Positions 1 to 44,085 of a DNA stretch of 44,085 bases are shown here, piece after piece. The position numbers and the translations under genes were made by a program. The stretch's first letter is position 1; every line of letters starts with the position of its first letter. The notes under the pieces were generated by a model that searched no databases, was not told the origin of the DNA, and saw nothing but the letters and a program-made list of their open reading frames with translations. This DNA comes from an uncultured Bacilli bacterium (GTDB lineage: Bacteria; Bacillota_I; Bacilli_A; RF39; UBA660): NCBI GenBank assembly GCA_947628095.1, contig CANQYO010000005.1, positions 1 to 44,085 of the forward strand, in the 5' to 3' direction.

Positions 1-74
1 ACTTTTTTATACTAGGTAGATAAGCAGAAAAGAACTTTTTTAAGAAAAGTGTGACATATGATTGATTTCTCTAG

Positions 75-404
75 ATTGATAATACTAAAAATTTTCTTGA
101 CTATATTGATAATTTAATTAATCAAACTAAAGCTTTAAATATACAAGAATTACGTTTATTAGAAGCTTATCTTAATTTAGCCTCTGAAAATAACTGTAAT
201 TTAATTTTAAATTATTATATATGGGCACTTGCTAATTTTGATTTTGAAGTTATAGTTAGAGATTACTATGATTTAAAATTTATGGATAGAGAAGATTTAA
301 ATGATATTTTAACATTAATTAATATGGAAGAATGTGATACTAATACTAAGTGTCAAAAATTATTTGATACATTAGAAGAAGATTTAAAAGTAAGAGGTAA
401 ATAA
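75..404 (+). pseudogene. Open frame lacking a usable start (N-terminally truncated or frameshifted); unknown protein
   Basis: Frame reads IDNTKNFLDYIDNLINQTKALNIQELRLLEAYLNLASENNCNLILNYYIWALANFDFEV...KVRGK, ending TAA at 402-404 and overlapping the next ATG (TAATG). In-frame stops TGA (63-65) and TAG (72-74) lie directly upstream, with no ATG/GTG/TTG near the start. Confidence 0.5.
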
Positions 405-772
405 TGTTAAAAGATGCAAATAGAAAAAAAGAACTTGAAATTAGTATTCGTGGAATGATTAACCCAAATTTATATTTTCAATTTGAAAGTTTAATTGCTG
501 AAGAAGATACAACTTTAAAAGATTTAGAAGACATGTATAAATATATGCAAATGGATATTGAAAGCTTTACTTTATATGTTGATAAATTATTAAATGAATT
601 AATAACAAGAGAATATGATAATTTCGATGATGCTTATTTCGTTTATCAAAATATATCAGTTCTATTCTTAGCAAGATATTTTATTAATGATGAAGTTAAT
701 TATTTGCGTTTAGCAAGTTATGCTACTTATCTTCAAGAAGATGTTTTAAAAGAACTTCAAGAGACAAAATAA
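404..772 (+). CDS. Hypothetical protein (122 aa)
   Basis: ORF translationally coupled (TAATG) to the preceding open frame; followed by a hairpin plus T-tract. Confidence 0.7.
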   Translation: MLKDANRKKELEISIRGMINPNLYFQFESLIAEEDTTLKDLEDMYKYMQMDIESFTLYVDKLLNELITREYDNFDDAYFVYQNISVLFLARYFINDEVNYLRLASYATYLQEDVLKELQETK

Positions 773-773
773 A

Positions 774-3022
<2,249 letters not shown>

Positions 3023-3132
3023 ATTCTATCAATTAATTATATAGAAAAAAAGTATAAAAATTCCTATCTTTAAGTGATAAGTTATGTTAAAATAAAATTA
3101 AGATGTTAATTTAAAATTAAATGGAGGTAGAA

Positions 3133-3393
3133 ATGGAAGTATTTAATTATAAACCAAAGGGAGTTTGTTCAACAAATATGAAATTAACAATTGATGGAGA
3201 TACTTTAGTTGATATTGAAGTTACTAATGGTTGTGAAGGAAATTTAAAGGGAATTAGAAGTTTAGTTAAAGGTATGAAATTAACTGATATTATTGAAAAA
3301 CTTGAAGGTATAGATTGTCATATGCGAGGAACATCTTGTCCTGACCAAATAGCAACTGCTATTAAAGAATATTTAGGAGTTTTAACTAAATGA
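3133..3393 (+). CDS. TSCPD-domain protein (TIGR03905-like)
   Basis: GVCSTNMKLTIDGDTLVDIEVTNGCEGNLKGIRSLVKGM...CHMRGTSCPDQIATAI. The listed ATG at 3121 overlaps the GGAGG RBS, so the start is probably 3133. Confidence 0.8.
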   Translation: MEVFNYKPKGVCSTNMKLTIDGDTLVDIEVTNGCEGNLKGIRSLVKGMKLTDIIEKLEGIDCHMRGTSCPDQIATAIKEYLGVLTK

Positions 3394-3962
3394 AAATAAT
3401 TTTGGCCTCTAAATCACCTAGAAGATGTGAATTATTAAAAAAATTAGGTTATGATTTTCTTGTTGTAGCAAGTGGGAGAGAAGAAATATTTAGTCCTAAT
3501 TTAGAACCACTTGAAAATTGTCAAAAGGTAAGTTTAAATAAAGCCCTTGATGTAATGGAAAAAACTGAAGGTGATAGGATAATTATTAGTTCAGATACCA
3601 TTGTTTTAAAAGGCAATGTGATTTATGGTAAACCTAAAAATCGAATAGATGCTTATAATATGCTTAAAAGTTTAAGTGGAAAAACACATGAAGTAATAAC
3701 AGCTTTAACGGTTTTAAAAATTATTAACAATAAAGTGGAAAAAATAGAAGATTATTCTAAGACGTTAATTACAATTGATGTTCTATCAACTAATGAAATA
3801 AATAATTATTTAGATACTAATGAGCCTTATGATAAAGCTGGAGCTTATGCAATTCAAGGTTTGTTTTCTAAACATATTGTAAAAATTGAGGGAGATTATT
3901 ATGCAACTGTAGGACTTCCAATAAATAAACTTTATAATATTTTAAAAAAGATAGATTTATAG
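3390..3962 (+). CDS. maf: Maf-like nucleotide pyrophosphatase
   Basis: MKIILASKSPRRCELLKKLG; SSDTIV; KPKNRIDAYNMLKSLSGKTHEVITA; EPYDKAGAYAIQG. Confidence 0.95.
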   Translation: MKIILASKSPRRCELLKKLGYDFLVVASGREEIFSPNLEPLENCQKVSLNKALDVMEKTEGDRIIISSDTIVLKGNVIYGKPKNRIDAYNMLKSLSGKTHEVITALTVLKIINNKVEKIEDYSKTLITIDVLSTNEINNYLDTNEPYDKAGAYAIQGLFSKHIVKIEGDYYATVGLPINKLYNILKKIDL

Positions 3963-3995
3963 TTATATATAATAAAAAATAAGGAGATAATAAAT

Positions 3996-5216
3996 ATGGA
4001 CAAAAAATTAAAAGAAGCCTTAAAGCTAGAAGAAAAAAGGCAAAGTGAAAATATAGAACTTATTGCTTCTGAAAATTATACTTCAAAGGCAGTAAGAGAA
4101 TTACAAGGAAGCATTTTAACTAATAAATATGCTGAAGGTTATAGTGGAAAAAGATATTATGGTGGATGTGAATATATTGATATTTTTGAAAATTTAGCAA
4201 TTGAATATGCAACAAAGCTTTTTGGTGTTAAATATGCTAATGTTCAACCTCATTCAGGAAGTAGTGCTAATATGGCAGTTTACAGAGCTCTTTTAAATCA
4301 TAAAGATAAAGTGATGGGTATGAATTTACAAGATGGTGGACATTTAACTCATGGTTATGCTCTTAATTTTAGTGGTATAGATTATGATATAGTTGATTAT
4401 AAATTAAATCCTGAAACAGAAATGTTAGATTATGACGAAATAGAAAAAATAGCTTTAAAAGAAAAACCTAAAATGATTATAGCTGGAGCTAGTGCTTATC
4501 CAAGAAAGATAGATTTTAAAAGATTTCGAGAAATTGCTGATAAAGTAGGAGCGTATTTAATGGTAGATATGGCTCATATAGCTGGTCTTGTAGCAACTGG
4601 TTTGCATGAAAATCCATGTTTATATGCTGATGTTGTAACTTCAACTACTCATAAAACTTTAAGAGGACCAAGAGGTGGTTTAATTTTAACTAATGACCCT
4701 GAAATTGCTAAAAAAATTGATAAAGTAATTTTCCCAGGTATTCAAGGTGGACCACTTATGCATGTAATAGGGGGTAAGGCAGAATGTTTTTATGAAGCTT
4801 TGCAACCGGAATTTAAAACCTATATGGAACAAGTTTTAAAAAATATAAAAGCTTTAAGTGAAGAGTTAAAAAGTCGTGGTGTAAAGATAATTTCGGGTGG
4901 AACTGATAATCATTTAATTTTAGTAGATGTTTATAATACTTTTAACTTAACTGGTAAAGAATGTGAAAAAATTCTTGATAAAATTCATATTACTGTTAAT
5001 AAAAATTCTATTCCAGGAGATACCCAATCAGCTTTTAAAACAAGTGGTATTCGTATAGGTTCTCCGGCTATGACAACTCGTGGTTTTAAAGAAGATGATT
5101 TTAGACTAGTTGGAGAAATTATTTACAATGTCCTTTCAAATCCTGAAGATGAAGAACTTTTAAAAAGAGAAGAAGCAAGAGTTTTAGAATTAACTAAGAA
5201 ATATCCTTTGATTTGA
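3996..5216 (+). CDS. glyA: Serine hydroxymethyltransferase
   Basis: [58 protein letters not shown]. Confidence 0.98.
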
Positions 5217-5278
5217 TATTTCTTTTTTGTCATTTTAAAGTCATTTTAAGAATATATACTTAATTCATGGAGGAATTT

Positions 5279-5965
5279 ATGGAAATATTAAAAGTTTCTA
5301 ATTTAACTAAGTATTATGGTAAGGGGGATGCCTTAGTAAAAGCAATAGATAATGTATCTTTTAGTGTAGAAAAAGGAGAATTTGTAGCTATTGTGGGAGC
5401 TAGTGGAAGTGGTAAATCAACCCTTATGCATTTAATAGGAGGAGTAGACAAGCCAACTAGTGGAAAAGTTTATATAGATAATCAAGATATTTATAGTATG
5501 AAAGATGATGCTTTATGTATTTTTAGAAGAAGACAAATTGGTCTTATTTATCAATTTTATAATTTAATTCCTATTTTAAATGTTAAAGAAAATATAACTT
5601 TAACTAGTAATTTAGATAACCATAAAGTAAGTAAAGAAAAGCTTATGGAGATTATAAAATTACTTGGACTTCAAGATAGATTAGAACATTTACCTAATCA
5701 ATTATCTGGAGGAGAACAACAAAGAACTTCAATTGGAAGAGCTTTAATAACTAGTCCGGCTTTAATATTAGCAGATGAACCAACGGGAAACTTAGATAGT
5801 AAAGCTAGTTTAGAAATTATGGAATTATTGAAATTATCTAATCGAAAATATAAACAAACTATAATCATGATAACTCATAATTTAGAATTAGCTCGTGAAG
5901 CTGATAGAATTATTAAACTTGAAGATGGTAAAATAGTTGAGGATACGAATGAAGACATTAAATAA
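5279..5965 (+). CDS. ABC transporter ATP-binding protein (LolD/MacB/BceA type)
   Basis: Walker A GASGSGKST, signature LSGGEQQR, Walker B LILADEPTGNLD. The first ATG (5267) overlaps the GGAGG RBS; start 5279 is more likely. Confidence 0.93.
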   Translation: MEILKVSNLTKYYGKGDALVKAIDNVSFSVEKGEFVAIVGASGSGKSTLMHLIGGVDKPTSGKVYIDNQDIYSMKDDALCIFRRRQIGLIYQFYNLIPILNVKENITLTSNLDNHKVSKEKLMEIIKLLGLQDRLEHLPNQLSGGEQQRTSIGRALITSPALILADEPTGNLDSKASLEIMELLKLSNRKYKQTIIMITHNLELAREADRIIKLEDGKIVEDTNEDIK

Positions 5966-8465
5966 TATTACTTTTAAAAATTTACTTTTAAATAAAAAAA
6001 GAACTATTGTTACAATTATAGGAATAATTTTATCGGTTTCATTGATTTCTGCGGTTGGTAGTATGTTTGTTAATTTTCGAAAAGTTTTAATTGATGAAGC
6101 AATTTATAGTAATGGTTATTATCATGTTAGTATTGAAAATGATAGTAAAAATTTAAATGTTTTAGCTAAAAATCGTAATTTTAAAAAAATTGATACTTTT
6201 TATGAAATTGGGTATTCAAGATTAGAAAAATCTCAAAATGAATATAAACCTTATTTAAAATTATATTCTTTAAATACTCCTAATGATTTTAAAAATTATA
6301 CTAAATTAATTGAAGGAAGATATCCAGCTAATGAAAGTGAAGTTGTTATTTCTAATCATATTATGACTAATGGACATGTTGCTCTAAAAATAGGAGATAA
6401 TGTAACACTTAATTTAGGAAGTCGTTATGCTTGTGAAAAAAAGATTGAAGAAGAATATTATTTACCATATAATTCTCAATTTGATGATAATGAAAATGAA
6501 ATTTGTGATATGGAAAATATTGAAGTAGAAGAAACGAAAGAATTTAAGATTGTTGGAATTATTGAAAGACCTAATTATAGTTTAGAAAGTTATAGTGAAG
6601 CTGGTTATACGGTTTTAACAACTGGTTTAGTTAATAACAAAACTAAGAATTTTATAACTTTAAAAAATCCTAAAAAATATTCTGAAATTGCAGATTATTT
6701 AGACTATTCAGAGTTTAAAATTAATTATAATAATGAGCTTTTAAGATGGGAAGTATTTAAATTTAGTAATAGTACAGTAAATTTATTATTGACGATTGTT
6801 TCTTTTGTAATTTTAATAATTATCTTGACTAGTGTTTTTTGTATTCGTAATTCATTCGCCATATCAACTCTTGAAAAAACTAAAATGTTTGGTATGTTAA
6901 GAAGTTTAGGAGCAACTAAAAAACAAATTCGTTATCAAGTATTTAAGGAAGCTTTTTATTTATCTTTGATTGGTATTCCTTTAGGAATTTTCTTTGGTAA
7001 TTTAGCATCATTTGTTTTAGTAGCTATTTTAAATAAGAATTTAAATGCTTTTAATTTAAATGTTGAATTTACTTATAAATTTTCATTTCTTGTTACAATT
7101 ATTTCTTTAATTCTTGGAATAATAACAATTTATTTTTCAGCCTCTAAAAGTGCTAAAAAAGCTAGTCGAATTTCTCCAATTGATGCGATTAGAAATCATG
7201 ATGATATAAAAATATCAAGTAAAAAATTAAAAACTCCTTGGTTTATTTCTCGAATATTTAAAACAGGAGGAGTATTAGCATATAAAAATTTAAAAAGAAG
7301 TAAAAAGAAATATCGAACAACAGTTATTTCAATAGTAGTTTCGATTGTTATCTTTTTATCAATGTCAACGTTTATTAAATATACTTTTTCTTATTCTATG
7401 TTTTATTATGAAGAAAAAGATTATGATATTTTTGTTTCTTTACATAATAAAGATGATGATGTAGTTTCTAATATTTTAAGTATTCCAGAAATTACAGATT
7501 ATAGTTTAATTTATGAAATTAATTCTTATATGGAAATAAATGATACTAATAAAATAAGTTCCTTTGGTAAAAAGATATTTGATGTAAGTGGAGATACTTT
7601 AAAAAGTATAAATATCGTTACTTTAGATAATCATTCTTTTAAAAGATATTTAAAAAAATTAGGTTTAGATTATAATACTTATAAAGATAAAGCTATACTT
7701 CAAGATACTTATACTTATGTTACAGATAAAAAAGTCGAGAAAAAACGTTTATATACATATCAAAAAGGTGATGTGATAGAAGGTAAATTGGTAACTCATT
7801 ATTATGATGATTCTAAAAGAAGTGAAAAAAAATATGATTTAGAAATTGGTTATATTGCTAATAATAATCCTATTGGTCTTTCAAATTATCAAACTTTATT
7901 AATTCTTAATGCTACTTATTATAAAGAAGCAGATTTAAAAAATGATAGTCTTTATTTAAATGCTAACGATACTTCAAAAGTAACTCAAGAATTAGATAAA
8001 TTAAATGTTAATTATACTGATTATAAAAAAGAAGCTGAAGATAGTAAGTCTATGATGATAATTATTTCTATTTTCTTATATGGTTTTATTACAGTTATAA
8101 CTTTAATTGGAATAACTAATATTTTTAATACGATTACAGCCAATATGGCTTTAAGACAAAAAGAATTTATGGTTTTAAAAAGTCTTGGTATGACTAAAAA
8201 AGAATTTAATCGAATGATTAATTTGGAAACGATATTTTATTCATTCAAAAGTCTTTTCTTTGGAATTACTTTAGGACTTATTAGTTCATATTTTATTTAT
8301 TATATTTTTAGAGATAATTATGATATTGGATTTAGTATTCCTTATAAAGAAATAATTTTATGTATAATCTTTGTAATTTTACTTGTCTTTGTTATTATGC
8401 AATTTATGGTAAGAAAAATTAATAAACAAAATATTATAGAAACCATTAGAAAAGAAAATATTTAA
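5949..8465 (+). CDS. FtsX-family ABC transporter permease (MacB/Bce-like)
   Basis: About 838 aa, TM-ECD-3TM architecture repeated twice, FtsX-type 'KMFGMLRSLGATKKQIRYQVFKEAF' and 'MVLKSLGMTKKEFNRMINLE'. Probable start is ATG 5949, overlapping the ATPase gene. Confidence 0.88.
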   Translation: MKTLNNITFKNLLLNKKRTIVTIIGIILSVSLISAVGSMFVNFRKVLIDEAIYSNGYYHVSIENDSKNLNVLAKNRNFKKIDTFYEIGYSRLEKSQNEYKPYLKLYSLNTPNDFKNYTKLIEGRYPANESEVVISNHIMTNGHVALKIGDNVTLNLGSRYACEKKIEEEYYLPYNSQFDDNENEICDMENIEVEETKEFKIVGIIERPNYSLESYSEAGYTVLTTGLVNNKTKNFITLKNPKKYSEIADYLDYSEFKINYNNELLRWEVFKFSNSTVNLLLTIVSFVILIIILTSVFCIRNSFAISTLEKTKMFGMLRSLGATKKQIRYQVFKEAFYLSLIGIPLGIFFGNLASFVLVAILNKNLNAFNLNVEFTYKFSFLVTIISLILGIITIYFSASKSAKKASRISPIDAIRNHDDIKISSKKLKTPWFISRIFKTGGVLAYKNLKRSKKKYRTTVISIVVSIVIFLSMSTFIKYTFSYSMFYYEEKDYDIFVSLHNKDDDVVSNILSIPEITDYSLIYEINSYMEINDTNKISSFGKKIFDVSGDTLKSINIVTLDNHSFKRYLKKLGLDYNTYKDKAILQDTYTYVTDKKVEKKRLYTYQKGDVIEGKLVTHYYDDSKRSEKKYDLEIGYIANNNPIGLSNYQTLLILNATYYKEADLKNDSLYLNANDTSKVTQELDKLNVNYTDYKKEAEDSKSMMIIISIFLYGFITVITLIGITNIFNTITANMALRQKEFMVLKSLGMTKKEFNRMINLETIFYSFKSLFFGITLGLISSYFIYYIFRDNYDIGFSIPYKEIILCIIFVILLVFVIMQFMVRKINKQNIIETIRKENI

Positions 8466-8507
8466 GTTTAAAAACTAATATATGTAAATATTATATTAGT
8501 TTTTTGA
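8466..8507 (+). terminator. Intrinsic terminator after the ABC permease
   Basis: AAAAACTAATATATGTAAATATTATATTAGTTTTTT hairpin plus T-tract. Confidence 0.6.
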
Positions 8508-8542
8508 ACTTTATGTTAAAATAAAAACTTATGAGAGGGTTT

Positions 8543-9184
8543 ATGAAAATATTATTAATTGAAGATAATAATGATATAAAAGAAGTATTAACTTATACTT
8601 TAGAAAAAGAAAACTATCAAGTTTTTAGTGTTTCAAGTATTAAAGAAACTAAAAAAATTCTTGATAATCAAAAATTTGATTTGTTGATTATAGATGTTAA
8701 TTTACCAGATGGTTCGGGTTTTAATCTTTATGAAGACATTAAAGAATTGAACATTAAAGCAATATTTTTAACAGCAAGAGATTTGGAATCTGATATTGTT
8801 TATGGTTTTAAACTTGGAATAGATGATTATATAACTAAACCTTTTTTAAAAGGAGAATTACTAGCAAGAATTAATAAAATTTTAAAAAATCAAAATAAAA
8901 TAATTAAAATTAAAGATATTAAAATAGATTATGATAAAATGAGTGTTTTTAAAGAAGATAAGGAAATAACACTTACAACTTTAGAATATAAATTGTTACT
9001 TTTATTAGTTGAAAATATTAATAAAGTTGTAACAAGAGATTATATAATTGATAAAATTTATGAATTAACAGGAAATGATATATATGATAATACAGTGAGT
9101 GTTTATATTAAAAGATTAAGAGAAAAATTAGATACCGATATTATTAAAACAATAAAAGGAGTGGGGTATAGAATTGATGAATAA
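8543..9184 (+). CDS. OmpR-family response regulator
   Basis: Receiver MKILLIEDNNDI...LLIIDVNLPDGSG...TARD...DYITKPF plus winged-helix C-terminal domain. The listed 8531 ATG precedes the RBS. Confidence 0.92.
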   Translation: MKILLIEDNNDIKEVLTYTLEKENYQVFSVSSIKETKKILDNQKFDLLIIDVNLPDGSGFNLYEDIKELNIKAIFLTARDLESDIVYGFKLGIDDYITKPFLKGELLARINKILKNQNKIIKIKDIKIDYDKMSVFKEDKEITLTTLEYKLLLLLVENINKVVTRDYIIDKIYELTGNDIYDNTVSVYIKRLREKLDTDIIKTIKGVGYRIDE

Positions 9185-10370
9185 AAAATTTATTATAATA
9201 AATATTTTTATAGTTTTTTTGTTTTTATTGATTTTTTTAGGCTTTAATATTTTAGAATTTTCATTTTATAATCAAAATAATAATTTATTTTTGAATAATC
9301 TAGTTGGAAAAGTTTTAGAAAAAAATCCTAATGTAACTAGAGAAGAAATTATTGATTTATTAAATACTAAAAATTTAAGTGATACTAATATATTAAAAGA
9401 ATATGGTATTAATTTAGAGAATGATAGTTTAGTTTATCAAAATGAAAAGATAATTAAAATAAGTTTAATTATTAATATTTTTTTAATTATATTATTAATT
9501 AGCATTATATTCTTCTTATTTTATCTTTATAATAAAAAAAGAAAAAAGAAATTAAAAGAAATAGAAGCTTATTTAGAAAATATTAATTTAGGAAATTATA
9601 AATTAGATATTGATACTAATACCGAAGAAGATTTATCAATTTTAAAGAATGAAATATATAAAATAACTGTGATGTTAAAAGAAAATGCTTTGATTATGAA
9701 AAATGATAAATTACTTTTAAAATCATCACTTGAAGATTTATCACATCAATTAAAAACACCTTTAACATCAATTATTTTAAAATTAGATAATATTTCAGAA
9801 GCTAATTTAGAAGTTAAAGAAAGAAAATATGTTAAGGATATCAAAAGGGAGATTCAAAATATTAATTTTTTAATTAATAATTTACTTAAGTTATCAAAAT
9901 TTGATGCTAATACAATTGAATTTATAAATACTAAGTTTAAACTTAAAGATTTAATTATAGAAAGTATTAAAAATGTAGAGATTTTAGCTGATTTAAAAAA
10001 TATTGAAATTATTGTTAGTGGTAATTTAGAAAATACAATGATAGGAGATTTTAAATGGCAAATTGAAAGTTTAACTAATATTTTAAAAAATTGTATTGAA
10101 TATTCTAAAGAAAATTCTAAAATTGAAATAATGCATGAAGAAAATAAATTATATTCTAAAATTATTGTTAAAGATTATGGAAATGGAATGACACATTTTG
10201 AAGCAAAACATATTTTTGATAGATTTTATAAAGGAAAAAATTCTAATAGTGATAGTGTTGGAATTGGACTTTCTTTAGCTAAGACAATAATTGAACATAA
10301 TAATGGTTATATAAAAGTAAATTCCAAAATAGGAGTAGGTACAACTTTTATTATTAAATATGTAAAATAA
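9177..10370 (+). CDS. Sensor histidine kinase
   Basis: Two N-terminal TMs; H-box SLEDLSHQLKTPLTSI; N-box NILKNCIEYS; GNGM, GIGLSLAKTIIE and GVGTTFIIKY. Confidence 0.92.
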   Translation: MNKKFIIINIFIVFLFLLIFLGFNILEFSFYNQNNNLFLNNLVGKVLEKNPNVTREEIIDLLNTKNLSDTNILKEYGINLENDSLVYQNEKIIKISLIINIFLIILLISIIFFLFYLYNKKRKKKLKEIEAYLENINLGNYKLDIDTNTEEDLSILKNEIYKITVMLKENALIMKNDKLLLKSSLEDLSHQLKTPLTSIILKLDNISEANLEVKERKYVKDIKREIQNINFLINNLLKLSKFDANTIEFINTKFKLKDLIIESIKNVEILADLKNIEIIVSGNLENTMIGDFKWQIESLTNILKNCIEYSKENSKIEIMHEENKLYSKIIVKDYGNGMTHFEAKHIFDRFYKGKNSNSDSVGIGLSLAKTIIEHNNGYIKVNSKIGVGTTFIIKYVK

Positions 10371-10401
10371 AATCACTTAGAAATTATTTAAAGTGATTTT
10401 T
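10371..10401 (+). terminator. Intrinsic terminator after the histidine kinase
   Basis: AAATCACTTAGAAATTATTTAAAGTGATTTTTTTA hairpin. Confidence 0.75.
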
Positions 10402-10417
10402 TTAATGTAAAAAGTTA

Positions 10418-10446
10418 TTGTAAGAAAAAAATAGTTATGATATAAT
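10418..10446 (+). promoter_or_regulatory. SigA-type promoter of the pilus-like cluster
   Basis: TTGTAA, 17-bp spacer, TATAAT, upstream of the ORF at 10475. Confidence 0.65.
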
Positions 10447-10474
10447 TCTATATGATAATAGGAGAAATAATAAT

Positions 10475-11140
10475 ATGAAGAAGATAGTAAAAGTATTAAC
10501 AATATTGCTTTTGGGACTAAGTTTAAAAAATGTAAATGCTGATTCTTTATGTGAAACATCAGAATTAAAAAGATTAAAAGAACTTGCTAATAATGTACAG
10601 TTTAAAACTAAATATGAGGTAGTAAGTACTGATGAAGAATATAAAGAAATTATTGTAAAATATGATATTGAAATAGTTAATTTTGATGAAGATTTAAGAA
10701 TTGAATATAAAAGTCAATATGATGATGATTCGGTATCCATAAAATCAGATACTACTAATATTAGTGGAATAAACCCAGGAAAAATAACTTTTAAAATATA
10801 TGCTTGGACAACTAATTTGTGTGTTGATGAATATTTAAGAACTGTAACAATAAATTTGGAAAATTTAAATTCTTATTATTATTTTAATAAAGAGAAATGT
10901 GACCAAAATCCTGATTTTAAATATTGTAAAGAGTTTTTAGATACTACAGGAGCAGATTTTGACGAAATTGATAAAGAATTTGAAGAATATTTAAATCCTT
11001 CAGCTAAAGATGTTGTTGATAAAGTTATAAAAGGTAATATTCCATGGTATTTTTATGTTGGTGGTGGAGTATTAGTTGTTGGAATTATAGGTACAGTTAT
11101 ATTTATAGTAACTAAGAAAAGAAAAAAAGACGATTTATAA
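10475..11140 (+). CDS. Secreted, C-terminally membrane-anchored surface protein
   Basis: N-terminal signal peptide (MKKIVKVLTILLLGLSLKNVNA), C-terminal TM (YFYVGGGVLVVGIIGTVIFIVTKKRKK), four Cys in the mature region. Confidence 0.75.
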   Translation: MKKIVKVLTILLLGLSLKNVNADSLCETSELKRLKELANNVQFKTKYEVVSTDEEYKEIIVKYDIEIVNFDEDLRIEYKSQYDDDSVSIKSDTTNISGINPGKITFKIYAWTTNLCVDEYLRTVTINLENLNSYYYFNKEKCDQNPDFKYCKEFLDTTGADFDEIDKEFEEYLNPSAKDVVDKVIKGNIPWYFYVGGGVLVVGIIGTVIFIVTKKRKKDDL

Positions 11141-11149
11141 GAGGTGTTT

Positions 11150-13813
11150 ATGAAAAAAGTAAGAAAAATAATTTTTGCATTTTTAATTTTAGCAACTGTT
11201 TCAACACCTTTTTTGGCATTTTTAAATGTTGATGCTGAAACAGCTGAAGCACAGAGAGGTACTTTAAGATGTCCTACAACTCTTGCTAAAGGTGTTCAAT
11301 GTGTACCTCATGTAAATGCTCAAGGTGTTACTGAAAGTGTTGATATTATTTATGGCGGGTTAAGTAAACCTGGTGATATACAAATAGTTAAGACTGTTAC
11401 CAGATTATTTGGAGCTGGTCAAGAGGGTTATTATAACGTTAAATTTAGTGTTAAGGGTAAAGATGTTCCTCAAATGCCATCTATGGGAAAAGTTTATGTT
11501 GCTGTAATAGTTGACTATTCAGCTACAATTGAAGACCGACTAGATGATGTAAAAAAGGCTGCTAAAACTTTTGCCGAAACTTTAATTCCAAATGAAGATA
11601 ATGGAAGGTCAGATTTTTATATTAAACTTTTAACTTTTACTCTTCCTGTTAAAGATGTAACTAAAGGTTATAAAAACTTTAATTTTAAAGATATTACTTT
11701 GCCTTCTTATAGTTCGATGAAACATGACTGTGTAAATGGAAGAAGTGGTAAATGCCATCAATCTTTTATTGATGAAGCTTTTAAACAAGTTAAATTTCCA
11801 AATGACGATTCTCAAAAATTTGTATTTATATATGGTGATGGAAGATATTGGTATAAGCAAGATACTGACGTTAAAGAAGCCAAAGATGAAGCTAGAAATT
11901 TAAGAAATGCTGGTGCTAAAATCTATGCTATTCGTTATAATGGTTCATGTATTGATAAATGTGGATATCGTACGGATGATACTAATGGTATGAAAAATTT
12001 TGTTTCCTCAGGATGTGATAATAGCAATAATGCTGATGCCAAAAATAAAAAATTATGCTATTGGGATGCAAGTGGTAGTGTAGAACAACAATTTAAAAAT
12101 ATAGCTGAAAATATTCATACTTCTGCTGAAGAAAGCGCTTCTTCTTATGTTACTGATTTAACTGATAATCTAGGAATTGATTTTTACTTCGCTGAAGATA
12201 CTGGTACTTGGAAAAGATATAATGTTGGAAAAATAGATGAAAAAGGCTATACAACGGGAAGTGGTTTTAATATTTATATTGATAAATATGCTTCAAAAGG
12301 ATGGCATGAAACCAATAATAGTTTTAATCTTTCTTATACTAATACTAATGGAGAAGAAGTTAATATAACAGTTGATACTAACCCAGAAGTTTATTGGATA
12401 CCTGATAAGAAAAATGCTCCTGCTTGTAGTGGACCAGCCATTGTAAGTGGTGTTAGAAAAGATACTGGTGACCCTTGGAATTTATATAGTACTAGTTGTA
12501 TAGAGGGTTATAATGGGAACCCTTTAGAGGCTGATTTCTATGTAAAAGATATTCCTGAAAGTACAATGTCTGATAATGCTAAAAAATTTATTAATCTTAT
12601 AGATGTAAGTGGTAAAACCACAGTTGATGATAAAGGACATTTCACAATTGCATCTGGGCTTGGAATTCCTGCTTATGTTAAATTAAAAACAGCAGTTAGA
12701 TGTAGTTATAAATTCAACTATGATGAATTTAAAAATCGTTATGCAATATTAACGAGAGGAGTTAATTTAAAACTTCCAGAATATAATGCAAGTGATTCAA
12801 AAGCATTAGCTGAATATCTTGATACTGTAAAGGAAAAATTAAGTGCTTATAAACAAATAGTTACAAAACTTATTCCATATGTTACACAGGCTTTAAATGA
12901 TGCTAATGATACCAAAAATACAATGGTTGCTTATGGTGATACTTTTATCAATCAACCAGCAACTATGACAGTTACTTATACTAATAAAGAATATACGCCT
13001 AATAAGACAGTTCCAGATAAGGTTAATTTAACAAATATACCAGGAACGATTAGTCAACCTACTAGTCCAACTTGTGTTGGTACATCTGGAGGTCAAGTTA
13101 AAAATCAAAATATAGCAATTACAGCACCTGCTTTTAGCTATATTGACAGTAAAGGAAATCGTCAAAGTGTGTCAGCAACTTCTAAAAACGTAACAGTTCC
13201 TAGTGAAAGAACATGTACAATAGCATATTCTAAAGAAATGGCTTTGGAAGATAGTTGCTTGAACATGACGACAGGAGAACAAGAGACATGTGTTACTGAT
13301 TCTAATAAACAAATAGCTGGTGGTAGTAAATTCTATACTAAAATGCAAGAAGAATATGGAATAATAACAATTAATATACCAGGTTTAGGAATGAACGGTA
13401 ATGTTGATGTTTCTCTTAGTACAGACGAATCAGGAGAAGATTTAAGTTGTACATTTGATAGTAGTAAAAAGTTAACAGATATAATGTATCGTCAAATAGA
13501 CCTTGATGACCCTTTCTTAGAAAGTTATGACCCTAAACGTGAAGTTGGTGAAAATTATTCAAGTCATGGTCAATATAAATATAACTTTGAAAATATAATT
13601 AAACCAGAAACTTGGAGGCAAACGTCAGATTATTATTATTCAATGAGCAAAGAAGATATTCAAACAATTAGAAAGGACACAAATGAAGAGGGTAAAAAAA
13701 GTTATCTAGGACGTAATTGTTACTTTAGAGATAATAGTAATAAATTTGTTTGTGAATTTACAAGAGACCGTAGTATGTTCTATGATTCAAATATTGATAA
13801 TGATAAAAAATAA
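11150..13813 (+). CDS. Large Cys-rich secreted vWA-like protein, candidate pilus-associated adhesin
   Basis: Signal peptide (KIIFAFLILATVSTPFLAFLNVDA); vWA-like start 'VYVAVIVDYSATIEDRLDDVKKAAKTFAETLI' with a MIDAS-like DYSAT; about 20 Cys; no LPXTG and no C-terminal TM. Probable start is ATG 11150 after RBS AGAGGTG. Confidence 0.65.
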   Translation: MKKVRKIIFAFLILATVSTPFLAFLNVDAETAEAQRGTLRCPTTLAKGVQCVPHVNAQGVTESVDIIYGGLSKPGDIQIVKTVTRLFGAGQEGYYNVKFSVKGKDVPQMPSMGKVYVAVIVDYSATIEDRLDDVKKAAKTFAETLIPNEDNGRSDFYIKLLTFTLPVKDVTKGYKNFNFKDITLPSYSSMKHDCVNGRSGKCHQSFIDEAFKQVKFPNDDSQKFVFIYGDGRYWYKQDTDVKEAKDEARNLRNAGAKIYAIRYNGSCIDKCGYRTDDTNGMKNFVSSGCDNSNNADAKNKKLCYWDASGSVEQQFKNIAENIHTSAEESASSYVTDLTDNLGIDFYFAEDTGTWKRYNVGKIDEKGYTTGSGFNIYIDKYASKGWHETNNSFNLSYTNTNGEEVNITVDTNPEVYWIPDKKNAPACSGPAIVSGVRKDTGDPWNLYSTSCIEGYNGNPLEADFYVKDIPESTMSDNAKKFINLIDVSGKTTVDDKGHFTIASGLGIPAYVKLKTAVRCSYKFNYDEFKNRYAILTRGVNLKLPEYNASDSKALAEYLDTVKEKLSAYKQIVTKLIPYVTQALNDANDTKNTMVAYGDTFINQPATMTVTYTNKEYTPNKTVPDKVNLTNIPGTISQPTSPTCVGTSGGQVKNQNIAITAPAFSYIDSKGNRQSVSATSKNVTVPSERTCTIAYSKEMALEDSCLNMTTGEQETCVTDSNKQIAGGSKFYTKMQEEYGIITINIPGLGMNGNVDVSLSTDESGEDLSCTFDSSKKLTDIMYRQIDLDDPFLESYDPKREVGENYSSHGQYKYNFENIIKPETWRQTSDYYYSMSKEDIQTIRKDTNEEGKKSYLGRNCYFRDNSNKFVCEFTRDRSMFYDSNIDNDKK

Positions 13814-13821
13814 AAAAAATC

Positions 13822-13850
13822 TTGATAAGAGTTAAATAATGATATATAAT
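13822..13850 (+). promoter_or_regulatory. SigA-type promoter upstream of the pseudopilin-like ORF
   Basis: TTGATA, 17-bp spacer, TATAAT; RBS AGGAGGTG follows. Confidence 0.75.
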
Positions 13851-13874
13851 TAATATTATAGTAGGAGGTGGATT

Positions 13875-14474
13875 TTGAAAGTAGCAATGTGGGCTGTATT
13901 TATATTTCTACTTGGAATATTTGGATTAGTTTTAATCAATATTTTTGGAAATATAACGACAACCAATCAACAAGATTATAATCTAGTTAGAAATACTGTT
14001 GAAGCGTCAATGTATGATGCAATTGATAAAGCATCGTATCGTGCAGGTTTTTACTTATGTGTCAATAATGGGGTAGGTAAAAATTCTGAAGGTCAATGGG
14101 AAATTAAATCAACGAATGATTATAAGATATTTTTAAATCATAATCTTAATATTGATAATATTAAACAAGATTATGCAACATGTGATTTTTTAGTTGGAGA
14201 AGTAAAATTAAAGGCAGATGTTTTTGTTGAAAGCTTTTTAAGGAGATTTGCTGAAAGTGTTAATAATAGCAAAAGCTATACTATAACAGTACAAGAAGTA
14301 ATTGAGTATCCACCTAAAGTAAGTGTTAGAATTGATACCTTTGATACCTTTAACTCAACTGGTTCAACTAGTACTGAGTATGAAGGATATGTTGATGAAG
14401 CAAATGGTAATCAATTCCGTGTAAGAAACCAAGTTGATTCAATATTTGAAGAAAGAGAAAAGAAAGATAAATAA
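13875..14474 (+). CDS. Pseudopilin/TadE-like membrane-anchored protein
   Basis: TTG start after AGGAGGTG; short N-terminus then one TM (AMWAVFIFLLGIFGLVLINIF) and an extracellular domain with two Cys; in operon with tad-like genes. Confidence 0.5.
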   Translation: MKVAMWAVFIFLLGIFGLVLINIFGNITTTNQQDYNLVRNTVEASMYDAIDKASYRAGFYLCVNNGVGKNSEGQWEIKSTNDYKIFLNHNLNIDNIKQDYATCDFLVGEVKLKADVFVESFLRRFAESVNNSKSYTITVQEVIEYPPKVSVRIDTFDTFNSTGSTSTEYEGYVDEANGNQFRVRNQVDSIFEEREKKDK

Positions 14475-14497
14475 AAGAATAAGAGAGTGAGGAAAAA

Positions 14498-15334
14498 ATG
14501 AAAAAATTAAAACAAATTTTATCAAACAAGAATACTGTAACATTTATAGCAGCTATTTTAATAGTTTTGATATTATACTTCTTCTATAATTGGAGAGTAA
14601 ATCAAGCAACAAGTCCTGTTCGTGTGCCTTATGCTGTACAAAATATTTCACCAAGAACTCAAATAACTAAAGATATGATTGGTTATTTAGAGATATCTCA
14701 AAGTGCAATGAAAGGTAATGTATTGACAAACGAAAATACTCAAATATTGGGTATGTATACAAATGTTAATGCTATGATACCAGCTGGTAGTTTATTCTAC
14801 AAAGATGCTGTTATTCGTAGAGAAGAATTACCTGATAGTTTCCTTGAAGATGAGGAATTAAAAGCAACTGGAAAAGTACCTTATAACTTTACAGTTAATG
14901 TTAAGACTACATATGGTAATTCAATGTATCCTGGAAATTATGTTGATGTATATTTCAAGGGATTAGATGAAAATGGTCTATTAATGGTAGGAAAATTCGT
15001 TGAAAATGTTAAGATTCTTGCTGTTAAAGATTCAAGTGGACAACCAGTATTTGAAGACGCTGAAGAAAATCGTACACCAAGTCAAATAATCTTTGCTGTT
15101 ACTAGTGAAATACATTTATTACTTCGTAAAGCAGAATATATTAGAAATGCTGAAATAATTATTGTACCAACTAATGCAGCTTTAGAAGAAAATGGAGAAA
15201 TTATTGAATCTAATGTTAAGAGTGAGACAATAAAAGAATATATTAATAATCAATCAACTATGATTGAAGAAGATAGTACTGATACAAGTACAAGTGAAGA
15301 TACCAATACAAATAGTGAAACTAATAATCAATAG
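14498..15334 (+). CDS. CpaB/RcpC-like pilus assembly protein (SAF-domain type)
   Basis: N-terminal TM then VRVPYAVQNISPRTQITKDMIGYLEI...IPAGSLFYKDAV (SAF-like), followed by 'YGNSMYPGNYVDVYFKG'; immediately precedes the CpaF-like ATPase. Confidence 0.75.
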   Translation: MKKLKQILSNKNTVTFIAAILIVLILYFFYNWRVNQATSPVRVPYAVQNISPRTQITKDMIGYLEISQSAMKGNVLTNENTQILGMYTNVNAMIPAGSLFYKDAVIRREELPDSFLEDEELKATGKVPYNFTVNVKTTYGNSMYPGNYVDVYFKGLDENGLLMVGKFVENVKILAVKDSSGQPVFEDAEENRTPSQIIFAVTSEIHLLLRKAEYIRNAEIIIVPTNAALEENGEIIESNVKSETIKEYINNQSTMIEEDSTDTSTSEDTNTNSETNNQ

Positions 15335-15346
15335 GAGTAGGCCAAT

Positions 15347-16771
15347 ATGAATAATCAAGCTGTAAATGCAATAAATGCTTATGAATTAAATCCTGGTGCT
15401 AATCCTAATGCTAATAAAACTAATACCGAAATCAATGCTAATTTATTTTCTAGCATTGACTTTGGTGCATTAAAACCTTATTTAGATGATGATAACATAA
15501 CTGATATTTCTTATAGTAATAATGGTCAGGTATGGTTAAAATCTCTTGATAAAGGTGTTTATCGAATTGAAAATCCTGGTGTAAACAATGAATTAATTGA
15601 GAAGATAGCATTTCAGTGTGCTAACATCATGGGTAAAACATTTAATATGGCAAGTCCTTTATTAGATAGTGAGTCTTCTGAACTTCGTATGAATTTTATT
15701 CATGATTCAATTGCTAGAAATGGTATTGCTGCTGTTTTTCGTAAAACACCGGCTAAAATTCGTTTGAAAAGAGAAAAAATAATTGAAGAAAAATATATAA
15801 CGAGTAATATTCATGATTTTTTAATTGAGTGTGTTAAAGGTCATTGTAATATAATTGTTAGTGGAGAAACTGGTAGTGGTAAAACAGAGCTTGTTAAATA
15901 TTTAGCAAGTCACACTAAGGAAAATGAAAAGATAATTACGATTGAAGATACGTTGGAACTTCACTTAGATGCTATTTTTCCAGAACGTGATATTGTTGCA
16001 ATGAAAACCAATAATATTGCTTCATATAGTGATGTTTTAGTTGGTTGTATGCGTCAAAATCCAAAGTGGATATTACTATCAGAAGTACGTTCAGCTGAAG
16101 CGGTTACAGCTGTTCGTAATTCAATTTCTTCTGGTCATAATATTTTATCAACAATTCATGCTGATAAAGCTTCAAGTATTCCTTATCGTTTATATAGTTT
16201 GCTTGAAAGTAATATTGATGTTGAACAATTTATGACAACTATTTATCGTTATATTCAATTAGGTGTTCATGTTCGTGCAAGATATACAAAAGATACTGGA
16301 CAATTCTTAAGAGAAGTTTGTGAGGTTACTGAGTTCTTTGTTAATGATGATAATCAACCTGAATCTAATACAATTTATCGTAAGAACATTGATGGTTCAG
16401 AGATAATTAATCCACCTAGTCCACATTTGATTGATTATCTTGAAAGTCAAGGTGTTGATTTAGATTCTCCTGAATTTAAAAATATTAGTTTTGAAGCACC
16501 TTTCAAAGAAGATAATAATAAGCCTTCAGCAACAGCTCAGACTTCTAATGTAAGTGCTCATAGTATGGGTGTACCTAGTACACCAATTCCAACTGTCTCA
16601 ACCCAAGTTGCACCAACTGTTCAACCTAATATTCCTACATTAAATACCGTAAATGTTGTAAATAAACCGGAAAATACTGGAATTCCAATTACATTAAATC
16701 AAGCTGCTCCAACTATTCCAAGTGTTCCAAATCCAACAATATCAAATAATCAAACAGAAGAATTTTTATAA
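15347..16771 (+). CDS. CpaF/TadA-like secretion ATPase
   Basis: Walker A VSGETGSGKTELVKYLA; KIITIEDTLEL; MRQNPKWILLSEVRSAEA; SGHNILSTIHA. C-terminal Pro/Thr/Asn-rich tail. Confidence 0.93.
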   Translation: MNNQAVNAINAYELNPGANPNANKTNTEINANLFSSIDFGALKPYLDDDNITDISYSNNGQVWLKSLDKGVYRIENPGVNNELIEKIAFQCANIMGKTFNMASPLLDSESSELRMNFIHDSIARNGIAAVFRKTPAKIRLKREKIIEEKYITSNIHDFLIECVKGHCNIIVSGETGSGKTELVKYLASHTKENEKIITIEDTLELHLDAIFPERDIVAMKTNNIASYSDVLVGCMRQNPKWILLSEVRSAEAVTAVRNSISSGHNILSTIHADKASSIPYRLYSLLESNIDVEQFMTTIYRYIQLGVHVRARYTKDTGQFLREVCEVTEFFVNDDNQPESNTIYRKNIDGSEIINPPSPHLIDYLESQGVDLDSPEFKNISFEAPFKEDNNKPSATAQTSNVSAHSMGVPSTPIPTVSTQVAPTVQPNIPTLNTVNVVNKPENTGIPITLNQAAPTIPSVPNPTISNNQTEEFL

Positions 16772-16785
16772 AGAGGTGATAGAAA

Positions 16786-17682
16786 ATGGAATTTATTATT
16801 ATATTACTTGTTGTAGTTTTCGTAGTTTTATATCGTAAAAGTAATGGTGAATCTTTATATAAATTCGTAACTACAAGTGTTGGAAATGTATATGATAAAT
16901 ATGCTCCATATTCATTTAAGGTAATACGTGAAAAGTGTAAAGAAATGGGACTTGAATATTCTAAAAAAGATTATACGATTCAAGTTATTGTCTTTTCTGT
17001 AATTGCCTTTGTAATAGCATATTTGTATTTTTATAATATAGTTGTTGCTGTTATCTATGTTATTGTAGTTGTTAGTTTTATTCCATATTTAGCATATCTT
17101 AGATGTAAAAGATTATACAGTGAATTTATTTTTGAACAAATACAAGTTTATGTTACAAATACAATAATGGAATTTCAAATAACTCAATCATTTGTTAAAG
17201 CTTTAGAGGGAGTTTATGAATCTGGAGTTTTAGAAGACCCAGTTAAAACTGATGTTAAAGTAATGATAGACCTTGCTTATCATAATGGTGATGTTGGTGA
17301 GTCTATCGATTATATGAATAGTAAATATGATTTTTATATGACACGTAATATGCATCAATTATTTTTACAAGTTACAAGAGAAGGTGCTCATGATACAGTT
17401 TCTGTTCTTGATAATATGTTACTTGATGTTGACCAACTTGTTGAAGGTGTTTATCAAGATAGAATGAATCGTCAAGCATTTCATAGGTCATTTATTCAAT
17501 ATGGTTTATTATTGTATTTAATGATTATGCTTGTTCAATTATTGATTGGTAAAGAAACCTATATTAGTATGGTTAATACCAATATTATATTGCAGATAGG
17601 ATTGCACATAGTAGTTTTATTTAATAGTTATTTTCTTCTAAGTGGAGAAAAATATTATAACGAGAATGTAGGTGCTGAATAA
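16786..17682 (+). CDS. TadB-like (T2SSF-type) inner membrane protein
   Basis: Paired TMs N- and C-terminal around a helical domain; follows the CpaF-like ATPase and precedes a second membrane protein of the same architecture. Confidence 0.75.
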   Translation: MEFIIILLVVVFVVLYRKSNGESLYKFVTTSVGNVYDKYAPYSFKVIREKCKEMGLEYSKKDYTIQVIVFSVIAFVIAYLYFYNIVVAVIYVIVVVSFIPYLAYLRCKRLYSEFIFEQIQVYVTNTIMEFQITQSFVKALEGVYESGVLEDPVKTDVKVMIDLAYHNGDVGESIDYMNSKYDFYMTRNMHQLFLQVTREGAHDTVSVLDNMLLDVDQLVEGVYQDRMNRQAFHRSFIQYGLLLYLMIMLVQLLIGKETYISMVNTNIILQIGLHIVVLFNSYFLLSGEKYYNENVGAE

Positions 17683-18467
17683 TGGAATTTGCAATTATAG
17701 TTTTAATAGTAATCTTTGTTTTAGTCTATGGTGGAACAATAAATCCTAAAAAATTATATCAAGATAATAAAGAAATATTTTCATTATTAAAAGAAAAAGA
17801 TTATGACTTTTTAGTTAAATCAAGATTCGGTGGAGAAGTTGACCCTGACGTTTATTTTGAAAAAAGAATTAAGCAATTTATGATTGCTGTTGTAATCTTT
17901 TTAGCCGTTATATTATTTAATTTTACTTGGATAAATTTAATAATAGGAGCAATTTTAGTTATTGTAGTTTATAAAAATCAATATTCTAGTTTAAAAAGTT
18001 ATTATAAAAAACATTTAACTGAAATTGACCAAACATTGCCTTATTATTTGAAGAGTATTGAAATTTTAGCTCAACATTATACAATACCGGTTGCTTTGTC
18101 AAAATCAATTGATACAGCACCTTTAATGTTTAAAGATGGTCTAACAGAAATGATTAAGAAAATTGATGCTGGAGATTCTTCAATTGACCCATATTTAGCT
18201 TTTGCTCAACAATATCCAGTTCGTGATTCATTACGTATGATGCGTCTTTTATATCGTTTAAGTATAGGTGCTCAAGAAAATAAACAAGAGCAATTAACTG
18301 TATTTTCTAAAAGTGTATCATCTCTTCAAAATAAAGCAAGAGAACAAAAATATGCAAATCGTTTAAATAAAATGGAAAAAAAGACATTAGCTATGTTGAT
18401 GGTAACTGGTGGAGGAACTATGTTAATATTATTCATAGCTATGATGATGATGATGATGGAATTGTAA
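17682..18467 (+). CDS. TadC-like (T2SSF-type) inner membrane protein
   Basis: ATG overlaps the previous stop; N-terminal and C-terminal TMs, 'QTLPYYLKSIEILAQHYTIPVALSKSID'; C-terminus IAMMMMMMEL. Confidence 0.72.
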   Translation: MEFAIIVLIVIFVLVYGGTINPKKLYQDNKEIFSLLKEKDYDFLVKSRFGGEVDPDVYFEKRIKQFMIAVVIFLAVILFNFTWINLIIGAILVIVVYKNQYSSLKSYYKKHLTEIDQTLPYYLKSIEILAQHYTIPVALSKSIDTAPLMFKDGLTEMIKKIDAGDSSIDPYLAFAQQYPVRDSLRMMRLLYRLSIGAQENKQEQLTVFSKSVSSLQNKAREQKYANRLNKMEKKTLAMLMVTGGGTMLILFIAMMMMMMEL

Positions 18468-18483
18468 ACCTTGTCAAAAAATG

Positions 18484-18512
18484 TTGATTAATAATTTAAT
18501 TTATGCTATATT
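18484..18512 (+). promoter_or_regulatory. SigA-type promoter directly upstream of the Flp-like pilin gene
   Basis: TTGATT, 17-bp spacer, TATATT; RBS AAAGGAG before ATG 18545. Confidence 0.7.
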
Positions 18513-18544
18513 AAAATAGTGATAATAGGAAAGGAGATTATAAA

Positions 18545-18715
18545 ATGAAAGAAGCGAGTGGAGAATTAAGTATGACTTTAATAGTTATCGTAGCAGCAGC
18601 AGCAGTACTTGCATTATTTATGGCTTTTCGTCAACCACTATGGAATGCTATATCAAGTAAATGGAGTGAATGGACAGATAAAGATACTTCAACAAATGAT
18701 TTAAATTTAAACTAA
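18545..18715 (+). CDS. Flp-type small prepilin candidate (56 aa), absent from the supplied ORF track
   Basis: MKEASGELSMTLIVIVAAAAVLALFMAFRQPLWNAISSKWSEWTDKDTSTNDLNLN; RBS AAAGGAG; short leader plus one hydrophobic helix; between tadC-like and tadE-like genes. Confidence 0.8.
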   Translation: MKEASGELSMTLIVIVAAAAVLALFMAFRQPLWNAISSKWSEWTDKDTSTNDLNLN

Positions 18716-18745
18716 AATATTAAAAAGAATTAAGGAGATGTTAGT

Positions 18746-19126
18746 ATGAGAGAAGCTGTCGGCGGTTCGTTCTTATTTTATATAATATTAGGTTTCTTAG
18801 CCGTTTATATAGTTTTTATTGGAATAATAATGAACTACGCGGCTACTTATCGTGCTAGTAATTACGTAATAACTCAACTAGAACAAACAGAAGGAAAAAT
18901 TAGTAGAGATGAGATTATGGAAGGGTTAAGGTCAAGAAAATATTATAATTCTTTATCTATTCAATGTTATGATAAAGATGGTGAGATTGACCCTGTATAT
19001 AGTGTCACTACTAAAGTAACTTTTGAAATACCTATAATCAATTATACGACAAGCTTAAATATAAGAAATGAAACTAAAGCCATTTATGGTGCTTCTTGTA
19101 ATGATGCAATTGTTGATAAAGGATAA
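18746..19126 (+). CDS. TadE-like minor pilin
   Basis: MREAVGGSFLFYIILGFLAVYIVFIGIIMNYAATYRASNYVITQLEQTEG; single N-terminal TM, small extracellular domain with two Cys. Confidence 0.65.
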   Translation: MREAVGGSFLFYIILGFLAVYIVFIGIIMNYAATYRASNYVITQLEQTEGKISRDEIMEGLRSRKYYNSLSIQCYDKDGEIDPVYSVTTKVTFEIPIINYTTSLNIRNETKAIYGASCNDAIVDKG

Positions 19127-19138
19127 AGGAAGGTAATT

Positions 19139-20146
19139 ATGAACATTATCGTAACGAATAAGTATAAAGATTTGTTAAATAGTGCTAATATTGAAATCTT
19201 AAAAGAATTGAATGGTGTATTTCAAGTTAAGGAAATTGCTAATAGCTTTAATTCAATTTTCTATAAAAAGTTAATAATTGATGCAACAGCTTTAGATAGG
19301 TTTCCAAAAGATGACGTTTTACGTGAATTAGCTAAAACTTTTGATACAGAAAAACTGATTTTGTTTTTACCCCCAGATAATCCGCCTCCAAAACAGTTTT
19401 TATCTTTTTTAATTAGCATTAACATTTATAATTTTACTGATAATATTAAAGGCTTGATTGAACTTATAAATAAAAGTAATTCTTATGAAAATGTTCAATC
19501 ATTCGTAACCGAACCTGTTTCAGCACGTCCAGTTGATAATGAACTTGATTTTAGTCAAGGTGCTGCTGAAATGAGTAATGGTCATATTATTCTTGGAATT
19601 AAAAATGTTACTAAAAATGCTGGAAGTACAGAGCTTACATATCTTTTGAAAAGAGCTTTATCAGAAGTTCATAATCGTAGTGTTGTAGCCCTTGAATTAG
19701 ATAAAAGTGATTTTACTTTTTATAATTATCGAGATATGCATTCAATTGATTCTTCTAAATTAGGTGAATTTCTAACTGCAATGCGTAATCAAGATGTTAT
19801 TATTGTAGATTTAGCTGATGGTAAGAATGCTAATATTTGTACAGATGTTATTTATTTAGTTCAACCTTCAATGTATCGAGTTAATCAATTAATGATGGGA
19901 AATCGGACAGCTTTTGCTGAATTGAAAGGAAAAAAAGTAGTTTTATATAATAGTTTGCTATCTGAACATGATATAAATACATTTGCTAAAGAGGCTGGAA
20001 TTAGCATTTACTTTAATTTACCACCTTTAAATGATAGAATATTTAATCCTATTTTAAATGATTTACTTTCTAAGTTAGGATTAATATTTGAAAGTGAATC
20101 TACAACTGAAAATAAAAAAAGTTTTTTTGATATATTTAAAAATTAA
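19139..20146 (+). CDS. CpaE/TadZ-like protein with degenerate P-loop
   Basis: Receiver-like N-terminal half then a MinD-like half 'HIILGIKNVTKNAGSTELTYLLKRALSEVHNRSVVALELDKSD'. The Walker A position is NVTKNAGSTELT, not KGGVGKT. Confidence 0.6.
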   Translation: MNIIVTNKYKDLLNSANIEILKELNGVFQVKEIANSFNSIFYKKLIIDATALDRFPKDDVLRELAKTFDTEKLILFLPPDNPPPKQFLSFLISINIYNFTDNIKGLIELINKSNSYENVQSFVTEPVSARPVDNELDFSQGAAEMSNGHIILGIKNVTKNAGSTELTYLLKRALSEVHNRSVVALELDKSDFTFYNYRDMHSIDSSKLGEFLTAMRNQDVIIVDLADGKNANICTDVIYLVQPSMYRVNQLMMGNRTAFAELKGKKVVLYNSLLSEHDINTFAKEAGISIYFNLPPLNDRIFNPILNDLLSKLGLIFESESTTENKKSFFDIFKN

Positions 20147-20150
20147 GAGA

Positions 20151-20173
20151 ATGATAGGCTTTCCTATCTTTTT
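20151..20173 (+). terminator. Intrinsic terminator of the pilus-like cluster
   Basis: GATAGG CTTT CCTATC TTTTTTT. Confidence 0.8.
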
Positions 20174-20191
20174 TTATAGGGTTAATTTATT

Positions 20192-20306
20192 TTGTCGCCT
20201 TCTTTTTTCGATTCGTGGAGTGCTTATGCTTTTGCGTTTGTTGTTCAGCCTGCAGCTGAGTTATACCGTTCGCGTATTGATAATTCCCATGGCGTGCGCA
20301 AGATTT
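20192..20306. other. GC-rich islet of unknown function
   Basis: About 47% G+C by manual count in a strongly AT-rich context; two plus-strand frames are open across it (ORF track 20088-20309 and 20192-20395), neither with a convincing RBS. Confidence 0.5.
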
Positions 20307-20433
20307 TAATTAAATCTTTTTTATCGATTAAGATTTATAAAAAAGTAATTAAAAACAAGATTAACCCTTGGAGATTCCTAAAAAGAAAATATTAAGTATT
20401 TTAAAATTCAATTTTAAATTATTTCTATATTAT

Positions 20434-20461
20434 AAAAAGTGAGAAAACTCACTTTTTTTCT
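20434..20461. terminator. Intrinsic terminator (mainly for the minus-strand ORF at 20449)
   Basis: AAAAAGTGAG AAAA CTCACTTTTTTT. Confidence 0.75.
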
Positions 20462-21183
20462 AATTTTATTGATTCAGTTTCAGATTTGACTTTTTTATAA
20501 TTATCTATAAATTGATTAGCAAGAACAAACATTTCTTCTACTTTAATATCTGAATTTTCATTATGAAAACGATAATCAATAAGTAAATTTATAAAATCAA
20601 TTACGTAGTTGAAATGTTCATCATATATATAACTATGTTGTTTTACAGATTTTGGTGAAATATTTATTGGAGCAGATGCAGTGTCAGTAAATCTTAGCAA
20701 ATTAATATCATTTGGTTTATAAAAGGCAAGTTGTAAATAATTATCACTGACTGAATTTTCATGAATTAAATTAGCATAAGGAATATAAGTAAAACGTTCT
20801 TTAATTTCCTTAATTGAATCTTCTTTATTTTCAGGTTTAGCTAAATAAACCATTATATAATTAACCAAACTATTACTAATATCACCATCTTGATATTCTT
20901 TTTCATGATGCATTGTAAGTGGATAATAACAAAGTTCATAAATAGATTCTTCTATACGTGAAACTAAATAAGTAATAACTCCTAGTAAATCTGTTCGATT
21001 AAAATATTCATACTCCAATAATTTTTCTTGCTTTTCATAATTTTTTTCTAATTTATCACGATATTTTTTTAAATAAATTTCTTTTAATTTACGAAGTCTA
21101 TTTTCTTCTTTTTGTAATTTTGCTTTTTCTTCTTTAATTATAAGTAAATCTTTAGGATTTGAACTTGAGCTAAGATTTTTCAT
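20449..21183 (-). CDS. Hypothetical coiled-coil protein
   Basis: 244 aa, Lys/Glu-rich N-terminal coiled coil (KEEKAKLQKEENRLRKLKEIYLKKYRDKLEKNYEKQEKLL); RBS AGGAGGG. Confidence 0.75.
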   Translation of the reverse strand: MKNLSSSSNPKDLLIIKEEKAKLQKEENRLRKLKEIYLKKYRDKLEKNYEKQEKLLEYEYFNRTDLLGVITYLVSRIEESIYELCYYPLTMHHEKEYQDGDISNSLVNYIMVYLAKPENKEDSIKEIKERFTYIPYANLIHENSVSDNYLQLAFYKPNDINLLRFTDTASAPINISPKSVKQHSYIYDEHFNYVIDFINLLIDYRFHNENSDIKVEEMFVLANQFIDNYKKVKSETESIKLEKK

Positions 21184-21308
21184 AAGCCCTCCTTATTGCT
21201 TACATATTATATAGCTAAATTTTTAAAAATTCAATTATTTTTTTAAGTTTTGTAAATTTTATTTATAAATAAATTTTTGTATGTTATTATATAAGTGGAA
21301 GTGGTTTT

Positions 21309-22034
21309 ATGTTAATAACTAGTCTTACTAATCAAAAAATCAAAAAATATTTAAAATTAAAAGTCAAAAAATATCGTGATTTAGAGCATATGTTTTTAAT
21401 AGAAGGAGACCATTTAGTAAAAGAAGCTCTTAAAGAAAATTTACTTGTAGATTTATTAGTTTTAGATGGTACAAATGTTGATTATGATTTTCCTTATACT
21501 TATGTTACAGAAAATATTATGAAAAAATTAAGTGAAATGGAAAGTATTCCTAAAGTTATAGGAGTTTTAAAATATTTAAATGAGAAAGATATTAAAGGTA
21601 ATAAAGTGTTACTTTTAGATGATATTCAAGACCCTGGTAATTTAGGAACAATTATTAGAAGTAGTTTAGCCTTTGGGGTTTCTGATATTGTTTTAAATAC
21701 CAATTCAGTTGATATCTATAATTCTAAAGTTATTAGAAGTTCTCAAGGTATGATTTTTAAAATAAATATTTTAAGGCGAGAACTTAAAAGTGTTATAAAT
21801 GATTTAAAAAATAAAGATTATGAAATTTTAGGAACTAGTGTTATTAAAGGTTCGGATGTTCGTCTTATAAAACCTCTTAAATTTGCTCTTATTATGGGAA
21901 ATGAAGGACAAGGAGTTAAACAAGAATTACTTGATTTATGTGATAAAAATTTATATATTAATATGAATAAGAATTGTGAAAGTTTAAATGTTGGAGTAGC
22001 AACTAGTATTCTTTTATATGAATTAAATAGGTGA
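21309..22034 (+). CDS. TrmH/SpoU-family RNA methyltransferase
   Basis: LITSLTNQKIKKYLKLKVKKYRD; VLLLDDIQDPGNLGTIIRSSLAFGV; LIMGNEGQGV; SLNVGVATSILLYEL. Confidence 0.95.
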   Translation: MLITSLTNQKIKKYLKLKVKKYRDLEHMFLIEGDHLVKEALKENLLVDLLVLDGTNVDYDFPYTYVTENIMKKLSEMESIPKVIGVLKYLNEKDIKGNKVLLLDDIQDPGNLGTIIRSSLAFGVSDIVLNTNSVDIYNSKVIRSSQGMIFKINILRRELKSVINDLKNKDYEILGTSVIKGSDVRLIKPLKFALIMGNEGQGVKQELLDLCDKNLYINMNKNCESLNVGVATSILLYELNR

Positions 22035-22037
22035 ATT

Positions 22038-22508
22038 ATGGATAATATTAAAATTGGTAAATATGTAAAAACTCATGGTATTAAAGGAGAAATTAAGATT
22101 CGTTCAGATTTTAAATATAAAGATAGAGTTTTTAAAAAAGGAATGAAAATTTTAATTGGTAATCAAAAATTTATAATTAATTCCTATAGACAACATCAAG
22201 AATTTGATATGATAACTTTACATGGAATAACTAATATAAATGAAATATTACCTTTAAAAGGAAGTTATATATATATTAATAAAAATGCTTTAAATTTACA
22301 AAAAGACGAATATCTTGATACAGATTTATTGAATTTAGAAGTAGTTGTTAAAGATAAAATTGTTGGAAAAGTAGAAGAAATAATTAATATAAATAAAGAT
22401 AAAAAATTATTAGTTGTTAATTCTAAATATATTCCTTTTGAACTTATTAAAAAAGTTGATTTAGAAAATCAGAAAATTGAAATAGAGGAGGTAGTTGGTT
22501 TATTATGA
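22038..22508 (+). CDS. rimM: Ribosome maturation factor RimM
   Basis: IGKYVKTHGIKGEIKIRSDF; PRC-barrel-like C-terminus ending in IPFELIKKVDLENQKIEIEEVVGLL; coupled to trmD. Confidence 0.92.
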   Translation: MDNIKIGKYVKTHGIKGEIKIRSDFKYKDRVFKKGMKILIGNQKFIINSYRQHQEFDMITLHGITNINEILPLKGSYIYINKNALNLQKDEYLDTDLLNLEVVVKDKIVGKVEEIININKDKKLLVVNSKYIPFELIKKVDLENQKIEIEEVVGLL

Positions 22509-23179
22509 AAATAGATATTTTAACTCTTTTTCCTAATATGTTTGATGGCTTTTTAAATGAATCAATTATTAAAAGAGCAATTCAAAATAATTTAGTTACT
22601 GTTAATATTCATAATTTTCGTTTATATACTGATGATTCTCATGGTCATGTTGATGATACACCTTATGGTGGTGGAGCAGGGATGGTTTTAAGATGCCAAC
22701 CTATATTTGATTGTTTAGATACTATTAGAACTCCTGATAGTACCGTGATTATGTTAACTCCCGAAGGTAAGACATTTAATCAGAAAATGGCCTATGAATT
22801 AAAAGAAAAAAAGCATTTAATTTTTATATGTGGTCATTATGAAGGGTTTGATGAAAGAATTAAATCAGTTTGTGATTTATTTATAAGTATTGGTGATTTT
22901 ATTGTTACAGGTGGAGAACTTCCTAGTATGTTAATAAGTGATGCTATAATTCGTTTATTAGATGGAGCTATCACTTCAGAAAGTTTAGAAAATGAATCAT
23001 TTACTAATAATTTACTTGATTATCCAACTTATACTAAGCCAAGAGTTTATCGAGGAATGGAGGTTCCAGAAGTTTTAATAAATGGTGACCATAAAAAAAT
23101 AGAAGATTTTAGAAACAAAGCTAGAATTGAAAAAACAAAAAAATTAAGACCAGATTTAATGGAGGAAAAAAATGAATAA
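22505..23179 (+). CDS. trmD: tRNA (guanine37-N1)-methyltransferase
   Basis: MKIDILTLFPNMFDGFLNESIIKRA; DDTPYGGGAGMVLR; CGHYEGFDERI; SIGDFIVTGGELPSM. Confidence 0.98.
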   Translation: MKIDILTLFPNMFDGFLNESIIKRAIQNNLVTVNIHNFRLYTDDSHGHVDDTPYGGGAGMVLRCQPIFDCLDTIRTPDSTVIMLTPEGKTFNQKMAYELKEKKHLIFICGHYEGFDERIKSVCDLFISIGDFIVTGGELPSMLISDAIIRLLDGAITSESLENESFTNNLLDYPTYTKPRVYRGMEVPEVLINGDHKKIEDFRNKARIEKTKKLRPDLMEEKNE

Positions 23180-23645
23180 TCAGCTTCATTATTTAATTGT
23201 TAAAGAAAAAAATAAAAAAACGATACATTATTTTGAGTATAACAATTTAGATGGTTTTAATATGGTTTCTAAAAGTAAAAATATTAAATTGAAAGATGCT
23301 ATAAATGTTAATAAAATAGTTATTATTAATCAAAGTTTTATTGAAAAATTAATTAATAAAAAAATAAATGGTAAAATTAAAAAATTAATTGATTTATTGA
23401 ATGATATTTATAATAATGAAGATTCAAGTGAAGACCCAGCTGGTTCTTTGATGCAAGCTTTAAATGAAGTAGAAAAATTTAAAAGAGAAATGATAAATAA
23501 ATATATGGATTATATGACTAAGGAACAGTTAAAACTTCTTGATAAAAAAATTGAAATTTTAGAGCAAGAAGTAACTCTTAAAGCATATTATTTAAATGAA
23601 GAAAGTACTAAGGAAAAATCGAATGAAGAAATTAAATCAAGATAA
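23172..23645 (+). CDS. Hypothetical protein (157 aa)
   Basis: ORF with GGAGG RBS overlapping the end of trmD. Confidence 0.65.
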   Translation: MNNQLHYLIVKEKNKKTIHYFEYNNLDGFNMVSKSKNIKLKDAINVNKIVIINQSFIEKLINKKINGKIKKLIDLLNDIYNNEDSSEDPAGSLMQALNEVEKFKREMINKYMDYMTKEQLKLLDKKIEILEQEVTLKAYYLNEESTKEKSNEEIKSR

Positions 23646-24084
23646 ATTAAAAAAAATAATTAGTGTTTTTCTTTTAATAGGTTGGTGTTTTTTAATTTTT
23701 TCTTTATCAAATAGAAATGGGACTTTATCTACCAATGATAGTGATTTAATAATTAATCTTTTAGGTAATTTGGGAGTTTATCTTAAAAATTCACTTCATC
23801 TTAATATTACTCTTATAATTAGAAAATTAGCTCATATTTTTTTATATTTCATTTTATATTTATTAATATTTAATGTAATGTGGCAATTTAAAATTAAAAA
23901 ACAATTTTTATTTTCATTTATTTTTTGTTTTTTATATGCTATAAGTGATGAAATTCATCAGATGTTTATTTTAAATAGAAGTGCTGAAGTTTTAGATGTT
24001 TTAATTGATATGATAGGAGTTATTTTTCAAATGATTATCTTATATGGCATATTTAAAAAATGTGAGAAAAAGCATATAGAATAA
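23623..24084 (+). CDS. VanZ-like family membrane protein
   Basis: LSNRNGTLSTNDS...RKLAHIFLYFILYLLI...AISDEIHQMFILNRSAEVLDVLIDMIGV. Internal ATG 23623 is the likelier start. Confidence 0.85.
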   Translation: MKKLNQDKLKKIISVFLLIGWCFLIFSLSNRNGTLSTNDSDLIINLLGNLGVYLKNSLHLNITLIIRKLAHIFLYFILYLLIFNVMWQFKIKKQFLFSFIFCFLYAISDEIHQMFILNRSAEVLDVLIDMIGVIFQMIILYGIFKKCEKKHIE

Positions 24085-24259
24085 GGAATTTCATATGTTT
24101 TTTTTATACTTTGTAAATTAATTTGTAAATTATTAAATTAAAAATGTCAATGAAAAAAAATTTTTTTGTGGATAAAAAATTACTTAAACTTAATAAATTT
24201 AAGGGTTAAAAAAAGTTTCAAAAAAAGTTAAAAAATTTAAATGTAAATTTTTTTGTAAT

Positions 24260-24275
24260 TGTTGCAAATGCAACA
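24260..24275. promoter_or_regulatory. Inverted-repeat operator candidate upstream of nrdD
   Basis: TGTTGC-AAAT-GCAACA perfect 6-bp arms, just upstream of an extended -10 (TGTTATAAT, TATAAT at 24297-24302). Confidence 0.5.
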
Positions 24276-24329
24276 TTTCTATTGTCTTGAGTTTGTTATA
24301 ATTGATTTATCATATGGAGGAGTAAAAGT

Positions 24330-26525
24330 ATGAAAATAATTAAACGTGATGGTACATTTGTTGATTTTGAACCAGAAAAAATTGAAAATGCAATTAACAA
24401 AGCTAATGCTGAAGTTGACGAAGCAGAAAGAGTTAGTGAAATTCAAATTAAAAATATCATTAGATATATAGAAAAATTAAATAAGAAAAGAATTTTAGTA
24501 GAAGACATACAAGATATTATTGAAAAAAGAATAATGGCTCTTGGAAAATATGAATTAGCTAAAAAATATATAACTTATCGTTATACAAGAGAATTAGTAA
24601 GAAAGAGCAATACAACTGATAGAACTATTAAAGAATTAGTTAATGGTGAATCAGAATATTGGAATACGGAAAATTCTAATAAGAATGCTAAAGTAGTAAC
24701 TGTTCAAAGAGATTATTTAGCTGGAATTACAAGTACAGATATTACAAGAAGATTTTTACTTCCTGAAGATATAGTTAAAGCACATGATTCAGGTATTATT
24801 CATTTCCATGATGCTGATTATTTTGCTCAAAATGCCTTACATAACTGTGATTTAATTAACTTAGAAGATATGCTTCAAAATGGAACTAATATAAATGGAG
24901 TAATGATTGAAAAACCTCATAGATTTTTAACTGCTATGACAATTGCTACTCAATTAATTACAGCGGTTTCATCTAGTCAATATGGAGGTTGTACAATTTC
25001 TTTAACCCACTTAGCACCATTTGTTCGTGATAGTTATAATTTCTATTTAGCTAAATATAAAAAGCGTAAATTCACAAAAGCTGACTGTGAAAAATATGCT
25101 AAAGAAGATTTGAAAAAGGAAATAGTTGATGGAGTTCAAACATTCCAATATCAAATAAATTCAATGACAACAACTAATGGTCAAGCACCTTTTTTAAGTG
25201 TTAATATGTATTTAGGTGAAACTGACGAATATAAAGAAGAACTTGCAATGATTATTGAAGAAGTATTAAAGCAAAGAATATTAGGAATGAAAAATGAAAA
25301 GGGAGTTTATATAACTCCAGCTTTCCCTAAACTTCTATATGTTCTTGAAGAAGATAATATTAAAAAGAGTGGAAAGTATTATTATTTAACTGAACTTGCT
25401 GCTAAGTGTACAGCTAAAAGAATGGTACCTGATTATATCTCTGAAAAAGTTATGCTTGAATTAAAGAAAAATGAATATGGAGAAGGAGAATGTTATCCAT
25501 GTATGGGTTGTCGTAGTTTCTTAACTCCAGATAGGTCTATTTCTTTAGGAAATATTGCTAAAGCTAAAAATTATGTTCCAGGTAAAGGAAAATATTATGG
25601 AAGATTTAATCAAGGTGTTGTTACTATTAATTTACCAGATGTAGCTTTAACTTCTGAAAAAGATATGGATAGATTCTATGAAATTCTTGATGAAAGACTA
25701 GAACTTTGTCATAGAGCTTTAAAAATAAGACATGATAGATTAAGTCATGCTACTAGTGATGTTGCACCAATTTTATGGCAACATGGAGCTCTTGCAAGAC
25801 TTGATAAAGGGGAATCAATTCATGAACTTTTACATCATGGTTATTCAACTATTTCATTAGGTTATGCTGGTTTATATGAATGTGTTAAATATATGACTGG
25901 ACATTCACATACTGATGGTGGTAAAGGTCATGATTTTGCAATTGATGTTATGGAAAGATTAAATGCTGCTTGTAAAAAATGGAAAGCTGAAGAAGATATT
26001 GATTATTCAGTTTATGGAACTCCAATTGAATCAACAACTTATAAATTTGCTAAAAATCTAAAAGAAAGATTTGGAGTTATAAAAGGAATTACAGACCGTG
26101 ATTATATTACTAATTCATATCATGTTCCTGTATTTGAAGAAATCGATGCTTTTGAAAAATTAAGACTTGAAAGTGAATTCCAAAAATTATCACCAGGTGG
26201 AGCTATTTCATATATTGAAACACCTAATATGCAAAATAATGTTGATGCTGTTCTTGAAATTATTAAATTTATTTATGATAATATCATGTATGCTGAATTA
26301 AATACTAAGAGTGATTATTGTCAAGCTTGTGGTTATGATGGAGAAATTTTACTTGATGATAAATTAGAATGGTATTGTCCAAATTGTGGAAATAGAAATC
26401 ATGATACTTTGAATGTAGCAAGACGTACTTGTGGTTATATTGGTACTAATTTCTGGAATAAAGGAAGAACTCAAGAAATAAAAGAAAGAGTTTTACATGT
26501 TGATAATAAAGTTGATGAAAAATAA
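24330..26525 (+). CDS. nrdD: Anaerobic ribonucleoside-triphosphate reductase
   Basis: ATP-cone N-terminus; FHDADYFAQNALHNCDLINLEDML; C-terminal CQACGYDG...CPNCGNRNHDTLNVARRTCGYIGTNFWNKGRTQEIKERVLHVD. Confidence 0.98.
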   Translation: MKIIKRDGTFVDFEPEKIENAINKANAEVDEAERVSEIQIKNIIRYIEKLNKKRILVEDIQDIIEKRIMALGKYELAKKYITYRYTRELVRKSNTTDRTIKELVNGESEYWNTENSNKNAKVVTVQRDYLAGITSTDITRRFLLPEDIVKAHDSGIIHFHDADYFAQNALHNCDLINLEDMLQNGTNINGVMIEKPHRFLTAMTIATQLITAVSSSQYGGCTISLTHLAPFVRDSYNFYLAKYKKRKFTKADCEKYAKEDLKKEIVDGVQTFQYQINSMTTTNGQAPFLSVNMYLGETDEYKEELAMIIEEVLKQRILGMKNEKGVYITPAFPKLLYVLEEDNIKKSGKYYYLTELAAKCTAKRMVPDYISEKVMLELKKNEYGEGECYPCMGCRSFLTPDRSISLGNIAKAKNYVPGKGKYYGRFNQGVVTINLPDVALTSEKDMDRFYEILDERLELCHRALKIRHDRLSHATSDVAPILWQHGALARLDKGESIHELLHHGYSTISLGYAGLYECVKYMTGHSHTDGGKGHDFAIDVMERLNAACKKWKAEEDIDYSVYGTPIESTTYKFAKNLKERFGVIKGITDRDYITNSYHVPVFEEIDAFEKLRLESEFQKLSPGGAISYIETPNMQNNVDAVLEIIKFIYDNIMYAELNTKSDYCQACGYDGEILLDDKLEWYCPNCGNRNHDTLNVARRTCGYIGTNFWNKGRTQEIKERVLHVDNKVDEK

Positions 26526-26542
26526 AAAAAGAAAGTGATAAT

Positions 26543-27031
26543 ATGCATTACAATTTAATAAGAAAGATGGATATTGCTGATGGTCCAGGTATACGTGTAT
26601 CTATTTTTGTTCAAGGTTGTGAATTTCATTGCAAGAATTGTTTTAATAAAGAAACATGGAATTTTGATAAAGGAAAAGAATTTACCGAGGATACAATTAA
26701 AAGAGTATTAGAATTATGTGAACCAAAACATATACAAGGATTATCTATACTTGGGGGGGAACCATTGCATCCTAGAAACATAGAAGGAACAATTGCACTT
26801 GCTAAAGCTTTTAAAGAAAAATTTCCTAAAAAAGATATTTGGATATGGACAGGATTCTTATATGAAAATATTGTTAATAAAGAAATTTTAAAATATGCAG
26901 ATGTTATTGTTGATGGACAATTTAAAGAAGAATTACATGATTTTCGATTGAAATGGTGTGGTTCTTCTAATCAAAGAGTTATAGATGTTCAAAAAAGTGT
27001 GAAAAATAATAAAATAATTTTATTTGATTAA
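26543..27031 (+). CDS. nrdG: Anaerobic ribonucleotide reductase-activating protein (radical SAM)
   Basis: DIADGPGIRVSIFVQGCEFHCKNCFNKETWNFDKG; LSILGGEPL. Confidence 0.97.
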   Translation: MHYNLIRKMDIADGPGIRVSIFVQGCEFHCKNCFNKETWNFDKGKEFTEDTIKRVLELCEPKHIQGLSILGGEPLHPRNIEGTIALAKAFKEKFPKKDIWIWTGFLYENIVNKEILKYADVIVDGQFKEELHDFRLKWCGSSNQRVIDVQKSVKNNKIILFD

Positions 27032-27035
27032 AAAT

Positions 27036-27081
27036 TAAAGATTGATTTTATTCTATTAGGTTAAAAATCAATCTTTTTTAG
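27036..27081 (+). terminator. Intrinsic terminator of nrdDG
   Basis: AAAGATTGATTTTATTCTATTAGGTTAAAAATCAATCTTTTTTA hairpin. Confidence 0.75.
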
Positions 27082-27189
27082 TTTTAAATAAACAAAAGTT
27101 TGATTTCTAATAACAAATTTCGATTTTTATTGAGTAGATATTTTCTTTTTCAATATTTTAGTTTATAATAGATTATGGTAGGTGATACA

Positions 27190-28332
27190 ATGAACGATAA
27201 TTATAATAATTATGAACCGGATTATGAAGAATTGATTGAAGAAAGTCAAAAAAGAAAAAAAACTAAAAAATCTAAAAAAAGAAAATTAAATAAAAAAACA
27301 TTGATTATTTTAATTGTAGCAGTTTTAATAATTTTAGGAACAGTAGGAACAATTTTATTTATTAATTTCAAAGGAAAAGAACCATCTAAACCAAAAGATG
27401 TTACTAACAATGCTGTTGAAAAAGAACCTGAAAAACCTAAAATTCAAATTGTTGATATGGAAGATACTAGAAGACCTTATGCAATTATGATAAATAATCA
27501 CCATGCAGCCTGGCCTCAATCAGGTTTAAGCCAAGCATATATTATATATGAAATAATGGTTGAAGGTGGTATAACAAGAATGCTTGCATTATTTACTCAA
27601 GATAAAGATGTTGCAAAAATTGGAGCTGTTCGTAGTGCTAGACATAATTATTTAGATTATGCTTTTGAAAATGATGCTATTTTTGTTCACTTTGGAGGTT
27701 CTACTTTTGCTTATGATGATATTAAGAAATTAGGAGTTAATGATATTGATGGAAATACTTTTGCTAATAGTTATTTTTATCGTGATAAAACTTTAAATAG
27801 GTCTACTGAGCATACAGTATTTACAACAAGTGATAATATTAAAAAGGCCATTGCTGATTTAAAATATCGTAATGAAAGACAAAAAGATTATTTGCTTAAC
27901 TATACAACTGACGAAGTTGATTTAACTAAAATTCCTAACAATCAAGTTGCAAATAATATTTCTATAAAATATTCATACTATCAAACATCAAGTTATGAAT
28001 ACAATCCTTCTGAGAAAGTTTATTATCGTTCAATGGGTGGAGTAAAACATACAGATTTAGTAACAGGAGAACAATATAAATTTAAAAACATTATAATTTA
28101 TTCTGTTAATTATTCTACTATTTCTAGTAGTGGTCATCAAGACTTAAGTAATGTTGGAAGTGGTAAAGGTTATTATATTACTAATGGTTATGCTATTCCA
28201 ATTACATGGACTAAACCAAGTCGTACTGAGGCAACAGTTTATAAATATGAAAGTGGCGAAGAAATAAATGTATCTGATGGAAATACATTTATCCAAATTT
28301 ATCCAACTACTGGTGGATTGACAATTTCATAA
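27190..28332 (+). CDS. DUF3048 (YerB-like) membrane-anchored protein
   Basis: Cytoplasmic N-terminus, one TM, then 'RPYAIMINNHHAAWPQSGLSQAYIIYEIMVEGGITRMLALF...KIGAVRSARHNYLDYAFENDAIFVHFGGS'. Probable start is ATG 27190 after TAGGTG. Confidence 0.88.
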   Translation: MNDNYNNYEPDYEELIEESQKRKKTKKSKKRKLNKKTLIILIVAVLIILGTVGTILFINFKGKEPSKPKDVTNNAVEKEPEKPKIQIVDMEDTRRPYAIMINNHHAAWPQSGLSQAYIIYEIMVEGGITRMLALFTQDKDVAKIGAVRSARHNYLDYAFENDAIFVHFGGSTFAYDDIKKLGVNDIDGNTFANSYFYRDKTLNRSTEHTVFTTSDNIKKAIADLKYRNERQKDYLLNYTTDEVDLTKIPNNQVANNISIKYSYYQTSSYEYNPSEKVYYRSMGGVKHTDLVTGEQYKFKNIIIYSVNYSTISSSGHQDLSNVGSGKGYYITNGYAIPITWTKPSRTEATVYKYESGEEINVSDGNTFIQIYPTTGGLTIS

Positions 28333-28333
28333 T

Positions 28334-29395
28334 ATGGATAATGTTGTATTATTAATTCCTGCATATAATCCTAGTCAAAAATTAATAAAATTAGTTAAAG
28401 ATTTAGGTAATGATTTTAAGAAAATAATAATCGTAAATGATGGTAGTACTAATCGTGCTAGTGAAAAAATATTTTTAGAACTTGAAAGTAATGAAATATG
28501 TGATGTTATAGGTTATTCGCAAAATCGGGGTAAAGGTGGAGCACTTAAATATGGAATTAATTATTATTTAGAAAATTATAAAAATGAATATAAAGGAATT
28601 GTAACTGCTGATGCTGATTATCAGCATTCGCCAGCTGATATTATAAATGTTGCAATTAAACTTATTGGAAATCAAGATAGTATTATTTTAGGAGTTCGTG
28701 ATTTTAATTCAAAAAATGTTCCACGTTCTAATCGTTTTGGAAATAAAATAACTTCTTTCATATTTAAACTTTTATATGGAGTTAAAATCTCTGATACCCA
28801 AACTGGGTTAAGAGGAATTCCTAATCGTTATCTTAATTTAAGTCTTGAAATAAGTGGTCAAAGATTTGAATATGAAATGAGTATGTTAATTAAACTCGTT
28901 AAGGAAAAAATATTTATTATTCAAGTTCCAATTACTACGATTTATTATAAGAGAAGTGAATCAAAATTTATTAAAACTCTTGACCCAATTATTATTTATA
29001 AAGTTTTATTTACTGAATATATTAAATTTACTTTATCAAGTTTATTTTCTTCAGTAATTGATTTAGTAATATTTACATTATTTATAAGTGTTTTTACTAA
29101 TATTAATAATAATATTAAGATTATTTTAGGAACTTTTTTTGCTAGAATTGTTTCAGGCTTTATAAATTTTAATATAAACAAGAATTTAGTTTTTAATAGT
29201 CATGAACGGAGTGATAAAATTTTATGTAAATTCTATTTTTATACTTTTGGAACTATGCTTACTTCAGCTTTATGTGTAATGCTTTTACATAATATTTTCC
29301 CAAATGTTCTTGAAACTTTATTAAAAATAATTGTTGATGTAGCTATTTATTTTGTTGGTTACAGAATTCAAAAAAAATATATATATAAAACTTGA
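28334..29395 (+). CDS. GT2-family glycosyltransferase fused to a GtrA-like membrane domain
   Basis: VVLLIPAYNPSQKLIKLVKDL...IIVNDGS...GKGGALKYGI...VTADADYQHS; C-terminal four-TM GtrA-like region. Confidence 0.9.
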   Translation: MDNVVLLIPAYNPSQKLIKLVKDLGNDFKKIIIVNDGSTNRASEKIFLELESNEICDVIGYSQNRGKGGALKYGINYYLENYKNEYKGIVTADADYQHSPADIINVAIKLIGNQDSIILGVRDFNSKNVPRSNRFGNKITSFIFKLLYGVKISDTQTGLRGIPNRYLNLSLEISGQRFEYEMSMLIKLVKEKIFIIQVPITTIYYKRSESKFIKTLDPIIIYKVLFTEYIKFTLSSLFSSVIDLVIFTLFISVFTNINNNIKIILGTFFARIVSGFINFNINKNLVFNSHERSDKILCKFYFYTFGTMLTSALCVMLLHNIFPNVLETLLKIIVDVAIYFVGYRIQKKYIYKT

Positions 29396-29398
29396 TTT

Positions 29399-29427
29399 GT
29401 ATAAAAATCTTCTGAATTATCATTATA
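29399..29427 (+). promoter_or_regulatory. Candidate SigF/SigG-type promoter of sigG
   Basis: GTATA (29399-29403), 17-nt spacer, CATTATA (29421-29427); compare the SigG consensus GHATR-N18-CATWHTA. Confidence 0.55.
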
Positions 29428-29448
29428 GATATGAAAGGAGATTTTATT

Positions 29449-30222
29449 TTGGCTAAACATAAAGTAGAAATTACGGGAGTTAATACAAATGAAATCGAAG
29501 TTTTAACAAGTGAGGAAACAAATATATTATTTCATAAATTTCATGAAGGAGATTTAAAAGCAAAAGAAAGACTTATAAATGGAAATTTAAAATTAGTTTT
29601 ATCAATTTTAAAAAAATATGCATCTAAAAGTGATAATTTAGATGATTTATTTCAAGTAGGAGTAATCGGGTTAACTAAAGCAATTGATAATTTTAATATT
29701 GATTTAGGCCTTAAATTATCAACATATGCTATTCCAATGATAAGTGGTGAAATTAGAAGATATTTAAGAGATAATAGTTTACTTCGAGTAAGTCGAAGTA
29801 TTAAAGACTTAGCATATAAAGCAATTAATAAACGTGATGAACTCACAAATACTTTAGGGTATGTCCCAAGTATTGAGATGATTGCTTCAGAATTAGGAGA
29901 AAATCCAAATGATATTTTATCAAGTATTGAAGCTTTAGCTGACCCAATTAGTATATTTGAACCTATTTATTCTGATGGAGGGGATACGATTTATTTATAT
30001 GAGCAACTTGAAGATAAGAAAAATGATACAGATTTAGAAACTAAATTAGCTTTAAAAAAAGCAATTAATGATTTAACTGAAAGAGAAAGAAAAATATTAG
30101 ATAAAAGATATATAATCGGAAAAACTCAAATGGAAATAGCTAATGAACTTGGAATTAGTCAAGCTCAAGTATCACGACTTGAAAAAAATGCTATTAAAAC
30201 TTTAAAAAAGACTTTAAAATAA
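29449..30222 (+). CDS. sigG: RNA polymerase sporulation sigma factor SigG
   Basis: KHKVEITGVNTNEIEVLTSEE...NGNLKLVLSILKKYASKSDNLDDLFQVGVIGLTKAIDNF...STYAIPMISGEIRRYLRDN...FEPIYSDGGD...GKTQMEIANELGISQAQVSRLEKNAIK. Probable start is TTG 29449, 8 nt after AAAGGAG. Confidence 0.93.
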   Translation: MAKHKVEITGVNTNEIEVLTSEETNILFHKFHEGDLKAKERLINGNLKLVLSILKKYASKSDNLDDLFQVGVIGLTKAIDNFNIDLGLKLSTYAIPMISGEIRRYLRDNSLLRVSRSIKDLAYKAINKRDELTNTLGYVPSIEMIASELGENPNDILSSIEALADPISIFEPIYSDGGDTIYLYEQLEDKKNDTDLETKLALKKAINDLTERERKILDKRYIIGKTQMEIANELGISQAQVSRLEKNAIKTLKKTLK

Positions 30223-30259
30223 AAAAGAAGTGACCATCCAAATAGTCAACTTCTTTTTT
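30221..30259 (+). terminator. Intrinsic terminator of sigG
   Basis: AAAAAAGAAGTGAC...GTCAACTTCTTTTTT. Confidence 0.8.
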
Positions 30260-30262
30260 AAT

Positions 30263-30405
30263 GGTTCTTAAACATTAAGGGGTGATAACTTAAAAATTAA
30301 GTTATCTTCTTTTTTTAAAACAATGAAAAATTTAGTTATTTAAAAAAATTAAAATAAAAAAGAAGCGACAAATTTATATTCATCACCCCTAAAAGTGCAA
30401 GAACC
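30263..30405. mobile_element. MITE-like element (143 bp) with 24-bp imperfect TIRs and 8-bp target-site duplication
   Basis: Left TIR GGTTCTTAAACATTAAGGGGTGAT (30263-30286); right TIR, reverse complement, GGTTCTTGCACTTTTAGGGGTGAT (30382-30405); 20/24 identical. Flanked by TTTTTAAT at 30255-30262 and TTTTTAAT at 30406-30413. No coding capacity. Confidence 0.72.
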
Positions 30406-30427
30406 TTTTTAATTATTTTAGAAAATA

Positions 30428-31825
30428 TTAATTTCCTTTTTTATTTTTAGGTATTTCAAACCAGAAAGTAGTTCCTTTTCCAACATTTGAGATAATACCA
30501 TAATTGAATTTATGAAGAATAAAAATATTTTTTACAATTGATAAACCAATTCCACTTCCAACTGTATTACGTTTATATTTTTTTTCACTTTTATAATATT
30601 TATCCCAAACTTTATCAAGTTCGTCTTTTTTTATTCCTTTTCCTGTATCTCTAATTTCAACACGAACTTTTTTCTTATCTTCTTTAACATTAATATATAC
30701 TTTTGAATCATCACCAGTGTAGTTTATAGCATTACTAATTAAGTTATATATTACTTGTTCTAGTTTTTGTTTATCAGCTTTAATTATAAGCTCATCTTTA
30801 TAATCAAAGATAAATTCATAACTTTTAGTATAAGAGAAAATTTTAAAACGATTTAAAATTGTGTTGATGAGTTTCGTTAAATCTATATCTTCAATATTTA
30901 ATTTATCAATATTACTTTCAAGTTTAGATAAATTTAAGATATCATTTACTAAAATGGTTAATCTATCAACTTCTTCTATAATAATATTCATATTATTTTC
31001 ATGATTAACTTTGTCAGTTTCAAAATCTTTTTCCATTTCAGCATAAGCTTTAATCATTGTTAAAGGTGTTTTTAAGTCATGAGAAACATTACTAAGTAAA
31101 TCTCTTCTTAATTCATCAGTTTTTTTCATAACATCTTTGGCATAATTTAAAGTAGTTCCTAATTCTTTTATTTCTTGAATATCACTGTCAACATTAAAAT
31201 CTACATTATAATTACCATCTGATAAAGCTTTAGCAGAACGTGTTAATTTAGTAATAGGTTTAGATAATGATTTAGAAATAAAGTAAGCAATGATAATAGA
31301 TAAAATAATTACTAAAAATGTAACAATAATTAGTTGATTTCTAAGAGCATCTATTGTTGTATCAATTGGTTCAAGGGAAGTATTTAAGAAGGCATAATCA
31401 GTATCATTTAATTTTATACCATATAGAAGTGTCATATTATTAAATTTAGGATTAATGATTTTTAATTTAAAATAGTCTTTATTACTATTAATAAAACTTA
31501 ATTTTCTTTTTACAACTTTAGAATTTTGAGTATCTATACACCCTTTATTATTTTGAATATTGGAATAAATAGTTTCTCCATTACTTGAAAGCTCAACACA
31601 AAAATCAGTATTATAGGAAACATTCTCAAGAATTGAATCGAAGTTAGATTTACCATAATTGTCTTTAATAACATTTAATGTATCTTTTAATTCATTAGTT
31701 TTATAGTATTCATAGTAATTATTCAAGAAGATAATTTGAAAAATCCAAACGAAAAAAATGATTAATAAGGAAAATATACTTAGATATAAAAAGATTTTAA
31801 AAATTAAACTTTTACTTTTCTTCAT
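30428..31825 (-). CDS. Sensor histidine kinase (HAMP, HisKA, HATPase)
   Basis: Two TMs, HAMP, LLSNVSHDLKTPLTMIKAYAEM, NLISNAINYTGDDS, DTGKGIKKDEL, GSGIGLSIVKNIFILH. Confidence 0.95.
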   Translation of the reverse strand: MKKSKSLIFKIFLYLSIFSLLIIFFVWIFQIIFLNNYYEYYKTNELKDTLNVIKDNYGKSNFDSILENVSYNTDFCVELSSNGETIYSNIQNNKGCIDTQNSKVVKRKLSFINSNKDYFKLKIINPKFNNMTLLYGIKLNDTDYAFLNTSLEPIDTTIDALRNQLIIVTFLVIILSIIIAYFISKSLSKPITKLTRSAKALSDGNYNVDFNVDSDIQEIKELGTTLNYAKDVMKKTDELRRDLLSNVSHDLKTPLTMIKAYAEMEKDFETDKVNHENNMNIIIEEVDRLTILVNDILNLSKLESNIDKLNIEDIDLTKLINTILNRFKIFSYTKSYEFIFDYKDELIIKADKQKLEQVIYNLISNAINYTGDDSKVYINVKEDKKKVRVEIRDTGKGIKKDELDKVWDKYYKSEKKYKRNTVGSGIGLSIVKNIFILHKFNYGIISNVGKGTTFWFEIPKNKKGN

Positions 31826-32483
31826 AGATAAATTTATATCCTATACTTCTAACTGTAACAATTAAATCACGGTATTTTCCCATATTATTACGAAGAATTT
31901 TTATATGCGTATCAATTGTTCTTTCATCACCATAAAAATCATATCCCCAAACTTTACTTAAAATTTGTTCTCTCGTAATTGCAACATTTGGATTTTTAAC
32001 AAAGTAGGCGAGTATATCAAATTCTTTAGGTGTAATCTTAGCTTCTTTATTATCAATATAAAGAACTCGTCCTTTAAAATCTAATTTAATTCCTTTATAA
32101 GTAAAAATATCTTCTTCATAAAACTTATTACATCTTTTTAAAATTGCTTTTATTCTAGCTACTAATTCTTTAGGAGAAAAAGGCTTAGTTAAATAATCGT
32201 CTATTCCAATTGAAAAACCAAAAAGCTTGTCATATTCTTCATTTCTAGCACTTAAAACAATAGTTGGAATATTATATTTTTCTTTCATTTTAGAAAAGAA
32301 GGTATAACCATCCATTTTAGGCATCATGATATCAAGAATTATTATATCAATATTCCTAGTTTCTAAAATTTCCAATCCTTCAAGACCATTACAAGCTTCA
32401 AAGACATTATAATGTTCATTTAAACAATATTCTTTTACAACATGTCTTATTAATTCTTCATCATCAATAATTAAAACATTCAT
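31812..32483 (-). CDS. OmpR-family response regulator
   Basis: NVLIIDDEELIRHVVKEY...IIILDIMMPKMDGY...LSARNEEYDKLFGFSIGIDDYLTKPFSPKELVARI plus winged helix; overlaps the kinase gene. Confidence 0.95.
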   Translation of the reverse strand: MNVLIIDDEELIRHVVKEYCLNEHYNVFEACNGLEGLEILETRNIDIIILDIMMPKMDGYTFFSKMKEKYNIPTIVLSARNEEYDKLFGFSIGIDDYLTKPFSPKELVARIKAILKRCNKFYEEDIFTYKGIKLDFKGRVLYIDNKEAKITPKEFDILAYFVKNPNVAITREQILSKVWGYDFYGDERTIDTHIKILRNNMGKYRDLIVTVRSIGYKFIYEEK

Positions 32484-32535
32484 AACATCACCAAAGTATA
32501 TTATACCTAAGTTTTATGAATTTTGTGTGAAAAAA

Positions 32536-32907
32536 TTAATTTTTCTTATTAATTCCTATCATGGAACCAATGCAAATTGTTATTAACATTATTAAGTAAT
32601 ATATTAACTGGTACCACTTAAAATCTTTTAAAAATAAGTTTATTATTAGAAATAAAGAACAAATAATACCACCAAGTTTTAAACCGTTTATATAACCTTT
32701 ATTTGAACTTTTTCTTCCAATATAAAAACCTCCACTTAAAGAAGATAATAGTAAAATTATAATTTTAAAATATTTAATGATTTGATTATTTAAGATATCA
32801 AAATAATAAAAAATAGTAATGATTAACAAAAGAAATATAAATGGAATAAAAAAGTAGAGTAGACCTTTTAAATAATTAATTATAGTTTCTTTTTTCAAAT
32901 TATTCAC
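32536..32907 (-). CDS. Small four-TM membrane protein (TIGR04086-like)
   Basis: 123 aa, four hydrophobic segments, 'SSLSGGFYIGRKSSNKGYINGLKLGGI' typical of TIGR04086 proteins. Confidence 0.7.
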   Translation of the reverse strand: MNNLKKETIINYLKGLLYFFIPFIFLLLIITIFYYFDILNNQIIKYFKIIILLLSSLSGGFYIGRKSSNKGYINGLKLGGIICSLFLIINLFLKDFKWYQLIYYLIMLITICIGSMIGINKKN

Positions 32908-32986
32908 CTCATATAAATATTAATTTAATAAATATTATTCATTTTAATAAAAAATATTCAAAATAAAAAGATACTTTAAAAGTATC

Positions 32987-34708
32987 TTAAACAATTTTTT
33001 TTCTTTCTTCTTCTTGATAAGCTCTTGTACCTAAAATCTTTTTAATAGCTTGTATCATATAAATACTAATACTAACATTTTCATTTTCGTTTCCAGCTTT
33101 TTGAATTAAATAATTTAGAAAACGATTTAATGTTTCAAAGCTAGAATTTGATAGGCAATGATAGATGTAATCAATTCTTGAAAGATTATATAAACTTTCA
33201 TAAATATCTTTTTCACTTTTAGTTTCTAAATCTTTAATAAATTTATTAGCATTATCTAGATAACTAAGTTGAGCTTCTAATATTTCTTTACGAAGAATTT
33301 CATTTCGTTTTTCAAGTTGAATAGCATGTTCTTGTTGTTCTTTAATACGTTTTTCTTCTTCAAGTTTATCACTTTCAGCATCAATTGCTCTTTGTCTTTC
33401 AAGCTCAATTACTTTTTTTCTATTTTCTTCTCCAAATTGTTTTAATTGTTCTTTTTCTTCTTCTAATCGGCGTTTTTCTTCTTCAAGCTCGTTTATAGTA
33501 GCTTGCATTTCTCGAGATTCTTGATTAAATTTATTTTCAAGTTCAACTTCTTTTGGATTAGGAACATCTTCAGCATCTTCATAATTTTCACTTTCCTCAA
33601 TATTTTTTGAAGCAAGATAGTCTTCAACAGGTTGGTTATTAACTTCAAAATCTCCTTGAGGTTCAATATAACCTTCAGCAAGTTTAGATATACTATGTAA
33701 TGATGTTATTTCAAACGGTTCGAATTTAGGAGCCATTTCTTCTTTAGGTTCATAAGATGAAATATTTTCATTATCGGAAGAGGTAATACCAATTGGAATA
33801 CCATTACTAGGTGTAACTTCTAAAACTTTTGACATTGAATCAATTGAATCATTATCATTTAAAGTAGCTCCAAATTCAATTGGTAAATCATCACTTTCTT
33901 TTGCTTCTTCATTACTAGTATTATCATCAATCGTTGTTGGTTGAATTTCCATGACATTATCTTTAATATCAGGTTCTGGTGTTTCTTCAGGTTCAATTGC
34001 TTGTTCTACTGGTTTAACTAAAGGTAATGAATCAATTGTATAACATTTTATATCATCAATAGTTTCAAAAGTTAAGTTTTTAAGTTTTTCTTGAATATTT
34101 TTCTTAATTGTTTCAAAATCTAAAGATTTGACATTAAGAGGTTTACTAGAAATTAATCTATAAATAGTTTTATTATTACTTTCAGGTGTTTCTTCAATTT
34201 TAGGAAGAATAGAAATATTTTCTTCTTGTGGTAAATCATTTACTGCTTCAACTGGTACTTGAGGTTCTGCTACTTCCATAGGACTTACAGGAGTAGTAGC
34301 TTCAGGTATTGAATTTGAAACATTTTCTATTTCTTTTGGAGTTTCAATTTGAGTAACATTTTCAGTTTGAACTGGTGTTTCTACTTCAGAAACTGTATTT
34401 TCTTGACTTTTAACATTATCATTAATAACTTCTTCTGGTTTAGTTTCAACTACAGGAGTATTAGTAACTTGAATTTCATTTAAATAAGTATTAGGTAAAA
34501 TACCTTGATTTACTAGAGTAGTAACTAAATTTTGAAGATTAGCATTATAAGGAATACTAGAGTAGTATGTTTTTATGAAATTAGTTAAACTATCAGTTTT
34601 ATTAGCACTTAAATCATTAATTACTTGAATAACTTCAGGGTATGCAGTTTGAAGAGGAGTTAAAAGGGTAATAATGGTATTAATAATTTGTAATCTTAAG
34701 TTTTCCAT
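32987..34708 (-). CDS. Large Glu/Pro-rich coiled-coil protein of unknown function
   Basis: 573 aa; conserved-looking N-terminal helical region, central PVQTENV/PVEAVNDLPQEE low-complexity region, Glu/Arg coiled coil (EEEKRRLEEEKEQLKQFGEENRKKVIELERQRA), C-terminal helical region. Confidence 0.75.
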   Translation of the reverse strand: MENLRLQIINTIITLLTPLQTAYPEVIQVINDLSANKTDSLTNFIKTYYSSIPYNANLQNLVTTLVNQGILPNTYLNEIQVTNTPVVETKPEEVINDNVKSQENTVSEVETPVQTENVTQIETPKEIENVSNSIPEATTPVSPMEVAEPQVPVEAVNDLPQEENISILPKIEETPESNNKTIYRLISSKPLNVKSLDFETIKKNIQEKLKNLTFETIDDIKCYTIDSLPLVKPVEQAIEPEETPEPDIKDNVMEIQPTTIDDNTSNEEAKESDDLPIEFGATLNDNDSIDSMSKVLEVTPSNGIPIGITSSDNENISSYEPKEEMAPKFEPFEITSLHSISKLAEGYIEPQGDFEVNNQPVEDYLASKNIEESENYEDAEDVPNPKEVELENKFNQESREMQATINELEEEKRRLEEEKEQLKQFGEENRKKVIELERQRAIDAESDKLEEEKRIKEQQEHAIQLEKRNEILRKEILEAQLSYLDNANKFIKDLETKSEKDIYESLYNLSRIDYIYHCLSNSSFETLNRFLNYLIQKAGNENENVSISIYMIQAIKKILGTRAYQEEERKKIV

Positions 34709-34837
34709 TTAAATCACCTCAACTTCATCAGTTTTTACTACGTTAGTATTATTGATAATTTCAAGAATTAAAGCTAAATCTTTTAAGTTTAACTGTTCTG
34801 TTCCAATAAGATTTAAAAGCATATCATCAAGTTTCAT
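34709..34837 (-). CDS. Small ORF (42 aa) coupled to the coiled-coil protein gene, absent from the supplied ORF track
   Basis: MKLDDMLLNLIGTEQLNLKDLALILEIINNTNVVKTDEVEVI; RBS GAGGTG; its TAA abuts the next ATG (TAAATG), and the next gene's SD GAGGTG lies inside this ORF. Confidence 0.6.
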   Translation of the reverse strand: MKLDDMLLNLIGTEQLNLKDLALILEIINNTNVVKTDEVEVI

Positions 34838-34880
34838 ATACATACACCTCTATTCTAAATATAAGTATAACAAAAAAAAC

Positions 34881-34908
34881 ATAATTTGTAAATTAATTTT
34901 CATATAAT
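34881..34908 (+). promoter_or_regulatory. SigE-like promoter candidate of yunB
   Basis: ATAATT, 14 nt, CATATAAT (7/8 to CATACANT); ATG lies only 10 nt downstream. Confidence 0.4.
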
Positions 34909-34917
34909 TTTATTAGT

Positions 34918-35586
34918 ATGAGAAAGAAATTTATAAAGTTATTTATTGTCTTTATTTTGATATTAATTATAGCTTTTTTAATTTTAATTTTTTTAAGTAA
35001 TAAAATAATGCCAATTTATATGAATTATGCTAAAAGTGAAATGAAAAGTTTAGTAACAACAATTATTTCTAAGTCAATTGATGAAGATATGACTAAAACT
35101 TTAGATTTAAATAATTTATTTATTATTAAAAATGATTCAAATTCTAATATGACTATGGTTGATTTTGACCCAGTTATTTTAAATAAAATTATTTCTTCCT
35201 TAGCAAGTGAAGTTTCAGAAAATTTAGAACTTGTAAGTGAAAAAGATAAACAAACTTTAGAAAAATTTCATATTGATGAAAATATATTTTATATTCCCAG
35301 TGGTACAATTTTTAATTCAACTTTTTTAAATAATTTAGGTCCTAAAATTCCTATTAATATGGAGATTATAAGTTTAGTAAACCCTAATATTGAAACTAAA
35401 GTTACAGAATATGGTATTAATAATTCTTTAGTTGAAGTTTTTATCAACATAGTTTCTAATGTCAGGATGATATTACCTCTTAAAAGTGAAGAAATTGAGG
35501 TAAAAGTTGTATTACCAATTACGGTTAAATTAATTCAAGGTGTAGTTCCTGAATATTATTTAGGTAATTTATTAAAGAAAAAATAA
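34918..35586 (+). CDS. yunB: YunB-like sporulation protein
   Basis: N-terminal TM then IMPIYMNYAKSEMKSLVTTIISKSI...; NLFIIKNDSNSNMTMVDFDPVILNKIISSLASEV; SGTIFNSTFLNNLGPKIPI; TEYGINNSLVEVFI; LPITVKLIQGVVPEYYLG. Confidence 0.88.
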   Translation: MRKKFIKLFIVFILILIIAFLILIFLSNKIMPIYMNYAKSEMKSLVTTIISKSIDEDMTKTLDLNNLFIIKNDSNSNMTMVDFDPVILNKIISSLASEVSENLELVSEKDKQTLEKFHIDENIFYIPSGTIFNSTFLNNLGPKIPINMEIISLVNPNIETKVTEYGINNSLVEVFINIVSNVRMILPLKSEEIEVKVVLPITVKLIQGVVPEYYLGNLLKKK

Positions 35587-35597
35587 AAAAGCAGAAA

Positions 35598-36995
35598 TTA
35601 AATCAAATCAACTGCTTCATTATTTTTAGGAGCTTTTTTTTCAGTTATTGCTTCCATGAATTCTGTATCGTCAAAGATTGAAGTCTTTTCATTTTGACTT
35701 TCTAAATCATCTTCACTTCCAATAACTTCGGTTCCATTATTTAAATCATCTAATTCTTGTTCATAATCAATTTCAGCACTGTATTTATCATCAAGTTCAT
35801 TATCAATAGCAACATTTTTGTATATTTCTTCGAAAGTTGTAATACCTTCTAAAACTTTTTCAAGTCCATCTTGAAGAAGAGTAGTAACATCACTTGTATA
35901 AACAAGTTCTCTTAATTTTTCTCTAGAAATAGTATTATCATTTATAGCATTTCTTATATCATCATTTATTAATAAAACTTCTTGAATTGCAATACGACCA
36001 TAGTAACCATTTCGACAATTATCACAGTGACCATTTACATCTTCAATTTCTAAAACATCTTTATTAAGAATTTCTTTGAAAACCGCTTTTTCATATCTTG
36101 TAGTAGGACGTTTCTTTCGACAATGTGGACAAAGACGTCTAGCTAATTTCTGTGAAACAATTCCTGTTAAGGCACTTGATAAAAGATATCTTTCAACATT
36201 CATATCTAAAAGACGTTCAATAGTTGATAGGGAATTGTTGGTATGGACGGTTGAAAAAACTAAGTGTCCTGTAATAGATGCACGAACGGCAATTTGAGCA
36301 GTTTCAGAGTCACGAATTTCTCCAATTAGAATAATATTAGGGTCTTGTCTTAAAATACTACGTAAAACTCTTCCAAAGGTTAAACCAATTTCACTATTTA
36401 CTTGAACTTGATTTATTCCTTCAATGTTCATTTCTATTGGGTCTTCAACTGTAATAATATTTGTTTCTTCTTTATTTAAATATTGAAGCATTGTATAAAC
36501 GGTTGTACTTTTACCAGTACCAGTAGCTCCGGTTACTAAGATAATTCCGTTTGGAACTTCAATCATTTTTTTAATTTTTACAAGATTTTTTTGGGTAAAA
36601 CCTAATGATTCTAAACCTTCAGTACTTTTAGTATAATCAAGAATACGAATAACTATTTTTTCACCTAAGTTAGTATTTAAAGAAGATACACGCATATCAA
36701 GTGGTATTCCATTGATGGTATCTTTAATAGCACCATCTTGAGGTAATCTTGATTCAGTTATATTCATATTTGAAATAAGCTTAATTCTTGTTGTTAGATT
36801 TTTTTGATAGGCAAGGGGAACAATCGTATGGTCTTGCAAAACACCATCAATTCTTAAACGCACTTTCATTCCTTTATCACAAGGGTCAAAGTGAATATCG
36901 CTGGCACGTTTACTAACAGCATAGATAATCATATTATTTGCAATATTGGCTATTTCGTCATTTTTAAAATCATACTCTACCATACCATATGCCAC
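35598..36995 (-). CDS. GspE/PilB-type secretion or competence ATPase
   Basis: ASDIHFDPCDKGMKVRLRIDG; Walker A VTGATGTGKST; TVEDPIE; RQDPNIILIGEIRD; zinc motif CPHC...CDNC; acidic C-terminal tail. Confidence 0.93.
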   Translation of the reverse strand: MAYGMVEYDFKNDEIANIANNMIIYAVSKRASDIHFDPCDKGMKVRLRIDGVLQDHTIVPLAYQKNLTTRIKLISNMNITESRLPQDGAIKDTINGIPLDMRVSSLNTNLGEKIVIRILDYTKSTEGLESLGFTQKNLVKIKKMIEVPNGIILVTGATGTGKSTTVYTMLQYLNKEETNIITVEDPIEMNIEGINQVQVNSEIGLTFGRVLRSILRQDPNIILIGEIRDSETAQIAVRASITGHLVFSTVHTNNSLSTIERLLDMNVERYLLSSALTGIVSQKLARRLCPHCRKKRPTTRYEKAVFKEILNKDVLEIEDVNGHCDNCRNGYYGRIAIQEVLLINDDIRNAINDNTISREKLRELVYTSDVTTLLQDGLEKVLEGITTFEEIYKNVAIDNELDDKYSAEIDYEQELDDLNNGTEVIGSEDDLESQNEKTSIFDDTEFMEAITEKKAPKNNEAVDLI

Positions 36996-37097
36996 CTCTT
37001 TATTCTAATAACATTATTATACAATAAATTTTTAATTTTGAAAACAGAAATAATAAAAGTAATATAAAAAAATTAGAAAATTTTATTTCCTAATTTT

Positions 37098-37958
37098 TTA
37101 GTATTTAGTTATTCTAAAGAAATTAATACTAGGTTGGTTGAATAAACGAATGTTCATACTATTACCAATACCATTTGAAACATAAAGTTTGGTGTCATTT
37201 ATCTTTTCAAAACTTTTATGATGTTTATGATTATCAAATATTCCTTCTTCTGTAAAAGGAATTCGAATTTCACCACCTCTTGTATCACCAGCTAAAGCTA
37301 CATTACAATTTATTTTTTTGGTTATATCAGAAATTTTATCAGGATTATTCAAAATACATATTGAATAATAATCATCTTCTTGACTATTTAAACTAATTTT
37401 ATTAGTATCAATACCTATAATTTTAATAGGAGTAGTATCTTTATTATAAATAATTTCTTCTTGATTACTTAAAACTTTAAAATTACCATTTTCCATAATG
37501 ACATAAAAACTATCATCGTCAAATTCTCCAATGACTGCATATTTTTTAATTTTAGCTTCTAGTTCTAAAAAGAATTTTTCAAGAATTTTTATATCTTCTT
37601 TTGTTAAAACATAGTCTTTTCTAATAAGATTTCCAGTAAAAACAATAATATCAGGATTTAATTCATTAATTTTCTTTTTTAAATTTTTTAAATCATTTTC
37701 ATTAACACTATTATATAGTAAATCACTTATTTGAACAATTTTGGTTCCATGAAAACTCTCTGGTAATTTAGAACTTGTGATTTTGTGCTCTGAAACAGTA
37801 ATATATTTGGCTCCAATAAAAATTCCATAACATAATATTAAGAGAATAATTGCTCCAATAGTCCCGGTGATTTTAAAAATCTTTCTTGCTTTTTTATTTC
37901 TTTCTTCTCTTATTATTTCGTCTTGAATTTTTTTATTTTTTTCTTCTCTTGTCTTCAT
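37098..37958 (-). CDS. Metallophosphoesterase-fold protein with degenerate active site
   Basis: Membrane anchor then KIVQISDLLYN, IIVFTGNLIR, YAVIGEFDDDS, NVALAGDTRGGEIRIPF, LYVSNGIGNS; aligns by eye with YkuE/YaeI-type motifs but with the metal ligands replaced. Confidence 0.75.
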   Translation of the reverse strand: MKTREEKNKKIQDEIIREERNKKARKIFKITGTIGAIILLILCYGIFIGAKYITVSEHKITSSKLPESFHGTKIVQISDLLYNSVNENDLKNLKKKINELNPDIIVFTGNLIRKDYVLTKEDIKILEKFFLELEAKIKKYAVIGEFDDDSFYVIMENGNFKVLSNQEEIIYNKDTTPIKIIGIDTNKISLNSQEDDYYSICILNNPDKISDITKKINCNVALAGDTRGGEIRIPFTEEGIFDNHKHHKSFEKINDTKLYVSNGIGNSMNIRLFNQPSINFFRITKY

Positions 37959-38647
37959 TATAGCACCGTTAAAAAGATTGAAGTTAATGTTAAAATTCCA
38001 TTATGGAGCATATGGAAAGTTATTGGAACAAAGATGTTATCAGTTTTAGCTACAAGATAAGCAAATGCACTTCCTAAAAGACCGTAGGGAATAGCATACA
38101 ATAAATCCCAAGGAGTTTGAAAACTAAAAATAACATGTAAAAGACCAAATAAAAGTCCACTTGAAATTATCATTATAACTTTGTTTTGAAAAATATCTCC
38201 AAATGATTTTCGAAATAACATTTCTTCTAAAAAAGGAGCAATCAAAGCCGCACTTATAAAACTTAAAAGAGGCGATTCATGTAACATATTTTGAACTAAT
38301 ACTTCGTTATTAGCATCATGTACTGGAGTTAAAAGGGAAATTAAAACATTAAATAGACACATTCCTGCAAGTCCAATAAACCAAGCTTTCATTCCAATAT
38401 CAAAGTATTTATTAAAATTATGTGTATAATCTTTAAAAGCTTTCTTTAAGTATTTGTGATATATAAAAATTATTATTAAAAGGGTTATTAAAGAAGCAAC
38501 TAACGAACATAAAACTTGTAGATTATAATTTAATTTATCATAGTTAATACCTAATAATTTGAAAGGAATAAGATAAAATAAGTCACTTAATAAAAATAAA
38601 AGAAATAAAAGGGTAAATAAACCTATTTTTTTTAACTTTTCTATCAT
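37958..38647 (-). CDS. CPBP-family (CAAX/Abi) intramembrane metalloprotease
   Basis: AALIAPFLEEMLFRKSFGDIF; LLFGLLHV; GLLGSAFAYLVAKTDNIFVPITFHMLHNGI. Confidence 0.92.
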   Translation of the reverse strand: MIEKLKKIGLFTLLFLLFLLSDLFYLIPFKLLGINYDKLNYNLQVLCSLVASLITLLIIIFIYHKYLKKAFKDYTHNFNKYFDIGMKAWFIGLAGMCLFNVLISLLTPVHDANNEVLVQNMLHESPLLSFISAALIAPFLEEMLFRKSFGDIFQNKVIMIISSGLLFGLLHVIFSFQTPWDLLYAIPYGLLGSAFAYLVAKTDNIFVPITFHMLHNGILTLTSIFLTVL

Positions 38648-38688
38648 AATATCACCAACATTATTTTATCATATTAAGAATAATAAAA

Positions 38689-38723
38689 AAAGATTAAAAA
38701 TTTAAATTTAAATTTTCAATCTC
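38689..38723 (-). terminator. Intrinsic terminator of the NifU-like gene
   Basis: Minus strand: AAGAGATTGAAAATTTAAATTTAAATTTTTAATCTTTTTTT. Confidence 0.6.
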
Positions 38724-38942
38724 TTAAATTAACTCAACATCTGTTATTTCAGGAATTTCATTTATTAATGTTTCTTTAAACATTTCATTTAAAGTCATCA
38801 TTTTCATAGGGCAAGTAGCACAATGTCCTAAAAATTTAAGATAACAAATTCCATCTTCAAATTTAACAAATTCGATATCTCCACCATCTTCAATAATATA
38901 AGGTCTTAATTTATTTAAAATTTCTTCAACTTTTTCTTTCAT
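38724..38942 (-). CDS. NifU C-terminal-domain protein (Nfu-like scaffold)
   Basis: ILNKLRPYIIEDGGDIEFVKFEDGICYLKFLGHCATCPMKMMTLNEMFKETLINEIPEITDVELI. Confidence 0.92.
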   Translation of the reverse strand: MKEKVEEILNKLRPYIIEDGGDIEFVKFEDGICYLKFLGHCATCPMKMMTLNEMFKETLINEIPEITDVELI

Positions 38943-39071
38943 ATTTTTTCCTTCCTTTTTTATATATTAACTTAAAATTAATTTTTCTTCAATATTTTTA
39001 TTATAACATTTTTACTATATTATATTGTTTTTGCTTTTCTTTTTTAGATGCACATCATTTACAATTATAAT

Positions 39072-39830
39072 TTATTGTAACATTTTTTTAATTAGTTTTT
39101 TATCATTTTCAGAATTAATTTTTCCAATTAAAGTATCTTTGTAATCATACATAATATCTTCATCATAATCACACATTTTAGCAATTAATAAATTTTTCAT
39201 AAAATCAATATTTTCAATAAATCTTCTAAAACTTTCTAAACTTGGTTTACTACAATTTGCAATACAAGTTTTTATATAGTCTGTTAAAATCAATTCAACA
39301 ATAAGTATATAAGAACCTCCAGCATCACTTGAAAAACCAATTCCATTAATGTTTGGAATAAATAAATTGGGAGTATCTATACTTTCTTTTAAAATATTAT
39401 TATTTTCAATTAATTTTAAAGCTTCAATTAAAGCTTCTTGAGTTTGAAATCTTAGAATTACAGCATCATTTGATGGGTTTACTCGAAATTTAGTTTGACC
39501 AAGTCCAATATTCAATTCTCTAATTTTTTCAACTATATCTACAAATTCTTTTATAGCTTTAAAAAAATAATTAGGTTTTAAAGGAATATAAAGTTTAGCA
39601 TAAGCATGACTTACTTCATAAACTTTTCTATCATATAACCAATTATTAGAAATATCAAAAGTAAAATTAGAATTAGCAAATTCTAAATAATTAGTTTGAT
39701 TTATCCTAAAATCATAAGAAATATTCGAAAGAGTTTCAAATATAGTTTTAGAAAGTAAATATTCATCATCAATTGATTTTAAATTCAGATATAAAAAGTT
39801 TAAATAATTTAAGATATTCATAAAAATCAC
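39072..39830 (-). CDS. Hypothetical protein (about 250 aa)
   Basis: Intact ORF; no confident family. Contains 'LNIGLGQTKFRVNPSNDAVILRFQTQEALIEALKLI'. GTG at 39830 or ATG at 39821 are possible starts. Confidence 0.65.
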   Translation of the reverse strand: MIFMNILNYLNFLYLNLKSIDDEYLLSKTIFETLSNISYDFRINQTNYLEFANSNFTFDISNNWLYDRKVYEVSHAYAKLYIPLKPNYFFKAIKEFVDIVEKIRELNIGLGQTKFRVNPSNDAVILRFQTQEALIEALKLIENNNILKESIDTPNLFIPNINGIGFSSDAGGSYILIVELILTDYIKTCIANCSKPSLESFRRFIENIDFMKNLLIAKMCDYDEDIMYDYKDTLIGKINSENDKKLIKKMLQ

Positions 39831-39838
39831 AGTCCAAT

Positions 39839-39867
39839 ATATTAGCTTAAAATTAATTTCTTGTCAA
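39839..39867 (-). promoter_or_regulatory. SigA-type promoter for the minus-strand ORF
   Basis: Minus strand: TTGACA (39867-39862), 17 nt, TAATAT (39844-39839). Confidence 0.6.
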
Positions 39868-39894
39868 ATATTATCAAGCTAAAACTCATAAACT
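39868..39894 (+). promoter_or_regulatory. SigE-like promoter candidate for the YutH-like gene
   Basis: ATATT (39868-39872), 14 nt, CATAAACT (39887-39894); compare KMATATT-N(13-14)-CATACANT. Confidence 0.5.
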
Positions 39895-39909
39895 TAAATA
39901 GGTGATTTT

Positions 39910-40818
39910 ATGAAAGATTTACTTAATTATTACTATTATATAATAGTAGATAGAATTAATATGGTAAATCATAATTACTATTTTACATACTTAAATAATC
40001 ATTTTTGTTTATATCGGTTTGATAAAAGTTTAGAAGAATTAAATTTACTTTTTAGTTTAAATACTTATATGCTTTATAATAATTATAAAATTAATAAAAT
40101 TATATTAAATAAGGATATGTCACCTAGAACATTTTATCAAAATCATTACTATGTTTTAGTTTTCTTAGATATATATGCTAAAGAAAAAATAGAAATAAAA
40201 GATATATTGGAGTTTAATCAAAGACTAACATCTTTGAATATTTTAAATAGAAGTAATTGGTATTCTTTATGGACTTATAAAATTGATAATATTGAATATA
40301 CTATGAAACATATTTGGCATAAATATAAGATTTTAAATAGTTCAATTTATTATTATCTTGGTTTAGCTGAAAATGCTATTACATATTTAAATTTATTTGG
40401 AACTAATAATAGATTGATAAGTATTTCCCATCAAAGAGTAGATAGTAATTTTTTAAAAATAGATTTTTATAATCCTTTAAATCTTATAATTGACTATCGA
40501 ATTCGTGATATGGCTGAATATTTTAAATCTTGTTTTTTTAAAAATACGTTATCTTCTTTAGAAATAATTAATTATTTAAGAAAAATAAAAATGAGTTTTA
40601 ATGATTATTTATATTTTTATATAAGAATGTTATTTCCTAGTTATTACTTTGATTGTTTTGATTTAATTGTAAATCAAGAAATAAAAGAAACAGAAATTTT
40701 AAAAATAATAGCTAAACAAAATGAATATGAATATTTATTATATGAAATTTATAATCTTTTTAAAAATTATATAAATATTCCGGGAATTGAATGGATTAAT
40801 AAAAAATATTTTAATTAA
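39910..40818 (+). CDS. YutH/CotS-like spore coat kinase-fold protein (divergent)
   Basis: Helical kinase-like C-terminal half: IWHKYKILNSSIYYYLGLAENAITYL; ISHQRVDSNFLKIDFYNPLNLIIDYRIRDMAEYFK; YIRMLFPSYYFDCFDLI; ending NIPGIEWINKKYF. Confidence 0.5.
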   Translation: MKDLLNYYYYIIVDRINMVNHNYYFTYLNNHFCLYRFDKSLEELNLLFSLNTYMLYNNYKINKIILNKDMSPRTFYQNHYYVLVFLDIYAKEKIEIKDILEFNQRLTSLNILNRSNWYSLWTYKIDNIEYTMKHIWHKYKILNSSIYYYLGLAENAITYLNLFGTNNRLISISHQRVDSNFLKIDFYNPLNLIIDYRIRDMAEYFKSCFFKNTLSSLEIINYLRKIKMSFNDYLYFYIRMLFPSYYFDCFDLIVNQEIKETEILKIIAKQNEYEYLLYEIYNLFKNYINIPGIEWINKKYFN

Positions 40819-40833
40819 AAAAATTAAAAAGGT

Positions 40834-40877
40834 TTGCATTTTAATAGATGATAACTTGCATTTTAATGTGTGATAAA
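40834..40877. repeat. Two tandem 22-nt units
   Basis: TTGCATTTTAATAGATGATAAC / TTGCATTTTAATGTGTGATAAA, 18/22 identical. Confidence 0.6.
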
Positions 40878-40993
40878 TATAATTTTGTCACTTTTTTCAA
40901 TTTTATTTTTGGTTGATACTAGTATTATTAAAAAAGGTGATAGCTTATTTTAAGTTCTCACTTTAATATTTAAAAACCAATTTAATTTAAAAT

Positions 40994-41017
40994 AAAAGGG
41001 GAATTTTTATTTTCCCC
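40994..41017 (-). terminator. Intrinsic terminator of the YjcZ-like ORF
   Basis: Minus strand: GGGGAA-AATAAAAA-TTCCCC-TTTTATTTT; the 5' arm overlaps the end of the ORF. Confidence 0.7.
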
Positions 41018-41180
41018 ATCTAGTACCAATAATTATAACTAGTAAAATGAATAATACAATGATAATAGCATAATTAGAATTGTTATTATATCCATAATTT
41101 GGATAAATATAACCAAAATTTCCGGAATTTCCACATGAAGAACCATATCCGTAATTTGGATAAGCACCGTAATAATACAT
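41007..41180 (-). CDS. YjcZ-family small sporulation protein (57 aa), absent from the supplied ORF track
   Basis: MYYYGAYPNYGYGSSCGNSGNFGYIYPNYGYNNNSNYAIIIVLFILLVIIIGTRWGK: Tyr/Gly/Asn-rich N-terminus plus the terminal 'YAIIIVLFILLVIIIG' TM typical of the family; RBS AAAGGAGG at ideal spacing. Confidence 0.85.
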   Translation of the reverse strand: MYYYGAYPNYGYGSSCGNSGNFGYIYPNYGYNNNSNYAIIIVLFILLVIIIGTRWGK

Positions 41181-41243
41181 AATATTACCTCCTTTTATCT
41201 ATTGTAGTTTACGTACTAAAAGAAAAAAGGTTATTATGTATGA

Positions 41244-41546
41244 CTATAAATTATTAGATAATTTAATAATTAAATCCATATCATCATCTTTAGCAATAAT
41301 GTTTTTATGTAACTTTTTACATTTTTCACATTGATAAATTATCTTAAAAGAATCTTTAAATTTTTCAATACCAATAGGTTTTAACATTCCATGACACAAA
41401 TTTATTCTATCACCAGGATTATTATCAACATGTTTAGAATATAAACAATAAGGACAATGGTCTCTTGCTGAATAATTTAATTTAGAAACTAATTTTCCAC
41501 AATTTTCACATTTAAAATCTTCATCAATCATATTAAATCTTTTCAT
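41244..41546 (-). CDS. RNHCP-domain zinc-ribbon protein
   Basis: DFKCENCGKLVSKLNYSARDHCPYCLYSKHVDNNPGDRINLCHGMLKPIGI...YQCEKCKKLHKNI. Confidence 0.85.
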   Translation of the reverse strand: MKRFNMIDEDFKCENCGKLVSKLNYSARDHCPYCLYSKHVDNNPGDRINLCHGMLKPIGIEKFKDSFKIIYQCEKCKKLHKNIIAKDDDMDLIIKLSNNL

Positions 41547-41601
41547 AATATCACGAAATAATTATATAACTTAAACTAAAAATTGTAAATAAAGGTATTG
41601 G

Positions 41602-41665
41602 TATCACTATATATTGATGTTGATATTACTATATTTTGATATCACTATATCACTATATTAATATA
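41602..41665. repeat. Degenerate iteron-like AT-rich repeats
   Basis: TATCACTATATATTGATG, TATTACTATATTTTGATA, TATCACTATATCACTATATTAATA arrayed in the intergenic region upstream of priA. Confidence 0.5.
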
Positions 41666-41829
41666 TGTCTTGCCTAATTAGATTTATTATGTTAATTAAA
41701 TTTACAAAGAAGTTCATGATTTCTTAAAAAAAATCAAGTAGAGCTTTTAAATAATTATCATAAATTTGCTGTAATTTAAAGTTGTAACTTTTTTTAATGT
41801 TTGTTAAAATTAGTTTAAGGGGTGATAAG

Positions 41830-43986
41830 ATGATTGCACGAATTTTAGTTGAAATAACAAATAGAAGTGTTGATAAAACTTTTACTTATTTAATACCTAA
41901 TCATTTACAAGATAAAATTCAAGTTGGAGTAAGAGTATTAGTTCCATTTGCAACTTTTAAATTAGAAGGTTTTGTTTTAGAAATTTCTAATCAAACAGAA
42001 GAATTTGAATTAAAAGAAATAATTGATGTTATAGATTCAGAAGTTATTTTAACTCCTGAACTCTTAAAACTTGGAAAATATATAAGTGAAAGGACTTTAT
42101 CAACTTTAATATCAGCTTATCAAGCTATGTTACCTACGGGTTATAAGGCAAAGAAAAATAAGAAAATAAATATTAAATATGAAACATATGTATCTTTAAA
42201 TACTAAAAATTTAGATAAATTAATGTTAACTTCTAAACAAGAAGAAATAATAAAACTTTTAGAAAATAATAAAGAGTTGACTTATACTTATTTAAAGAAA
42301 GTAAATGCTAGTGTTGATACATTATTAAAAAAGGGAATACTTAAAAAAGAAAAAAAAGAAATATATCGTTTGCAAGATGAAGTTTTAGAAACTAAAAAAT
42401 ATTCGTTAACTAAACTTCAAGAAAAAGTTTTTCAAGAAGTAGATATTGATAATTATAAAACTTATTTATTATATGGAGTAACAGGAAGTGGAAAAACAGA
42501 AGTTTATATGGAATTAATTTCTAAGGTTTTAGAAAAAGGTAAAAATGCTATAGTTTTAATTCCTGAAATAAGTTTAACACCTCAAACAGTATCAAGATTT
42601 AAAAGAAGATTTGGAAGTATTATTGCCGTTTTACATTCAGGGTTATCAGATAGTGAAAAATATGATGAATATAGAAAAATTAAAAGACAAGAAATTCGTA
42701 TTGTAATTGGTGCTAGAAGTGCTATTTTTGCTCCTCTTACAAATATTGGAATTATTATAGTTGATGAAGAACATTCAAATTCTTATAAACAAGATAATAT
42801 GCCAAGATATGATGCTATTGATATTGCTAAGTGGCGTGGGGAATATCATAAAGCTCCAGTTATTTTAGGTTCAGCAACTCCAACTTTAGAATCTTATGCA
42901 CGAGGGTTAAAAGGTGTATATAAATTATTAGTTTTAGATAAACGAGTTTATAATCAAGAATTACCTAAAATTTTAATTGTTGATATGTTTAAAAGTAAGA
43001 AAAAGAGTAAATTTTGTTCTGAACTTTTATATAATAAAATTCAAGAAACCTTAGATAATAATTGCCAAGTTATTTTGTTTTTAAATAAAAGAGGTTATTC
43101 AAGTGTTGTTACTTGTTCTAATTGTGGTTATACTTTTACTTGTCCAAATTGTCAGGTTACTTTAACTTATCATAAAACAAGTGATATGTTAAGGTGCCAT
43201 TATTGTGGCTATGCAAGAAAACGTGAGATGAAGTGCCCTAATTGTTCTAGTTTAGAATTAACAAATTCTGGAATAGGAACCGAAGCAGTAGTTGAAGATT
43301 TAAATAATTTATTTCCAACAGCTAAAGTAGTTAGAATGGACTTAGATACGACTACTAAAAAAGGAAGTCATGAAAAAATTATTAATGATTTTAAAAATAA
43401 AAAATATGAAATTTTAGTTGGAACGCAAATGATTGCTAAAGGTTTAGATTTTCAAGATGTAACATTAGTTGGAGTTATTAATGCAGATAATAGTTTAAAT
43501 ATTCCTGATTATAGAAGTGCTGAAGTAACTTTTGATATTTTAGAGCAAGTTGCAGGTCGAAGTGGACGAGGTTTAAAAGAAGGAAGAGTAATTATTCAAA
43601 CATACAATCCTAGTCATTATGCTATTACTTATGCTTCTAAAAATGATTATGTTGGTTTTTTCTACGAAGAGATGAAAAATCGAAAAATTCTAGGTTATCC
43701 ACCATATTATTATTTTGTATTAGTTCGAATTAAAAGTAAAAACTATGAACTTTTAAGTCAAGAAGTTAAAAAAATAAAAGAGTATTTAGCTAGTCATTTA
43801 AAGTTTGATATCTTAGGACCAACTTTAGCTTCACCATTTAAATTAAATTTAGTTTATCGTTTTAATATTATTATTAAATATAAACAAGAAGAAAATTTAT
43901 ATTCCGTTTTAGAGAATTTATTAGAGCATTATAAAAATAATAGTAAAATTATTATAGATATAGATTTTAACCCTCGAAGTTTTTAA
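41830..43986 (+). CDS. priA: Primosomal protein N' (replication restart helicase)
   Basis: Walker A LYGVTGSGKTEVYME; IVDEEHSNSYKQ; zinc motifs CSNCGYTFTCPNCQ and CHYCGYARKREMKCPNC; VGTQMIAKGLDFQDVTLVGVINAD. Probable start is ATG 41830 after AAGGGGTG. Confidence 0.95.
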   Translation: MIARILVEITNRSVDKTFTYLIPNHLQDKIQVGVRVLVPFATFKLEGFVLEISNQTEEFELKEIIDVIDSEVILTPELLKLGKYISERTLSTLISAYQAMLPTGYKAKKNKKINIKYETYVSLNTKNLDKLMLTSKQEEIIKLLENNKELTYTYLKKVNASVDTLLKKGILKKEKKEIYRLQDEVLETKKYSLTKLQEKVFQEVDIDNYKTYLLYGVTGSGKTEVYMELISKVLEKGKNAIVLIPEISLTPQTVSRFKRRFGSIIAVLHSGLSDSEKYDEYRKIKRQEIRIVIGARSAIFAPLTNIGIIIVDEEHSNSYKQDNMPRYDAIDIAKWRGEYHKAPVILGSATPTLESYARGLKGVYKLLVLDKRVYNQELPKILIVDMFKSKKKSKFCSELLYNKIQETLDNNCQVILFLNKRGYSSVVTCSNCGYTFTCPNCQVTLTYHKTSDMLRCHYCGYARKREMKCPNCSSLELTNSGIGTEAVVEDLNNLFPTAKVVRMDLDTTTKKGSHEKIINDFKNKKYEILVGTQMIAKGLDFQDVTLVGVINADNSLNIPDYRSAEVTFDILEQVAGRSGRGLKEGRVIIQTYNPSHYAITYASKNDYVGFFYEEMKNRKILGYPPYYYFVLVRIKSKNYELLSQEVKKIKEYLASHLKFDILGPTLASPFKLNLVYRFNIIIKYKQEENLYSVLENLLEHYKNNSKIIIDIDFNPRSF

Positions 43987-44085
43987 AGCAATATATTATA
44001 TAAAAAAGTTCAGGATAAAAACATGAAAAAAATAAAAAAATAAATTAAAAGCATGATATATAAGGAAATAAAAGGAAAAATAGAT

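What the first reader, a model, noticed from the sequence alone, without database searches (positions are those of the whole stretch)
30255..30413. MITE with intact 8-bp target-site duplication inserted in the sigG terminator
A 143-bp element (30263-30405) has 24-bp TIRs starting GGTTCTT (20/24 match, with AGGGGTGAT perfect at the inner end). It is bordered by identical 8-mers TTTTTAAT on both sides (30255-30262, 30406-30413). The left copy overlaps the T-tract of the sigG terminator. The 8-bp duplication and GG..TCTT ends are reminiscent of ISL3-family elements (family knowledge; assignment is inference). It sits between convergent sigG and a histidine kinase gene, and no transposase is present in the window.
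Basis: partly seen in the sequence, partly recalled or inferred. Interest (0 to 1): 0.65.

Follow-up and report, generated by a model that had tools for sequence, protein, structure and literature searches.

The report
ISL3-type miniature transposon in a terminator
The 143-bp sequence after sigG is a real, recently moved miniature transposon that shares its ends with an ISL3-family insertion sequence in the same genome, and comparing 71 ISL3-family insertions shows that this family lands preferentially in the "stop" signals (intrinsic terminators) at gene ends, a habit I found no description of.

Summary
It is a genuine MITE. The genome holds a 142/143-identical copy (TSD CAAAATTA) inserted inside an older MITE copy, plus two diverged copies. 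It also holds two copies of an ISL3-family IS, split over contig ends, each with an 8-bp TSD. The IS left TIR equals the MITE left TIR (24/24); one IS copy's right TIR equals the MITE right TIR (24/24). The IS ORF matches PF01610 and NF033550, so the ISL3 guess is supported.

The insertion into the sigG terminator is not incidental. Of 71 TSD-verified ISL3-family insertions in 28 genomes, 41 overlap a strictly defined intrinsic terminator, against 4.8 expected for noncoding positions. In the set collected after the hypothesis was formed: 20/30 against about 1.5. IS256 insertions from the same class: 2/16 against 1.9. The TSD usually lies flush with the hairpin foot, sometimes in the loop. MITE and IS ends carry inward-facing terminator-like hairpins.

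No relative offers an empty allele of this site. Transposition, and what the transposase reads in a terminator, are inferred. Subscription literature could not be searched.

The parts
30263..30405 (+). MITE body, 143 bp
   Evidence: 142/143-identical copy at G000:C7:24245-24387 with a different TSD; diverged copies C15, C45
30263..30286 (+). left TIR GGTTCTTAAACATTAAGGGGTGAT
   Evidence: identical to the left TIR of the ISL3-family IS at C68 and C2
30382..30405 (-). right TIR GGTTCTTGCACTTTTAGGGGTGAT
   Evidence: identical to the right TIR of the IS copy ending at C8
30255..30262 (.). left TSD TTTTTAAT, also the T-tract of the sigG terminator
30406..30413 (.). right TSD TTTTTAAT
30221..30262 (+). 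sigG intrinsic terminator (target of the insertion); its hairpin and T-tract are retained on the left side
   Evidence: fold -11.8 kcal/mol, z -5.9
30284..30316 (+). left inward-facing hairpin GATAACTTAAAAATTAAGTTATC followed by TTCTTTTTTT
   Evidence: fold z -2.8; kept in the other MITE copies
30351..30390 (-). right inward-facing hairpin and T-run
   Evidence: fold z -2.9; terminator scan
29431..30222 (+). sigG, sporulation sigma factor gene upstream
30428..31825 (-). sensor histidine kinase gene, convergent

Best explanation
30263-30405 is a non-autonomous MITE moved in trans by an ISL3-family transposase encoded elsewhere in this genome. The transposase acts on the shared GGTTCTT... ends and inserts the element at an 8-bp staggered cut. 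This family, at least in the Gram-positive lineages sampled, prefers intrinsic terminators: the cut falls mostly in the A/T-tract flush with the hairpin foot, less often across the loop. Here the duplicated 8-mer is the sigG T-tract, so the sigG hairpin keeps a T-run. Inward-facing hairpins with T-runs at both ends of the MITE probably act as portable terminators; in the full IS the left one lies upstream of a promoter-like sequence before the transposase gene, which would shield it from read-through. Shown by sequence comparison: copies, shared ends, TSDs, partner transposase, enrichment at terminators. Inferred: trans-mobilisation, cut mechanism, which feature of the terminator is read, and the shielding role.
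For: Copies with distinct TSDs; nested copy with TSD CAAAATTA; two IS copies with TSDs AAATTAAA and TAAAACTA and MITE-identical ends; transposase matches PF01610, PF14690 and NF033550; complete relative L143, 1432 bp, TIR 22/22, TSD TAAAAAAT. Terminators: 21/41 in set 1, 20/30 in set 2, 41/71 pooled against 4.8 expected, 36/66 against 8.5 with A/T runs matched; IS256 control 2/16 against 1.9.
Against: No movement observed. The MITE interior does not match the known parts of the IS, so it is not a simple deletion derivative. The IS interior is not fully assembled in this genome, so its intactness here is unproven. 30 of 71 sites have no strict terminator. Set 1 includes the sites that suggested the hypothesis. 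The IS256 control is small.
Confidence: 0.85

Rival explanations
1. The terminator association is survivorship, not targeting: ISL3 elements insert in AT-rich DNA generally and only insertions in harmless gene-end DNA persist.
For: Terminators are plausible low-cost sites; foot insertions leave the host terminator largely intact.
Against: Excess holds against noncoding positions within 300 bp (34/61 against 8.3) and against noncoding positions with equal A/T runs (36/66 against 8.5); TSD centres cluster at the hairpin feet; loop insertions interrupt the hairpin; IS256 in the same class shows no excess.
Confidence: 0.2
2. The MITE belongs to another, unseen autonomous element, and the ISL3 copies merely resemble it.
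For: The MITE interior does not match the known IS interior.
Against: 24/24 identity at each end with IS copies in the same genome, same TSD length, same kind of target.
Confidence: 0.05
3. It is a fixed structural or regulatory RNA element (for example an extended sigG terminator), not a mobile element.
For: It folds into hairpins and lies at a gene end.
Against: Copies at unrelated sites with different TSDs, absent downstream of sigG in the relatives examined, no Rfam family.
Confidence: 0.02

Closest known systems
ISL3 family insertion sequences (PF01610, NF033550)
   Same: The partner IS has the transposase domains, GG-TCTT type TIRs and 8-bp AT-rich TSDs; the MITE shares both ends and the TSD length.
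   Different: The MITE has no transposase and its own interior; a preference for intrinsic terminators is not something I found described for the family.
MITEs of bacteria (for example MITEAba12, PMC6382973)
   Same: Short, non-coding, TIRs, TSD, multi-copy.
   Different: Different partner family; here with inward-facing terminator-like hairpins at both ends. ARNold predicted no terminators in MITEAba12.
IS1272 (PMC5678879)
   Same: Targets inverted repeats (potential stem-loops).
   Different: Replaces the target inverted repeat and makes no TSD; here the target is kept and an 8-bp TSD is made.
Group IIC introns (PMC7923331)
   Same: Insert next to the stem-loop of Rho-independent terminators or similar structures.
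   Different: Group II introns, RNA-based retroelements; a different mechanism from a DDE transposase.

Membership tests
MITE | Short, no transposase gene | tested here: met
   143 bp; no ORF of 80 aa or more overlaps it
MITE | Terminal inverted repeats and TSD | tested here: met
   20/24 and 8/8
MITE | Several copies at unrelated sites | tested here: met
   C5, C7 (inner and older outer copy), C15, C45
MITE | Ends shared with an autonomous element in the genome | tested here: met
   24/24 left, 24/24 right
ISL3 family (partner IS) | ISL3-type DDE transposase | tested here: met
   PF01610 89.3 bits (cut-off 23), PF14690 33.9 (25.5); NF033550 181.3 (180); the ORF is cut by the contig end
ISL3 family (partner IS) | 8-bp TSD | tested here: met
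   AAATTAAA and TAAAACTA, paired across contig ends
ISL3 family (partner IS) | Complete, active element | tested here: inconclusive
   Copies are broken at contig ends here; a complete relative is L143; activity not tested
IS1272-type stem-loop replacement | Target inverted repeat lost, no TSD | tested here: not met
   8-bp TSDs present and target hairpins recoverable from the joined flanks
Any transposon | Observed transposition | not testable with these tools
   Sequence data only

The most novel reading that the evidence does not exclude
ISL3-family transposases choose targets by structure: they recognise the intrinsic-terminator hairpin with its A/T-tract (as a DNA hairpin or cruciform, or through RNA polymerase stopped there) and insert at the hairpin foot or loop, placing elements that carry their own inward-facing terminators where they do least harm.
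Probability: 0.65. Interest if true: 0.75.

Novelty: new member of a known kind. Interest (0 to 1): 0.58.

Why it matters
The element itself is an ordinary kind of thing, an ISL3-type MITE. The target rule would matter: it would help explain how ISL3 copies accumulate with little damage, predict where new copies land, and fit a reported ISL3-associated insertion with an 8-bp TSD inside an rRNA terminator of E. faecium (PMC11702846). It would also offer a DDE transposase as a model for structure-guided target choice.

Tried and rejected
Orthologous empty site at sigG/kinase: not available, because both genes have other downstream neighbours in the relatives. A first, loose terminator definition covered about half of control positions and was dropped as uninformative. 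IS6 control through PF13610: mostly below the cut-off or other families, not used. Rfam: only a chance-level match (rli117, 14.3 bits against a gathering score of 87). Many ISL3 loci gave no clear TIR/TSD pair and were left out rather than guessed; three automatic calls with doubtful ends (L187, L242, L251) were excluded by hand. Chance origin and a fixed RNA element were rejected because of the 142/143 copy with its own TSD.

Full report
Observation. The body is 143 bp, its ends match 20/24 as inverted repeats, and TTTTTAAT stands on both sides. The left copy is the T-tract of the sigG terminator hairpin.

It is a mobile repeat. The source genome (1.23 Mb, 81 contigs) has a 142/143-identical copy at C7:24245-24387 and diverged copies at C15 (82%) and C45 (74%). 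The C7 copy has its own TSD, CAAAATTA, and interrupts an older MITE. Taking out the insert and one TSD copy leaves GAAGTGACAAAATTATATTTATCACC, which aligns with GAAGCGACAAATTTATATTCATCACC of the other copies: a filled site whose unfilled form is known. The C15 copy has TSD TAAAAAAA. The C45 copy has no matching TSD and looks older. In the sister genome G009 there is one diverged full-length copy and one right half.

The autonomous partner. Left ends identical to the MITE's left TIR lie at C68:3785 and C2:52130; right ends lie at C4:138-161 and C8:29325. The flanks pair up as 8-bp TSDs, C68/C4 AAATTAAA and C2/C8 TAAAACTA, which I read as two IS copies broken by the assembler. The C8 right TIR is the MITE's right TIR, 24/24. 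The ORF on C68 matches PF01610, PF14690 and NF033550. A complete relative in another genus (L143) is 1432 bp, with TIRs identical over the 22 bases compared and TSD TAAAAAAT. The ISL3 assignment is therefore tested, not recalled. Named relatives of the transposase are 'uncultured Bacilli bacterium' MAGs, several labelled Lapin.

The allelic test. Downstream of the sigG and kinase orthologues in the relatives there is other sequence and no such element, and the two genes are not neighbours there in the stretches read.

Target choice. Joining the flanks of the first eleven sites showed a terminator-like hairpin at or beside each, by eye and by folding. I then defined a strict terminator: a contiguous stem of at least 6 bp with at most one G-U and at least two G-C pairs, loop 3-12, at least 5 T in the next 7. 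Joined empty sites were scored against other positions in the same flanks. Set 2, collected afterwards from other genomes of the class: 20/30 either way; over the 29 sites with noncoding control positions, 19 against 1.5 and 1.8. Matched for A/T-run length: 36/66 against 8.5. Terminator hits come from 20 of 28 genomes. IS256, with 8-9 bp TSDs and from the same class, gives 2/16 (2/15 against 1.9 noncoding); Fisher P = 0.001. TSD centres fall at the 5' foot in 18, the 3' foot in 17, the loop in 5 and the stem in 2 of 42 (its slightly wider overlap rule gives 42 rather than 41). The P values printed assume independent sites and should be read as 'very small'; some printed as 0 by rounding.

How it works (inference). 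The transposase cuts 8 bp apart in the A/T-tract beside the hairpin, or across the loop, so foot insertions duplicate the tract and leave the host hairpin with one. The element's ends are terminator-like too. In the IS the left hairpin (-16.1 kcal/mol, z -5.0) and its T-run precede a promoter-like TAGACA-17-TACAAT (my reading). The MITE keeps an inward-facing hairpin and T-run at each end. In the C7 case an older MITE's end hairpin was itself the target.

Literature. In the open-access library I found no statement that ISL3 elements target terminators. One paper reports an ISL3-associated insertion with an 8-bp TSD inside an rRNA terminator (PMC11702846). Other elements that target stem-loops are IS1272 (PMC5678879) and group IIC introns (PMC7923331). 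Subscription papers and ISfinder were not searchable, so priority is not established.

Verdict. The finding is real and correctly interpreted; the MITE is a new member of a known kind. The terminator preference of its family is the part worth following.

Noticed in passing
L120 (G005:C2:10687-10746): A 60-bp near-perfect palindrome made of two facing TIRs with almost nothing between them; no matching 8-bp flanks. Possibly a minimal, TIR-only derivative.
   Followed up: partly
L137 / L017 (G000:C15 near 9149): The C15 MITE copy sits at the last codons of a gene that I read as endonuclease III-like; the TIR (GGT TCT TAA) would add two residues and supply a new stop codon.
   Followed up: partly
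L005 / L140 (G000:C8, just before 29324): Imperfect tandem repeats of about 33 bp (AAAAAAGTGGCGATTCCGGCTTTGACAGGAACT) lie beside the IS insertion.
   Followed up: no
L123, L126, L130, L133, L135 (G013 C2, C3, C116, C118, C89): G013 has five ends of the same IS, most of them at contig ends, but no PF01610 match: probably a multi-copy IS whose interior was not assembled.
   Followed up: partly
window 29431-32483: The sigG / two-component junction was not seen in the relatives examined, where both genes have other neighbours, so a rearrangement probably happened here.
   Followed up: partly
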